Made by a program: the position numbers and the translations under genes. Of a DNA stretch of 64,000 bases, positions 1-64,000 are shown one piece after another. The notes under the pieces were generated by a model that was not told the origin of the DNA, did no database searches, and worked only from the letters and a program-made list of their open reading frames with translations. Position 1 is the first letter of the stretch. Each line of letters starts with the position of its first letter. Source of the DNA: Jeotgalibaca dankookensis (GTDB lineage Bacteria; Bacillota; Bacilli; Lactobacillales; Aerococcaceae); assembly GCF_002005405.1 (NCBI RefSeq), contig NZ_CP019728.1:496001-560000 (forward strand), written 5' to 3'.

Positions 1-99
1 AAAGAATCTTACATATTAACGCATGCCATGATAATCAACCAAGAGGTTGACCCTATGATTGGCATGACAGACTTAGGGCCAAAAGAATTTATGAAATAG
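1..99 (+). CDS. C-terminal fragment of an unidentified protein
   Basis: An open frame runs in from the left edge and stops with TAG at 97-99, giving 32 residues ending in GPKEFMK. No start is visible because the gene begins outside the window. I do not recognise the family. The alaS promoter begins 19 bases after the stop, with no clear terminator between, so some readthrough is possible. That the frame is coding is inferred only from its being open up to the promoter. Confidence 0.4.
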   Translation, partial: KESYILTHAMIINQEVDPMIGMTDLGPKEFMK

Positions 100-117
100 A
101 GCTCGTACTTTTTGTAC

Positions 118-146
118 TTGCACTGGTGTTTGTTTTTAGTTATAAT
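118..146 (+). promoter_or_regulatory. Sigma-A promoter of alaS
   Basis: TTGCAC (118-123), a 17-base spacer and TATAAT (141-146). This places transcription start near 153, at the head of the T-box leader. Confidence 0.75.
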
Positions 147-152
147 AGCAAC

Positions 153-372
153 GATTGTAAAAGGCCATATTATTTGTAACAGAAAGAGAGTCCACCACTG
201 GTGAAAGGGGACACCGCAAATAATGCTCCCTTTTTTTAATACGATAGCAATATCGTCGCGACCAGCGTTAACGGTATAGAGACGTAATGATGAATGAAAT
301 GACTAACATTCCATTGCAATCAAGGTGGTACCGCGTTAAAACGCCCTTGAATGCAATGGGGTGTTTTATTTT
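153..372 (+). promoter_or_regulatory. T-box leader (tRNA-Ala responsive) of alaS
   Basis: The conserved T-box core AAGGTGGTACCGCG lies at 322-335. Its TGGT would pair with the ACCA end of uncharged tRNA-Ala. Upstream are the stem I landmarks AGAGAG (185-190) and CTGGTGAAAG (198-207). GCT at 225-227 is a candidate alanine specifier codon, which is an inference. The terminator is an inverted repeat, 311-325 with 345-359, followed by a T-rich run. Uncharged tRNA-Ala should favour the antiterminator and switch on alaS. Leader limits are approximate. Confidence 0.93.
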
Positions 373-401
373 TTTTAAAATAGTGAAGAGGATGATACAT
401 A

Positions 402-3041
402 ATGAAACAATTAACCAGTAATGATATCCGCAACTTATTTTTAGATTTTTGGGCTTCTAAAGGGCACAAAGTTGAGCCAAGTGCTTCTCTAGTACCAGTT
501 GATGATCCCACACTGCTTTGGATTAACTCAGGAGTAGCGACATTAAAAAAATATTTCGACGGATCTGTTAAACCAGATAATCCTCGAATTACGAATGTCC
601 AAAAAAGTATTCGGACGAATGATATTGAGAATGTCGGTGTAACTGCGCGCCACCATACCTTATTCGAGATGTTGGGTAATTTTTCAATTGGTGACTACTT
701 CAAAGAAGAAGCGATTCCATGGGCATGGGAATTTTTAACAGATGAAAAGTGGTTAGGTTTTGATCCTGACCTTCTATATGTCACCTATTATCCTGAAGAT
801 ACAGATACCAAGCGTATATGGTCTGAGAAAGTTGGTTTAACAGATGAGCATATTGTAGCAGTTGCTGATAATTTCTGGGATATCGGAGCAGGCCCTTGTG
901 GCCCCGATACCGAAATTTTCTATGATCGCGGCCCAAAATTTCAGGATTTAGACGATAGTGATCCAGAAATGTATCCAGGTGGAGAAAACGAACGGTATCT
1001 TGAAATTTGGAACTTAGTTTTTTCTGAGTTTAATCATATGCCAGATGGCAGTTATCAACCACTACCGCATAAAAATGTCGATACAGGAATGGGATTGGAA
1101 CGTGTTGTTTCGATCGTTCAAAATGCGCCAACTAACTTTGAAACAGATTTATTCATGCCTATTATCCATAAAATTGAAGAGCTTGCCGGTAAGGTAAAAT
1201 ACGGGCAAGATAAGCAGGCAGACGTTTCTTTTAAAGTTATCGCAGATCATGTTCGTGCTGTAAGCTTTGCAATTGGCGATCGGGCATTACCATCTAATGA
1301 AGGCAGAGGGTATATTCTTCGCCGCCTAATCCGCCGCTCTGTTATGCACGGTCAGAAACTGGGAATAAACCGTTTATTTTTATTTGAACTTGTTCCGGTA
1401 GTGGCTGATATAATGGCTGTTTATTATCCAGAAGTAAAAGCAAATCAAGAATTTATCATTAAAGTTATTACAAATGAAGAGCAACGTTTCCAAGAAACCA
1501 TCCATGACGGACTTGATATTTTATACTCGGTATTTGATACAATCGAACAAAATAATACACAAGTGGTTCCAGGTAAAGATGCCTTCAAACTGTACGATAC
1601 GTATGGGTTTCCATTAGAATTAACAGAAGAGTACGCAGAAGAAAAAGGTTTCACTGTTGATAAAGATGGGTTTAATGAAGAAATGCAGAGTCAGCGCAAT
1701 CGTGCCCGTGCAGCTCGTCAAGTAGAAGATTCTTTTTCTGTCCAAACGCGTGTCTTAGGTGAAATTGATGTCGACAGTCGTTTTGTGGGTTATGACCAAT
1801 TGGTTATAAATTCTGAGTTGTCTGTTTTAATTGTAGAAGACGAATTGCAAAATACAGCAAATGCTGGTGAGACAGTCCAAGTTATCTTTAAAGAAACGCC
1901 TTTCTATGCTGAAATGGGGGGGCAAGTAACGGATAAAGGGCTTTTACAAGATAAAACAGGTAAAGTAGTCGGAGAAGTTACTGAAGTTAAGCGCGCTCCA
2001 AATGGCCAACACCTTCATACAGTAGCAGTTAAAAATCAACTACATGTGGGGTATGTCTATACACTTCAAGTAGACGAAAAACGTCGTCGTAGTATCACTA
2101 AAAATCATACAGCGACTCATTTGTTGCACCAAGCACTAAAAGACACACTCGGGAGCCATGCCGCCCAAGCTGGTTCTCTCGTTGCACCGAATTATTTGCG
2201 CTTTGACTTTACGCATTTTGGTCAAGTTACTGCGGAAGAGTTACTAGAAATGGAAACAATCGTAAACCAAAAGATTTGGGATGCGCTACCTGTGACAACA
2301 CTCGAAACGATTATTGATAAAGCAAAAGAAATGGGTGCGATGGCTCTTTTTGGTGAAAAATACGGAAAAGAAGTTCGGGTTGTAAAAGTCGGGGATTATT
2401 CCATTGAACTATGTGGTGGGAATCATGTCGCTAATAGCCAAGATATTGGCGTTTTCAAAATACGTTCTGAGTCCGGTATTGGTGCTGGTGTACGTCGAAT
2501 TGAAGCAGTGACAAGCCAAGCGGCATACGACTATTTCCGCCAAAAAGAAGCAGAGTTAACGGCAGCAGCTCAGGCTGTTAAAGCCCAACAAACAAAAGAA
2601 GTGGTTACTAAAATAGAAGGATTAAAGCAACATCTTAAAGAAATAGAAGCGGAAAAAGATTCCCTGCGTTCTAAATTAATGGCTGTAGAATCCCAAGACA
2701 TCTTTAGTAAGGTCGAAGAAGTGAATGGCTTTAGCTATATTACTTATCACGCGAAGAACCAAGGAATGAATGATTTAAGAGAAATGGCTGACCAGTGGAG
2801 ACAAAAAGCTAGTTCTGATGTTTTTGTAGTAGCTTCTGATTTGGATGGAAAAGTAAGTTTATTAGCTGCTGTAGCAAAAGATAAAACGAAAAGTATTAAA
2901 GCAGGCGATTTAATTAAAGAAATTGCTCCCCTCGTTGGCGGCGGTGGTGGCGGTCGACCAGACATGGCGCAAGCGGGTGGAAAAGATCCTTCCGGAATTC
3001 CTGAGGCTCTTAAACGTGTAGGTGAATGGTTAGCTCAGTGA
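402..3041 (+). CDS. alaS: Alanyl-tRNA synthetase
   Basis: This enzyme charges tRNA-Ala with alanine in the cytoplasm and clears mischarged Ser/Gly-tRNA-Ala. The product is 879 residues, the usual full length. The N-terminal class II catalytic domain is followed by an editing domain with the zinc/editing motif HTATH (H569, H573) and CGGNH (C671, H675). A coiled-coil stretch near residues 715-770 precedes the C-terminal domain, which ends in a glycine-rich GGGGGGRPDMAQAGG segment typical of AlaRS. The ATG follows an AGAGGATG ribosome binding site. It is transcribed alone behind a T-box leader specific for alanine, which supports the assignment independently. Confidence 0.98.
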   Translation: MKQLTSNDIRNLFLDFWASKGHKVEPSASLVPVDDPTLLWINSGVATLKKYFDGSVKPDNPRITNVQKSIRTNDIENVGVTARHHTLFEMLGNFSIGDYFKEEAIPWAWEFLTDEKWLGFDPDLLYVTYYPEDTDTKRIWSEKVGLTDEHIVAVADNFWDIGAGPCGPDTEIFYDRGPKFQDLDDSDPEMYPGGENERYLEIWNLVFSEFNHMPDGSYQPLPHKNVDTGMGLERVVSIVQNAPTNFETDLFMPIIHKIEELAGKVKYGQDKQADVSFKVIADHVRAVSFAIGDRALPSNEGRGYILRRLIRRSVMHGQKLGINRLFLFELVPVVADIMAVYYPEVKANQEFIIKVITNEEQRFQETIHDGLDILYSVFDTIEQNNTQVVPGKDAFKLYDTYGFPLELTEEYAEEKGFTVDKDGFNEEMQSQRNRARAARQVEDSFSVQTRVLGEIDVDSRFVGYDQLVINSELSVLIVEDELQNTANAGETVQVIFKETPFYAEMGGQVTDKGLLQDKTGKVVGEVTEVKRAPNGQHLHTVAVKNQLHVGYVYTLQVDEKRRRSITKNHTATHLLHQALKDTLGSHAAQAGSLVAPNYLRFDFTHFGQVTAEELLEMETIVNQKIWDALPVTTLETIIDKAKEMGAMALFGEKYGKEVRVVKVGDYSIELCGGNHVANSQDIGVFKIRSESGIGAGVRRIEAVTSQAAYDYFRQKEAELTAAAQAVKAQQTKEVVTKIEGLKQHLKEIEAEKDSLRSKLMAVESQDIFSKVEEVNGFSYITYHAKNQGMNDLREMADQWRQKASSDVFVVASDLDGKVSLLAAVAKDKTKSIKAGDLIKEIAPLVGGGGGGRPDMAQAGGKDPSGIPEALKRVGEWLAQ

Positions 3042-3070
3042 TAATGTTTTCATAAGTTTATTTGATTGGG

Positions 3071-3099
3071 TTGTAGTTTGAAGCGAAGTCTTGTAAAAT
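3071..3099 (+). promoter_or_regulatory. Promoter of ireB-ruvX-DUF1292 operon
   Basis: TTGTAG (3071-3076), a 17-base spacer and TAAAAT (3094-3099). The next start codon is 31 bases downstream. Confidence 0.55.
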
Positions 3100-3130
3100 A
3101 AGGATAAATAAAAAAATTGGGGTGTCTATA

Positions 3131-3397
3131 TTGAAATCATTAGATGAAACAATGTTATTTAACTTTGATGAGCGTTCAAATAAAGATATTAAAGAAACAT
3201 TGTCAATTGTATACCAGGCACTTGAAGAGAAAAGCTATAATCCAGTAAATCAAATCGTCGGCTTTTTGCTATCAGGTGATCCGGCTTACATTCCACGTCA
3301 CAAAGATGCTCGTAATTTGATTCGTCGCTTTGAGCGTGATGAAATTATGGAAGAACTACTTCGCAGCTATTTAGCGATTGATTCAGAGGATAAATAG
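3131..3397 (+). CDS. ireB: IreB family regulatory phosphoprotein (UPF0297/YrzL)
   Basis: Small cytoplasmic protein of 88 residues. In Enterococcus faecalis, IreB is a substrate of the PASTA kinase IreK and influences cephalosporin resistance. The hallmark stretch [18 protein letters not shown] followed by [19 protein letters not shown] is intact. I chose TTG at 3131 because GGGGTG (3119-3124) sits six bases upstream and the N-terminus [14 protein letters not shown] then matches family length; an in-frame GTG at 3122 would overlap that site. The next gene overlaps the stop by one base. The PASTA kinase and its phosphatase are encoded at 61-64 kb. Confidence 0.93.
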
Positions 3398-3813
3398 TGA
3401 GAATACTGGGATTAGATGTTGGTTCAAAAACGGTTGGCGTCGCAGTTAGTGATTTAATGGGGTGGACGGCACAAGGCGTAGAAATCATTCCTATTAATGA
3501 AGCTGTAGGTCAATTTGGTTTTGAACGGTTAAAAGAACTGATTACAATCTATGAAGTTGATAAAATTGTGATCGGCTTACCAAAAAATATGAATAATTCC
3601 ATTGGTCCTCGCGCCGAAGCGTCACTGACTTATGGTAGAATGGTAGAAGAAACATTTGGTTTGCCCGTTGATTTTGTCGATGAACGTTTAACAACAGTTC
3701 AAGCAGAGAAAATGTTAGTTAACGAAGGAAATGTTTCGCGTAAAAAACGTAAAAAAGTAATCGATAAACTTGCTGCGGTTATTTTGTTACAAAATTATTT
3801 AGACTCACAATAA
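3397..3813 (+). CDS. ruvX: Putative pre-16S rRNA nuclease / Holliday junction resolvase-like YqgF
   Basis: RNase H-fold protein of 138 residues, the normal YqgF/RuvX length. The family is linked to maturation of the 16S rRNA 5' end and by homology to Holliday junction resolution; which applies here is not shown by sequence. Conserved motifs are [15 protein letters not shown] at the N-terminus, [17 protein letters not shown] in the middle, and VDERLTT with a downstream acidic residue completing the metal site. The GTG start overlaps the last base of ireB, implying translational coupling. This order (alaS, UPF0297, yqgF, DUF1292) is conserved in Firmicutes. Confidence 0.92.
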
Positions 3814-3832
3814 AAATTAAAGAGGTGTCAAT

Positions 3833-4147
3833 ATGACAGAACATGAACATCACGATCACGAGCATCATGATCACGACCATATTACAATTGTAGATGAACA
3901 AGGTAATGAAGAACTACACGAAATCCTATTTACATTTGAATCTGAAGATTTTGGAAAATCTTATGTTTTACTTTACCCAGCAGGAATCCCTGAAGGGGAA
4001 GAGATTGAACTTCAAGCATTTTCATATATAGAAAATGAAGATGGTACCGAAGGTGATTTAAAACCAATCGAGACGGATGCAGAATGGGAAATGATTGAAG
4101 AAGTATTGAACACATTTATGACAGATGAAGAGAACGAAGAAGACTAA
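3833..4147 (+). CDS. DUF1292 family protein (YrzB-like) with histidine-rich N-terminus
   Basis: Acidic protein of 104 residues, of unknown function, third gene of the ireB operon with a good AGAGGTG ribosome binding site. The DUF1292 core spans about residues 18-95, with [17 protein letters not shown] and LLYPAG. The first 16 residues hold a run of His alternating with Glu/Asp ([13 protein letters not shown]), which could bind metal ions; this is inference. No membrane segment or signal peptide. The tail is strongly acidic (TDEENEED). A terminator follows directly. Confidence 0.88.
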
Positions 4148-4160
4148 ACAGTCACCCTAT

Positions 4161-4186
4161 AAAGCCAGGAGAAATCCTGGCTTTTG
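4161..4186 (+). terminator. Terminator after the ireB operon
   Basis: AAAGCCAGGA, loop GAAA, TCCTGGCTTTT. A clean intrinsic hairpin with a short T run. Confidence 0.85.
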
Positions 4187-4210
4187 TTCTGGCTAAAGTG
4201 GGAGTAAAAG

Positions 4211-4238
4211 TTCAAAAAAAAAGTTTTTCATGTATAAT
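4211..4238 (+). promoter_or_regulatory. Promoter of mltG-udk
   Basis: TTCAAA (4211-4216), a 16-base spacer and TATAAT (4233-4238). The -10 is consensus and the -35 is weak. Confidence 0.5.
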
Positions 4239-4294
4239 GATTTGAGTTATACGTAGTAAATGTTTTCAATCATGATGAATAAGGGGGTTAAAAT

Positions 4295-5464
4295 TTGGTG
4301 AGGAAGTTGACCAAGCAACCTAAAGATAATTCAGACGTTACAAATAATTTTAGTGAAGAAAGAGAAAAAGAAAAATCACTCATTCGTAAAATTGTTTTTT
4401 CAATTGTATTTGTAGGTCTTTTACTTGTTTTGATAGTTGGGTTAGTCGGTTATAATTATGTATCCAGATCTTTGGAACCTTATAATCTTGAAGAGACTGA
4501 TTTAATTGAGGTAGAAATCCCACTAGGGACAACGACCAAAGGCATTGCTGAGATAATGGAAGAAAAAGAGCTTGTAAATGATGCGACTGTTTTCAATTAT
4601 TATATGAAAACCCAGAATGTGGATGAATTCCAAGCGGGCTTTTACCAAGTAGCACCGGCAATGACCTTGGATGAAATCATTTCAGTTTTGGAAAAGGGTG
4701 GAACCTCATCACCAACAGCGGATGACCATAAAATTTTAATTCGTGAGGGAGCAACTGTAGAAGAGATAGCTGACGAATTTGCAGAAAAAACTGAATATAC
4801 AAAAAATGACTTTATTAAAACTGTAAATGATAAAGAATTTTTAAAATCGCTAATGAAAGAATACCCAAATGTTATAACGGAAGCTTTAAAAAATAAAGAT
4901 ATCAAATATAAACTTGAGGGCTACTTATTTCCAGCTACTTATGATTATTTGACCGAATACACACCAGAAGATATGATTGCGATGATGGTCGAAAAAACAG
5001 ATGAGGTATTAATGAATTATCAAACGCAAATCGATGCTAGTGATTATTCCCTGCATGAACTCTTAACCTTAGCTTCACTAGTTGAAAAAGAAGGCGTTGT
5101 TTACGAGGACCGTCAAAAAATAGCGGATGTCTTTTTCAATCGACTAGAAAAAGATATGCCGATTCAATCAGATATTAGTATTCTTTACTCTTTAGGATCA
5201 CACAATGAATATGTTACCATCAAAGACACCGAAGTGGATTCTCCTTATAATTTATATCTGAATAAGGGGATAGGACCAGGTCCATTTAACAATCCAAGTG
5301 AAGAATCTATTAAAGCTGTTTTAAATCCTGTTGAGACTGATTTTCTATACTTCCTAGCTGACTTGGAAACAGGAAAAGTTTATTTTTCAAAAAACTTTGA
5401 AGAACATTTAGAATACCAAGAAAAATATGTAAAAGATCCTGATGATGAATCAAATTCAGAATAG
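4295..5464 (+). CDS. mltG: Endolytic murein transglycosylase MltG (YceG-like)
   Basis: Membrane-anchored lytic transglycosylase that cuts nascent peptidoglycan strands and is thought to terminate glycan chains. The product is 389 residues. There is a charged cytoplasmic N-terminus, one membrane segment (about 33-55), and a large extracellular part holding a LysM-like region and the YceG domain. The motif LASLVEKEG contains the predicted catalytic Glu264; GPGPFNNPS near the C-terminus is also diagnostic. TTG at 4295 follows AAGGGGGT by six bases; GTG at 4298 is an alternative. Its 3' end overlaps the longest possible udk frame but not the start chosen for udk. Confidence 0.93.
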
Positions 5465-5480
5465 AGAGGAAACTGGCGTT

Positions 5481-6107
5481 GTGAAAAAACCGATTGTTAT
5501 TGGCGTAACCGGAGGATCGGGAAGTGGCAAGACCAGTGTGAGTCGAGCTATATTTGAGAAGTTCACTGACTTATCGATCCTTCTCTTAGAACAAGATTAT
5601 TACTACAAAGACCAAAGTCATCTGCCTTTTGAGGAGCGGCTGAAAACCAATTATGACCATCCCTTTGCTTTTGACAATGATCGCTTTATTGAAGACTTGG
5701 AAAGCTTAATTGCTTTTAAGTCGATTGACCAACCCATTTATGATTACGCAAAACATACACGTAGCGATCAAACGATTCATAGAGAACCCAAAGAAGTGAT
5801 TATTGTTGAAGGCATCTTGATACTTGAAGATGAACGTCTCCGTGATTTAATGGACATCAAAGTTTATGTAGACACCGATGACGATATTCGTATCATCCGC
5901 CGTATAAAACGTGATATTGAAGAACGCGGACGTACATTGGATAGCGTGATTACTCAATATTTGAGCGTTGTCAAGCCGATGCACCATCAATTTGTTGAAC
6001 CTTCAAAAAAGTTCGCTGATATTATCATTCCAGAAGGTGGAAAAAACCAAGTTGCCATTGATTTAATGACAACTAAAATAGCTTCAATCCTAACAAGTAT
6101 TGACTAA
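5481..6107 (+). CDS. udk: Uridine kinase
   Basis: Phosphorylates uridine/cytidine to UMP/CMP in the pyrimidine salvage pathway. The product is 208 residues, the normal Udk length. The Walker A motif GGSGSGKT lies near residue 11, followed by the substrate region [10 protein letters not shown] and NYDHPFAFD, and the lid region [15 protein letters not shown] at 5481 is preferred, since GAGAGGA lies ten bases upstream and the product then begins [12 protein letters not shown] like its relatives. A longer in-frame ATG at 5442 would overlap mltG. It lies 16 bases after mltG, so the two are probably one operon. Confidence 0.93.
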
Positions 6108-6207
6108 TAATAAAATATTCACATAATGTTTGTAATTTTTATAAGAAAGTGGTATTTTATTAACATTATAGCTGATCTATACTTTTTATGAATATGGTAT
6201 AAAAAAA

Positions 6208-6241
6208 CAGGTATCCGCTTACGTGCGGATGCCTGCTTTCT
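6208..6241 (+). terminator. Terminator after udk
   Basis: CAGGTATCCGC (6208-6218) pairs with GCGGATGCCTG (6224-6234) with one G-T wobble. The trailing T tract is short and interrupted. Confidence 0.7.
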
Positions 6242-6322
6242 TGAAAAAGCATCATAAAAAGCGACAGATAAAGGCTATCTTAATATTAAACTTCACAATA
6301 AGAATAAAAGGGAGCAAGAAAG

Positions 6323-6802
6323 ATGATTGAAAAAGTTTATCCGATGACAGTAGAAGGAAAACAAAAGTTAGAAGAAGAATTAGAAAATCTAAAAATCAAC
6401 AAACGGAAAGAAATTGTTGAGCGTATTAAAATTGCAAGAAGCTACGGAGACTTATCTGAAAACTCAGAGTACGAATCCGCAAAAGACGAGCAAGCTTTTG
6501 TCGAGGGACGGATTTCAACTCTAGAGAAAATGATTCGTTTGGCAGAAATTATTGATGACAAAGATATTGAAGCAGATGTTGTTTCTTTAGGTCGAAAAGT
6601 TACTTTTACAGAGCTTCCTGATCAAGAAGAAGAAGAATATTCAATTGTGGGGAGCGCCGAAGCAGATCCTTTACAAGGTAAAATATCTAACGATTCCCCA
6701 ATAGCTAAAGCCTTATTAGGAAAACGTGTCGGTGACCAAGTAACAATTAGTACACCAGGTGGCGACATGATTGTAAAAATTATTAAAGTGGCAAAAATAT
6801 AA
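6323..6802 (+). CDS. greA: Transcription elongation factor GreA
   Basis: Binds the RNA polymerase secondary channel and stimulates cleavage of backtracked transcripts. The product is 159 residues, standard length. An N-terminal coiled coil (about 8-78) carries the tip acidic residues in the conserved stretch [20 protein letters not shown]; a C-terminal FKBP-like domain follows with the conserved [14 protein letters not shown]. The ATG is preceded by AAGGGAGCAAG. Monocistronic, flanked by terminators; the same mltG-udk-greA order occurs in other Firmicutes. Confidence 0.97.
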
Positions 6803-6811
6803 GGAAGAATG

Positions 6812-6840
6812 GACTGAGACAATTGTTTCAGTCTTTTTTT
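6812..6840 (+). terminator. Terminator after greA
   Basis: GACTGA and TCAGTC arms enclose GACAATTGTT and are followed by seven or more T residues. Confidence 0.85.
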
Positions 6841-6854
6841 AATCGATATTATGT

Positions 6855-6870
6855 TCAGACTTTAGACTGA
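6855..6870. promoter_or_regulatory. Dyad upstream of liaF, candidate LiaR operator
   Basis: The sequence TCAG-A-CT-TT-AG-A-CTGA is an imperfect dyad with matching outer (TCAG/CTGA) and inner (CT/AG) arms. It is centred about 55 bases upstream of a TATAAT (6917-6922), a typical distance for an activating response regulator. Assigning it to LiaR is inference from position only. Confidence 0.35.
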
Positions 6871-6916
6871 GAGTCGCATCCTTCTTTTGCATACAGACTT
6901 AAGATTATTGTTTCGG

Positions 6917-6922
6917 TATAAT
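6917..6922 (+). promoter_or_regulatory. -10 element of the liaFSR promoter
   Basis: TATAAT, 28 bases before the liaF start. No recognisable -35 lies at 16-18 bases upstream, as expected for an activator-dependent promoter. Confidence 0.5.
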
Positions 6923-6949
6923 GAAGAAAATGAAAAGGGAGGAAAGTAA

Positions 6950-7684
6950 ATGCGTAAAATGCTATTTAAATTCTTTATAGCAATAGAAGGAATGTTACTC
7001 TTACTAGCTGCTTTCCAAATAATCCAACAAACAGAATTGTTATTGATAATCTTTATAGGGTATTTACTAGTAAGAACGGGTAAGCGGAAAAAAAATAGAA
7101 ATAAAACATCGACTTGGATTGGTTGGTTTATGATTTTTTTTAGTATCTTATCTACCGTTACTGTTTGGGTTGTACTAGGAATCGCCCTTATTTATTTAAC
7201 TTTTAGTGGAACCTATTTATTTAAAAAAATTAATGTTACTAGCTTTGGAGATTTTCCCTGGAAAAAGAAAGAGTATGTTGGAGTCCGGACGGCTGAACCC
7301 CTTAATCAATCGGGAAGACGTATCAGACAAAAGTGGATTGGTGATAGTCGAATAGGCAACCATGTATATGAATGGAATGATATGAATCTATCTCGTTTGA
7401 TTGGAGATACCATTATTGATTTAGGCAATACCTTACTGCCAGATGATCAAAATGTCATACTTATTCGTAAAGGAATTGGGAAGACACGTATTATTATTCC
7501 AATGGGTGTAGGTGTCTCTATTCAACATGCCGCTGTCCAAGGGCATCTCATTTTCGATAATGAACCTTATAGTTTGTCAAATGAAGTTCTAACCTTATAC
7601 AGCAAAAACTTTGAGACAGCAAGTCGAACTATAAAAATTGTTTCGTCAGCTATAATCGGTGATTTTGAGGTGATTTATCTATGA
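6950..7684 (+). CDS. liaF: LiaF-like membrane regulator of the cell-envelope stress response
   Basis: Membrane protein of 244 residues. In B. subtilis and streptococci, LiaF restrains the kinase LiaS until cell-wall antibiotics act. The N-terminal part has about three to four hydrophobic segments (within residues 8-92). The C-terminal half is the soluble domain of the LiaF / cell wall-active antibiotics response family, with DLGNTLLPDDQNVILIRKGIGK and a beta-rich tail. A GGGAGG ribosome binding site precedes the ATG. It overlaps liaS by four bases (ATGA), so the two are coupled. No LiaI/LiaH gene is present. Confidence 0.88.
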   Translation: MRKMLFKFFIAIEGMLLLLAAFQIIQQTELLLIIFIGYLLVRTGKRKKNRNKTSTWIGWFMIFFSILSTVTVWVVLGIALIYLTFSGTYLFKKINVTSFGDFPWKKKEYVGVRTAEPLNQSGRRIRQKWIGDSRIGNHVYEWNDMNLSRLIGDTIIDLGNTLLPDDQNVILIRKGIGKTRIIIPMGVGVSIQHAAVQGHLIFDNEPYSLSNEVLTLYSKNFETASRTIKIVSSAIIGDFEVIYL

Positions 7685-8724
7685 GGGGTGTCACCTTTTT
7701 AAAATTATATTCCCGAATTTTTTTAATTTTATTGTTAACAGTTGCCGTTACGATTTTCTCTCTACGTCCCATTTTATCAATTCGTGATTTTTGGAAAATT
7801 AATAATTACCACGTTCCCGTGTTATTATTTTTAGCCGCAGTTGTTTTTATTTTATCGTTTGTTATCTCTTTAATGGTTTATTTAACAATTGTTAAAACAA
7901 AAAAAAGGCTTATTGAAACGCTTCAGCAACTAAATAGTGGTAATTATAATAAACCATCCAAACCGTTAGAATCTTTCTCGGGCTTTGGAGAAAGTCTAGA
8001 GGAGATTGAAAATGAACTTACGTTATTACGCCAAAAAATGATGCAACTTTCACGAGAAGTTCAAGAATTGAGTAGTGTTCCTAAGTTAGTAGGTAGTGAA
8101 ACAAAGGAAGAAATCCTTGAACAAGAACGCCACCGTATTGCGCGCGAATTACATGATTCAGTTAGTCAGCAACTGTTTGCAGCAATGATGTTGCTGTCTG
8201 CTTTAGATGAGAAGTCCCAGGAACTACCGGATCATACTCAAAAATCTTTAAAATTAATAAAAGCCATTGTTAATGAATCACAATCAGAAATGCGAGCCTT
8301 ATTACTCCATTTACGGCCTATAAAATTAGAAGGTAAGACGCTAAGAAAAGGAATTGAACAATTACTGAATGAATTAAAAACGAAAATTGAAATTCAGTTA
8401 AAATGGGAAATTGCTCCTATCGATACGATACCAGGTGTGGAAGACCATTTGTTTCGTATTGTCCAAGAACTTCTTTCGAATACTTTGCGTCATGCCAAGG
8501 CCAAAACCCTAGAAGTGTATTTATTGCAAAACGAACAGGAAATAAGTTTGCGTATCTTTGATGATGGGGTTGGTTTTGATCCGTCTGTAACAAAAGCCGG
8601 CAGCTATGGACTTATGAATATTCAAGAACGTGTGAGTAGTTTAGGAGGAACTTGTAAAATTATTAGTTTTCCCAATCAAGGGACAATTATTGATATTAGA
8701 ATTCCTAATACGATGGAGGACTAG
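7681..8724 (+). CDS. liaS: Sensor histidine kinase LiaS
   Basis: NarL-type sensor kinase of 347 residues. Two membrane segments (about 10-28 and 42-67) enclose a very short extracellular loop, typical of intramembrane-sensing kinases. A HAMP-like linker, a HisKA_3 domain with phospho-acceptor His158 in ARELHDSVSQQ, and a HATPase domain with DDGVGFD and GSYGLMNIQERV follow. It should phosphorylate the adjacent LiaR. It overlaps liaF and lies 12 bases before liaR. Confidence 0.93.
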   Translation: MRGVTFLKLYSRIFLILLLTVAVTIFSLRPILSIRDFWKINNYHVPVLLFLAAVVFILSFVISLMVYLTIVKTKKRLIETLQQLNSGNYNKPSKPLESFSGFGESLEEIENELTLLRQKMMQLSREVQELSSVPKLVGSETKEEILEQERHRIARELHDSVSQQLFAAMMLLSALDEKSQELPDHTQKSLKLIKAIVNESQSEMRALLLHLRPIKLEGKTLRKGIEQLLNELKTKIEIQLKWEIAPIDTIPGVEDHLFRIVQELLSNTLRHAKAKTLEVYLLQNEQEISLRIFDDGVGFDPSVTKAGSYGLMNIQERVSSLGGTCKIISFPNQGTIIDIRIPNTMED

Positions 8725-8736
8725 GGGGATGTAGCA

Positions 8737-9369
8737 ATGATAAAAGTAGTAATAGTGGATGACCATGAAATGGTAAGGCTAGGATACTCTACCTACTTAT
8801 CCATTCAAGATGATATTGAAGTTATTGGTGAAAGTGAAAATGGACAAATTGGCTATGAGATGGCTTTGCAATTACGTCCCGATATCATTTTAATGGACTT
8901 GGTTATGGAAGTGATGGATGGGATTGAAGCAACAAAAAAAATATTGAGTGAATGGCCAGAAGCAAAAATAATTATCGTGACCTCTTTTATCGATGATGAA
9001 AAAGTATACCCAGCTTTGGAGGCAGGAGCAGCAGGTTACATGCTAAAAACATCATCGGCAAACGAGATAGCTGATGCTATTCGTCTAACATATCAAGGAG
9101 AGCGTGTACTCGAACCGCAAGTAACAGACAAGGTAATAAAGCGTCTTACTCAACAAAAAGCTCCACAATTACATGAAGATTTAACAAATCGCGAGATGGA
9201 AGTTCTTTTACTAATTGCCCAGGGACATTCTAACCAAGACATTGCAGAGCAACTATTTATTACATTAAAAACAGTTAAAACACATGTTTCTAATATTTTA
9301 TCTAAGTTAGAAGTTAATGACAGAACGCAAGCAACGATTTATGCTTTTAAACATAATTTAATTATCTAA
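8737..9369 (+). CDS. liaR: Response regulator LiaR (NarL/FixJ family)
   Basis: Two-component response regulator of 210 residues. The receiver domain (about 1-120) has the acidic pocket VDDHE, phospho-acceptor Asp54 in [12 protein letters not shown], and the conserved Lys in YMLKTS. A LuxR-type helix-turn-helix (about 145-205) carries [22 protein letters not shown] and [12 protein letters not shown]. Placed as LiaR by the LiaF-LiaS-LiaR gene order. It is expected to activate its own operon and cell-envelope protection genes elsewhere. Confidence 0.93.
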
Positions 9370-9404
9370 TCTCCGTATAAAATTTGGTTTTCAAGCTAAA
9401 GAAT

Positions 9405-9430
9405 TAACACAGTTTTTACAAGCTGTGTTA
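9405..9430. repeat. 8-bp inverted repeat upstream of the HesB-like gene
   Basis: TAACACAG (9405-9412) and CTGTGTTA (9423-9430) with a 10-base loop. No T tract follows, so it is not a plain terminator. It abuts a possible -10 (TATGAT, 9429-9434) and may be an operator. Confidence 0.4.
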
Positions 9431-9492
9431 TGATGTTTGTAAGATGACATAGAGAGGGGGAGTCGGAAATTAGTTTCCGGCGCAAAAAAGAA

Positions 9493-9789
9493 ATGAAAAT
9501 TACAATCACTGAAGCTGCACAAAAATGGTATGAAGAAGAGATCGGTATTCCAGAAGGCTATGGTATTCGGTTTTTGGGTAAAGTATATGGGAGTAGTCCT
9601 GTTCATGAAGGTTTCTCTTTAGGAATAACAGTAGATAAGCCTGATGAAGTAATGGCTTTGACTACGATTAATCATATTCCTTATTTTGTGGACGCCAATG
9701 ATGAATGGTTTTTTAGTGGTTACGATTTAGAGGTTATCTTAGATGAGACTTTAAATGAACCAGAGTATCTGTTTCATAAAAACAATTAA
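9493..9789 (+). CDS. HesB/YneR-like protein without cysteines
   Basis: Small cytoplasmic protein of 98 residues resembling the HesB/IscA-like YneR group: N-terminal MKITITEAAQKWY, a central FSLGITVDKP and a C-terminal YDLEVILDETL. True A-type iron-sulfur carriers need three conserved cysteines; this protein has none, so it is unlikely to carry a cluster. Its function is unknown. The assignment rests on fold-level pattern and length only. It converges on rnjA with a shared terminator between them. Confidence 0.7.
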   Translation: MKITITEAAQKWYEEEIGIPEGYGIRFLGKVYGSSPVHEGFSLGITVDKPDEVMALTTINHIPYFVDANDEWFFSGYDLEVILDETLNEPEYLFHKNN

Positions 9790-9794
9790 CCGAC

Positions 9795-9836
9795 AAAAAA
9801 ACGGGGCCAAGGTATAGACCTTGACTCCGTTTTTTA
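9795..9836. terminator. Bidirectional terminator between HesB-like gene and rnjA
   Basis: The stem pairs around CCAAGGT-ATAG-ACCTTG and ACGG/CCGT, with an A run on the left and a T run on the right, so it can serve both converging genes. Confidence 0.85.
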
Positions 9837-9845
9837 TTTTGCTGA

Positions 9846-11522
9846 TTAGAGAGGCATAATGACTGGTACAATCATTGGACGTCGTTCTGTTTTTTCAAAT
9901 AAATACGGCTGAACCGCATCAATAATGACATCCTTCAGAGCTTTTTCATTTAGATTTGTTTCAGAAGCTAAAGCTTTTTTTACTTCTTGTTTGATTTGAG
10001 TTTGAGCGCCATTAATTAAGTCGCCTGATTCTCGCATGTAGATAAAGCCACGGGATAAAATATCTGGACCAGCAACGAGTTCTTGATTTTTGAAATCAAC
10101 TGTCAAGACTACAACAACAAGTCCATCTTGGGATAGAACACGGCGATCACGTAAAACGATGTTTCCAATATCGCCAATTCCTTTTCCGTCTACATAGACG
10201 TCACCAGCTGGAAAACTACCAGCTGGACGAGCAGAATCACTAGTCAAAGCTAAAATTTCACCATTATCCATAATAAAACAATTCTCGCGTGGCAATCCAC
10301 ACTGTTCAGCTAGATTAGCATGAATTTTCAGCATTCTGAACTCACCATGAACCGGCATGAAATATTTTGGTTTCATTAAGCGCAACATTAATTTCATTTC
10401 CTGTTGACCACCATGACCTGATGTATGAACATCGTTAATACGGCCGTGGATAACGCGTGCGCCAGCTTCCAATAATTGGTTGATGACACGATTAACACTC
10501 CCAGTATTTCCCGGAATTGGGGAACTTGAAAAAATGACGGTGTCTGCTGGTTGAATTGTAATTTGACGGTGGGTACCATTAGCGATACGACTTAATGCAG
10601 CCATTGGTTCCCCTTGTGACCCTGTACAAACAATCAACACTTTGTCAGCTGGATATTGATTAAGCTCCCGGGCACTTATAAAAGTGTCATCTGGAGCAGT
10701 AATATAACCCAACTCAAGAGCAGTTCGGAAAGAATTTTCCATACTTCTTCCGAAGACTGCAATTTTTTTGCCAGTCGCGATTGCGACTTCAGCTACTTGT
10801 TGTAAGCGTGAAATATTTGACGCAAAAGAGGCGAATATAATTCGGCCTTCAACCTTTTGAATGATATTTGCAAGTGATTGCCCAATAATACTTTCAGATT
10901 TTGTGAATTCAGAAATTTCAGCATTCGTACTATCACTTAATAAAAGTAAAACACCTTCTTCGCCTAATTGTGCAATTCGGTGAAGATTAGCAGGATTTCC
11001 ATCCACCGGGGTAAAATCAAATTTAAAGTCACCTGTGAACACAATGTTACCTGGTGGTGTTTTTACGACAATACCACGGGTGTCTGGAATACTGTGAGTT
11101 GTACGGAAGAAACTAACGCTTGTTTTTCGAAATTTAATAACAGTGTCATCTTTGATTTGATGTAGGACAGCATCACGTAAGAGTCCATGTTCATCTAGTT
11201 TGTTACGAATCAAAGCAAGTGCTATTTCACCAGCATAAATAGGGACATTGATTTCTTTTAATAAAAAAGGAATGCCACCAATATGATCTTCATGTCCGTG
11301 TGAAATAAAAAGACCTTTTATTTTAGCTTGGTTTTGAACGAGGTAGGAATAATCGGGAATGACGTAATCAATTCCCAATAAATCATCTTCTGGGAACATG
11401 ACACCAGAATCAAGAATAATAATTTCATCTTGATATTGAACGGCGTACATATTTTTACCAATTTCGCCTAAACCCCCTAAGGCGAAAACACCTACTTCAT
11501 TATTTTTTATATTTGGTTTCAT
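9846..11522 (-). CDS. rnjA: Ribonuclease J1
   Basis: Metallo-beta-lactamase/beta-CASP ribonuclease of 558 residues with 5'-3' exonuclease and endonuclease activity; a main enzyme of mRNA decay and rRNA maturation. The zinc motif [10 protein letters not shown] is intact, together with [19 protein letters not shown] and the Q-G-E-P segment [12 protein letters not shown]. It overlaps the upstream rpoY by four bases, the conserved rpoY-rnjA arrangement. A paralogue with an altered zinc motif (RNase J2) is at 42.4-44.1 kb, and the two are expected to form a complex. Confidence 0.96.
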
Positions 11523-11737
11523 TCAGAAAATTCCGTAATTTCGAAATCGGGTTTATTTTGTTCATATTCTAAATGTTTACCTTGAAGAGGCTGGATAAAC
11601 TCAATATTATAGGGGGTATTTCTATCCAATTTTTTTCTTGCTTCAATTTCGTTTTCTGCTTCTACATAAAGAGACATGGTTGTTTCTCTTGTAGGTACGT
11701 CAAGCATATTAGCTTGATAAGTTACTTTAAAAATCAT
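11519..11737 (-). CDS. rpoY: RNA polymerase epsilon subunit (RpoY, DUF1447)
   Basis: Small accessory RNA polymerase subunit of Firmicutes, 72 residues, usual length about 70. The start MIFKVTYQ, the middle [14 protein letters not shown] and the central [17 protein letters not shown] match the family. An AGGAGTG ribosome binding site precedes the ATG. The 3' end overlaps rnjA by four bases on the same strand, a diagnostic pairing. About 260 bases of intergenic DNA separate it from the divergent ABC transporter genes; I see no further gene there. Confidence 0.93.
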
Positions 11738-11997
11738 GTTTTATCACTCCTGATAATTCTTTTATTTCGCATTGAAAAAACAACATATTTCCATACGGGT
11801 TCCATTATTGTATTTTTCTATACAATTACTAGTCTCAGTTTACCACAATTAAGGTAAATTCGTATAGCAATCTCATCAATTTCTATTTTAACCGTATCTA
11901 TCAATGAATAATAAAATAATTTGGTAGACCTTTTTCAAATAGTTAGCTAAAATAGACTGATATCTAAAATGAAGGAAAAGATTGGGGGTAGGCTACA

Positions 11998-13728
11998 GTG
12001 TCTTTGATTTGGAAATATGTAAAACGTTATAAATTAGTTTTATTATTAAACGTTATAGGTTCATTTGGTTTTGTTTTTGTAGAATTAGGGTTACCAACAA
12101 TGTTAGCAAATTTAATAAATGGGACCATTGCTGGTATTGGGCAATCGCAAATAAGGAATGTCATTATTTGGATGCTAGCCTTTACCTTTTTTGGTTTTTT
12201 TGGAAGAAGTTTGGTTGCTTACGCAACGAGTCGTCTTACTACAAATATGATAGCAGAGATGCGAAATGATTTATTTAGTAAAATTCAAACCTTCTCTCAT
12301 GAAGAGTTTGATCGTTTGGGCGTGTCATCGTTGGTGACACGAGTTACCAACGATGCATTTATACTGATGCAATTTAGTCAGATGGTACTACGGTTGGGTG
12401 TTTCAACGATCTTGATGCTATTTGCAAGTTTTTACATGATTTTTCAAACGAGTCGTTCTTTATCAATTGTTTTAATTCCAGCATTTCCATTTTTACTTAT
12501 ATCGGTGTTGATTATTGGCAAATTATCTCGACCCTTATCAGAAGCACAACAAAAAAATCTAGACAACATTAACTTAACGCTACGAGAATCTCTAACAGGT
12601 TTACGCGTTATTCGTGCTTTTGTAAGAGAAAAGTTTCAATCAGCTCGTTTTTCGGTTGTGAATGAAGCCTACAGCACGGTAAGTCGGCGTCTTTTTTATT
12701 TAATGGCTTGGACACAACCACTGTTCTCACACGTGATTAATCTCATTATTATTGCCATTGTTTGGATGGGGTCTGATTTACTGGAAACGGGTGATTTACA
12801 AATTGGAACAATGGTTGCTTATATTGAGTATAGTTTCTTCGCACTTTATTCTTTTTTAAATTTTGCCATTGTATTTATGATGTATCCGCGAGCAGCAGTG
12901 TCTGCTGGAAGAATTCAGGAAGTATTTGATACGGTCAGTTCAATTGATTCAAATGAGATGGGAATTCAAGGAACTAAAACTCATGGTTTTATTCAGTTTG
13001 AAAATGTTTCTTTTTCATATCCAGATAATAAAGGAACTCCGGTTATTGAAAATATCAATTTCTCAGCAGGACCAGGACAGACGATTGCTTTTATTGGTAG
13101 TACTGGTAGTGGAAAATCAACGATTATGCAGCTCATTCCGCGGTTCTATGATGTGACAGGTGGAAGAATTATAATGGATGGGTATGATTTAAGAGACTAT
13201 AATTTAAAAGCTTTACGCCAAAAAATAGGTTATATCCCACAAAAATCGTTGCTTTTTACAGGAAGTATTGCTGATAATTTGCGTTATGGGAAATTTAATG
13301 CAACCCATGGGGAAATGGAAGAAGCTTCTGATATATCCCAAGCCACTGATTTTATCTTAGATAAAGCAGAAAAATTCGAAGAGCATTTATCTGAAGGAGG
13401 AAGCAATCTGTCGGGTGGACAAAAACAACGGTTATCAATTGCGAGAGCTGTAGTGCGCCGACCTGATTTTTATATTTTTGATGATAGTTTCTCTGCCTTA
13501 GATTATAAAACAGACCAACAATTGCGAAACCGTTTAAAAAAGGAGACCCTTCATGCGACCGTTATTATTGTTGCGCAACGGGTTAGTTCTATCCTACATG
13601 CAGACAAAATTATTGTTTTAAATGAAGGAAGAGTTGTTGGTGAGGGGACTCATAGGGAACTTCTTAAGACCAATAAAATATACTATGATATTGCATCTTC
13701 TCAACTGAGAGAGGAGGAGTTGGCATGA
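11998..13728 (+). CDS. ABC multidrug exporter subunit with degenerate ATP site (LmrC/BmrC-like)
   Basis: Half-transporter of 576 residues: a six-helix membrane domain (about 1-310) and a nucleotide-binding domain. Walker A is GSTGSGKST and the signature is the normal LSGGQKQR. Walker B reads YIFDDSFSALD, with Asp in place of the catalytic Glu, and the switch His is Gln (IVAQRVSS). This is the pattern of the non-catalytic partner in heterodimeric exporters such as BmrCD, LmrCD and TM287/288. The GTG start follows TTGGGGGTAGG. The stop overlaps the next gene by four bases. Substrate unknown; drugs or lipids are likely for the family. Confidence 0.92.
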   Translation: MSLIWKYVKRYKLVLLLNVIGSFGFVFVELGLPTMLANLINGTIAGIGQSQIRNVIIWMLAFTFFGFFGRSLVAYATSRLTTNMIAEMRNDLFSKIQTFSHEEFDRLGVSSLVTRVTNDAFILMQFSQMVLRLGVSTILMLFASFYMIFQTSRSLSIVLIPAFPFLLISVLIIGKLSRPLSEAQQKNLDNINLTLRESLTGLRVIRAFVREKFQSARFSVVNEAYSTVSRRLFYLMAWTQPLFSHVINLIIIAIVWMGSDLLETGDLQIGTMVAYIEYSFFALYSFLNFAIVFMMYPRAAVSAGRIQEVFDTVSSIDSNEMGIQGTKTHGFIQFENVSFSYPDNKGTPVIENINFSAGPGQTIAFIGSTGSGKSTIMQLIPRFYDVTGGRIIMDGYDLRDYNLKALRQKIGYIPQKSLLFTGSIADNLRYGKFNATHGEMEEASDISQATDFILDKAEKFEEHLSEGGSNLSGGQKQRLSIARAVVRRPDFYIFDDSFSALDYKTDQQLRNRLKKETLHATVIIVAQRVSSILHADKIIVLNEGRVVGEGTHRELLKTNKIYYDIASSQLREEELA

Positions 13729-15500
13729 TGAAACCCAAAAAAATAAGTCAATTTACTTTGTTATGGGCATATATTAAGCCTTATAAACACCGCTTTTATT
13801 TCGCTATTTTACTAACGGTAGCAATGGCCTTTCTAAACGTAATGGAACCTTACGTTTTAGGGCTTGCTATTACCGAGTTAGGAAAAAACGTGGTTAGTAT
13901 CTTTAAAAACGAGCCAGGAGCCATGATCAACTATACGTATGTCTCGCGAATATTAATTATTTATTTCATTCGAGCACTTGCTTATCAGGCTAGTATTCTT
14001 TTTTCACAACGTTTCATGACAAGTGTCGTCCAAAGCGCCATGTTTGACCTGCGATCAGACTTAGACCGTAAAATTAACCGGTTACCTGTTTCTTATTTTG
14101 ACTCGCATTCATTTGGTGATGTCTTGAGCCGTGTTACCAATGATGTGGATGCTGTTTCTAATGCCATGCAACAATCCTTACTACAAGTTGTAAATGCGTT
14201 TTTGGGAATTACTTTTGCTGTTACTATGTTCTTTTGGATTAGTTGGAAATTAGCAATTATTACACTTATTATGATTCCAGCTTCATATTTAATCTCCAAA
14301 AAAATAACGAATATTTCCCAACCCTATTTTACAGGCCAGGCTAAGTACTTAGGGCAATTAAATGGTTTTGTGCAAGAAAATTTAACTGGTTTTTCAGTTA
14401 TAAAACTTTATGGGAAAGAAGAAGATTCTGTAAAAGAATTTTCAGAGATTAATGATCAATTACGTCAGAGTGGATTTAGAGCGGCTTTCATATCCGGACT
14501 GATGTCTCCATTAACGGCTTTAGTTTCTAATTTGGCTTATATTAGTATAGCAGGATTTGGGATTATGCAAGTGATTGCTGGTACGCTTACGATTGGGAAC
14601 GTCCAAGCAGCAGCCCAATATATTTGGCAAATTAACCAACCAATCACAATGGTTACCCAACTCTCAAGTGTGATTCAATCCGCTCTGGCAGCTATACAAC
14701 GTATTTTTGGTTTCTTAGATGAGGAAGAGATAGTAGAAGGGAAGACACAACCACTTCCAGAAGTAATCAAAGGAGACATCACATTTGATAATGTCTCATT
14801 CAATTACTCTGCTGATCAACCACTTATTAAAAATTTTAATGTCAAAGTTACGAGTGGAGAAACGGTTGCGATAGTGGGGCCTACTGGAGCTGGGAAGACC
14901 ACAATGATTAATTTATTAATGCGCTTTTATGATGTGGACTCAGGAGCTATTAAGCTCGATGGTCATGATATCCGTAATTTCACTCATCAAGAATACCGTT
15001 CTCAATTTGGTATGGTCTTACAAGATGCCTGGCTCTATCAAGATACCATTGCTGAAAATATTCGATTTGGTAAATTAGAAGCAAGTGATGCAGAGGTCAA
15101 ACAAGCAGCTGAGATCGCAAACGTGGATCATTTTATACAAAGTCTAGGTGAAGGTTATGGAACTGTTATTAACCAAGAGGCATCAAATCTATCTTTAGGT
15201 CAAAAGCAATTGTTGACGATTGCACGCACCTTTATTGCTAATCCGAAAGTCCTTATTTTGGATGAAGCAACAAGTTCGGTTGATACAAGATTAGAAGTTC
15301 TGATTCAAAAAGCTATGGTTAAAATAATGGAAAAAAGAACCAGTTTTGTAATTGCACACCGTTTATCTACCATTCGAAATGCAGACTTGATTCTAGTCAT
15401 GGATAAAGGACAAGTGATAGAACAAGGAACGCATGAAGAATTAATTTCTCAAAAAGGTTTTTACTATAATCTCTATAATAGTCAGTTTCAAGAAAATTAA
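13725..15500 (+). CDS. ABC multidrug exporter subunit with catalytic ATP site (LmrD/BmrD-like)
   Basis: Half-transporter of 591 residues and partner of the preceding subunit. It has six membrane helices (about 1-330), Walker A GPTGAGKTT, Walker B LILDEATSSVD with the catalytic Glu, and switch His in VIAHRLST. Its own signature is altered to LSLGQKQL. In the heterodimer its Walker motifs face the intact LSGGQ of the partner, forming one working ATP site, while its LSLGQ faces the partner's degenerate Walker B. Start codons ATG-ATG overlap the upstream stop, implying coupled translation and 1:1 assembly. Confidence 0.93.
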   Translation: MMKPKKISQFTLLWAYIKPYKHRFYFAILLTVAMAFLNVMEPYVLGLAITELGKNVVSIFKNEPGAMINYTYVSRILIIYFIRALAYQASILFSQRFMTSVVQSAMFDLRSDLDRKINRLPVSYFDSHSFGDVLSRVTNDVDAVSNAMQQSLLQVVNAFLGITFAVTMFFWISWKLAIITLIMIPASYLISKKITNISQPYFTGQAKYLGQLNGFVQENLTGFSVIKLYGKEEDSVKEFSEINDQLRQSGFRAAFISGLMSPLTALVSNLAYISIAGFGIMQVIAGTLTIGNVQAAAQYIWQINQPITMVTQLSSVIQSALAAIQRIFGFLDEEEIVEGKTQPLPEVIKGDITFDNVSFNYSADQPLIKNFNVKVTSGETVAIVGPTGAGKTTMINLLMRFYDVDSGAIKLDGHDIRNFTHQEYRSQFGMVLQDAWLYQDTIAENIRFGKLEASDAEVKQAAEIANVDHFIQSLGEGYGTVINQEASNLSLGQKQLLTIARTFIANPKVLILDEATSSVDTRLEVLIQKAMVKIMEKRTSFVIAHRLSTIRNADLILVMDKGQVIEQGTHEELISQKGFYYNLYNSQFQEN

Positions 15501-15538
15501 AAAACAGGTTGTGAGAATTTTTCACAACCTGTTTTTTA
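15499..15538. terminator. Bidirectional terminator between ABC exporter genes and def
   Basis: AAAAACAGGTTGTGA pairs with TCACAACCTGTTTTT across a short AT loop. A and T runs flank both sides. Confidence 0.9.
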
Positions 15539-15549
15539 ATTAGTTGACT

Positions 15550-16110
15550 TTAACCAATAACTTTAACATCATCAGAAAGCTCAAATGGCTCTTGATTATT
15601 TATATAATCATAAAACATAATTCCATTTAGATGATCAATTTCGTGTTGAATAACAATAGCAGCGTAGCCCTTAAAACGCTTTTTAAAAGAATTACCATCT
15701 AGATCTTGATAAGTAACGGTAATACGACTATGACGAACAACGAAACCGGGTATTTCCCGGTCAACTGAAAGACAACCTTCTCCATCTTTTAAGCAAGCAT
15801 CAGCGACAGAGTGACTCACAACCTTTGGATTAATCATAACAAGCTCTAATTCAGGAGGATCGTCTTCATACTCTCCAGGAATTAATAGAGCAATCATTCG
15901 CTTGCTAATATCAAGTTGGGGTGCGGCAAGTCCGACACCAGCTCTGAGACCTAATTCCTCAGATAGTTCTGGATCTTGGCTGTTTTTTAAAAATGCCATC
16001 ATATCCTCTGCCAATGTGCGTTCATCAGGTGTTATTGGATGACTCATTTCTTTTGCGATTTTACGCAATGCGGGGTGGCCTTCCCGAACAATGTCTTCCA
16101 TAGTAATCAT
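15550..16110 (-). CDS. def: Peptide deformylase
   Basis: Metalloenzyme that removes the formyl group from nascent proteins; partner activity to Fmt, encoded at 58.9 kb. The product is 186 residues, typical of the type 2 deformylases of Gram-positives. All three signature motifs are present: [13 protein letters not shown] (metal Cys) and QHEIDHLNG (metal His pair and catalytic Glu). The ATG at 16110 follows AAAGGAGAG by seven bases. Transcribed alone on the minus strand, divergent from gdhA. Confidence 0.96.
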
Positions 16111-16207
16111 GGTAACATCTCTCCTTTGTTATTAAATAGATCCGATTAAAAAATATCAACCTAATCATTTTACTACAAGAACTAGCAAAAAGCGAAAGAA
16201 TAAACCG

Positions 16208-16236
16208 TTGTATAAATATCCTGAACACTGTACAAT
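16208..16236 (+). promoter_or_regulatory. Promoter of gdhA
   Basis: TTGTAT (16208-16213), a 17-base spacer and TACAAT (16231-16236), 54 bases before the start codon. Confidence 0.6.
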
Positions 16237-16290
16237 AACGAGATAAGAATACGGTTAAAAAATTGACGAATTCTGTTAGGAGATCAAGGT

Positions 16291-17631
16291 ATGTCACTAT
16301 CCAAAGATTATATTGAAACTGTTTATAAAAAATTAGAAGAGAGGGGCGCTCATCAGACAGAGTTTCTCCAGGCCGTTAGGGAAATGTTTAATACCATTGA
16401 GCCAGTAATCGAAAAAAAACCTGATTATATAAAATGGAATATACTGGAACAATTAGTGGAACCAGAAAGAATCATTACTTTTAAAGTACCTTGGATGGAC
16501 CAAGCTGGTAAAATTAATATTAATAAAGGATATCGTGTGCAATTTAATTCCGCAAAAGGACCTTACAAAGGTGGCTTGCGTTTCCATCCTAGTGTAAATG
16601 AAAGTATTATGAAGTTTCTAGCTTTCGAACAAATTTTTAAAAATAGTTTAACAGGTTTACCAATTGGTGGTGGTAAAGGTGGTTCAGACTTTAATCCAAA
16701 AGGGAAGTCCGATATAGATATTATGCGCTTCTGCCAATCCTTTATGACTGAGTTGCATCGACATATAGGTCCGCAATTAGATATCCCTGCTGGTGATATC
16801 GGTGTCGGTGCACGCGAAATAGGGTACCTATATGGACAATACAAACGATTGAATGGATCAGAAACAGGTGTTTTAACTGGAAAACCAATTAGTATGAATG
16901 GTAGTTTGGGCAGAAAAGAAGCAACCGGGTATGGTCTAGTTTATTACACGGATGAAATGTTAAGAGCTAATGGCAAGTCATTTCAAAATCAAAAAGTTGT
17001 TGTGTCTGGTAGTGGGAATGTCGCAATTTATACTATAAAAAAAGTGCAAGAATATGGTGGAACTGTGATTGCTTGCTCAGATTCAAACGGTTATATTTAT
17101 GATGAATCAGGAATAGATGTTACCTTACTTCAAGAAATTAAAGAAATAAAGCACTTACGACTATCGCAGTATCAGACACAAACAAGTCATTATAGTGAAG
17201 GCAGTATTTGGAATTTAAATAAGCGTTATGATATTGCCTTGCCTTGTGCCACACAGAATGAGATAGATAAAGACAAAGCTCAAAAAATAATTACCAATGG
17301 CGCTTATTGTGTAAGCGAAGGTGCAAATATGCCAAGTACAATCGACGCGATTACTTTGTATCAAAAGAATAAAGTACTTTATGGCCCCGCAAAAGCAGCA
17401 AATGCCGGTGGCGTGGCGACGAGTACACTTGAGATGGCACAAAATGCTTCACACAGTCATTGGCCACGGGAACAGGTTGAAAATGAGTTAAAAGCGATTA
17501 TGAAGAATATTTTTGATACTGTAAATAAAACATGCGAAACATACAATCTTGGTAATAATTATTTAGTAGGGGCAAATATTGCTGCTTTTACTCAAGTAGC
17601 CGACGCTATGATTTATCAAGGAATTGTTTAA
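16291..17631 (+). CDS. gdhA: Glutamate dehydrogenase (probably NADP-specific)
   Basis: Interconverts 2-oxoglutarate plus ammonium and glutamate. The product is 446 residues, matching hexameric bacterial GdhA. The N-terminal domain has the substrate region KGPYKGGLRFHPSV, the catalytic-lysine segment PIGGGKGGSDFNPKGKSD and PAGDIGVGAREIGYLYG. The Rossmann domain follows, with VVVSGSGNVA near residue 235. NADP preference is inferred from similarity to the 445-450 residue class, not from a tested residue. AGGAGA precedes the ATG. It stands alone between def and the pdh region. Confidence 0.95.
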   Translation: MSLSKDYIETVYKKLEERGAHQTEFLQAVREMFNTIEPVIEKKPDYIKWNILEQLVEPERIITFKVPWMDQAGKININKGYRVQFNSAKGPYKGGLRFHPSVNESIMKFLAFEQIFKNSLTGLPIGGGKGGSDFNPKGKSDIDIMRFCQSFMTELHRHIGPQLDIPAGDIGVGAREIGYLYGQYKRLNGSETGVLTGKPISMNGSLGRKEATGYGLVYYTDEMLRANGKSFQNQKVVVSGSGNVAIYTIKKVQEYGGTVIACSDSNGYIYDESGIDVTLLQEIKEIKHLRLSQYQTQTSHYSEGSIWNLNKRYDIALPCATQNEIDKDKAQKIITNGAYCVSEGANMPSTIDAITLYQKNKVLYGPAKAANAGGVATSTLEMAQNASHSHWPREQVENELKAIMKNIFDTVNKTCETYNLGNNYLVGANIAAFTQVADAMIYQGIV

Positions 17632-17649
17632 TTGAATACGAAAAAACTA

Positions 17650-17679
17650 TAAGCTAAGGAAATCTTAGCTTATTTTTTT
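17650..17679 (+). terminator. Terminator after gdhA
   Basis: TAAGCTAAG, loop GAAAT, CTTAGCTTA and a following T run. Confidence 0.9.
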
Positions 17680-17680
17680 A

Positions 17681-19276
<1,596 letters not shown>

Positions 19277-19278
19277 TC

Positions 19279-20256
19279 ATGGCACAAAAAACAATGATTG
19301 AAGCGATTACGGCTGCGCTTGCGCACGAACTTGAAACAGATCCAAATGTCTTGATTTTTGGTGAAGACGTGGGTAAAAACGGAGGAGTATTCCGAGCTAC
19401 TCAAGGACTTCAAGAAGAATTTGGCGAAGATCGCGTATTTGACACTCCTTTAGCAGAATCTGGTATTGGTGGTTTGGCTTTTGGTTTAGCTTTAGAAGGC
19501 TATCGTCCGGTTCCTGAAATCCAATTCTTCGGGTTTGTATTTGAAGTAATGGACTCAATTGTGGGACAAATGGCTCGTACACGCTACCGTATGGGTGGAA
19601 CGCGCAATATTCCTGTTGTGATTCGTTCTCCATTTGGTGGAGGTGTTCATACACCAGAATTGCACTCGGATAACTTAGAAGGATTAATAGCACAATCACC
19701 TGGTATTAAAGTAGTCATTCCATCTAACCCGTATGATGCAAAAGGTTTATTAATTTCTGCTATTCGTGATAATGACCCAGTTATTTACTTAGAACATATG
19801 AAATTATATCGTTCTTTCCGTGATGAAGTTCCTGATGAAGCATACACGGTTCCACTAGGAAAAGCAGCTATTACAAAAGAGGGTACTGATGTTTCAGTTA
19901 TTACTTATGGTGCAATGGTTCGTGAAGCAGTTAAAGCTGCAGAAAAACTTGAAAAAGAAGGTATTTCTGTAGAAATAGTCGATTTACGTACAGTTTCTCC
20001 ATTAGATGTTGAAACAATTATTGCTTCTGTTGAAAAGACAGGTCGCGTTGTTGTTGTTCAAGAAGCACAACGTCAAGCTGGTGTCGGAGCAATGGTGATG
20101 TCAGAAATTTCAGAACGCGCTATTTTATCTTTAGAAGCACCGATTGGTCGTGTAGCAGCACCAGACACTGTTTTCCCATTTGGTCAAGCAGAAAACTCAT
20201 GGTTGCCTAACGCACAAGATATTGAAGACAAAATAAAAGAAGTTTATAATTTCTAA
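19279..20256 (+). CDS. pdhB: Pyruvate dehydrogenase E1 component, beta subunit
   Basis: Partner of PdhA in the heterotetrameric E1. The product is 325 residues, standard. The N-terminal [14 protein letters not shown], the [14 protein letters not shown] segment and [16 protein letters not shown] are family hallmarks; the C-terminal transketolase domain has [22 protein letters not shown] (19261-19267) inside the end of pdhA provides the ribosome binding site. A 13-bp hairpin lies between it and pdhC. Confidence 0.97.
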
Positions 20257-20272
20257 TTTATTAGGACAGGGT

Positions 20273-20302
20273 AAGTACGGTTTTCGCTAGAAAACTGTAC
20301 TT
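20273..20302 (+). promoter_or_regulatory. Intercistronic hairpin between pdhB and pdhC
   Basis: AAGTACGGTTTTC (20273-20285) pairs with GAAAACTGTACTT (20290-20302) with one G-T wobble and a four-base loop. No T run follows, so a processing or stabilising stem, or a partial terminator, is more likely than a full stop. It splits the operon into pdhAB and pdhC-lpdA. Confidence 0.65.
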
Positions 20303-20359
20303 CCACCTGTTTATAATGACTAAATAAGTTAAACGATGAATTGAAGGGATGATAAGATA

Positions 20360-22024
20360 ATGGCTTATAAATTCAAATTGCCCGCACTAGGCGAGGGGAT
20401 CATGGAAGGCGAAGTAGCTTCGTGGCCAGTTAATGTGGGAGACACAATCAATGAGGATGATACGCTTGTAGAGATCCAAAATGATAAATCAGTAGAAGAA
20501 ATTCCATCTCCAGTAACCGGTACAATTACCAAGATTGTTGCGCCTGAAGGGACAGTAGCAGTCATTGGTGACGTTTTAGTAGAAATTGATGTACCTGGAT
20601 ATGAAGATGAAACAAGCGAGGAATCAACCGACGCAACAACTGAACCAGTTATTGCTCAATCGGAATCACCAGCTTCTTCTAACAACGTATTCCAATTCAA
20701 ATTGCCTGCTTTAGGTGAGGGAATTATTGAAGGTGAAGTTGCTTCATGGCCAGTTAAAGTGGGAGACACAATCAATGAGGACGATACACTCGTAGAGATC
20801 CAAAATGATAAGTCAGTAGAAGAAATTCCATCTCCAGTAACCGGTACAATTACCAAGATTGTTGCACCTGAAGGGACGGTAGCTGTTATTGGTGACGTCT
20901 TAGTAGAAATCGATGCACCTGGTCATAATAACGCATCTTCATCTGCTTCAGCCGAAACTAAAGCTGACACTGAAACAAATACTGACTCAGAAAAAGCAAC
21001 ACCTGCAACAGCACCGGTTGCACCAGGACCAACTACTGGTAAACCAGCAGCTGATTCCAATGCGCGTGTTTTAGCAATGCCATCTGTGCGTCAATATGCA
21101 CGTGAAAAAGGGGTAGACATTACCCAAGTTTCTCCAAGTGGTAAAGGTGGACGTGTTATAAAAGCGGATATTGATAATTTCGGTTCTCAAACTACATCAG
21201 AATCTAGCCAAACAGAGTCAAAAGAAGTGGTGGTTTCTACATCTAAACAAGCAGCAACCCCATCGAAAGAAACATCTGCTCCAACAGTTGCAGCTAAACC
21301 ATATAAATCTGATGCAGCTGAAATGGAAACACGTGTAGCAATGACTGGAATGCGTAAGGCAATTGCGAAAGCAATGGTCAATAGTAAACATACTGCTCCA
21401 CATGTAACTCACCATGACGAAGTAGAAGTATCTAAATTATGGGATCACCGTAAGAAATTCAAAGATATCGCTGCAGAAAAAGATACGAAGTTGACTTTCT
21501 TACCTTATGTAGTGAAGGCTCTAACTGCAACAATTCGTGAGTTCCCAATTCTGAATGCTTCTATTGATGATGAAACACAAGAAATTGTTTATAAAAACTA
21601 CTTCAATATTGGTATCGCAACTGATACAGACGCAGGTTTATTTGTACCAAATGTTAAAGATACTAATTCTAAAGGTATGTTCCAAATTGCAGATGAAATT
21701 AACGAATTAGCAGCTAAAGCGCATGAAGGTAAACTAAAAGCTGATGAAATGAAAAATGGTTCTATTACGATTAGTAATGTGGGTTCTGTTGGTGGTGGAT
21801 GGTTTACACCAGTTATCAATCACCCTGAAGTTGCAATTCTAGGAGTTGGAACAATCTCTCAACAACCAATCGTAAACGCAGAAGGTGAATTAGCTGTGGG
21901 ACGTGTTATGAAGTTATCGTTGAGTTACGATCACCGTGCCATTGATGGAGCCACTGCTCAAAAAGCATTGAACAATATTAAACGTTTATTAGCTGACCCT
22001 GAATTGTTATTGATGGAAGGATGA
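20360..22024 (+). CDS. pdhC: Pyruvate dehydrogenase E2, dihydrolipoamide acetyltransferase, two lipoyl domains
   Basis: Core of the PDH complex: transfers the acetyl group from lipoyl-lysine to CoA. The product is 554 residues. Two lipoyl domains (about 4-80 and 112-188) each carry the lipoylated lysine in QNDKSVEE, joined by Ser/Thr/Glu/Ala-rich linkers. A peripheral subunit-binding domain (about 237-275; [14 protein letters not shown]) and the catalytic domain (about 320-554) with SYDHRAIDG follow. The two lipoyl segments are almost identical at the DNA level, 324 bases apart and in frame. AAGGGATG ribosome binding site. Confidence 0.97.
20372..20598 (+). repeat. Lipoyl-domain tandem repeat, copy 1
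   Basis: Encodes the first lipoyl domain of PdhC. It aligns without gaps to 20696-20922, with mostly silent differences. Confidence 0.85.
20696..20922 (+). repeat. Lipoyl-domain tandem repeat, copy 2
   Basis: Second copy, offset 324 bases from the first. The central stretch around the lipoyl-lysine codons is nearly unchanged. Confidence 0.85.
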
Positions 22025-22031
22025 TTAAAGT

Positions 22032-23438
22032 ATGGTAGTAGGCGACTTCGCTGTTGATTTAGATACAGTTGTGATTGGTTCTGGACCTGGTGGCTATGTA
22101 GCTGCCATCCGTGCCGCACAAATGGGACAAAAAGTAGCTATTATTGAAAGAGAATGGATTGGCGGCGTTTGTTTAAACGTTGGTTGTATTCCTTCTAAAG
22201 CATTGATAGCTGCAGGACATCGTTACCAAGAAGCACTGGATTCATCTGCTTTTGGTGTAACAACTGAAAATGTCACTTTAGATTTCACAAAAACGCAAGA
22301 ATGGAAAGATAATAAAGTAGTCAACACACTAACCAGTGGTGTTGAATACTTATTGAAGAAAAATAAAGTCGAAATAATTATGGGAACAGCCTTCTTTAAC
22401 GATGAGAATACATTACGTGTTTTCACTGATGAAGCTGCTCAAACCTATACTTTCAAAAATGCTATTGTAGCAACCGGTAGTCGACCAATTGAAATCAAAG
22501 GTTTCAAATTTGGAGGACGCATTATCGATTCTACGGGCGGACTTAATTTAACTGAAGTTCCTAAAAAACTTGTCATTGTTGGCGGTGGGGTTGTAGGAAC
22601 AGAGTTAGGAACTGCTTATGCAAACCTAGGCGCAGACGTTACAATTCTTGAAGGTTCCCCTCAACTATTACCATCATTTGAAAAAGATATGGTGAAACTA
22701 GTTGAAAAATCATTTAAAGAAAAAGGAATTACCTACGTGACCAATGCGATGGCTAAAGAAGCTGTTGACAATGGTGATAGTGTCACCGTTAAATATGAAG
22801 CTGCTGGTAAAGAAGAACAAATCGAAGCAGACTATGTGATGGTAACAGTAGGTCGTCGTCCCAACACGGATGACTTAGGTTTAGAAGTTGTTGGTATTGA
22901 GATGAGTGATCGCGGATTAGTGAAGGTTGATAACCAAGGTCGCACAAACATTAAAAATATTTATGCGATTGGTGATATTACACCTGGTGCTGCTCTTGCA
23001 CATAAAGCTAGTTATGAAGCAAAAATTGTCGCAGAAGCGATTTCAGGAAAAGCGTCTGCTATTGACTATGTTGCTATGCCAGCAGTAGCATTTACAGATC
23101 CTGAGTTAGCAACCGTTGGTTTAACTCAAAAAGAAGCAAAAGAACAAAACATAGATGTAAAAGTATCTAAGTTCCCGTTATCCGGAAATGGACGAGCACT
23201 TTCGCTAAATGCAACTGAAGGATTCGTTCGTTTGGTAACAACCAAAGAAGATAACGTGTTGGTTGGAGCCCAAGTAGCTGGTGTAAGTGCATCAGATGTA
23301 ATTGCTGAACTTGGTCTCGCAATTGAGTCTGGAATGAATGCAGAAGACATCGCGCTTACCATTCATTCACATCCATCCTTATCAGAAACGGTTATGGATG
23401 CAGCAGAGTTAGCGTTAGGGTTACCTATCCATATCTAA
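22032..23438 (+). CDS. lpdA: Dihydrolipoamide dehydrogenase (E3)
   Basis: FAD-dependent enzyme that reoxidises dihydrolipoamide with NAD+. The product is 468 residues. The FAD motif [11 protein letters not shown] lies near residue 16. The redox disulfide is in [13 protein letters not shown], the NAD motif is [13 protein letters not shown], and the catalytic His-Glu pair is in [10 protein letters not shown] at the C-terminus. Last gene of the pdh operon, eight bases after pdhC, and closed by a terminator. It may also serve other 2-oxoacid dehydrogenases, but none is encoded here. Confidence 0.97.
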
Positions 23439-23445
23439 ATAGTAC

Positions 23446-23478
23446 AAAAAGCCTTGAATTTTATTCAAGGCTTTTTTT
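23446..23478 (+). terminator. Terminator of the pdh operon
   Basis: AAAAAGCCTTGAAT pairs with ATTCAAGGCTTTTT and continues into a T run. Strong hairpin. Confidence 0.93.
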
Positions 23479-23549
23479 ACTATCTCGTTTATTGATTAAT
23501 AAGCATATATGGTATGATAAATGAAATGATAGTAGTGGAGGAAAGACAA

Positions 23550-23822
23550 ATGAACAATTATAATTATCCCCTGGATTTGCAATGGACTCGAGAAGAGCTG
23601 CAAATTGTTATTTCAACTTGGAATGCCGTTGAAGCAGCTTATGAAGGCGGAGTTGATCGAGAAGATTTCATAAAAAAATATCGCTTATTTAAAAAAGTTG
23701 TCCCATCAAAAGGTGAAGAGAAACAACTTGGAAATCAATTTGAAAAAGTTTCTGGTTATTCGCTTTACCGAGTTGTCAAAGCAGCACAAACAGAAGTAAA
23801 AAAAATAAATATAAGGGAGTAG
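23550..23822 (+). CDS. UPF0223 family protein (YktA-like)
   Basis: Small cytoplasmic protein of 90 residues, function unknown. Family features are the N-terminal [14 protein letters not shown] and the C-terminal [17 protein letters not shown] at 23550 is chosen because GGAGG (23538-23542) is well placed; a longer in-frame ATG at 23514 has no such site and lies close to a likely -10. It is followed 10 bases later by the inositol-phosphatase-like gene, the same order as yktA-yktC near pdh in Bacillus. Confidence 0.88.
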
Positions 23823-23832
23823 GGAAAAAGTA

Positions 23833-24627
23833 ATGGATATCGCTGTAACAGCTAAACTTGTTCGAGGATGGGTTGAGGAAGCTGGACAACTGTTACGAGA
23901 ATCATTATCAAATACTTCGATTGTAGTAGAAGAAAAGAGTCACCCAAGTGATCTCGTAACAGAAATGGATCGTTTTATAGAGGCCTTTTACGTAGAAAAA
24001 ATTCGAAAAGAGTTTCCAACTCATCAAATTATTGGTGAAGAAGGAAGCTATGGAGAAGTTGATAACATGGACGGTTATGTTTGGATTATTGACCCGATTG
24101 ACGGTACTTTGAACTATGTAAAACAAAAGAGGAATTTTTGTTCAATGATTGCCTTATATAAAGATGGTGTGGGTATCTTTTCTTTTATTAATGATGTTAT
24201 AAATGAAGATATCTATTATGCCATAAAAGGAAAAGGCGCTTATTGTAATGATAAGCAATTAGAAAATGTTACAACGTATCCTTTAGGAAAAGGTCTCGTT
24301 GCATTGAACACTAAGATGGTTATGCTAAAACCTACGCTTTCCAAAAAAATTATTCAGGAAGCACTTGGTGTGCGTCTGATTGGATCTGCGGGTTTGGAAA
24401 TGGTACAAGTCATTACAAACCGAGTATCTGCGTATGTGACAACGCCACTTAATTTTTGGGATGTGGCTCCAGGCATTATGATTGCAAGCGAACTAGGTCT
24501 TAAATGTTCGCGTACGGATAATAGTCCTATTAAGATGTTAGAAAAAAATCCAATTGTAATCGCAAATGAGAATACGCACCAAGATATTATCAATATAATG
24601 AAAAAAACTAGCAATATAGATGTATAA
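23833..24627 (+). CDS. Inositol monophosphatase family protein (SuhB-like)
   Basis: Metal-dependent phosphatase of 264 residues. Motifs for the magnesium sites are present in order: IGEEGS (Glu), WIIDPIDGTLNYV (DPIDGT) and FWDVAPGIMIASE (WDVAPG). The true substrate is uncertain; the family includes inositol-1-phosphatases, NADP phosphatases and fructose-1,6-bisphosphatases, and SuhB can also act in rRNA transcription in E. coli. Ribosome binding site AAGGGAGTAGGG. In operon with the UPF0223 gene. Confidence 0.9.
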   Translation: MDIAVTAKLVRGWVEEAGQLLRESLSNTSIVVEEKSHPSDLVTEMDRFIEAFYVEKIRKEFPTHQIIGEEGSYGEVDNMDGYVWIIDPIDGTLNYVKQKRNFCSMIALYKDGVGIFSFINDVINEDIYYAIKGKGAYCNDKQLENVTTYPLGKGLVALNTKMVMLKPTLSKKIIQEALGVRLIGSAGLEMVQVITNRVSAYVTTPLNFWDVAPGIMIASELGLKCSRTDNSPIKMLEKNPIVIANENTHQDIINIMKKTSNIDV

Positions 24628-24639
24628 GAAGTTTTTTTC

Positions 24640-24668
24640 TTTCCAAATAATTAATGGCATGGTACAAT
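24640..24668 (+). promoter_or_regulatory. Promoter of typA
   Basis: TTTCCA (24640-24645), a 17-base spacer and TACAAT (24663-24668). It leaves a leader of about 130 bases, which includes a weak hairpin TGCCC/GGGCA (about 24737-24768) followed by TTCTTTT. Confidence 0.5.
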
Positions 24669-24803
24669 GGACAAGTTGAAAATGTGCTAGATAAAAACTA
24701 AAATATTTAAACAAAGTTATTCGAGTAACCGTTTGATTGCCCCTATCTCATAGGAAAATTGAGGGCATTCTTTTAGGCAGTAGATAAGTGGAGGAATAAA
24801 AAA

Positions 24804-26648
24804 ATGAAGTTAAGAGAAGATATCAGAAACATCGCAATTATCGCCCATGTTGACCACGGAAAAACAACTATGGTTGATGAACTGTTGAAGCAATCTGATA
24901 CATTGAGTGAGCGTGCACATATTGAAGATCGTGCCATGGACTCAAACGATATCGAAAGAGAACGTGGGATTACTATCCTTGCTAAAAATACTGCAGTATC
25001 TTACAAAGGAAACCGTATCAATATTATGGATACACCAGGTCACGCGGATTTCGGTGGCGAAGTAGAACGAATTATGAAAATGGTAGATGGTGTCCTTTTA
25101 ATTGTCGATGCCTATGAAGGCACAATGCCACAAACCCGATTTGTTTTGAAAAAAGCATTGGAACAAAAATTGATACCAATTGTCATTGTTAATAAAATAG
25201 ATAAACCAACTGCACGTCCGGCAGAAGTAGTAGATGAAGTTTTAGAATTATTTATTGAATTAGGTGCGGATGATGATCAGCTTGAGTTTCCAGTTATTTA
25301 TGCTTCTGGATTAAATGGAACATCTAGTTTATCTGAAGACCCAGCAGACCAAGAAGCGTCTATGGATCCAGTTTTTGATGCTGTATTAGAGCATATTCCT
25401 GCACCCGTAGATAATTCCGATGAACCCTTACAATTCCAAGTTGCGATGTTAGATTATAGCGAGTTTGTCGGGCGTATCGGTATTGGTCGAGTCTTCCGCG
25501 GTAAAATTAAGGTTGGCGATCAAGTATCATTAATGAAACTAGACGGTACAGCTAAAAACTTCCGTGTAACCAAGTTGTTTGGCTATTTTGGTCTAGACCG
25601 TATTGAAATTGATGAAGCCATAGCAGGAGATTTAATTGCTATTTCAGGGGTAGAGGATATTTATGTAGGGGAAACCATTACACCAATCGACCACCAAGAT
25701 GCACTTCCTATCTTACATATCGACGAACCTACTTTACAAATGACCTTTCTAACAAACAATTCTCCTTTTGCTGGTCGCGAAGGAAAACATGTGACATCTC
25801 GTAAATTGGAAGAACGTTTGATGAAAGAACTTCATACAGATGTTTCCTTACTGGTTGAAAATACAGAATCACCTGATGCATGGGTTATATCTGGTCGTGG
25901 AGAGTTACATTTGTCCATCCTAGTCGAAAACATGCGTCGTGAAGGATTCGAATTACAAGTATCTCGTCCAGAAGTAATTATCAAGAATTTTGATGGTGTT
26001 AGAAGTGAACCGTTTGAACGTGTGCAAATTGACAGTCCAGAAGAATATATGGGCTCCATTATTGAATCGTTAAGCGAACGTAAAGGTGAAATGCAAGATA
26101 TGGTTAACCCCGGTAATGGACAAATTCGTCTAATTTTCTTGGTGCCATCTCGCGGATTGATCGGTTATTCTACAGAGTTTCTTTCTTTGACACGCGGATA
26201 TGGGATTATATCTCATACCTTTGACTCTTACTTACCAGAATTAAGTGGTAAAATTGGAGGTCGCCGTAATGGCGCACTAGTATCTACTGAAACCGGTAAA
26301 GCAACGACTTACGGAATCATGGGTATTGAAGACCGTGGTACTATTTTTGTTGAACCAGGAACAGAAATATACGCCGGAATGGTTGTTGGTGAAAATGCCC
26401 GCGAAAATGATATAGCAGTTAACATTACTAAAGCAAAACAACAAACCAACGTTCGTTCAGCAAATAAAGACCAAACAAACGTCATCAAACGTCCACGTAT
26501 TTTAACTCTAGAGGAGTCACTTGAGTTTATGGGTGAAGATGAGTATTGTGAAATCACACCGAAGAGTATTCGTCTACGTAAACAAATACTTGATAAGAGT
26601 GAAAGAGAAAAAGCTGCAAAACGTAAAAAGAAAGCCTTAGAAGAATAA
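24804..26648 (+). CDS. typA: Ribosome-associated GTPase TypA/BipA
   Basis: Translational GTPase of 614 residues that acts in ribosome assembly and growth under stress or cold. G1 AHVDHGKTT, G3 DTPGHADFGG and G4 NKIDKP are intact. Domains follow EF-G order (GTPase, beta-barrel, III, V) with a BipA-specific lysine-rich C-terminus (SEREKAAKRKKKALEE). The GTPase switch region contains RERGIT. GGAGG precedes the ATG. Monocistronic with its own terminator. Confidence 0.97.
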   Translation: MKLREDIRNIAIIAHVDHGKTTMVDELLKQSDTLSERAHIEDRAMDSNDIERERGITILAKNTAVSYKGNRINIMDTPGHADFGGEVERIMKMVDGVLLIVDAYEGTMPQTRFVLKKALEQKLIPIVIVNKIDKPTARPAEVVDEVLELFIELGADDDQLEFPVIYASGLNGTSSLSEDPADQEASMDPVFDAVLEHIPAPVDNSDEPLQFQVAMLDYSEFVGRIGIGRVFRGKIKVGDQVSLMKLDGTAKNFRVTKLFGYFGLDRIEIDEAIAGDLIAISGVEDIYVGETITPIDHQDALPILHIDEPTLQMTFLTNNSPFAGREGKHVTSRKLEERLMKELHTDVSLLVENTESPDAWVISGRGELHLSILVENMRREGFELQVSRPEVIIKNFDGVRSEPFERVQIDSPEEYMGSIIESLSERKGEMQDMVNPGNGQIRLIFLVPSRGLIGYSTEFLSLTRGYGIISHTFDSYLPELSGKIGGRRNGALVSTETGKATTYGIMGIEDRGTIFVEPGTEIYAGMVVGENARENDIAVNITKAKQQTNVRSANKDQTNVIKRPRILTLEESLEFMGEDEYCEITPKSIRLRKQILDKSEREKAAKRKKKALEE

Positions 26649-26656
26649 GTTTAAAC

Positions 26657-26689
26657 GGATATGCGTCTTTTGATGCATATCTTTTTTTA
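26657..26689 (+). terminator. Terminator after typA
   Basis: GATATGC (26657-26663) pairs with GCATATC (26674-26680), then seven T residues. Confidence 0.85.
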
Positions 26690-26707
26690 TATATCAAGAA
26701 AACTCTA

Positions 26708-26716
26708 TGCTATAAT
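26708..26716 (+). promoter_or_regulatory. Extended -10 promoter of ftsW
   Basis: TGCTATAAT is a consensus extended -10 (TGnTATAAT). No clear -35 is present, which is common for this class. Transcription would start near 26723. Confidence 0.55.
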
Positions 26717-26738
26717 AACGAAGGAGGGAGCTAATCAG

Positions 26739-26825
26739 ATGCATACAAGAATAGTCGCCCTTAAAGGTTTAAGCGATGGTACTAAAAAATATGCGAACGA
26801 GTCGCTCTCATATAAAGGAGAGTAA
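26739..26825 (+). CDS. Possible 28-residue small ORF preceding ftsW
   Basis: An ATG frame starting MHTRIVALKG and ending SYKGE stops two bases before the ftsW ATG. AAGGAGGGAG (26721-26730) sits eight bases upstream. The predicted transcription start falls inside that site, which weakens the case. Its last codons contain the ftsW ribosome binding site AAAGGAGAG, so translation of one could affect the other. No family recognised. It may be a leader peptide or chance. Confidence 0.25.
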   Translation: MHTRIVALKGLSDGTKKYANESLSYKGE

Positions 26826-26827
26826 AA

Positions 26828-28039
26828 ATGGAAAAAAAGAAGAGTGTAGTATTTTCTCAAGTAAAAGAAAAATTAAAATATGTTGACTGGAAACTAATCG
26901 TTCCTTACCTTGTTTTGTTAGGAACTGGTTTGTTAATGGTTTATAGTTCGAGTAGCTATTTTGCTATGACGCAGTTTAATAATTCGGAATATTTCCTAAT
27001 ACGACAGCTTATCTTTACTGTCACGAGCATTTTAGTAATTTTTATAGTCTCAATGGTCAATGTAAGAATTTGGAAGTCACGAACATTTCTGATTTATACA
27101 GGATTTTTAATATTTTTAATGCTTATCTTTCTGCTCGTTAGAGGGGTTGCTATAAATGGTGCGAGTGCTTGGATTAATTTAGGGTTTTTCTCCATCCAGC
27201 CGTCAGAATTATTAAAAGTCATTCTAATATTATATTTAGGTGTCTACTTATCAGAGAATCAAGAGAAATTTGCAAATATTCAAATTGTTAATGAAAAAAG
27301 TATATTTAAAAAAATTTATTATGTTGCTAAAAAACCACTTCTCATAATCGGATTATTTATACTGTTGGTTGGTCTTCAACCCGATATGGGTGGCGTCATT
27401 ATTATTAGTGGTATCTGTCTAGTCATGATATTAGTGAGTGGATTGCCTCTGCGGTACAGCTTAGGAGCAATCGGGATTATAACTGGCATTTATTTAGTGT
27501 TCATTCTGTTTGTGAAGTGGCAAGGAACGCTTCCTTTTTTACCAGCTTACATGGTAGAGCGGTTTACGGCCTTTCTTGATCCTTTTGGTGATACAAAAGC
27601 TTCTTCTTTTCAACTCGTTAATTCTTTTTATGCTTTGGCTCGAGGAGGATTGTTTGGTGTTGGAATTGGGCATAGTGTTCAAAAAACAGGTTACCTGCCT
27701 GAATCCTATACAGACTTTATTATTCCTATTATGGCAGAGGAATTAGGTTTAATTCGTGTCATCATTATTTTAATGTTGTTTTTCTATATAATCTACCGTA
27801 TTTTTAAAATTAGCTTAAAAGTAAAAGACTCCTTTGGACAATTAGTCACTATTGGAATTGGCACCATGTTTTTGATTCAAGGAACAATCAATGTCGGTGG
27901 TGCGATAGGCATCCTTCCCCTAACAGGTGTTACTTTTCCATTTGTAAGCTACGGAGGATCAAGTCTTTTAGTCTCAACAGTTGCACTAGCAATCGTGAAC
28001 AATATTTATATAAATGATCAAATGAGGAAACGCAAATGA
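26828..28039 (+). CDS. ftsW: SEDS-family peptidoglycan polymerase FtsW
   Basis: Polytopic membrane protein of 403 residues with about ten hydrophobic segments. SEDS proteins polymerise glycan strands from lipid II with a partner class B PBP, FtsW at the septum and RodA in the side wall. Motifs are INLGFFSIQPSELLK, GLFGVGIGHSVQK, TDFIIPIMAEELGLI and PFVSYGGSSLL. FtsW is preferred over RodA because of the neighbourhood (typA upstream, ylb-type genes downstream), not because of a decisive residue. AAAGGAGAG lies just before the ATG. Confidence 0.9.
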   Translation: MEKKKSVVFSQVKEKLKYVDWKLIVPYLVLLGTGLLMVYSSSSYFAMTQFNNSEYFLIRQLIFTVTSILVIFIVSMVNVRIWKSRTFLIYTGFLIFLMLIFLLVRGVAINGASAWINLGFFSIQPSELLKVILILYLGVYLSENQEKFANIQIVNEKSIFKKIYYVAKKPLLIIGLFILLVGLQPDMGGVIIISGICLVMILVSGLPLRYSLGAIGIITGIYLVFILFVKWQGTLPFLPAYMVERFTAFLDPFGDTKASSFQLVNSFYALARGGLFGVGIGHSVQKTGYLPESYTDFIIPIMAEELGLIRVIIILMLFFYIIYRIFKISLKVKDSFGQLVTIGIGTMFLIQGTINVGGAIGILPLTGVTFPFVSYGGSSLLVSTVALAIVNNIYINDQMRKRK

Positions 28040-28060
28040 AGGGATTAGGATGGGACGCAA

Positions 28061-29056
28061 GTGCTTAAAAGAATTTTATTTTTTGTTGTACTACTATTAG
28101 TAGGCTTGTATTATGGGCCCATTATATACGAAGTTGAACGTGAGCAAGAATACATAACTAATATCGATAACCAAGAACCATTTTTATTTACAGAAAATGA
28201 TACGGTTTACCCACTTCCAGCAAATGGTTACGAAAATTATGTGGGTACAAATATTGATAGTTATGTGGAACGACATGGAAGTCCAGATAAAGTGATTGTA
28301 GACAAGGAAAGCAATCGAAATTGGTGGAGCTATCACCTTCATTCAGACGAATTTCTTCAACTTGAAGTTGTAAATAAAATTATTCAGTCGATTTTTGTAA
28401 TGGGAAACCAGGTACAAACAGGAACGATTCATGTGGGAATGACACGGGAAAACTTACATGAGGAAACGCAGTTAAGTGACACGTTCAAATTTAAGGTAAA
28501 CAGTGAGGCATACCAATTAAATCTTACTAAAGCTCAAAAGCAACGATTTCCACTTGTCCAGTTTGATAATAATACATTTGCGATGATATTTTTCCATCCC
28601 CAGTTAGATAATGTTTATGCTATTCGTTATTTATCACCTCGTACGTTAGTTAGAATCAACTATTACGAAACAGAAGGTGGAGAATATTTACCGTTAACCT
28701 ATGCTTCTAGCACAATAGAAGCACTTTTCCCCCTTTATAGTCTTGTTATGTTTCAAAATATAGAAAATGAAAACTTTGAATACGAACCACGCCTCAGACA
28801 GTTTGGAGAGCAGGTAATCGAAACCGAAGGGGAAAATAGGTTGACTTCTCATGGACTGTCGAGTGGCTCAATAGCGCATTATGCAGATGCTGGTAAAGAA
28901 GTTTTTTACACAACAGGAAATCAGATTTGGGATCCACCAACACGTTTTGGAACATTTTATAATGAAATAGCAAATCATGCTATTTTCCGAAAGACTAATA
29001 AAAAGACATTCGCAGTAAAAGCCGTTGATAATGACTTGCTATTTATTTTTGAATGA
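28061..29056 (+). CDS. CAP-associated domain protein (YlbC-like) with degenerate CAP region
   Basis: Predicted membrane-anchored or secreted protein of 331 residues. Residues 2-20 form one hydrophobic segment (ILFFVVLLLVGLYYG). The CAP-associated N-terminal domain spans about 55-190 (YVGTNIDSYVERHGSPDK, WWSYHLH, GMTRENL). In B. subtilis YlbC a CAP/SCP domain follows. Here residues 210-331 occupy that place but I see none of the usual CAP His/Glu motifs, so the domain looks eroded. GTG start at 28061; GGGATTAGGATGGG lies upstream. Function unknown. Confidence 0.8.
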   Translation: MLKRILFFVVLLLVGLYYGPIIYEVEREQEYITNIDNQEPFLFTENDTVYPLPANGYENYVGTNIDSYVERHGSPDKVIVDKESNRNWWSYHLHSDEFLQLEVVNKIIQSIFVMGNQVQTGTIHVGMTRENLHEETQLSDTFKFKVNSEAYQLNLTKAQKQRFPLVQFDNNTFAMIFFHPQLDNVYAIRYLSPRTLVRINYYETEGGEYLPLTYASSTIEALFPLYSLVMFQNIENENFEYEPRLRQFGEQVIETEGENRLTSHGLSSGSIAHYADAGKEVFYTTGNQIWDPPTRFGTFYNEIANHAIFRKTNKKTFAVKAVDNDLLFIFE

Positions 29057-29070
29057 GAAGGTGGATTTTT

Positions 29071-29523
29071 GTGATTATTAACCAAGAACTATTCGATATA
29101 GAGGATCAATGTGAGGCTGTGTTGGAAAAGATTAGAACATCTAATTTGCAGATATCACTCCAGAAGGCAAAGCAAAAATTAGCAGAGTCCTTACCGGCTC
29201 AAAGGAAAATCACCATGTTTAACGAAGCAAAAGTCGCATTTGAACAAGTAGCGGATTATGGTACTTATGCTCCGGATTACCAACAACTTCGGAAAAAATT
29301 GTTTGAGACAAAACGACATATGGATTTAGACAAAGATATTTACGGCTACCGTTTGGCAGAACGAGATTTTCAAGTTCAATTAGACTTGGTAGCCAATCGG
29401 ATAGCTACTGCTGTGTCGGAAAATATCATAGTTACAGCAGGGGATGCTTTCTCTTTATCAGCTACAGGCTTGTCAGAAGCATGTGAAATTCATTTAGAAA
29501 AGAGGAAAGAAATTGAGTTTTGA
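29071..29523 (+). CDS. ylbF: YlbF/YmcA family regulator
   Basis: All-helical cytoplasmic protein of 150 residues of the YlbF/YmcA family. In B. subtilis YlbF, YmcA and YaaT form a complex that modulates RNase Y and affects competence, biofilm and sporulation. GTG at 29071 is chosen because AGAAGGTGG lies a few bases before it; the in-frame ATG at 29053 overlaps the upstream stop. Near-continuous helix is predicted, with INQELFDIEDQCEAVLEKI at the N-terminus. Overlaps ylbG by 11 bases. Confidence 0.85.
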   Translation: MIINQELFDIEDQCEAVLEKIRTSNLQISLQKAKQKLAESLPAQRKITMFNEAKVAFEQVADYGTYAPDYQQLRKKLFETKRHMDLDKDIYGYRLAERDFQVQLDLVANRIATAVSENIIVTAGDAFSLSATGLSEACEIHLEKRKEIEF

Positions 29524-29800
29524 AGTAACGAAAAGACAAGGCGTGATTATTTGGGTTTACACATTGCGACAATTAAAAAATTTAAGGAGGTTCGGATATA
29601 TTCATTATGTATCTAACCGACTAAAATATGTTGTGATGTATGTGAACCAAGATGTTATTGAGGAAAAAATGAAACAATTGAGTAACTTACATTATGTACG
29701 TAAAGTAGAGCCGTCATACCGTCCTGAAATTGATATGACCTTTAAAAATAGTCTGAAACAACTCGAAGAAGAAAATAAAGAACAAGTAGAGGAAAGCTAA
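29513..29800 (+). CDS. ylbG: UPF0298 family protein YlbG
   Basis: Small protein of 95 residues, function unknown, always near ylbF in Firmicutes. Family features are RQGVIIWVYTLRQLKNLRRFGYIHYVS and LKYVVMYVN. TTG start inside the end of ylbF; AGAGGAAAG precedes it. The acidic tail (EEENKEQVEES) is low-complexity. It is 13 bases before rsmD, so ylbF-ylbG-rsmD-coaD appear to be one transcript. Confidence 0.88.
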   Translation: MSFEVTKRQGVIIWVYTLRQLKNLRRFGYIHYVSNRLKYVVMYVNQDVIEEKMKQLSNLHYVRKVEPSYRPEIDMTFKNSLKQLEEENKEQVEES

Positions 29801-29813
29801 GGGAGGTTTCAAA

Positions 29814-30371
29814 ATGCGCGTTATTTCTGGAGAATATAAAGGAAGAAAATTAAAATCTACTGCTGGGGATAATACGCGTCCGACAGCAGATAAAGTAAAA
29901 GAATCGATTTTTAATATGATTGGTCCCTATTTCGATGATGGTGAATGTTTAGATTTATTTGCTGGTAGTGGTGGATTAGGAATTGAAGCCGTTTCACGCG
30001 GCATGAGTCATGCCATTTTATCAGAAAAAAATCGTCATGCCGTTCAAACAATTAAAGAGAACGTTACAATGACCAAAGAACCAGAACGTTTTACGATTTT
30101 AATGGGTGATTCTCGTAAAAATATGCTGAAACTAGCAAATAAAGAGCCGAAAATCATTTTTAAATTAGTTTTTATTGACCCTCCTTATCAAGCAGAAAAA
30201 ACAGCAGCGGATATTCAATTACTAATAGAAAATGGTTTAATTGACGATGAAACGGTATTAGTTTGTGAAATGGATAGTAAAAAAAGTTTACCAGAAGAAA
30301 TTGCTTATTATTATAAGCGTAAACGAGTAGAATATGGTGCTATTGCGGTCGAAATATTTGAAGCGAAGTAG
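29814..30371 (+). CDS. rsmD: 16S rRNA (guanine-966-N2) methyltransferase RsmD
   Basis: SAM-dependent methyltransferase of 185 residues acting on assembling 30S subunits. The N-terminal MRVISGEYKGRKL and RPTADKVKESIFNM are typical. The SAM motif is CLDLFAGSGGLGIEA and the catalytic motif is FIDPPY (N2-guanine class, D/NPPY). GGGAGG precedes the ATG. It lies next to coaD, a pairing very common in bacteria. Confidence 0.95.
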   Translation: MRVISGEYKGRKLKSTAGDNTRPTADKVKESIFNMIGPYFDDGECLDLFAGSGGLGIEAVSRGMSHAILSEKNRHAVQTIKENVTMTKEPERFTILMGDSRKNMLKLANKEPKIIFKLVFIDPPYQAEKTAADIQLLIENGLIDDETVLVCEMDSKKSLPEEIAYYYKRKRVEYGAIAVEIFEAK

Positions 30372-30387
30372 AAAGGTGACTATGCAT

Positions 30388-30882
30388 ATGAGTAAAAAAA
30401 TTGCTTTATTTCCGGGAAGCTTTGATCCTTTGACGAATGGACATGTGGATACAATTGTTAGAGGACAAAATATTTTTGATGAAATAGTTGTTGCGGTGTC
30501 AACTAACATTTCAAAAAAATCACTATTTACAGGAGAAGAACGGCTAGAATTAGCAAAAGAAGTTTTAAAAGATAGAGATAAAGTTCGAGTTATCGAACAT
30601 ACTGGTGGGCTGACTGTTGACATGGCTAGAGATTTAGGAGCTACAGGTATTCTACGCGGAGTACGTAATATAAAAGATTTTGAGTATGAAGAGAGTATTG
30701 CTATGATGAACCGTACCCAATATCCTGAGCTAGAAACCGTATTATTAGTGGCGTCCGCAAACTATCGGTTTTTAAGCTCAAGTTTAATTAAAGAAGTAGC
30801 TATGTTTGGTGGTGATATATCACAATTGGTGCCCCTAGCCGTAAATAAAGCAGTCCTAGATAAATACAAAAACAAGCAATAA
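30388..30882 (+). CDS. coaD: Pantetheine-phosphate adenylyltransferase
   Basis: Fourth step of coenzyme A synthesis: adenylates 4'-phosphopantetheine. The product is 164 residues. The nucleotidyltransferase motif GSFDPLTNGH is at residue 9 and the C-terminal motif SSSLIKEVAMFGGD matches the family ISSTxxRE region. ATG at 30388 gives eight bases from AAAGGTGA; the ATG at 30382 is too close and the longer frame from 30334 would overlap rsmD. A terminator follows. Confidence 0.95.
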   Translation: MSKKIALFPGSFDPLTNGHVDTIVRGQNIFDEIVVAVSTNISKKSLFTGEERLELAKEVLKDRDKVRVIEHTGGLTVDMARDLGATGILRGVRNIKDFEYEESIAMMNRTQYPELETVLLVASANYRFLSSSLIKEVAMFGGDISQLVPLAVNKAVLDKYKNKQ

Positions 30883-30885
30883 GCA

Positions 30886-30916
30886 AAGTGTGCCAATAAA
30901 ATGGCCACTTTTTTTG
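30886..30916 (+). terminator. Terminator after coaD
   Basis: AAGTG-T-GCCA pairs with TGGC-CACTT (one bulge) across loop ATAAAA, then a T run. Confidence 0.85.
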
Positions 30917-30969
30917 TTAAAAAAACGTTTTTTTGATTATTCTACGTATCTATATATAGGAGGGACCCT

Positions 30970-31608
30970 ATGAGTAGAGAAAAACGAATACCAACCCAAC
31001 TATTAGTTGGGGTAGGAATCATTCAACTAATAGCTATCTGTATATTATTGATTCTGGTCTTAAGCAGGGAAAGTAAAAAAGATGAAAATCTAACAGATGA
31101 ATTTTGGTTGGAATCTTCTATTGTAGCAATAGAAGATTCTGTTGTTGAGTCAACAAGCGTAGCTACTGTAGGATGGGTTGTTGATGTGAAGGGAGCAGTT
31201 GCTAATCCAGGTATATATGACGTTGAATCCGACATGCGTGTTCAACATGCCATCGATCTCGCAGGAGGATTTTTGAGCGAAGCAGAAACAAGTCAACTTA
31301 ACTTATCTCAAAAAATTACAGATCAGATGATGATTTATGTCCCTCTTAAAGGTGAATTAGTAGCAGAGTCAAGCAATATGACAGTTAATCCACTTGAAGA
31401 ACCAAGTGTTAAGAGGGTTAATATTAATAAAGCAACTGAAGTTGAGCTACAAGCATTACCTGGTATAGGAGAAAAGAAGGCAGCCCAGATTGTCGCTTTT
31501 AGAAATGAAAACGGATCTTATACTTTTATAGAAGATTTAATGAATGTAAATGGAATAGGTCAAAAAACATTTGATGGATTAAAAGATTTAATCACTATAT
31601 CAGACTAA
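30970..31608 (+). CDS. comEA: Competence protein ComEA (DNA receptor)
   Basis: Membrane-anchored DNA-binding protein of the transformation machinery, 212 residues. One N-terminal membrane segment (about 10-30) leads to an extracellular linker. A SLBB domain (about 70-125; VDVKGAVANPGIYDVESDMRV) and a double helix-hairpin-helix (about 145-212; VNINKATEVELQALPGIGEKKA and LMNVNGIGQKTFDGL) follow. AGGAGGG precedes the ATG. First gene of the comE locus. I see no clear competence sigma-factor box. Confidence 0.95.
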   Translation: MSREKRIPTQLLVGVGIIQLIAICILLILVLSRESKKDENLTDEFWLESSIVAIEDSVVESTSVATVGWVVDVKGAVANPGIYDVESDMRVQHAIDLAGGFLSEAETSQLNLSQKITDQMMIYVPLKGELVAESSNMTVNPLEEPSVKRVNINKATEVELQALPGIGEKKAAQIVAFRNENGSYTFIEDLMNVNGIGQKTFDGLKDLITISD

Positions 31609-31688
31609 TCTATGGTAGTTAAATTAGAAAAAATAGCTGGCATCGTTTCTTCTTTCGTGTATGATAATAAAAAAGGAGTGACGAAGAG

Positions 31689-32207
31689 ATGCAAAAAAGA
31701 ATACCTTGGGATCAATATTTCATGGCACAAGCAGTTCTATTGTCATTAAGAAGTACATGTACACGGCTAGAAGTGGGTGCTACCATCGTTAGAGATAAGC
31801 GAATTATCGCAGGTGGCTATAATGGTTCTGTATCTGGCGACGTTCATTGCATTGATGAAGGCTGTTATATGGTTAATGGTCACTGTTTAAGAACCATCCA
31901 CGCCGAAATGAACGCAATCCTCCAATGTGCAAAATTTGGTATTCCTACTGAAAATGCCGAAATTTACGTAACGCATTTTCCTTGTCTCCAGTGCCTAAAA
32001 ATGATTCTTCAAGCAGGCATAAAAAAGGTATACTATTTGAAAGATTATAATAATCATGAATACACATTGGCTTTGCTAGAAAGAATGGAAATACCTTATG
32101 AGCAAGTTGCATTAGATCCAGAATATTTTAAGACCTTAACTGAACTGCCTGCGATTTTATCGGAGGAAAAAAATGAAAGTAACTATACAGATTCTTCAGA
32201 GAAATAA
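31689..32207 (+). CDS. comEB: ComE operon protein 2, dCMP deaminase family
   Basis: Cytidine/deoxycytidylate deaminase family protein of 172 residues. The zinc site is complete: HAEMNAILQC (His and catalytic Glu) and PCLQCLKMI (two Cys). In B. subtilis ComEB is not strictly needed for DNA uptake, so the link to competence is mainly positional. AAGGAGTGACGAAGAG precedes the ATG. Its 3' end overlaps comEC by 35 bases. Confidence 0.93.
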   Translation: MQKRIPWDQYFMAQAVLLSLRSTCTRLEVGATIVRDKRIIAGGYNGSVSGDVHCIDEGCYMVNGHCLRTIHAEMNAILQCAKFGIPTENAEIYVTHFPCLQCLKMILQAGIKKVYYLKDYNNHEYTLALLERMEIPYEQVALDPEYFKTLTELPAILSEEKNESNYTDSSEK

Positions 32208-34503
32208 AGGTTATTATCTACTAGCTAGTCTAACGGCTACCGCTCTCATCTTACTCATTTTGCTTCCTAAAAATGCGTTTAGCTGGGGGTTTTTTTTATT
32301 CATGTGTGTGCGGGTGATCCAAATGAAATCCCCACCATTTACTTTTTTAGCAATTATAATTATTCTATTCACCTTAGGGGTGACATTGTTACACACACTA
32401 ACAAATCATTCCAAGCTAACAACAAATTCACATATAGAAGAGATTTATTTGAACCCGGTATCTTATCACGTTAATGGCGATTATCTATCGGGAGAAGGTG
32501 AAGTAAAGGGAGAGAAAGTTAGTTTCTATCATCGTATTGAAACAGTTGAGGAACAAGTCTATTGGCAAAATTTACTTGAACCCGTCTCGATTACAGCTCA
32601 ATTAAATTTGGATAAACCAGAAAAAGCTCGAAATCGTTATCAGTTTGACTACCAAAAATACTTATCCGAGAAAAGAATTTTTTGGACGGTAGAAATAAAA
32701 AAAATTACTAAAATAAATAAAGTTATTTCTATAAACGCCTATTTATCAAAAATCAAGCTAACAATTATTCATTTTTTCCATTCTAAATTACAAAACGGTA
32801 AAACACATGATTACATAATGGCCATGATTTTTAATCAAGCTGACTACGTAGACGCCAACAATATGGAGTTTTATCGTCAAATCGGTGTTATTCATTTATT
32901 TTCAATTTCTGGAATGCATGTTCACTTGCTTATCCAAGCTTTTCAATATCTGTTGCTTCGTCTGGGAGTGACACGCGAACGGACAAAGCCCATATTACTA
33001 ATCACAATTCTTTTGTATGGGTTTATAAGTGGTGGAAGTGTAGGCATATTTCGAGCAGTTCTGACGCATAGCCTATTATTAATTGCTGATATTTGTGAGG
33101 TAGATTTGGAAGTTAAGGATGTTTTTGCTTTTGTATTGCTTCTCTCTTTGTGGTTGAATCCCTATATCGTATTTAGCCTTGCTTTCCAGCTGAGCTACAC
33201 CTTATCAGGTTTGCTTTATATGCTTTCGGCACGTTTGGAACTATTAAAAATTTCGGTTTTTAGAAAAAGTGTTTTTTTGTCTTTTATTATGACGTGTACA
33301 GCGGGTATTTATTTAAGCTACCATTATTTTGAAATTGCCTGGTTAGGGGTGTGGGTTAATGTTTTATTTTCATTTTTATTTACAACGGTCTTATTTCCCA
33401 TATTTTGGGGTCTTTGTCTTCTGATACTTTTGCCATATTTCCAACTTATAAGTGCTCCAATTTTCTTATTAACAGACAAGTTACTCTTAGTAACCGAAAA
33501 CTTATCACAGTATTTAGCTAACAAAAATGGACTGATAGCCATTACGGGTCGTCCAATTTTTATCTTTTATATCTTATTATTAATCATTGTAATTCGTTTT
33601 TTAGTTGCTATTGAAGAAGAAAAACATATTCGAAGAATGACTCTTCTAACAATTTTTGCTTACGTCTGTTTTAGTTCTCTTCCTTACCTTAATCCAAATG
33701 GTCGTGTGATTATTTTAGATGTTGGTCAAGGAGATGCGATTTTAATTAAGACCCCCTTTCAAAAACAAACTATTCTAATTGATACTGGGGGTTATGTATC
33801 TTTCGATCAAGAAAAAGAGCCATGGCAAATACGGAATACTATGGACCACAATGGCAAAGAACTTGTGTCAGCAATAAAAGCAGAGGGAGTAAAAAGACTA
33901 GATGCAGTCTTTTTGACCCATGCTGATACTGATCATATGGGGAATATAGGTTATTTGATTAATAAATTTTCTGTTGAAACGGTTTATGTTCCAAGTGGGA
34001 TGGAAGAGGATACAGGTTTTATGACTGTTTATCGTAATTTACAGGAGAAACCGGCTCTGATTGCTTTAGTTGCCCCCCAAGTTGTTTCTCTAGCTGATTT
34101 ACATTTTAAGGTCTTATCTCCGCACACAAAAGGGCGTGCAGATAACAATTCGTCGTTAGTCTTGTTAACTAAAATAGCTGGCTTGAACTGGTTATTTACA
34201 GGAGATTTAGAAGAGTCAGGTGAGTTGAACTTAATTAATCGCTATTCGCAATTAAGAATTGATGTATTAAAAGTAGGACATCACGGAAGCAATTCTTCCA
34301 GCTCTGAGGAATTTTTAAATCACATCAACCCTAGAGTAGCCTTAATATCAGTAGGCCCTAATAACAGATATGGACATCCTCATGGTGACGTAATAGAGCG
34401 CTTAAGTAAAAAAAATATGAAAATTTATCGAACTGACAAACAAGGTGCCTTGCATTTTATTTATTCCAGTCGGAAAAAAATAATGCAAACTATGCTACAA
34501 TAA
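32173..34503 (+). CDS. comEC: DNA internalization channel protein ComEC/Rec2
   Basis: Polytopic membrane protein of 776 residues that carries single-stranded DNA across the membrane. It has a short N-terminal hydrophobic pair and an OB-like extracellular region (about 80-190). The Competence domain (about 210-490) has IGVIHLFSISGMHVHLL. The C-terminal metallo-beta-lactamase-like domain (about 510-770) has DVGQGDAILI, LTHADTDHMGN, DNNSSLVLL and KVGHHGSNSSS, suggesting an intact nuclease-type metal site. ATG at 32173 follows CGGAGG inside comEB. Full length, no frameshift. Confidence 0.95.
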   Translation: MKVTIQILQRNKGYYLLASLTATALILLILLPKNAFSWGFFLFMCVRVIQMKSPPFTFLAIIIILFTLGVTLLHTLTNHSKLTTNSHIEEIYLNPVSYHVNGDYLSGEGEVKGEKVSFYHRIETVEEQVYWQNLLEPVSITAQLNLDKPEKARNRYQFDYQKYLSEKRIFWTVEIKKITKINKVISINAYLSKIKLTIIHFFHSKLQNGKTHDYIMAMIFNQADYVDANNMEFYRQIGVIHLFSISGMHVHLLIQAFQYLLLRLGVTRERTKPILLITILLYGFISGGSVGIFRAVLTHSLLLIADICEVDLEVKDVFAFVLLLSLWLNPYIVFSLAFQLSYTLSGLLYMLSARLELLKISVFRKSVFLSFIMTCTAGIYLSYHYFEIAWLGVWVNVLFSFLFTTVLFPIFWGLCLLILLPYFQLISAPIFLLTDKLLLVTENLSQYLANKNGLIAITGRPIFIFYILLLIIVIRFLVAIEEEKHIRRMTLLTIFAYVCFSSLPYLNPNGRVIILDVGQGDAILIKTPFQKQTILIDTGGYVSFDQEKEPWQIRNTMDHNGKELVSAIKAEGVKRLDAVFLTHADTDHMGNIGYLINKFSVETVYVPSGMEEDTGFMTVYRNLQEKPALIALVAPQVVSLADLHFKVLSPHTKGRADNNSSLVLLTKIAGLNWLFTGDLEESGELNLINRYSQLRIDVLKVGHHGSNSSSSEEFLNHINPRVALISVGPNNRYGHPHGDVIERLSKKNMKIYRTDKQGALHFIYSSRKKIMQTMLQ

Positions 34504-34535
34504 ATAAAAGATTAAAATGATTGTGATGTGAAACT

Positions 34536-35558
34536 ATGAGTTATATGAATGAACTAACAAAAATAAAAAAGGGTGAATTTAGTCCTGTTTACTTATTTCT
34601 AGGGACAGAGTCCTTTTTTATTGAAGAAGCAAGAGCCGCCTTGCTTGGGAGCGCCATGCCGATTGAAGACCAAGAATTAAATGTCGGAATATATAATATG
34701 GAGGAAGTTCCTTTAGCCAATGCACTTGAAGACGCAGAATCAATGCCTTTTTTCGGCGACCGTCGTTTAGTTATGATCGATAATCCTTATTTTTTAACAG
34801 GTGAAAAAGCAAAAAGTCACTTGGAACATGATACAAGTTGGCTTGAAAACTATTTACAACAACCGTCTGAAACGACAATTTTAGCAATTTTTGCTCCCTA
34901 TGAAAAGATTGATAACCGTAAAAAAGTATCAAAGTTACTCAAAAATAAAGCTACAATGGTTGATGTTAAACCGCTGGAGCCAAGCGCTAGTCGGAATTAT
35001 TTAAGTCAACTAATTCGTAATGCAGGGTATCAAATGGAACGCCAAAGTGTGCAATTCTTTTTCGAACGAATCGATGATAACTTATCTCAAGGTGTACGTG
35101 AGTTAGAAAAATTATTTTTATCCGCGCGTGATGATAAAATTATTACCAAACAAATGGTAATTGATTTAGTTCCACGCAATTTGGAACAAAACATTTTTGA
35201 TATTGTTAATTTGGTTTTGAAAAAACAAGCTGATCAAGCGATTCAAATCTATCGTGACCTCTTATTACAAAAAGAGGAACCATTAAAAATTAATGCGATT
35301 CTCCTGAGCCAGTTTCGCCTCTTGCTACAAGTGAGGATACTAGCTAAAAAAGGCTATCAGCAACCTGATATGGCGAAACTTTTGCGTATTCACCCATACC
35401 GTGTAAAGTTAGCAAATCAACAAATTCGCACACTCGATGAGAAAGTACTAATGGAAGCTCATTTGGGGTTGGTTGAAATTGAAACTAAGATGAAGACAGG
35501 CGATGGTTTGAAAGAAATTCAATTTGAATTGTTCATGTTGAAATACGCTCAAGCTTGA
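34536..35558 (+). CDS. holA: DNA polymerase III delta subunit
   Basis: Clamp-loader subunit of 340 residues that opens the sliding clamp. The N-terminal KKGEFSPVYLFLGTESFFIEEA and the DAESMPFFGDRRLVMIDNPYF segment (clamp-interacting region) are typical of Firmicute HolA/YqeN. It follows comEC by 32 bases, the conserved comEC-holA-rpsT neighbourhood. The ribosome binding site (TTGTGATGTG) is weak; ATG at 34545 is a possible alternative. Confidence 0.93.
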   Translation: MSYMNELTKIKKGEFSPVYLFLGTESFFIEEARAALLGSAMPIEDQELNVGIYNMEEVPLANALEDAESMPFFGDRRLVMIDNPYFLTGEKAKSHLEHDTSWLENYLQQPSETTILAIFAPYEKIDNRKKVSKLLKNKATMVDVKPLEPSASRNYLSQLIRNAGYQMERQSVQFFFERIDDNLSQGVRELEKLFLSARDDKIITKQMVIDLVPRNLEQNIFDIVNLVLKKQADQAIQIYRDLLLQKEEPLKINAILLSQFRLLLQVRILAKKGYQQPDMAKLLRIHPYRVKLANQQIRTLDEKVLMEAHLGLVEIETKMKTGDGLKEIQFELFMLKYAQA

Positions 35559-35562
35559 GAAA

Positions 35563-35595
35563 TAAAAAAAGCAACCTTTATAGGCTGCTTTTTTA
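35563..35595. terminator. Bidirectional terminator between holA and rpsT
   Basis: AAAAGCAACCT pairs with AGGCTGCTTTT (one mismatch) over loop TTAT, with A and T runs on either side. Confidence 0.85.
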
Positions 35596-35602
35596 ATGTG
35601 CA

Positions 35603-35866
35603 TTATTTATTAAGTTTTTTAGCTAGACGTGATTTATCACGAGCTGCTTTGTTTGCGTGGATAAGTCCTTTAGAAGCGACTGAATCAATCGCTTTTTGAG
35701 CATCTAACAATAGAGCTTCGCTGTTTTCTGCACCTTCAGCTACTGCTGCTTCGTACTTTTTAATTTTAGTACGCATCGCGCTCTTTTGATTGTTATTCAA
35801 TAGGTTTGCTTTTTCACTCGTGCGAACACGTTTGATTGCTGAGTCAATATTTGGCATTGGGTTCAC
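35603..35866 (-). CDS. rpsT: 30S ribosomal protein S20
   Basis: Small-subunit protein of 87 residues, rich in Lys/Ala, binding 16S rRNA. It starts [18 protein letters not shown] after a two-residue extension (MNPMPNI...). The family normally begins MPN/MAN, so the true start may be the ATG at 35857 (84 residues), which is better placed after GAGGGG. Conserved [19 protein letters not shown] at the C-terminus. Monocistronic on the minus strand with a near-consensus promoter. Confidence 0.95.
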
Positions 35867-35916
35867 CCCTCTTTCAGTATTTCTGTTTAGTCAGACATTT
35901 GTTGCCAACACGCCAT

Positions 35917-35945
35917 ATTATACAGAATTTTTAAACTTATTGCAA
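35917..35945 (-). promoter_or_regulatory. Promoter of rpsT
   Basis: On the minus strand: TTGCAA (35945-35940), a 17-base spacer and TATAAT (35922-35917). Confidence 0.7.
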
Positions 35946-35991
35946 TAAAGAATGAGAATCCTTTGAAAAAGTTTTGGAAGAGGCAGGATTC

Positions 35992-36020
35992 TTGGCGAAT
36001 GTACGTTCAAGTGATAGAAT
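35992..36020 (+). promoter_or_regulatory. Promoter of uvrB containing a LexA (SOS) box
   Basis: TTGGCG (35992-35997), a 17-base spacer and TAGAAT (36015-36020). CGAATGTACGTTCA (35996-36009) matches the Gram-positive LexA box CGAACRNRYGTTYG at 12 of 14 positions and covers the spacer. DNA damage induction of uvrB is expected. Confidence 0.75.
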
Positions 36021-36066
36021 AGAGAGAACATAAAAGTGTAGGCAAATATGAGGAGAATGCAAAAAA

Positions 36067-38058
36067 ATGATAGACCAATTTAAATTAGAATCACATTATC
36101 AGCCTAGTGGCGATCAACCAACCGCGATTAAACAATTGGTTAATGGACTAAATGAAGACAAAGAAGCACAAATTCTTCTAGGTGCAACTGGAACTGGTAA
36201 AACGTTCACCATTGCAAATGTTATCCAAGAGGTTAACAAACCGACACTTGTATTAGCGCATAATAAAACATTAGCGGGACAGTTATATAGTGAATTAAAA
36301 GAATTTTTTCCTAACAATGCAGTCGAATATTTTGTGAGTTACTATGATTATTATCAACCAGAAGCTTACGTCCCTTCAAGTGATACCTTTATTGAAAAGG
36401 AAGCGAGTGTTAACGACGAAATTGATAAACTCAGACATTCAGCAACCAGTTCATTAATTGAACGACGGGATGTTATTGTCGTTTCGTCAGTCTCTTGTAT
36501 TTATGGATTAGTCAATCCTGAAAACTATCGTGAACATGTCTTATCAATTCGAAAAGGTATGATTATGGAACGCAATGACTTACTGAGACAATTAGTTGAT
36601 ATGCAATTTGAAAGAAACGATATCGATTTCCAGCGTGGGCGATTCCGTGTTCGAGGCGACGTTGTTGAAATTTTCTTGGCTTCTCGAGACAGTGAAGCCA
36701 TCCGCGTGGAATTTTTTGGAGATGAAATTGAACGCATTCGTGAAATTGATGTTTTGACGGGTGAGATTAAAAATGATGTCGATCATTTTCCCATATTCCC
36801 TGCAACTCACTTTGTTGCTAACGAAAGTCAAACACTAAAGGCAGTCAGCTCGATTCGTTCCGAGTTAAAAGAACGTTTACCAGAACTACGTTCTGAAAAT
36901 AAATTATTAGAAGCACAAAGACTCGAACAACGGACAAATTATGATTTAGAGATGCTGATGGAAATGGGCTATTGTAACGGCATTGAAAACTACTCTAGAC
37001 ACATGGATGGCCGTAAACCAGGTGAATCCCCTTATACGTTAATTGACTTCTTTCCAGAGGATTTTTTGATTGTAGTAGATGAGTCACATATGACTATGCC
37101 GCAAATTCGTGGTATGTATAACGGTGACCGTGCGCGTAAGCAACAATTAATTGATTACGGGTTCCGTCTTCCTTCAGCTTTGGATAACCGTCCACTCAAA
37201 ATTGAAGAATTTGAAGAACACGTAAACCAAATTATTTATATCTCAGCAACACCTGGTCCTTACGAATATGAAAAAACAGATGAAGTTGCTCAGCAAATCA
37301 TTCGACCAACGGGATTACTCGATCCAATCATCGAAGTTAGACCGATAAAAGGTCAAATTGATGATTTGATTAGTGAAATTAATGCCCGTACAGAAAAGAA
37401 TGAACGTGTCTTTATTACGACCTTAACGAAAAAGATGTCTGAGGATTTAACTGACTATTTAAAAGAAGTAGGGATTAAAGTTAAATACCTCCATAGTGAT
37501 ATTAAAACACTGGAACGAACTGAAATATTACGCGATTTACGTTTAGGTGAGTTTGATGTCTTAATTGGTATTAACTTGTTACGTGAAGGCTTAGATGTTC
37601 CGGAAGTGTCACTTGTTGCGATTTTGGATGCCGATAAGGAAGGTTTTTTACGTAGTGAGCGTGCTTTAATTCAAACGATTGGACGTTCCGCTCGTAACGA
37701 ACATGGCCGAGTAATCATGTATGCAGAAAGAATTACTGACTCAATGCAAAAGGCTATCGATGAAACCAGCCGCCGTCGTTCGATTCAGCAAGCTTATAAC
37801 GAAAAACATGGTATTACTCCAAAAACAATTATTAAAGAAGTTCGCGGCTTGATATCAATTACGCACCCCGCAGACGATGTGGTTGAAACAGGCAGTACTT
37901 ATGAGATGTTCAAACAGATGACGATGGAACAAAGAAGAGTGTTACTCGATGAAATTGATCTAGAAATGCGACAAGCTGCTAAAGAATTAAACTTTGAAAA
38001 AGCTGCTGAGTTACGCGATATTGTTTTGGAACTAAAAGCAGAATATAAAGGATTATAA
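36067..38058 (+). CDS. uvrB: Excinuclease ABC subunit B
   Basis: Helicase-like subunit of nucleotide excision repair; receives the lesion from UvrA and recruits UvrC. The product is 663 residues. Walker A is [10 protein letters not shown] (residue ~39) and the beta-hairpin region is [20 protein letters not shown]-like VVDESHMT, helicase motif [11 protein letters not shown], and the C-terminal UVR motif ([23 protein letters not shown]) are all present. Its promoter carries an SOS box. uvrA is not adjacent in this window, unlike the uvrBA pair of many Firmicutes. Confidence 0.97.
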
Positions 38059-38187
38059 TTTCTCTTGCTTTTTATTATTGAGTGAGGTAATATTAATTTT
38101 GTCTAAATGACACAACCTTTTTCTTGGTTTTACGAATCACCAACGTATTACTCAGAATAAGGCAATCTAATAGAAGAGGTGAAAAGA

Positions 38188-38457
38188 ATGGCAATTTCAA
38201 AAGAACGTAAAAATGAAATTATCAAAGCATATGCTATTCATGAAGGAGATACTGGTTCTCCAGAAGTGCAAATTGCTGTATTAACTGAAGAAATCAATCA
38301 CTTGAACGAACATGCACGTGTACATAAAAAAGACCACCATTCATACCGTGGTTTGATGAAAAAAGTTGGACACCGTCGTAACTTGTTAGCATACTTGCGT
38401 AACAAAGACGTTCCACGTTACCGTGAACTAATCCAACGATTAGGTCTACGTCGTTAA
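38188..38457 (+). CDS. rpsO: 30S ribosomal protein S15
   Basis: Primary binder of the central 16S rRNA domain, 89 residues, the universal length. Conserved [19 protein letters not shown] and [13 protein letters not shown] at 38188 is chosen over the upstream in-frame GTG (38179), which lies within the ribosome binding site AAGAGGTGA. It is followed by a terminator and then pnp; rpsO-pnp adjacency is common in bacteria, but here pnp has its own -10 element. Confidence 0.97.
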
Positions 38458-38467
38458 TATAACGTTT

Positions 38468-38500
38468 AAAATGAACTCTCGTCTGGGAGTTCATTTTTTT
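38468..38500 (+). terminator. Terminator after rpsO
   Basis: AATGAACTC pairs with GAGTTCATT across an eight-base loop, then seven T residues. Confidence 0.9.
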
Positions 38501-38578
38501 GTATATATAAAGCGGAATAATTAACAGAACAAAAGAAAAGAATCTGATGTTTTAGTGTTAAAGAACTATATTTTAAGC

Positions 38579-38584
38579 TATAAT
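38579..38584 (+). promoter_or_regulatory. -10 element of the pnp promoter
   Basis: TATAAT, 120 bases before the pnp ATG; the -35 (TGTTAA at 17 bases) is poor. It would start a leader of about 113 bases. Confidence 0.5.
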
Positions 38585-38608
38585 AAATAATGTCTCCCTG
38601 TGCTTGGC

Positions 38609-38665
38609 ACTACTTTACAAACGTGAGGTCACTCATTCGTGAAGACTTGACTTTTGTTAAGTAGT
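38609..38665 (+). promoter_or_regulatory. Long stem-loop in the pnp leader
   Basis: ACTACTTTACAAA (38609-38621) pairs with TTTGTTAAGTAGT (38653-38665) with one mismatch. The stem continues with GTGAGGTC (38623-38630) against GACTTGAC (38644-38651), leaving a 13-base loop. In E. coli a comparable pnp leader stem is cut by RNase III for PNPase autoregulation; the same role here is inference. Confidence 0.65.
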
Positions 38666-38703
38666 CAGCAATTAGGGAAGAACAATTAAAGGAGAATAGT
38701 GGA

Positions 38704-40809
38704 ATGACAGAAAAAAAAGTATTTCAAATGGATTGGGCAGGACGTCCTTTACAAGTAGAAATCGGGCAAGTAGCTAAACAAGCAAACGGTGCTGTTTTAG
38801 TTCGTTATGGCGATACCGTTGTATTGACTGCTGCAGTTGGATCAAAAAAAGCAAAAGATACCAATTTCTTCCCATTAACAGTTAACTATGAAGAGAAAAT
38901 GTATGCAGTTGGTAAAATACCCGGTGGATTTATTAAAAGAGAAGGTCGTCCAAGTGAAAATGCGACGCTAACAGCACGTATGATAGACCGTCCGATTCGC
39001 CCAATGTTTCAAGAAGGATTTCGTAATGAAGTTCAAATTACAAACGTTATTATGTCAGTAGATCAAGCATGTCCACCAGAAATGGCAGCAATGTTTGGTT
39101 CCTCTTTAGCTTTATCAATTTCAGATATTCCTTTTGGAGGACCGATTGCAGGGGTAAATGTGGGCCGTGTTGATGGAGAATTGGTGCTAAATCCAACTCC
39201 CGAACAGCAAGAACAATCTGATATTGAATTAACGGTTGCTGGTACAAAAGATGCTATCAATATGGTAGAAAGTAGTGCCAAATTTGTTAAAGAAGAAGAT
39301 ATGCTTGCAGCCTTACTCTTTGGTCATGAAAATATCAAAGAACTCTGTGAATTCCAAGAAAAAATTACTGCAGAAATTGGTAAGGAAAAGATGGAAGTGA
39401 CCTTATTAGCAACAGATTTAGACTTGGCGACAGAAGCAAATGAACTGTTTAGTGTTAAAATGAAAAATGCTATTTTAACAAAAGATAAATTACAACGAAA
39501 TGACAATATTGATGCGGTTAAGTCAGAAATTGACGATTACTTTACGAAAAAATTCATGGAATCAGAAAATTTTGTAGAGATTATGAAAGATATCCAACAA
39601 ATTACAGAAGATATCGAAAAAGAACAAGTTCGCCTTTTGATAACTAAAGATAAAATCCGCCCTGATTTCCGTAAAGTAGACGAAATCCGTGATTTAGATT
39701 CAGAAGTAGGCATTTTACCACGGGTTCATGGTTCTGGTATGTTTACGCGTGGACAGACTCAGGCTATTTCAGCTGCTACCCTAGCACCACTTGGTGAGCA
39801 TCAAATTTTAGATGGTTTAGGACTTGAAGAGAGCAAACGGTTTATTCACCACTACAATTTTCCACAATATTCAGTAGGAAGCACCGGGCGTGCTTTTGGA
39901 CCTGGTCGACGTGAAATCGGGCATGGTGCGTTAGGCGAACGTGCACTTAAACAAATTATTCCCGATGTTGAAGATTTTCCATATATGATCCGTTTAGTAT
40001 CAGATGTATTAGAATCTAATGGTTCTTCTTCACAAGCAAGTATCTGTGCGGGCACTTTAGCTTTGATGGATGCAGGTGTTCCAATTAAAGCACCAGTTGC
40101 TGGTATCGCAATGGGACTAGTGAAAGATGGCGAAAATTACACCATCCTAACGGATATTCAAGGAATGGAAGATCACCTTGGCGATATGGACTTTAAAGTA
40201 GCGGGTACAAGAGAAGGAATTACTGCACTTCAAATGGATATAAAGATTGATGGAATTACGGAGCAAATTTTAGAAGAAGCACTGAATCAAGGTAAAAAAG
40301 CACGTGTTGAAATTCTCGATCACTTGGAAACAGTGATGCCTGCACCGCGCAAAGAACTTTCTCAATACGCACCAAAAATTGAAATGATGCAAATTAAACC
40401 TGACAAGATAAAAGTTGTCATTGGTAAAGGTGGCGACACCATTAATGGTATTATTGAAGAGACAGGTGTTAAGATTGATATCGATCAAGATGGGAATGTA
40501 AGCATTGCTTCTGCCGATGCAAGTATGATTCAACGTGCTAAAGAAATCATTGATGAATTAACACGTGAAGTAAAAGTAGGCGAAGTGTATCTTGGAACAG
40601 TAAAACGTATTGAAAAATTTGGAGCCTTTGTTGAGATTCTTAAAGGAAAAGACGGACTCGTCCATATATCTGAAATCGCTAAGGAAAGAATCAAGCAAGT
40701 TGAAGACGTACTAGCAATTGGAGATAAAATAGAAGTGAAAGTTATTGAAATTGACAGACAAGGTCGCATAAATTTATCACGTAAAGTTTTACTTGAAGAT
40801 AAAGAATAA
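38704..40809 (+). CDS. pnp: Polyribonucleotide nucleotidyltransferase (PNPase)
   Basis: Phosphorolytic 3'-5' exoribonuclease, trimeric, central to mRNA decay. The product is 701 residues. Two RNase PH domains (about 10-230 and 310-540) with [27 protein letters not shown] and FNFP-like [12 protein letters not shown] are present. A KH domain (about 555-610; [14 protein letters not shown]) and an S1 domain (about 622-692; [28 protein letters not shown]) follow. AAAGGAG precedes the ATG. Downstream of rpsO and a folded leader. Confidence 0.97.
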
Positions 40810-40818
40810 AGTCCATTA

Positions 40819-40846
40819 GAAGCACTGGAAACCAGTGCTTCTTTTG
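40819..40846 (+). terminator. Terminator after pnp
   Basis: GAAGCACTGG, loop AAA, CCAGTGCTTC, then TTTTG. Confidence 0.88.
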
Positions 40847-40948
40847 TTATTTTTAATTATAAGGCAAGAAAATAGCAGGAAATAGTTTGCTTTACTTATT
40901 TGGCTATCGGATATGACTAGTTTATTAACCTAAGAAATTAGAACCTCA

Positions 40949-40983
40949 AAAGCTCTTTGCCTAAACTTGCAAAGAGCTTTTTT
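40949..40983 (+). terminator. Second terminator-like hairpin in the pnp-asd gap
   Basis: AAAGCTCTTTGC (40949-40960) pairs perfectly with GCAAAGAGCTTT (40969-40980) and runs into T residues. No gene is visible in the 100 bases between it and the pnp terminator. Confidence 0.85.
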
Positions 40984-41073
40984 GAAACATAAAATTAAAA
41001 TTTTCTCATAATTATGTTAGTATGAAATCATCAGGATAGCAAAATAAAAACTCAAGAAGTGAGGCAGCTGAGA

Positions 41074-42111
41074 ATGAAAAAATATAGTGTAGCTATTGTA
41101 GGTGCAACTGGTGCAGTTGGTAAACAAATATTATACTTACTAGAAAAATCAACCATTCAAATTGATCAATTACGTTTACTAGCTTCCGCAAAATCAGCAG
41201 GTAAAACAGAAAAGTTCAAAAATAAAGAAATAGTGGTTGAGGAAACAACAGAAGATTCTTTTAAGGATATTGACCTAGCCTTTTTCAGTGCAAGTGGAAC
41301 AGTTACCAAAAAATACCAGCAAGTAGCAAGAGATTTGGGAGCCATTGTTATTGACAATACAAGCGCCTTTAGAATGGATGCAGATGTCCCTTTGGTCATT
41401 CCAGAAGTAAATCCCGAACAGTTACATGCGCATAATCAGCTAATAGCAAATCCTAACTGTTCGACGATTCAAATGGTGGTTACACTAAAACCAATTGCAG
41501 AAGCATTTGGTTTGCAACGGGTGATTGTATCCACCTATCAAGCGGTGAGTGGAGCTGGATTGGATGCCTTAAAAGAAATGGAAACACAAACGCAAGCGGT
41601 TCTCAACGGAAAAAAACCTCAGGCACATATCCTGCCATCAAGCTCAGATAAAAAGCACTATCCAATCGCTTTTAATGCTATCCCACAAATTGATTTATTT
41701 TCTGAAGATGGTTATACACTAGAAGAATGGAAAATGATTAACGAGACTAAAAAAATCATGAAAATTGAAGCATTACAAGTCGCCGCGACTTGTGTCAGAA
41801 TACCAGTTAAAAGTGGTCATTCTGAGTCAATTTATCTGGAAGTGAATAAAGATAATGTTACGGTGAACGACATCAAAAAAGTTTTAGAAAATGCTCCTGG
41901 AGTCCTATTAGAAGATAAACCGTCAAATCAGATTTATCCAATGGCAATCACAGCAGCAGGAAAAAAAGAAGTATTTGTTGGTAGAATTAGACGTGATCTT
42001 GATAACAAAAAAGGGTTCCACCTTTGGGTTGTTTCTGACAATTTAATCAAAGGTGCTGCTTTGAATGCGGTGCAAATTGCGGAGAAAATGATTGATATGT
42101 CCTTGCTCTAA
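41074..42111 (+). CDS. asd: Aspartate-semialdehyde dehydrogenase
   Basis: Reduces aspartyl phosphate to aspartate semialdehyde, for lysine/diaminopimelate, threonine and methionine synthesis. The product is 345 residues. NADP-binding VGATGAVGK lies at residue 10; the active-site Cys is in NPNCSTIQM; SGHSESIYLE carries the catalytic His region. ATG at 41074 follows GAGG (41061-41064); the frame could extend to 41059 without a better site. In Bacillus asd leads dapG-dapA-rnjB; here rnjB follows directly without dap genes. Confidence 0.95.
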   Translation: MKKYSVAIVGATGAVGKQILYLLEKSTIQIDQLRLLASAKSAGKTEKFKNKEIVVEETTEDSFKDIDLAFFSASGTVTKKYQQVARDLGAIVIDNTSAFRMDADVPLVIPEVNPEQLHAHNQLIANPNCSTIQMVVTLKPIAEAFGLQRVIVSTYQAVSGAGLDALKEMETQTQAVLNGKKPQAHILPSSSDKKHYPIAFNAIPQIDLFSEDGYTLEEWKMINETKKIMKIEALQVAATCVRIPVKSGHSESIYLEVNKDNVTVNDIKKVLENAPGVLLEDKPSNQIYPMAITAAGKKEVFVGRIRRDLDNKKGFHLWVVSDNLIKGAALNAVQIAEKMIDMSLL

Positions 42112-42133
42112 AGTTTTTTATATTTGCTTATTG

Positions 42134-42162
42134 TTACAAATTGATTGCGGATAAGGTATAAT
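42134..42162 (+). promoter_or_regulatory. Promoter of rnjB-thiT
   Basis: TTACAA (42134-42139), a 17-base spacer and TATAAT (42157-42162). Transcription would begin near 42169. Confidence 0.55.
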
Positions 42163-42168
42163 GGTTGA

Positions 42169-42407
42169 AAAGAGAGTTTCCTTTACGAAACTTAGAGAAG
42201 GTTCTTTAGAGACTATTATTTATTTCGTATTAAAAGAGAAAAGTTTTTTCATACGGATGTTGACGGATGAGGTTCTGTTGCCTGCTTATAGAACCCTTTT
42301 GGAAGCATACGTCATGATGGGAGCTGTTCTCTAATAATAAAAGGATTAATATCCTTCGCTCTTAAAAAATATATAAAAAACAATAAGTATAATAGAAGAG
42401 GTGTCTT
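42169..42407 (+). ncRNA. Structured 5' leader of rnjB, class unknown
   Basis: About 240 bases without a gene. Pairings visible are GTTTC (42176-42180) with GAAAC (42187-42191); TTAGAGAA (42192-42199) with TTCTCTAA (42327-42334), closing a ~143-base unit; GGTTCT (42271-42276) with AGAACC (42290-42295), followed by CTTTT; and AAGGAT (42341-42346) with ATCCTT (42351-42356). I recognise no T-box core or standard riboswitch motif. It could be an autoregulatory leader of RNase J2 or a separate small RNA. Confidence 0.45.
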
Positions 42408-44087
42408 ATGAGTAAAATAAATATTATTCCGTTAGGCGGCGTTCGCGAAAACGGAAAAAATATGTATGTAGTAGAAGTAGATGAATTAATTTTTGTGCTG
42501 GATTGTGGACTGTTGTACCCTGAAAGTGATTTATTAGGGATCGACATCGTTATTCCAGACTTTACCTACTTAGAAGAAAATAAAAATCGTATAGCTGGTG
42601 TATTTTTAACACACGGCCATGAAGATGCAGTAGGAGCGCTTCCGTACTTTTTAGAAAATATCGATGCTCCTGTATTTGGTACCGAGTTAACGATTGAACT
42701 GGCTAAATTGGCAGTTAAAGAAACAGGATTAACTCCAAAATTTGATAGCTATCATGTTGTTAACGAAAAAACAGCAATTGAATTTGAAAATGTTGTCGTG
42801 AAGTTTTTCCGAACCACCCATTCTATTCCTGATTCAGTAGGGATTTGTTTACAAACAAAAGAAGGTAGCATCGTTTATACTGGTGATTTTAAATTTGATC
42901 AAAGTTCTCCGGATATGTATAAAACAGATTTTGCACAAATTACTTCTATCGGTACAGATGGTGTTTTAGCTTTATTAAGTGATTCAAGTGACGCAGAATC
43001 TGCCCTTGAAAATGCCAGTGATTTACGCGTCACAGAAGAGATTGTTGATACTTTCAACAATGCAGAAGGACGTGTTATCGTTGCCAGTATTGCTAGTAAT
43101 ATTATGCGGGTCCAGCAAATTTTTGATGCTGCTTACCAAACAAAACGTAAGATATTTATGACGGGTTCAAAACTCGTTGAAGTAGTTGATACAGCTATAA
43201 AACTTGGAAAACTTGTCTTACCTTCTCGTGATGTCATTGTGACAGAAGAAAATTTAGATAAGTATGCAGATAATGAATTAATTATTCTAGAAACAGGACA
43301 AACTGTTGATCCGATGCAAGCTCTTCAAAGAATGGCAAAAAATAAACATAGCCAAATTCAGATAGCCGAAGGAGATTTGGTGTACATCACAACAACTCCT
43401 TCCACCTCGATGGAAACAGTAGTAGCTAAAACAAAAAATATACTATATCGTGCTGGAGCAACGGTAAAAGAAATATCGGATACATTGAAAGTTTCCGGTC
43501 ATGCAACACCAAATGATTTGAAGTTAATGATGAACCTCTTGCAGCCTAAATACTTTATTCCTGTACAAGGTGAGTATCGCTTTCAAGCGGCCCATGCTGA
43601 ACTAGCAAACGAAGTGGGTATTCCATATAAAAATATTTTTATACCTGGTAAAGGTGATATTATGGAATATAAAGATGGCCGTATGCGTATGGCAGGCCAA
43701 GTACCGGCAGGGAATGTCTTGATTGATGGTATTGGAGTTGGAGACATCGGGAATATTGTCTTACGTGACCGTAAATTGTTAGCAGATAATGGTATTTTTA
43801 TTGCGGTGATAACAATTTCACGTCGGCAAGGTAAAATACTTTCCGGTCCAGAAATTATTTCACGCGGATTCGTTTACATGAAAGTCAGTGAAGATTTAAT
43901 TAAAAACAGTGCCGAAATAGCTAGAAAAGTAGTGGAAGATAATTTAAAAAATAAAGATTTTGAGTGGGCAACTTTGAAGCAAGAAATAAGAGATTCATTA
44001 AGCAGATATTTATTTGAAGAAACAAAACGTCGCCCAGTTATTTTACCAATTATCATGGAAGCTTCTAGTTATACTAAGAAACGATAA
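42408..44087 (+). CDS. rnjB: Ribonuclease J2
   Basis: Paralogue of RNase J1, 559 residues, metallo-beta-lactamase/beta-CASP fold. The zinc motif reads THGHEDAVGALPYF, with Ala and Ala-type substitutions where RNase J1 has HGHEDHIGG; such erosion is typical of RNase J2, which has weak activity alone and mainly partners J1. Other motifs (TGDFKFD, SGHATPNDLKLMMN, LRDRKLL) remain. AGAGGTG precedes the ATG. thiT follows 13 bases later. The long structured leader is unusual and may be regulatory. Confidence 0.95.
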   Translation: MSKINIIPLGGVRENGKNMYVVEVDELIFVLDCGLLYPESDLLGIDIVIPDFTYLEENKNRIAGVFLTHGHEDAVGALPYFLENIDAPVFGTELTIELAKLAVKETGLTPKFDSYHVVNEKTAIEFENVVVKFFRTTHSIPDSVGICLQTKEGSIVYTGDFKFDQSSPDMYKTDFAQITSIGTDGVLALLSDSSDAESALENASDLRVTEEIVDTFNNAEGRVIVASIASNIMRVQQIFDAAYQTKRKIFMTGSKLVEVVDTAIKLGKLVLPSRDVIVTEENLDKYADNELIILETGQTVDPMQALQRMAKNKHSQIQIAEGDLVYITTTPSTSMETVVAKTKNILYRAGATVKEISDTLKVSGHATPNDLKLMMNLLQPKYFIPVQGEYRFQAAHAELANEVGIPYKNIFIPGKGDIMEYKDGRMRMAGQVPAGNVLIDGIGVGDIGNIVLRDRKLLADNGIFIAVITISRRQGKILSGPEIISRGFVYMKVSEDLIKNSAEIARKVVEDNLKNKDFEWATLKQEIRDSLSRYLFEETKRRPVILPIIMEASSYTKKR

Positions 44088-44100
44088 GGAGAGTAGCTAA

Positions 44101-44655
44101 ATGGGTTCGACAAGTTTAAAAAATTGGATGGAAATTTTATTAGCAGCGGCAATAGCGTTTGTATTAACGCTGATACCGATTGTGATAGGAGAGTTTCAAA
44201 TCACCTTGGCAATATTGCCACTTATTTATTTTGGGCTGCGTAGGGGATTAGCTAAAGGGTTAGCTGCTAGCTTGTTAGCTGGAGTAGCTTTGTTAGCACT
44301 TCATCAAGGACAATCAAACTTTACAACAGTTTTTGTTACTCATGTAGGTCCCTACGCCTTTATTGGAATTACTGGATTATTTGCCAGAAATACACAACGT
44401 ACTTTAAATAATAAACGTTTTCCAAACGCTGCATTAAATATTATTACGGCCACTACTATTGCAACAATTCTATTAGTTATCTGGCAGTTATTAGCACAAG
44501 GAGATACAGAAAATATTCTTATTTCCGGTGTCTTAACCCTTGTTGCTAACGCCATAATTTTAATGCTTGTAGCAAGATTTAGTCCAAAGGCTTATATCCC
44601 GAAAGATACACCATTTTTAAGTCGTAAAGAAAAATCTAAACTATTAAATGATTAA
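44101..44655 (+). CDS. thiT: Thiamine ECF transporter S component (ThiT/YuaJ-like)
   Basis: Integral membrane protein of 184 residues with about six hydrophobic segments, resembling the thiamine-binding S component ThiT, which works with the shared EcfAA'T module. Supporting features are TLAILPLIYFGLRRGLAKGLAASLLAGVALL and the aromatic loop HVGPYAFIGITGLFAR. The ECF module is not in the window. It appears co-transcribed with rnjB (gap 13 bases, AAGGAGAG site) and I see no TPP riboswitch. Thiamine specificity is family-based inference. Confidence 0.8.
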   Translation: MGSTSLKNWMEILLAAAIAFVLTLIPIVIGEFQITLAILPLIYFGLRRGLAKGLAASLLAGVALLALHQGQSNFTTVFVTHVGPYAFIGITGLFARNTQRTLNNKRFPNAALNIITATTIATILLVIWQLLAQGDTENILISGVLTLVANAIILMLVARFSPKAYIPKDTPFLSRKEKSKLLND

Positions 44656-44683
44656 AAGTTGCTACTATAAGTTTATAAAGAAG

Positions 44684-44710
44684 GAGGAAGGTAAATCCTT
44701 TCTCTTTTTT
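44684..44710 (+). terminator. Terminator after thiT
   Basis: GAGGAAGG pairs with CCTTTCTC (one wobble) over loop TAAAT, then six T residues. Confidence 0.75.
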
Positions 44711-44747
44711 ATTTTCAAATTAAGCAGAATAAATTGGGGTGTGGGTC

Positions 44748-46202
44748 ATGAGTATGAGTATCTGGTTAATAATTGTTTCAGCGATTATATTTCTTAACAC
44801 TGTCGTCGCTATTTTTACAGTTTTTTATGAAAATAGGGATGTAACAGCAATCTGGGCCTGGCTATTAACACTCATCATGTTGCCTGGTATTGGATTTGTT
44901 ATTTACTTTTTTATTGGTAAAAAAATGTCATCTAGCCAAATATATGATTTGAATACACAGCAAGTTTTAGGTATGTCAGAATTAGCAGAGTTTCAAAAAG
45001 AGATGTTAGAAGATAGTGAATACAGTGAAATTAGTACGGAAGAAGTTTACAGTGTCCATACCGCGATACTGTTGCTAGAAAGTAATGAATCCATTTTAAC
45101 TCGAGGTAATAAAGTCGAAGTGTTGGTTGATGGAGAAAAGCTATTTGATCAATTTATTGCGGATATTGCCCAAGCGACCCAACACGTTCATATACTGTAC
45201 TATACTTTTCGTTCTGATGGTTTAGGCAGACGGGTGATGGCAGCTTTAGAAGAAAGAGCCGAAGCAGGTGTTGAAGTTTTAGTAATTTATGATGCATTAG
45301 GTTCTCGAACAATCGATAGGGATTTCTTTGATCGCTTAGAAGAAAAAGGCGGAAAAGCACGGGTGTTTTTCGGATCCAAAATACCAATTGTAAATTTCCG
45401 AATGAACTACCGCAATCACAGAAAAATTTTAGTTGTAGATGGGAAAATTGGTTATATGGGTGGGTTTAATATAGGAGATGAATACCTCGGTTTAGGTCCT
45501 TTAGGAAATTGGCGTGACACCCACTTGAGAATTCAAGGAAATGCAGTACTTAGCCTACAAAACAGGTTTTTTATAGATTGGAATGCTGTTGTATCCAATG
45601 AGGAAAAGGTCAAATACGAAGAACATTATTTTCCTATTGCAAAAAAAGTCGGTGAAACAGCCATGCAGATTGTAGCGAGCGGACCTGAGAATGATGTCCA
45701 AGCTATTAAAATGGGATTCATTAAAATGATTAGCCAAGCTAAGCATTCTGTTTATATCCAAACACCTTATTTTATACCAGATATGAGTGTTTACGAAGTT
45801 ATTAAAATTGCTGCTTTATCAGGTGTCGAAGTAAATATTATGATACCCAATAAACCGGATCATCCATTCGTATACCGTGCGACGGAGTATTTTGCAAAGG
45901 ATATATTAGATTCCGGGGCAAATGTTTATACGTATGATAAAGGTTTTTTTCATTCTAAAGTGATGGTGATTGATAATGAAGTGGCTTCAGTTGGTTCTGC
46001 TAACATGGATGTCAGAAGTTTTCGTCTCAATTTTGAAATTAATTCATTTATTTATGATACAGAAGTTGCGAGTGAACTAGCGAGTCATTTTAATAACGAT
46101 ATAAAAAATAGTACGAAGCTCGATTTAGAGTATTTTATGAATCAGTCTAAATGGCGTAAGTTTAAGCAGCATTTTTCGCGCTTACTATCTCCTATACTAT
46201 AA
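44748..46202 (+). CDS. cls: Cardiolipin synthase
   Basis: Phospholipase D-type membrane enzyme that joins two phosphatidylglycerols into cardiolipin. The product is 484 residues. Two N-terminal membrane helices (about 3-25 and 35-55) precede two HKD motifs, NHRKILVVDG (first) and HSKVMVIDNEVASVGSANMD (second). ATG at 44748 follows GGGGTG by six bases; the longer GTG at 44739 overlaps that site. Monocistronic, terminated by a hairpin shared with the convergent YolD-like gene. Confidence 0.95.
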   Translation: MSMSIWLIIVSAIIFLNTVVAIFTVFYENRDVTAIWAWLLTLIMLPGIGFVIYFFIGKKMSSSQIYDLNTQQVLGMSELAEFQKEMLEDSEYSEISTEEVYSVHTAILLLESNESILTRGNKVEVLVDGEKLFDQFIADIAQATQHVHILYYTFRSDGLGRRVMAALEERAEAGVEVLVIYDALGSRTIDRDFFDRLEEKGGKARVFFGSKIPIVNFRMNYRNHRKILVVDGKIGYMGGFNIGDEYLGLGPLGNWRDTHLRIQGNAVLSLQNRFFIDWNAVVSNEEKVKYEEHYFPIAKKVGETAMQIVASGPENDVQAIKMGFIKMISQAKHSVYIQTPYFIPDMSVYEVIKIAALSGVEVNIMIPNKPDHPFVYRATEYFAKDILDSGANVYTYDKGFFHSKVMVIDNEVASVGSANMDVRSFRLNFEINSFIYDTEVASELASHFNNDIKNSTKLDLEYFMNQSKWRKFKQHFSRLLSPIL

Positions 46203-46211
46203 TGAGGTAAC

Positions 46212-46245
46212 AAAAAAAGGTTGGAAAAAAAACCCAACCTTTTTT
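46212..46245. terminator. Bidirectional terminator between cls and the YolD-like gene
   Basis: AAAAAAGGTTGG pairs with CCAACCTTTTTT over an A-rich loop. Confidence 0.9.
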
Positions 46246-46250
46246 GTTAT

Positions 46251-46601
46251 CTAAACTTCAGCCAATTGAATAGCTAAAAGTTGCTCAATGCTAAGAATAT
46301 AAGTAATATTAGGATTATTAGTTTCAAAGACAATTTGTCTATTTTCATTTACAAGAGAACGAAAAATGCCTTTAAAAGTTTTTCGAGTGTAGGATCCATT
46401 GGCTCGTTTAAATTCAATAGTTGTATAGACTTTAAGTTGATGTTTTGATGCTTGGTTGGCAAAGCGAATAATCTGATACAAAGGCATGATTGAGTCGATT
46501 AATTCTGGTTGAATAGAGTGGACCTTCTTTTGTTGTTCTCTTGTTGAGCGAGTGAACTGCTTGGTTACGGGGCGGAAGTGACGACTATGATTATTTTCCA
46601 T
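46251..46601 (-). CDS. YolD-like family protein, SOS-regulated
   Basis: Cytoplasmic protein of 116 residues resembling the YolD family, which is often encoded beside Y-family DNA polymerases (UmuC/YqjW) and may be a UmuD analogue. Pattern: basic N-terminus HFRPVTKQFTRSTREQQKK, then a beta-rich core (KVYTTIEFKRANGSYTRKTFKG and NRQIVFETNN) ending IEQLLAIQLAEV. ATG at 46601 follows GGAGGAAA; an upstream in-frame start at 46637 would sit in the promoter. It stands alone without a polymerase gene. A perfect SOS palindrome overlaps its promoter. Family assignment is fairly but not fully secure. Confidence 0.75.
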   Translation of the reverse strand: MENNHSRHFRPVTKQFTRSTREQQKKVHSIQPELIDSIMPLYQIIRFANQASKHQLKVYTTIEFKRANGSYTRKTFKGIFRSLVNENRQIVFETNNPNITYILSIEQLLAIQLAEV

Positions 46602-46635
46602 ACTATTTCCTCCGAACGTTTGTTTGTATATAACC

Positions 46636-46663
46636 ATTATAGAACATATGTTCTATAATGCAA
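46636..46663 (-). promoter_or_regulatory. Promoter of the YolD-like gene with a perfect 24-bp LexA palindrome
   Basis: ATTATAGAACAT followed by its exact reverse complement (46636-46659). The centre GAACATATGTTC is the ideal Gram-positive LexA box. On the minus strand TATAAT (46641-46636) is the -10 and TTGCAT (46663-46658) the -35 with a 16-base spacer, so LexA would block polymerase. Symmetry also creates a plus-strand TATAAT (46654-46659). Confidence 0.85.
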
Positions 46664-46747
46664 GTAAAATCAAAAAATAATAAAAAAAATCCAAGTTCTT
46701 CCTATTATATAGAGGGGTTTTAATAGAGATGCTCTTTTTAAATTAAT

Positions 46748-46776
46748 TTGATACATCGTTGATAAGAGGCTATAAT
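46748..46776 (+). promoter_or_regulatory. Promoter of the V-ATPase operon
   Basis: TTGATA (46748-46753), a 17-base spacer and TATAAT (46771-46776). Near consensus. Confidence 0.75.
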
Positions 46777-46821
46777 AGGAATGTAGCATAAAAACCAGAT
46801 AAAAAAATGGAGGTGGTATAT

Positions 46822-47128
46822 TTGAATATGATATCTGAAGTCAAGAAAATAGAAGAAGAAGCAAAACAGCTAGAAAAATCTTATGATGAGAAACTTCTTG
46901 AGATGGATAGAAATGCCGACTCCAGAATTTCGGAGATGAGAGAAAATATTGAAAGCGATCTAGAAGTTTTTCAAATGACTGAAAAACAAAGTCGTGAGAA
47001 AAAGCTTGACGAGATGAGAGCTTCACTACTTGCGGAAACAAACCAGGAAAAAGAAAACCTTCATAACCTGTTCCGCAACAAAAAAAACGAGCTTGTCGAT
47101 ATTGTAATTGAAGAGGTGATGAAACAGT

Positions 47129-47142
<14 letters not shown>
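46822..47142 (+). CDS. ntpF: V-type ATPase subunit G/H-like peripheral stalk protein
   Basis: Coiled-coil protein of 106 residues, charged throughout (EEEAKQLEKSYDEKLLEMDR), likely the peripheral-stalk partner of subunit E in a V-type ATPase, equivalent to E. hirae NtpF by position. TTG at 46822 is chosen since GGAGG (46809-46813) is eight bases away; ATG at 46828 is the alternative. It overlaps the next gene by 14 bases. First gene of a nine-gene operon ending at 55321. Confidence 0.85.
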
Positions 47143-49596
<2,454 letters not shown>

Positions 49597-49624
49597 TAAC
49601 GAACGAAGGGATGGTTGAAAATCG

Positions 49625-50200
49625 ATGAAAGAATTAGAAGGACTGTCAAGTCAAATATTGAATCGAACAAAAGAAAAAGGCCAGGAAAAACTGGTTGCAA
49701 AAGAAACAGAATTAAATGCTAAGATTGAGGCAAATCGTATTCGTTTAGTAGAGTTTCAAAAAAACCAAAAAGAGTTGATCCATTCCAGAAATGAAATGGA
49801 GTATGAGCGTCAAAAACAATCATTACGCAACGAAAAACGAAATACACTATTAGGTGAAAAACAAGCTATATTAGCAGACATTTACGAGGGTGCTATTGAA
49901 AAAATGTCTAATTGGGATACCGAAACCTTCCAGCAATTTGCTGGGAATATTCTAAAACGATTCTCAAATAAGGCCGTCACTTTCGTAACTGGGGAGAAAT
50001 CAGCAGAGCACATTACCAGTGCATTCAAATCTGCAAATCCGTCCGTCACGTTTTCTGATGATTTTATGCCAGGAAAAGCTGGCTTCATCGTGAGTGTCGA
50101 TGGAGTAGATTATAATTATTTCTTTGATCAAGTTGTGGAGGAAATCCAAAAAGATTTCACTCCTAAGTTGGCCTCCCTTGCATTTAAAAAAAATGAGTAA
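49625..50200 (+). CDS. ntpE: V-type ATPase subunit E
   Basis: Peripheral-stalk subunit of 191 residues. The N-terminal two-thirds is a long charged helix likely to coil with NtpF, and the C-terminal alpha/beta head contains KAGFIVSVDGVDYNYFFDQVVEE, typical of the family. ATG at 49625; the ribosome binding site GAAGGGATGG is 10 bases upstream. Located between K and C, as in E. hirae. Confidence 0.88.
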   Translation: MKELEGLSSQILNRTKEKGQEKLVAKETELNAKIEANRIRLVEFQKNQKELIHSRNEMEYERQKQSLRNEKRNTLLGEKQAILADIYEGAIEKMSNWDTETFQQFAGNILKRFSNKAVTFVTGEKSAEHITSAFKSANPSVTFSDDFMPGKAGFIVSVDGVDYNYFFDQVVEEIQKDFTPKLASLAFKKNE

Positions 50201-50214
50201 GGGGTGAAGGATGC

Positions 50215-51216
50215 ATGAAAGATACTGATTACAAAGGTATCAATACATTAATTCGCACATATGAATTACGTTTACTAAAGTCTGAAGACATGGAGCGTTT
50301 ATTAAAAGCTGAGTCTTTAAGAGCTGCTTTAGAAATGTTGAGAACAACTGATTACGATTTTGATATCGAAGCTGTTATAAATAGTAAAGATTTTAATAGG
50401 TTTTTGATAGCGCATTTGCACGATGTCTATCAAGAATTATATGAACTAGCACCAGAACCTGAGCTATTAGGTTTGTTTACATTACGCTATAGTTACCATA
50501 ATTTAAAAGTAATGTTTAAAGAGCGCTTTTTAGATGAGCAGCATGATGATTTATTAATTCCGATTGGTGAGATGTCATTAGAATCGCTGCGAAATTTGGT
50601 GGAAACTGGTGAAAGTTCACAAGCCCACCCAATTATGGTGGAGGCAGTTCAAGCTTTGAAGACAGAGTTTGAAGAGAGTGGACGTATAGAAGCAGTTACA
50701 GTCTACATGGATACTTATTATTTACGTCATTTACGGGCTGTTACGGATGAAGTTAATTATCCAAGTGTGACTGAAATTGCTGACACTATTATTGATATGT
50801 ATAACTTAACATCTGTAGTGAGAAGCCAGAATCAAGATAAACCACGAAGTCATTTATATACGCTGCTATCATCAGCGGGTTCGATCGCTAAACAAGATAT
50901 TATAGATGAATCTATAAACGGTTCTGTTGCGATTATTCGTAAACTGTATGCTGGAAAAGCTTACAGTGGAAGATTAGAGAGTGTGATAAATGACAATAAG
51001 GTGAACACATTAAAACTCGATCAGTTAATGAACGAGTTGATTCACGAAGTTGTTTCGGATGGTTTTTATCAAGCCTTTGGTCCTTTGCCATTACTCGGTT
51101 ATATTTATGCTAAAGAAACAGAAGTGACAAATTTAAGATTAATTTTAGTTGGTAAAGATAACGGAATTAGTGAAGATATTTTACGTGAAAGGGTGCGATT
51201 AGTTTATGGCTCATAA
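50215..51216 (+). CDS. ntpC: V-type ATPase subunit C (d-type)
   Basis: Central-stalk socket protein of 333 residues that joins the rotor shaft to the K ring. All-helical, with repeated motifs such as LLKSEDMERLLKAESLRAALEML and the C-terminal FGPLPLLGYIYAKETEVTNLRLIL, which is highly conserved. AAGGGGTGAAGG precedes the ATG. Overlaps ntpG by 11 bases. Confidence 0.93.
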   Translation: MKDTDYKGINTLIRTYELRLLKSEDMERLLKAESLRAALEMLRTTDYDFDIEAVINSKDFNRFLIAHLHDVYQELYELAPEPELLGLFTLRYSYHNLKVMFKERFLDEQHDDLLIPIGEMSLESLRNLVETGESSQAHPIMVEAVQALKTEFEESGRIEAVTVYMDTYYLRHLRAVTDEVNYPSVTEIADTIIDMYNLTSVVRSQNQDKPRSHLYTLLSSAGSIAKQDIIDESINGSVAIIRKLYAGKAYSGRLESVINDNKVNTLKLDQLMNELIHEVVSDGFYQAFGPLPLLGYIYAKETEVTNLRLILVGKDNGISEDILRERVRLVYGS

Positions 51217-51517
51217 TATTGGTGTTGTTGGCGATAAAGATTCCATCCTCCCATTCAAAATTTTAGGTTTCTCAGTTTTTGCAAGCACAAATCCTAGAGA
51301 AGCAAGAGAAATTGTCGATCGACTTGCACGTGAAAATTATGGAATTATTTATCTAACAGAAGAATTAGCTGCTCAAATGTCGGATACCATTGAACGTTAC
51401 GATGCGACATTAGTTCCTGCTATTATTCTTATTCCAAATCACAGTGGGTCTTTAGGAATAGGTAAAAGAAGAATTCAAGAAAATGTAGAAAAAGCAGTTG
51501 GACAAAATATTTTATAA
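51206..51517 (+). CDS. ntpG: V-type ATPase subunit F (NtpG)
   Basis: Central-stalk subunit of 103 residues with a CheY-like fold, equivalent to subunit F. Conserved N-terminal IGVVGDKDSILPFKILGF, the NYGIIYLTEELAAQM segment and the C-terminal IKRRI-like SLGIGKRRIQENVEKAVG. Start ATG lies inside the end of ntpC, suggesting coupled translation. Followed by ntpA after 16 bases. Confidence 0.92.
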   Translation: MAHNIGVVGDKDSILPFKILGFSVFASTNPREAREIVDRLARENYGIIYLTEELAAQMSDTIERYDATLVPAIILIPNHSGSLGIGKRRIQENVEKAVGQNIL

Positions 51518-51533
51518 GTAGGAGGGAACTTGT

Positions 51534-53318
51534 TTGAAAAATGGAGAAATTATAAAAGTTTCCGGTCCTTTAGTTATGGCAAAAGGTATGGAAGCAGCAA
51601 ACATTTTTGATATCTGTCGTGTTGGCGATTTAGGGCTAATTGGAGAAGTTATCGAAATGCGTGAAGACGTTGCTTCTATTCAAGTTTACGAAGAAACCTC
51701 AGGAGTTGGACCAGGTGAGCCTGTTATAACAACTGGTGAAGCTTTGTCAGTTGAACTAGGACCAGGAGTTGTATCTCAGATGTTTGATGGGATTCAAAGA
51801 CCTTTAAATGTATTTATGGAAGAAACAAACAGTGATTACCTAGTCAGAGGGGTTCATATCGAACCACTTAACCAAGAAAAAAAATGGGACTTTGAACCAA
51901 AGAAAAAAGTTGGTGACAAAGTCATCGCAGGTGACATTGTTGGGACAGTTCAAGAAACAAAGGTAATCGAACACCGTATAATGGTACCTTATGGTATTGA
52001 AGGAACCATCGCTTCAATAGAAAGCGGTAGTTTTAATTTAAAAGATACTGTTTATACGCTTGAAACGGAAACTGGAGTTAAAAAGTTTACGATGATGCAA
52101 AAATGGCCTGTTCGTACTGGTCGTCCGATTGCACAAAAATTAGATCCCAATATTCCCCTAACAACAGGGCAACGTGTTATTGATACTTTTTTCCCGATTA
52201 CTAAAGGTGGTAGTGCCGCTGTTCCAGGACCATTTGGAGCTGGAAAAACAGTTGTACAGCATCAAATCGCAAAATTTGCTGACGTTGATTTAGTTGTCTA
52301 TGTTGGTTGTGGTGAACGTGGAAATGAAATGACGGATGTACTTAACGAGTTTCCGGAGCTAATTGACCCAAATACTGGTGAATCATTAATGGAAAGAACT
52401 ATACTGATTGCTAATACTTCTAATATGCCAGTTGCTGCTCGTGAAGCATCTATCTATACAGGTATTACAATTGCTGAATATTTCCGTGATATGGGTTATA
52501 GTGTCGCGGTTATGGCCGACTCAACTTCACGTTGGGCAGAAGCACTCCGCGAAATGTCAGGACGTCTAGAAGAAATGCCTGGGGATGAAGGATATCCTGC
52601 TTACCTAGGAAGCCGTATTGCAGAATATTATGAACGTGCTGGACGCGTAACTGCTTTAGGTAGCGATGGTCGGGAAGGAAGTATTTCGGCAATTGGTGCG
52701 GTATCGCCACCAGGTGGAGATACATCTGAACCGGTTACTCAAAATACACTCCGAGTGGTTAAAATATTCTGGGCCTTAGATTCCACACTTGCTCAAAAAC
52801 GTCACTTCCCAGCTATTGACTGGTTAACTTCTTACTCACTTTATAGTTCTGAAGTAGGGAAGTATATGGATAACCACTTAGAAAGTGATTGGTCACAAAA
52901 AGTTCAATATGCTATGAATTTGTTGATTAAAGAGTCAGAATTGGAAGAAATTGTTCGTTTAGTTGGTTTAGACTCACTTTCTGAAAAAGACCGCTTAACA
53001 ATGGCTGTTGCAGAGTCACTTCGAGAAGATTTCCTCCAACAAAATGCTTTTGATGATGTCGATACTTATACATCTCAAGAAAAACAATATGCTATGCTAG
53101 ATAATATTTTAAGTCTAGAAGACGAAGCTAGAAAAGCAATGGAGCTAGGTGCTTACTTTGAAGAAATTTTTGAAGGGACCGCAAATATTAGAGAGCGTAT
53201 CGCACGTTCTAAATATATTAGTGAAGAGAACCTAGAAGATATCAAACAAATTAAGGTTGATTTAAAAGAAACAGTTCGCAAGGTTGTAGCTGAAGGAGGA
53301 ATGACGAGAAATGCTTAA
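51534..53318 (+). CDS. ntpA: V-type ATPase catalytic subunit A
   Basis: Catalytic head subunit of 594 residues. Walker A is [13 protein letters not shown], with [21 protein letters not shown] and [26 protein letters not shown] around the catalytic and arginine-interacting regions. The long insertion typical of V-type A subunits (about residues 110-190) is present. TTG start at 51534 after GGAGG (51522-51526). It overlaps ntpB by eight bases. Confidence 0.97.
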
Positions 53319-54687
53319 AGAGTATAAAACAGTTACTGAAGTCGTCGGTCCTCTTATGGCAGTTGAAGGCATCGAAGGTGTTAAATTCGATGAAGTTGTT
53401 GAAATTCAAATGCAAACTGGTGAAATTCGTACTGGTCAAGTTTTAGAAGTATCTGAAGACAAGGCTATGGTACAAATTTTCGAAGGCCCAAGCGGAATTA
53501 ACATCAAAGAAACTAAAGTCCGTTTTCGTGGAAAACCGTTGTCAGTAGATGTCTCTGAAGATATGGTGGGACGTATTTTTGATGGTATGGGACGTGTAAT
53601 AGATGGGGGACCTGAGATCATTCCTGAAAAGTCGCTAGACGTGAATGGTCAAGCGATTAACCCTGTTGCACGCGATTATCCAGATGAGTTTATCCAAACT
53701 GGTATCTCAGCAATCGACCATTTAAATACTTTAGTACGTGGTCAAAAACTTCCTGTTTTCTCAGGTTCAGGTTTGCCTCATAAAGAATTAGCAGCACAAA
53801 TTGCACGTCAAGCTACTGTTGTAAATAGTGATGAAAACTTTGCGGTTGTTTTTGCCGCAATGGGGATTACTTATGAAGAAGCAGAATACTTTATGGATGA
53901 CTTTCGAAAAACAGGCGCAATCGATCGTTCGGTAATGTTTATCAACTTGGCCGATGATCCTGCAATTGAACGAATCGCAACTCCGAAAATTGCTTTGACA
54001 ACAGCTGAATATCTTGCCTTTGAAAAAGATATGCATGTACTCGTTATCATGACAGATATGACAAATTATGCAGAAGCGCTACGTGAAATTTCTGCAGCAC
54101 GTCGTGAAGTACCAGGTCGTCGTGGTTATCCGGGTTACCTCTATACAAACCTTGCTACGCTCTATGAACGTGCAGGCCGTTTAGTTGGTAAAAAAGGTTC
54201 TGTTACACAAATCCCAATTTTAACGATGCCAGAAGATGATATTACGCATCCAATTCCTGACCTTACTGGTTATATTACAGAAGGACAAATTATTCTTTCA
54301 CGTGAGTTAAACGGATCCGGTATTAAACCTCCGATTGACGTATTGCCATCTTTATCTCGTCTAAAAGATAAAGGGACTGGTGAAGGGAAAACCCGTAAAG
54401 ACCACGCTCCAACAATGAACCAGCTGTTTGCTGCTTATGCAGAAGGTAAGCAAGCGAAAGAATTGGCTACTATTTTAGGTGAGTCAGCACTTTCTAAAAC
54501 AGATAAGTTGTACGTGGAATTTACAACGCGCTTTGAACAAGAGTATATCAATCAAGGATTCTATAACAATCGTACAATTGAAGAGTCTTTGGATCTAGGG
54601 TGGGAACTTCTATCCATTCTACCTAAGTCTGAATTAAAACGGATTAAGGATGACATGATCGAAGAGTTTATGCTGAAAGGAGAATGA
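53311..54687 (+). CDS. ntpB: V-type ATPase subunit B
   Basis: Non-catalytic head subunit of 458 residues. The P-loop position reads [18 protein letters not shown], without the Lys-Thr of a working Walker A, as in all V-type B subunits. Conserved [43 protein letters not shown] is followed by the C-terminal helices. GGAGGA precedes the ATG inside ntpA. Alternates with subunit A in the hexamer. Confidence 0.97.
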
Positions 54688-54691
54688 TCCT

Positions 54692-55321
54692 ATGGCACGC
54701 TTGAATGTCAAGCCAACACGTATGGAGCTATCGAATCTAAAGGATCGCCTCGCACTTTCAACACGTGGTCACAAGTTACTTAAAGATAAACAAGACGAGC
54801 TGATGCGTCAATTTATCGTTATGATAAGAAAAAACAATCTCTTACGTGACGAAGTAGAAGCAGAGCTCATCGCGGCAATGCAAGAATTTGTTGTTGCAAA
54901 ATCGTTAATAAATGAATCATTTATTGAAGAGTTATTTGTGGGAACAGAAACAAATGTCGAGTTAAACATTGTTGAAAAAAACATTATGAGTGTTCTTGTA
55001 CCAGAAATGAATTTTACGACAAGTGAAGCAGAGGTTTCATCGGATGTACAATATGGTTATTTAAATTCAAGTAGTGAACTTGATGAGGCGATTGATCGTA
55101 TTGAAACAGTATTACCGAAGTTACTCGAACTGAGTGAAATCGAGAAAACGTGCCAGTTGATGGCAGATGAAATCGAAAAGACCAGACGTCGTGTAAATGC
55201 GTTAGAGTACCGCATGATTCCTCAGCTTCAAGAAACCATTCGTTACATTCAAATGAAGCTTGAAGAAAATGAGCGTTCGGCGATTGTCAGAATGATGAAA
55301 GTTAAAGACATGGGTGATTAG
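54692..55321 (+). CDS. ntpD: V-type ATPase subunit D
   Basis: Rotor shaft subunit of 209 residues, mostly one long antiparallel coiled coil. Signature [37 protein letters not shown] at the N-terminus and [23 protein letters not shown] near the C-terminus. AAAGGAG precedes the ATG. Last gene of the operon; homologues of E. hirae ntpH and ntpJ (the KtrB-like transporter) do not follow. Confidence 0.95.
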
Positions 55322-55324
55322 AAA

Positions 55325-55354
55325 AGGGAGTGTGACAATGTCGCACTCTTTTTT
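55325..55354 (+). terminator. Terminator of the V-ATPase operon
   Basis: GAGTGTGAC, loop AAT, GTCGCACTC (one wobble), then six T residues. Confidence 0.92.
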
Positions 55355-55416
55355 AAATACCCATTTCGTAATTTTTATACAACATATGATAAATCAATGA
55401 AAAGTTTCCTCAAATG

Positions 55417-55445
55417 TTTTCATAGTCAAGGATTTATGTTACACT
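55417..55445 (+). promoter_or_regulatory. Promoter of gmk-rpoZ
   Basis: TTTTCA (55417-55422), a 17-base spacer and TACACT (55440-55445). Confidence 0.5.
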
Positions 55446-55510
55446 AGGTAGAAATAATAATGCACACGCAAAAGCAACACAGAAAGTAATAAATGGATGG
55501 TGGTTTGAAA

Positions 55511-56122
55511 GTGACCGAAAAAGGGTTGTTAATTGTATTATCTGGGCCTTCTGGAGTTGGTAAAGGAACAGTTAGGCAAGCGATTTTTTCAAAAGGAAAA
55601 CGGGAATTCATATATTCCATATCAGCAACAACACGTCAAAGTCGCCCAGGCGAAGTAGATGGTGTTGATTATTTTTTTAAAACTAGAGAAAGTTTTGAAA
55701 AAATGATTGAAGCAGAGGAATTGTTAGAGTATACGCAATATGTTGGCAACTACTACGGAACACCGATCGATTATGTCAAAAAGACCTTGGAGTCGGGTAA
55801 AGATGTTTTCTTAGAAATTGAAGTTAGAGGCGCGATGCAAGTAAAAGAGCGAATGCCTGAAGGCGTCTTTATCTTTTTAACACCACCAAATATGGATGAA
55901 TTAGAAGCACGTATAATCAATCGCGGAACAGATGCATCACCGATTATTCGTCAGCGTATGGAAAAAGCGATTGAGGAAATTGATCTCATGCGCTATTATG
56001 ATTATGCTGTTGAGAATGATACAGTCGAGAACGCCGTTAATAAGATTTTGGCAATTATTCAAAGTGAACATCTAAAAGTATCCCGTTTATTAGAATCGAA
56101 AATATCAAACGAAGAGGAATGA
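55511..56122 (+). CDS. gmk: Guanylate kinase
   Basis: Converts GMP to GDP; needed for nucleotide supply and for recycling (p)ppGpp-related pools. The product is 203 residues. The P-loop GPSGVGKGT lies near residue 11; the GMP-binding region [15 protein letters not shown] and the lid region [16 protein letters not shown] are intact. GTG at 55511 is chosen because GGATGGTGG lies just upstream and the product then begins [15 protein letters not shown] at 55493 (209 residues) and TTG at 55505 are alternatives. Followed by rpoZ after seven bases. Confidence 0.95.
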
Positions 56123-56129
56123 TGTAATA

Positions 56130-56330
56130 ATGATGCTTTATCCATCAATTGATAAATTGTTAGAACAGGTAAATTCTAAGTACACAATGGTTATTTTATC
56201 ATCAAAACGAGCGCATGAACTTCATAATAATGGTCAACCTTTATTAGAAGAATATAAATCTTATAAAAATGTGGGTCGTGCTTTAGAAGAAATTGTTGCA
56301 GGCGAATTATCCGTTATGGAAGAAAAATAG
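56130..56330 (+). CDS. rpoZ: RNA polymerase omega subunit
   Basis: Small RNA polymerase assembly subunit of 66 residues. Pattern: MMLYPSIDKLLEQVNSKYTMVILSSKRAHEL, with the conserved K-Y-x-x-V-x-x-x-S-K-R-A-x-x-L core, and VGRALEEIVAGEL. The ATG at 56133 is equally likely. The gmk-rpoZ pair is conserved widely. A strong hairpin follows its stop. Confidence 0.95.
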   Translation: MMLYPSIDKLLEQVNSKYTMVILSSKRAHELHNNGQPLLEEYKSYKNVGRALEEIVAGELSVMEEK

Positions 56331-56340
56331 GATTATAACA

Positions 56341-56394
56341 AAATCAAAAACTGCTGTATTTGCTAGTCAAATTCAGCAGTTTTTGATTTTATTT
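56341..56394 (+). terminator. Hairpin with 16-bp perfect stem between rpoZ and priA
   Basis: AAATCAAAAACTGCTG (56341-56356) pairs exactly with CAGCAGTTTTTGATTT (56374-56389) over a 17-base loop. A short T-rich tail follows. Probably a terminator or attenuator. Confidence 0.75.
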
Positions 56395-56469
56395 CGAATT
56401 AGCAAGACATTGGATGCCGAATCTAGTAAAATTAATAGTAGGAACAAATTATTGAAGGAGGCAAAAAAG

Positions 56470-58881
56470 ATGAACCAAATTGCTAAAGTCGTTGTCGATG
56501 TGCCTGTTATGCAGACAAATCAACCATACGACTATGTGATTCCTCCGGAGTTGATTAATCGATTAGAAAAAGGGATGCGCGTTGAGGTTCCATTTGGTCC
56601 TCGTCATATACAAGGATTTATTGTGGATATTGTCAATCAATCTGACTTTGTTGGAAAGTTAAAAGAAATTATTCGGCCCCTTGATTTAGAACCCGTGTTA
56701 ACACCTGAACTTCTAAAATTAGGCGAAGAAATGGCTGAAAAAATATTCGCTTTTCGTATCCACTGTTATCAAACCATGTTGCCACCAATGCTAAAGGCAA
56801 AATACGAAAAAGAATTTTATTTAACAAACGAAACCTATACTGAAAAACAAAAAGATGTTTTTGAAGGGCTACAAGCGATTAGCTGGGACGATGCGATAGA
56901 AAAAGAATTGCTTCCTCTTTTACTTGAATGGAAAAAACAAAATGTTGTAGATATCCGCTATCTCGTAAAGAACCAAGCGAAGGCTAAAAAGGTAACAGTT
57001 TATCAGCCTAATTTGCTACCCGTTGATATTGAAAAAGAACTTAATTCCTTATCTCAACGAGCTAAGAGCCAACGCTCTTTATTGAAAGTGATAGGTGATT
57101 TAGAACCAGAAGCTACACTGACGAAGCAAGAATTTTTTGAACTTTTTGAAGTAACCAATCGAACCCTTCAAATTGGGATTAAGAACGGCTGGCTTAAATC
57201 AATTGAAAAAGAAGTTTACCGTAATCCTTTGAAAAATCAAATGTTTCCAAAAACGCAGGCTAAAGTCTTAAATGCAGGGCAATTGAAAGCTTTTGACGCA
57301 GTTATGAAATCTATTCAAGAGGAAAAACATGATGTCTTTTTATTAAAGGGAATTACCGGAAGTGGAAAGACGGAAGTTTACCTCCAGCTGATTGGAAAAG
57401 TCTTAGATGAGGGTAAAACGGCCTTAATGCTTGTTCCGGAAATCGCTTTGACACCTCAGATGGTCCATCACTTTAAAGGTCGCTTTGGTGAACAAGTAGC
57501 GGTTATGCATAGTCGTTTATCTACTGGAGAAAAATATGATGAGTGGCGTAAAATAAAAAGTGGAGAAGCACGAGTGGTTGTAGGTGCACGCTCTTCAATT
57601 TTTTCTCCTGTAGAAAATGTAGGAATTATTATCATTGATGAAGAGCATGAGACAAGCTACAAACAAGAAGAGAACCCAAAGTATCATGCTCGAAATGTGG
57701 CAATTCATCGCGGTCAGTATCATCATTGTCCCGTTGTTTTAGGAAGTGCGACACCGTCATTAGAGTCGCGTGCTCGTGCTCAAAAGAATGTTTTTCACTT
57801 GTTAGAATTAAACGAGCGCGCAAACCAACTCGCTTTACCAGATGTTGAAATCGTCGATATGCGTCAGGAATTCCAAAATAACAATCGGGGTAATTTCTCA
57901 CTATTATTACAGGAAAAAATAAGGGACCGTTTGGAAAAACGTGAGCAAGTTGTTCTGCTCTTAAATCGCCGTGGCTATAGTTCGTTTATTATGTGCCGGG
58001 ATTGTGGTTACGTGCATGAGTGTCCGAATTGCGATATCAGTATGACATTCCATATGGATACCAAAGGTATGAAGTGTCATTATTGTGGTCATGAAGAAAA
58101 TGTCCCTCACCGTTGCCCGAAATGTCATGGGAATCAGTTTCGCTATTTTGGTACGGGGACACAAAAAATAGAAAATGAACTGCAGGAACTTTTTTCTCAA
58201 GCCAATATTATCCGTATGGATGTAGATACGACGCGAAAAAAAGGCGCACATGAACGTTTGCTCGCTTCATTTGGTAAAGGGCAAGCTGATATTTTATTAG
58301 GCACTCAGATGATTGCCAAAGGGTTAGATTTTCCAAACGTAACTTTAGTAGGCGTCATCAATGCAGATACCTCTTTAAACTTACCTGATTTTCGTTCTTC
58401 GGAAAAAACGTTTCAACTTTTAACGCAAGTGAGCGGCCGTGCAGGAAGATCAACGTTGGCTGGTGAAGTTATTGTACAATCGTTTAACCCCGAGCATTAC
58501 GCTATTAAGTATGCACAAAATCATAACTATGATGGCTTTTACCGACAAGAAATGGCTTTAAGACACCGCGGCGGTTATCCACCTTACTATTTTACAACCC
58601 AAATTACTGTCAGTGATATTGATGAAAATAAAGCGCAAGTAAAAATATATGAAATTAATGCCTTTTTGCGAAAAAAACTAGGCAATAAAACGGTTATACT
58701 AGGGCCTTCTAAAAGTTCGATTGCTAGAATGAATAATCGTTATTATTTTCAGTTATTAATCAAGTATAAAAACGAACCCGATTTACAAAATGTATTGACC
58801 GAAATATTAAACAATTCTCAAAAAGATAATGCAAAAGGCCTTTATATTTCAATTGATACTGAACCAATCAATTTCTTTTAA
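56470..58881 (+). CDS. priA: Primosomal protein N' (replication restart helicase PriA)
   Basis: 3'-5' helicase that restarts stalled forks, 803 residues. An N-terminal DNA-binding domain is followed by a helicase with Walker A GITGSGKTEVYL and DEEH (IIIDEEHETSYKQEE). A zinc-binding insert carries eight Cys in CRDCG...CPNCD...CHYCG...CPKCH. Motif V/VI are ILLGTQMIAKGLDFPNV and QVSGRAGRS. ATG at 56470 follows AAGGAGG; the open frame extends upstream to 56293 but that part covers rpoZ and the hairpin, so it is not coding. Confidence 0.97.
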   Translation: MNQIAKVVVDVPVMQTNQPYDYVIPPELINRLEKGMRVEVPFGPRHIQGFIVDIVNQSDFVGKLKEIIRPLDLEPVLTPELLKLGEEMAEKIFAFRIHCYQTMLPPMLKAKYEKEFYLTNETYTEKQKDVFEGLQAISWDDAIEKELLPLLLEWKKQNVVDIRYLVKNQAKAKKVTVYQPNLLPVDIEKELNSLSQRAKSQRSLLKVIGDLEPEATLTKQEFFELFEVTNRTLQIGIKNGWLKSIEKEVYRNPLKNQMFPKTQAKVLNAGQLKAFDAVMKSIQEEKHDVFLLKGITGSGKTEVYLQLIGKVLDEGKTALMLVPEIALTPQMVHHFKGRFGEQVAVMHSRLSTGEKYDEWRKIKSGEARVVVGARSSIFSPVENVGIIIIDEEHETSYKQEENPKYHARNVAIHRGQYHHCPVVLGSATPSLESRARAQKNVFHLLELNERANQLALPDVEIVDMRQEFQNNNRGNFSLLLQEKIRDRLEKREQVVLLLNRRGYSSFIMCRDCGYVHECPNCDISMTFHMDTKGMKCHYCGHEENVPHRCPKCHGNQFRYFGTGTQKIENELQELFSQANIIRMDVDTTRKKGAHERLLASFGKGQADILLGTQMIAKGLDFPNVTLVGVINADTSLNLPDFRSSEKTFQLLTQVSGRAGRSTLAGEVIVQSFNPEHYAIKYAQNHNYDGFYRQEMALRHRGGYPPYYFTTQITVSDIDENKAQVKIYEINAFLRKKLGNKTVILGPSKSSIARMNNRYYFQLLIKYKNEPDLQNVLTEILNNSQKDNAKGLYISIDTEPINFF

Positions 58882-58905
58882 AATTATAAAAAAGGAGCGA
58901 TATGA

Positions 58906-59850
58906 ATGAAAAAAATTATATTTATGGGAACACCAGAATTTTCAGTACCTATTTTAAAAGCCTTGATAGCCAGTCAATACCAGGTCATTGCTGTAGTTAC
59001 TCAGCCTGATCGTTTAGTAGGAAGGAAACGTACATTAACACCACCTCCTGTAAAAATAGCCGCCTTAAGACATGACATTCCTATATTTCAACCCGAAAAA
59101 ATATCAGGATCGCAAGAAATGGAACAGCTAATTGAAATGGATGCTGATTTAATTGTCACTGCTGCCTATGGACAATTTTTACCTACAAAATTATTAAATG
59201 CACCTAAATACCGTGCCATTAATGTGCATGCTTCTCTATTACCAAAATACCGAGGCGGAGCGCCTGTTCACTATGCCATAATAAATGGAGAAAAAGAAAC
59301 AGGTGTTTCCATTATGTATATGGAAAGAAAGATGGATGCTGGAGATATCTTGGCTCAAAGAAGTATTCCAATTAAAGCAGATGATGACGTCCAATCCATG
59401 TTTGATAAATTAAGTATTCTTGGACGGGATTTATTAATGGAAACTTTACCGAAATTATTTGATGGGCAACTACAGCCTATTCCCCAAGATGAATCATTGG
59501 TTACTTTCTCACCCAATATTAGTCGAGAAGAAGAACGTATTGATTGGAATAAATCTGCTCAACAAATTAGTAATAAAATTAGAGGAATGCGACCATGGCC
59601 AGTTGCGCATGCATTATTAAGTGGTGAGCGGTGTAAAATCTGGCAAGCTCAACCTCTCGAAGACCAAACAACAAGTGAAGCCCCTGGAAAGATTATTTCA
59701 TGGGATAAAACAAGTATGTCAGTAGCTTGTGGTCATGAAAGTGTCCTGCAAATTTTAGAAATCCAACCAGCAGGGAAAAAACGGATGTCGGTTGCAAATT
59801 TTGTTAATGGAAATGATATGGAAGCTTTATCTCAGATAGGATTTGATTAG
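58906..59850 (+). CDS. fmt: Methionyl-tRNA formyltransferase
   Basis: Formylates initiator Met-tRNA using 10-formyl-THF; works with the deformylase at 15.5 kb. The product is 314 residues. MGTPEFSVPILKAL starts the Rossmann domain; the catalytic motif INVHASLLPKYRGGAPVHYAIINGE (Asn, His) and MDAGDIL follow; the C-terminal tRNA-binding barrel begins near 205. AAAGGAGCG precedes the ATG. Followed by rsmB with a one-base gap or slight overlap depending on the start. Confidence 0.96.
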   Translation: MKKIIFMGTPEFSVPILKALIASQYQVIAVVTQPDRLVGRKRTLTPPPVKIAALRHDIPIFQPEKISGSQEMEQLIEMDADLIVTAAYGQFLPTKLLNAPKYRAINVHASLLPKYRGGAPVHYAIINGEKETGVSIMYMERKMDAGDILAQRSIPIKADDDVQSMFDKLSILGRDLLMETLPKLFDGQLQPIPQDESLVTFSPNISREEERIDWNKSAQQISNKIRGMRPWPVAHALLSGERCKIWQAQPLEDQTTSEAPGKIISWDKTSMSVACGHESVLQILEIQPAGKKRMSVANFVNGNDMEALSQIGFD

Positions 59851-59851
59851 T

Positions 59852-61213
59852 TTGGCTAAGAAAAAAAATAATAAGATTTTACATTCTGTTCGCTATTTAG
59901 CGATGGAAATTTTAGAAGCGATTGAAACTGAAGGAGCTTATTCAAATATACTTTTGAATGCAACTATTGAAAAAGAAAAATTAGATGCAAAAGATGCGGG
60001 ACTGTTAACGACTCTGGTTTATGGGGTAACGCAAAGAAAATTAACGATCGATTATGGACTTGAACCATTCATCCGGTCTCCTAAAAAATTGGAGAACTGG
60101 GTTAAAAATTTAATTCGTTTATCTGTTTACCAAATGGTTTATTTGGATAAAGTACCCGATCACGCTGTTTTGTTTGAAGCAGTAGAGATCGCTAAGATAA
60201 AAGGGCATGTAGGGATATCCAAACTTGTAAATGGTATTTTACGTAATGTACAACGAAACGGTTTGAAGGACTGGCAGCAAATTGAAAATCCAACACAACG
60301 TATCAGTATTGGAGCAAGTGTTCCAGAATGGTTGGTTAAAAAATTTGTAGCTGAACGTGGTCTAGAAAAAACTGAAGCACTTTTCTTTTCTTTGTTAACA
60401 GCTCCTTATATATCAATACGAGTGCAGAATGCTAGTGAACTTAACAAGGTAATAGAAGATTTAGAAAGTAGTGGTATTCAAGTAGAAAAAAGTCCTCTTT
60501 CTCCTGTGGGACTGCGAGTTTTATCAGGGAAAATAGTTGACTCCCCTTTATTTAAAGACGGTACCATTACGATACAAGATGAATCTAGTCAACTAGTGGC
60601 ACTACTGGGATCTTTAAAACCTGTTGATTATGTGTTAGATGCATGTGCCGCTCCAGGTGGAAAAACAACTCATATAGCTAGTTTTATCGATTCTGGTTTA
60701 GTTCATGCTCTAGATATCTACGATCATAAAATACGCTTAGTCAGAGAAAACGCAAAACGCCTACAAGTTTCTGAAAAAATTAAAACCCATATTTTAGATG
60801 CCAAAAATGCCGAAGAAACATTTGAAAAGGATACCTTTGATAAAATATTTGTTGATGCACCTTGTTCTGGTCTTGGTTTAATGCGACGAAAACCTGAAAT
60901 TAAATATGGGCTTACACCAAATACTTTTAATCAGCTACAAAAGGAACAATTAGAAATATTAAACGCAGTTGTACCATTATTAAAAAAAGGTGGACGTTTA
61001 GTGTATAGTACTTGTACACTGGCGAAGGAAGAAAATCAAGAGGTAGTAAAACGTTTTTTAAGTGGTCATTCAAACATGCAAAGCCTTGCTATTGACTGGG
61101 AAGATTACAATCTTCCCAGTCAGGTTATAACTGCAGAGGGGATGGTTGAAATTTCACCTGAACAGTTTGGAACAGATGGTTTCTTTATTTGTATAATGGA
61201 GAAAAAGAAGTAA
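59852..61213 (+). CDS. rsmB: 16S rRNA (cytosine-967-C5) methyltransferase RsmB
   Basis: SAM-dependent rRNA methyltransferase of 453 residues. The N-terminal NusB-like RNA-binding domain (about 10-140) has TTLVYGVTQRKLTIDYGLEPF. The catalytic domain has LDACAAPGGKTTHIA for SAM, the first conserved Cys in VDAPCSGLGLMRRKPEIKY and the nucleophile Cys in YSTCTLAKEENQEV. TTG at 59852 is preferred because AGATAGGA lies about ten bases upstream; TTG at 59843 is an alternative. Confidence 0.95.
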   Translation: MAKKKNNKILHSVRYLAMEILEAIETEGAYSNILLNATIEKEKLDAKDAGLLTTLVYGVTQRKLTIDYGLEPFIRSPKKLENWVKNLIRLSVYQMVYLDKVPDHAVLFEAVEIAKIKGHVGISKLVNGILRNVQRNGLKDWQQIENPTQRISIGASVPEWLVKKFVAERGLEKTEALFFSLLTAPYISIRVQNASELNKVIEDLESSGIQVEKSPLSPVGLRVLSGKIVDSPLFKDGTITIQDESSQLVALLGSLKPVDYVLDACAAPGGKTTHIASFIDSGLVHALDIYDHKIRLVRENAKRLQVSEKIKTHILDAKNAEETFEKDTFDKIFVDAPCSGLGLMRRKPEIKYGLTPNTFNQLQKEQLEILNAVVPLLKKGGRLVYSTCTLAKEENQEVVKRFLSGHSNMQSLAIDWEDYNLPSQVITAEGMVEISPEQFGTDGFFICIMEKKK

Positions 61214-61234
61214 CAGAAGGGCAGAAGATAGCTT

Positions 61235-61984
61235 ATGCAAATCGCATTTAAAAGTGACATTGGTAAAAGTAGAACTACAAATGAAGACTATGTAAATTGG
61301 TTTGAAAATTCGAAAGGCCAACTATTGATGATTTTATGTGACGGTATGGGTGGCCATCTCGCAGGCGATGTTGCGAGTGAGATGGCTGTGTCTCATATGG
61401 GCGAAGCGTGGAAAGAAACAGCTTTTGATAAACCGGAAAATGTTTCAACATGGTTACTACAAACCATCCAGAAAATAAATCGTCTTATTTTCCAAAAATC
61501 ACTCGATTTTATTGATTTAGATGGGATGGGAACAACTTTAGTAGCTGCCGCTTATGTGGAAGGAGAAATAACACTGGCTCATGTTGGGGATAGCCGCGCT
61601 TATTTGTATCGTGATTTTCTTTTGAAGCAATTAACAGAAGACCATTCGTTAGTTTCTGAGTTAATTAAATTTGGAGAAATTACGTATGAAGAAGCCGAAA
61701 AACATCCACAAAGAAACTATATTACGCGAGCAGTTGGAATGAAAGAAAAAATTTTAATTGATCTCACTACTTTCACTATGCAAGAAGGTGATACCTTAAT
61801 TTTGTGTACGGATGGGTTAAGTAGTGTATTAAGTACCAATCAAATTAAACACGTTTTAAAAGGTTGGCATCCGATTAAAGAAAAAACCAAAACCCTCGTT
61901 GACCTTGCGAATAAGGAGGGCGGACCAGATAATATTTCAGTACTTATTGCTGAAGTTGGAAAAGGAGAGGAAGGGCGATGCTGA
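61235..61984 (+). CDS. stp: PP2C-family serine/threonine phosphatase (Stp/PrpC, IreP-like)
   Basis: Metal-dependent phosphatase of 249 residues that reverses PASTA-kinase phosphorylation. All PP2C motifs are present: RTTNEDYVNW, CDGMGGHLAGDVAS, LAHVGDSRAYLYRD, LCTDGLSS and GGPDNISVLIAE, giving the Asp set for two metal ions. No membrane segment. It overlaps prkC by seven bases, the standard coupled phosphatase-kinase pair. IreB is the known substrate of this pair in E. faecalis and is encoded at 3.1 kb. Confidence 0.96.
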   Translation: MQIAFKSDIGKSRTTNEDYVNWFENSKGQLLMILCDGMGGHLAGDVASEMAVSHMGEAWKETAFDKPENVSTWLLQTIQKINRLIFQKSLDFIDLDGMGTTLVAAAYVEGEITLAHVGDSRAYLYRDFLLKQLTEDHSLVSELIKFGEITYEEAEKHPQRNYITRAVGMKEKILIDLTTFTMQEGDTLILCTDGLSSVLSTNQIKHVLKGWHPIKEKTKTLVDLANKEGGPDNISVLIAEVGKGEEGRC

Positions 61985-64000
61985 TTGCAATTGGTACTAA
62001 AATAGGTGGTCGATACAAAGTATTAGGACTAATTGGACGAGGCGGAATGGCTAATGTTTATTTAGCTAGAGATTTGATTTTAGATCGTGATGTAGCTGTA
62101 AAAATTTTACGTTTTGACTTCCAAAGCAACAAAGAAGCTTTAAGGCGCTTCAAGCGCGAGGCTCTTTCGACGACGCAACTAATACACCCAAATATTGTAT
62201 CCGTTTATGACGTTGATGAAGATGATGGGCTTCAATATATTGTTATGGAATACATCCAAGGTAGAGACTTAAAAAAATTTATCCAAGAAAAGGGTCAATT
62301 ATCACTTGAAGATGTGATTCATATTATGAGTCAAATCCTATCTGCGATGGCTTTGGCTCATCAAAATCGGATTATTCATAGAGATATTAAACCCCAAAAC
62401 TTGCTGATTGATAGCGATAATGTTATCAAAGTCACAGATTTTGGAATTGCTATTGCGCTTTCTGAAACATCGCTAACGCAGACAAACTCTTTGTTGGGCT
62501 CGGTTCACTATATGTCACCAGAGCAAGCGCGTGGAAGTATCCCAACTATTAAATCTGACATCTACGCCTTAGGAATTGTTTTATATGAATTAGTAACCGG
62601 TAAAGTACCCTTTGACGGCGAATCAGCGGTTTCAATTGCTTTGAAACATTTTCAAGAACCTATTCCCTCTGTCAGAGCAGAACGGCCTGAGATCCCACAA
62701 GCATTAGAGAATGTTATCTTGAAGGCAACGGCTAAAGAGCCACACGATCGCTATAATTCTTGCGAAGAAATGTCTCAAGATTTGCAGACTAGTCTTGACG
62801 ATAGTCGTTTGCAGGAAGCAGCTTTCACACCAGAAGTGATGCTTGATGAAACAAAAGTAATCACACCGGTTAAATTAGAAGGAAACGACCTACCAAAAAC
62901 GGAAAATACAGATCAAGTGACAGACGTAAGGAAATCACAAAAAAAACCACGTAAGAAAAGAATCGTATGGGGGATTTTATTAATTTTATTGCTAATTGTT
63001 ACGGGTGGTAGTTTAGCAGCAATGATTACTAATAATAACCCAGATTTAATCGCAGTTCCAAATGTATTAGGGGTCAAAGAAGAAAAAGCACGTGAGATGT
63101 TATTAGAAGCAAACTTTACAATAGGTGAAGTATATACGCAATATAACGAAAATGCCGAAGAGGGCAGCGTGTTTAAAGTTGATCCCGAAGTAAACACACA
63201 ATTAGCACCTAAAACAGCAATCAATTTATATATAAGCCAAGGTGTAGAACCATTTTTAATAGAAGACTATTCTGGACAACCCTATTCTGATGTCCGTAAA
63301 GAGCTGGTAAAAAAAGGTATACAGGTAGAACGCGAAGATGTCTATGATTCTCTTGATGAAGGATTAATAGTTGGTCAAAGTCTAGAATCAGATACAGAAG
63401 TAATCCCTAATGAGACAACGATTACCTTACGAGTTAGCCTGGGACCAGAGACATTTACTATGGAAAATTTAAGTGGTTACACACGTGAAGACGTTGAGCG
63501 TTATGCGGAAAACTATGGTCTAAAGCTCACCATCAAAACTGAAAAGTCCGAAGAAGTTGCTGAAGGGTTAGTGCTTTCTCAATCTATTGCTGCAGAAAGC
63601 AGCTTTTACAGTGGGGATTCTTTGGAAGTTATTATTTCCGAAGGAATGCCGCAAACTTCAACAGAAACAGAAAAACCAAAACCTGAAAAACCAGAATCCC
63701 AAGCGACAGAATCTAGCTCAGAATCCAAAACAGAAGAACCAGAGATTATAACTTTCACAAAAAAAATAACGATTCCTTACCTTCCGCCTGAAGAAAATTC
63801 AAGTGAAACGGACTCAGAATCAGATAGTCCAGACGTTGATAATGAAGAAGAACTCAAAGCATCCAACCATATTATTATCTATATGTTGGATAGTGACCAT
63901 CAGTTAACGGAAGTTTTTCGAGAGTTTGACATAACCGAGGATAAAGAAGTGAATTTAAATTTCCGTATTTACTCTGATCAACCTGGTGCTTTTATTGTTG
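61978..64000 (+). CDS. prkC: PASTA-domain serine/threonine kinase PrkC (IreK/StkP-like), partial
   Basis: Membrane kinase that senses cell-wall fragments; 674 residues are visible and the frame is open at the right edge. Kinase domain (about 1-270): Gly loop GRGGMANV, Lys42, HRD Asp136, DFG Asp154, activation loop rich in Thr/Ser (SETSLTQTNSLLGS). A basic juxtamembrane stretch (KKPRKKR) precedes one membrane helix (329-350). Three PASTA repeats follow (about 353-421, 422-491, 491-556), then a Ser/Glu/Pro-rich linker and a further extracellular segment. ATG at 61978 follows AAAGGAGAGG and overlaps stp. Confidence 0.95.
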   Translation, partial: MLIAIGTKIGGRYKVLGLIGRGGMANVYLARDLILDRDVAVKILRFDFQSNKEALRRFKREALSTTQLIHPNIVSVYDVDEDDGLQYIVMEYIQGRDLKKFIQEKGQLSLEDVIHIMSQILSAMALAHQNRIIHRDIKPQNLLIDSDNVIKVTDFGIAIALSETSLTQTNSLLGSVHYMSPEQARGSIPTIKSDIYALGIVLYELVTGKVPFDGESAVSIALKHFQEPIPSVRAERPEIPQALENVILKATAKEPHDRYNSCEEMSQDLQTSLDDSRLQEAAFTPEVMLDETKVITPVKLEGNDLPKTENTDQVTDVRKSQKKPRKKRIVWGILLILLLIVTGGSLAAMITNNNPDLIAVPNVLGVKEEKAREMLLEANFTIGEVYTQYNENAEEGSVFKVDPEVNTQLAPKTAINLYISQGVEPFLIEDYSGQPYSDVRKELVKKGIQVEREDVYDSLDEGLIVGQSLESDTEVIPNETTITLRVSLGPETFTMENLSGYTREDVERYAENYGLKLTIKTEKSEEVAEGLVLSQSIAAESSFYSGDSLEVIISEGMPQTSTETEKPKPEKPESQATESSSESKTEEPEIITFTKKITIPYLPPEENSSETDSESDSPDVDNEEELKASNHIIIYMLDSDHQLTEVFREFDITEDKEVNLNFRIYSDQPGAFIV

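Follow-up and report, generated by a model that had tools for sequence, protein, structure and literature searches.

The window analysed here (the whole stretch of DNA, 64,000 nucleotides) falls within the 2.1-Mb genome of Jeotgalibaca dankookensis and contains a gene for a small protein that lies alone, as the initial annotation had described it, between a gene for a PLD-domain protein and the start of a V-ATPase operon (Table 1). The extent first considered for the gene has to be shortened, as the longer open reading frame with its start at 46637 would cross the -10 element and a second LexA-like box. The ATG at 46601 is the likelier start; it is preceded by GGAGG, and a start with ME or MQ is common to the relatives.

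Table 1. Features of the locus and of the umuC region of the same genome
Feature	Position	Strand	Remarks
Stand-alone YolD-core protein gene, 116 aa	46254..46601, stop codon to 46251	-	ORF and model
Parts of the protein	residues 1-36; 41-53; between 57 and 113		low-confidence N-tail; helix; five strands (model)
-10 element TATAAT	46636..46641	-	
-35 element TTGCAT	46658..46663	-	spacer 16
LexA box 1, GAACATATGTTC	46642..46653	.	between -35 and -10
Perfect palindrome of 26 bp	46635..46660	.	around box 1; outer arms unconserved in genus
LexA-like box 2, AAACAAACGTTC on gene strand	46614..46625	.	just before ribosome-binding site
PLD-domain protein, cardiolipin-synthase-like	44739..46202	+	conserved neighbour
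V-ATPase operon start (ntpF-like, ntpI)	46807..49093	+	conserved neighbours; Pfam match above cut-off for ntpI only
umuC-like gene and overlapping downstream YolD P0002	L025:2764-4622 = G000:C1:1926763-1928621		SOS-boxed

The palindrome that had been noted at 46636-46659 is indeed perfect, and its perfection extends by one base pair on either side; it is the sole perfect palindrome of at least 24 bp within the window. The LexA core ascribed to it is present, and so is the overlap with the -10, as TATAAT is found inside the palindrome on both strands. The second box, which was overlooked in the initial annotation, follows 28 bp downstream of the first and would lie at about +5 to +16, with the start site inferred from the -10. 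Five other Jeotgalibaca genomes keep GAACNNNNGTTC, the gene-side TATAAT and box 2, the latter thus being present in all six genomes compared. The outer arms of the palindrome are not conserved in these five genomes and are peculiar to the host species, and hence the opposite-strand -10 is likewise unconserved. By count alone, the LexA box at this locus is unremarkable, and single boxes prove little in this genome: GAACATATGTTC with up to two mismatches occurs once in the window against 3.7 expected occurrences, and genome-wide there are 24 GAACNNNNGTTC sites, with the reversed control giving 16. The box carries weight because the palindrome is exact and long, sits in the promoter, and is conserved. 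A chance palindrome is ruled out by the conservation of the boxes in the genus and by the shuffle control of upstream regions described below. With a LexA box that lies in the promoter and is conserved in relatives, the gene is, at the sequence level, a putative member of the LexA regulon. Some of the genomic GAACNNNNGTTC sites precede genes that by eye were named uvrA-like and recA-like. The site GAACGCTGGTTC occurs three times (L016, L020 and G000:C1:1822787); the copies at L016 and L020 share their nearby bases and lie inside a 434-aa open reading frame that perhaps encodes a transposase.

What kind of protein does the gene encode? The initial annotation had called it YolD-like. Two studies propose, in their available text, YolD/YqjX (PF08863) as the counterpart of UmuD for Pol V-like polymerases in Gram-positive bacteria (PMC6511836, PMC12926913), and the more recent of them models the N-terminal arm of YqjX/YolD as the contact with PolY (PMC12926913, 2026). 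This role is unsettled, and the accessible part of PMC13335488 mentions, as unpublished data, that a PolY2-YqjX interaction was undetected. The expected match to PF08863 did not materialize, neither for the protein at E values up to 10 nor genome-wide at E <= 0.001, and among 62 family members a single one matches weakly (E 0.012), which rules out an ordinary PF08863 gene. The HMM also misses the genome's own umuC-linked YolD, P0002. Pfam gave no match of any kind for the 116-aa protein, and thus also none to the peptidase S24 domain of UmuD; PHROGs and NCBIfam returned weak, unrelated matches, nothing in NCBIfam being convincing. Comparing the profile of the 62 members with that of 12 Lactobacillales YolDs, hhalign returned a probability of 96.3, an E value of 1.7e-9 and a score of 54.6 over 79 columns, while the best of 100 column shuffles reached 14.0. 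This match is confined to the C-terminal part of YolD, as the C-terminal half scored 54.4 and the N-terminal half alone 7.0, and the wider family profile directly detects umuC-linked YolDs. The arm motif, defined as [DY]R, 2-4 residues and K[WYF], occurs in none of the 62 members and in 11 of the 12 YolDs, the twelfth (L231) having been translated from a start that falls within the motif. The YolD-like assignment thus holds for the SH3-like C-terminal half and fails for the PF08863 match and the arm.

In a tree of 78 cores, 15 of 16 YolDs are found on one side of a branch with a support of 96/97, and the sixteenth, the long-branched L232, groups among the stand-alone rows. The stand-alone label needs two changes on this tree, and a single change suffices in only 2% of bootstrap trees. 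Without four extra YolDs, a single stand-alone clade is compatible with the data (p-AU 0.47), which is not a proof of such a clade. Taken together, the sequence comparisons delineate a distinct, conserved and armless family that is homologous to the C-terminal core of YolD.

All six Jeotgalibaca genomes have the gene between the PLD-domain gene and the V-ATPase operon. A profile of the six genus members detected it in 48 of the 76 genomes of the host's GTDB family (f1), and a profile of 41 members matched 90 of the 395 Lactobacillales genomes; the carriers G000, G034, G098 and G183 have a second match that is spurious or unexamined, with the one of G098 adjoining a umuC match. The wider profile matched in 17 of the 18 genomes drawn from the GTDB family f2 (15 already matched by the 41-member profile, plus G112 and G133), and with this profile no stand-alone copy was recognised in four f3, three f7 and 29 f8 genomes, the search covering 79 chosen genomes, many of them picked for the tandem pattern described below, with some weak matches left unread. 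The gene thus occurs in several families of the order, and the names used for f1, f2, f6 and f9 are inferred ones. In 78 of 82 distinct member loci, the surroundings include RNase J, the PLD-domain gene and/or ntpF/ntpI; the other four are two f2 and two f9 loci. The initial annotation had considered that a polymerase partner might stand beside the gene in relatives. None does, as a umuC or dinB match was found in none of the 82 loci (about 4 kb to either side, some cut by contig ends), and a loss of such a neighbor in the host only is thereby ruled out. In four f9 loci (L201, L206, L210, L215), the gene is next to or near a gmk-like (guanylate-kinase-like) gene and not the V-ATPase operon. 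In f8, weak profile matches (L258, L260-L263, L278, L280) belong to another protein group that shares a segment like SDSSQK(L/F)LA(A/S)F; tandem boxes are absent in the seven loci read, and the tandem pattern occurs somewhere in 22 of the 29 f8 genomes (read from the table). A phage or plasmid origin of the gene found no support in narrow searches: phages were queried with one f2 member, plasmids with one f9 member, and viral contigs with A1 as well as one f2 member, each time without a match.

The double box is conserved in the family. Two boxes with at most two mismatches in total and with starts 25-35 bp apart were sought up to 250 bp upstream of 98 profile hits, a set from which the loci L234-L263, G002 and six further f1 genomes are absent. 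Such tandems are present at 89 of the 98 hits, with 27 and 28 bp being the commonest spacings, and in one of 9800 mononucleotide-shuffled upstream regions. Three of the failing hits have looser pairs and count as paired only under a loosened test (G025, where the hit runs into the leader; G040, with a pair 27 bp apart but farther upstream; and G016, with a pair 36 bp apart), four are umuC-linked YolDs with the arm and without the pair (L274, L275, L277, L279), and the remaining two are f8 hits of the other protein group (L278, L280). In a further locus set, the pair was present at all 24 non-f8 loci listed, among which G040 repeats a genome of the 98-hit set and G222 a motif-first locus, with L251 left out. 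Pairs are absent upstream of the neighboring genes rnjA (0/18), the PLD gene (0/29) and ntpI (0/53). Upstream of ntpF they occur in 7 of 18 cases, because this gene shares the divergent box-bearing region, and in some genomes ntpF may be LexA-controlled, too.

The tandem pattern alone is found in 153 of the 395 genomes, compared to three for the reversed control (read from the table). When the search started from the motif, the next gene was by eye a family member at 18 of 20 pattern places that had been picked, among those listed, outside the hits of the 41-member profile. The weakest of these is L216, which was counted by eye and has no MP motif. At two f3 loci, L217 and L218, the tandem LexA boxes precede a different protein of 66-72 aa with hydrophobic stretches, possibly an SOS membrane effector. 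In G390, these boxes lie about 0.5 kb from the LexA domain match. In G018, the pattern is present, the gene is undetected and the LexA match is weak.

An AlphaFold2 model computed with three sequences has 73 of 116 residues at pLDDT >= 90, arranged as a helix followed by five strands, and residues 1-36 are mostly below 50. VIA-align ranked WYL domains (Z 8.2-9.2) at the top, together with designed SH3 barrels of small size, with Z values of 9.2 for BrxR, 9.0 for PafBC, 8.5 for CapW, 8.2 for DriD and near 7.5 for Hfq, all of which are near the values of 7-9 that are common for models without a clear match. Such rows are to be expected, since YolD is placed in the WYL superfamily in the available text of PMC4012209. 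Foldseek against the PDB had nothing at E <= 0.001 (all E >= 0.01), a sequence search of solved structures nothing at E <= 1, and the viral fold library nothing at E <= 0.001.

The initial annotation had also asked for LexA and for a Y-family polymerase elsewhere in the genome, and both are encoded. The polymerase gene is a umuC at C1:1926791 with a LexA box of its own, GAACGTATGTTC, and its end is overlapped by the gene for the YolD P0002, which has the full arm. This is the conventional polymerase/YolD pair of the host genome, and its existence rules out that the stand-alone gene is the relocated sole YolD partner of the polymerase.

In one alternative, the protein is a trans-acting subunit or modulator of the UmuC-like polymerase; as a YolD devoid of the arm, it would compete or pair with the genuine YolD on UmuC and thereby tune mutagenesis. 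The core is homologous to that of umuC-linked YolDs, and in the host both genes or operons have LexA boxes. The co-occurrence of the genes was determined in 72 genomes drawn from f1, with cut-offs of E <= 2.4e-18 for LexA and E <= 1e-60 for UmuC. LexA is matched in 62 of 63 carriers and in none of nine non-carriers (best E 6.1e-6; Fisher p 1e-10, kinship ignored), the exceptional carrier being G028 (92% complete) with a weak LexA match (E 6.6e-5). UmuC is matched in 57 of the 63 carriers, as the alternative would have it, and also in four of the nine non-carriers (Fisher p 0.003, kinship ignored). Kinship inflates all counts, and the nine non-carriers represent four genera. Six f1 carriers have no UmuC match (G008, G009, G010, G016, G017, G031); G009 and G016 are less than 90% complete, but the other four are at least 95% complete, and at least one f6 carrier (G087) also has no match at this cut-off. 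Conversely, G032, G042, G043 and G044 have UmuC, no convincing LexA and no gene. Within f1, the gene thus follows LexA more closely than UmuC. Outside f1 its link to LexA is loose, as LexA is matched in 384 of the 395 Lactobacillales genomes (above the cut-off in 365), but the gene in 90. Moreover, all 62 members are devoid of the arm that PMC12926913, in its available text, models as the PolY contact. The proposal that the protein acts in trans on a polymerase is therefore weakened by the missing arm and by the closer tie to LexA, and we regard a UmuC modulator as rather unlikely. Nevertheless, a contact between the polymerase and the YolD core itself is conceivable, and with it some role together with UmuC.

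A second alternative, for which we see still less probability, is an SOS cell-cycle brake that replaces YneA/SosA and that would be kept tightly repressed because its product halts growth; it overlaps as a special case with the explanation that we prefer. The double operator suggests such a tight repression, and no yneA-like gene was seen between the host's own lexA (L026:1670-2707), the only lexA locus inspected, and the next, divergent gene, which we take to be YneF-like. However, unlike in SosA, neither the model nor visual inspection of the sequence reveals a membrane segment, the low-confidence N-terminal tail being a coil that is polar by eye, and Pfam offers no match at all. Least probable appears a sensor in which the free WYL/Sm-like barrel binds ssDNA, RNA or nucleotides that result from damage, which again overlaps with the preferred explanation: the ssDNA-bound WYL proteins DriD and CapW as well as PafBC and Hfq are among the nearest folds, but at the unspecific Z values given above, and no column of the 62-row alignment that is at least 70% filled is at least 60% basic, and therefore nucleic-acid binding is not favored.

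The preferred explanation, which we hold to be probable, is that the protein is an undescribed member of the LexA regulon, a free YolD/WYL-type barrel that acts in trans and is not an obligate polymerase subunit. Comparing genomes and upstream regions shows that the gene is tied to LexA within f1, stands apart from polymerase genes, and has a conserved, putative double operator of LexA type. Mechanistically, LexA would keep the gene off by binding to two operators, one between -35 and -10 and the other over the first transcribed bases, and the RecA-driven cleavage of LexA upon DNA damage would free both. The induced protein, a predicted SH3-like (WYL-superfamily) barrel with a probably disordered N-terminal tail, could then serve as a small, trans-acting binding module for a partner that takes part in the damage response. 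Candidates are RecA, the clamp, a replicative polymerase, DinB, or any partner that the YolD core contacts. As the arm, the modelled grip on the polymerase, is missing, the protein probably has another job in this response, and as its contact with the partner would differ from the arm-in-polymerase contact modelled for YolD, it would not be an obligate subunit of UmuC. The original observation of palindrome, gene and setting is thus confirmed in part, and its interpretation is partly supported.

For a more far-reaching view, the arguments appear to us evenly balanced: the armless YolD barrel could be a widespread, unnamed member of the LexA regulon in Aerococcaceae-, Carnobacteriaceae-, Vagococcaceae- and Lactobacillaceae-like bacteria (inferred family names) that has separated from polymerase-bound YolDs and functions under a two-operator lock as an SOS effector of its own, without dependence on translesion synthesis. 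A natural armless core that is present even where UmuC is undetected would mean that evolution has separated the two halves of YolD, and through the family the function of the core itself can be tested. With it, the SOS response of lactic-acid-type bacteria also gains a conserved and apparently strictly controlled gene.

How does this family relate to known systems? The main text of the open-access literature contains, in the parts available, no armless stand-alone YolD family; the gene might be among the 13 LexA operons that PMC3616900 gives for Lactobacillaceae. With YolD/YqjX, as far as the accessible descriptions go, the family shares the homologous SH3-like core at the C-terminus, the LexA boxes and the small size. 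In contrast to YolD/YqjX, it is devoid of the N-terminal arm, has a polymerase gene close by in none of 82 loci, possesses two putative LexA operators and escapes detection by PF08863. It is also found next to a regular umuC-YolD pair in the gene complement of this host, as well as in genomes without detected UmuC. The N-arm-only and N-arm-fusion variants in the available text of PMC12926913 are partial YolDs as well, but they keep the arm and have lost or replaced the core, and the family described here is the converse. The yolD of S. aureus is likewise SOS-controlled and away from umuC (PMC6511836, PMC11442139, as far as their text is available), but there the one yolD is assumed to serve that genome's own UmuC, whereas here a umuC-linked YolD exists, too; this distinction is based on the published description. 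The WYL domains of BrxR, PafC, CapW and DriD, finally, may resemble the family in predicted fold, but they reside in longer regulator chains, most of them of 266-330 residues, whereas here the barrel is a free protein of 116 aa.
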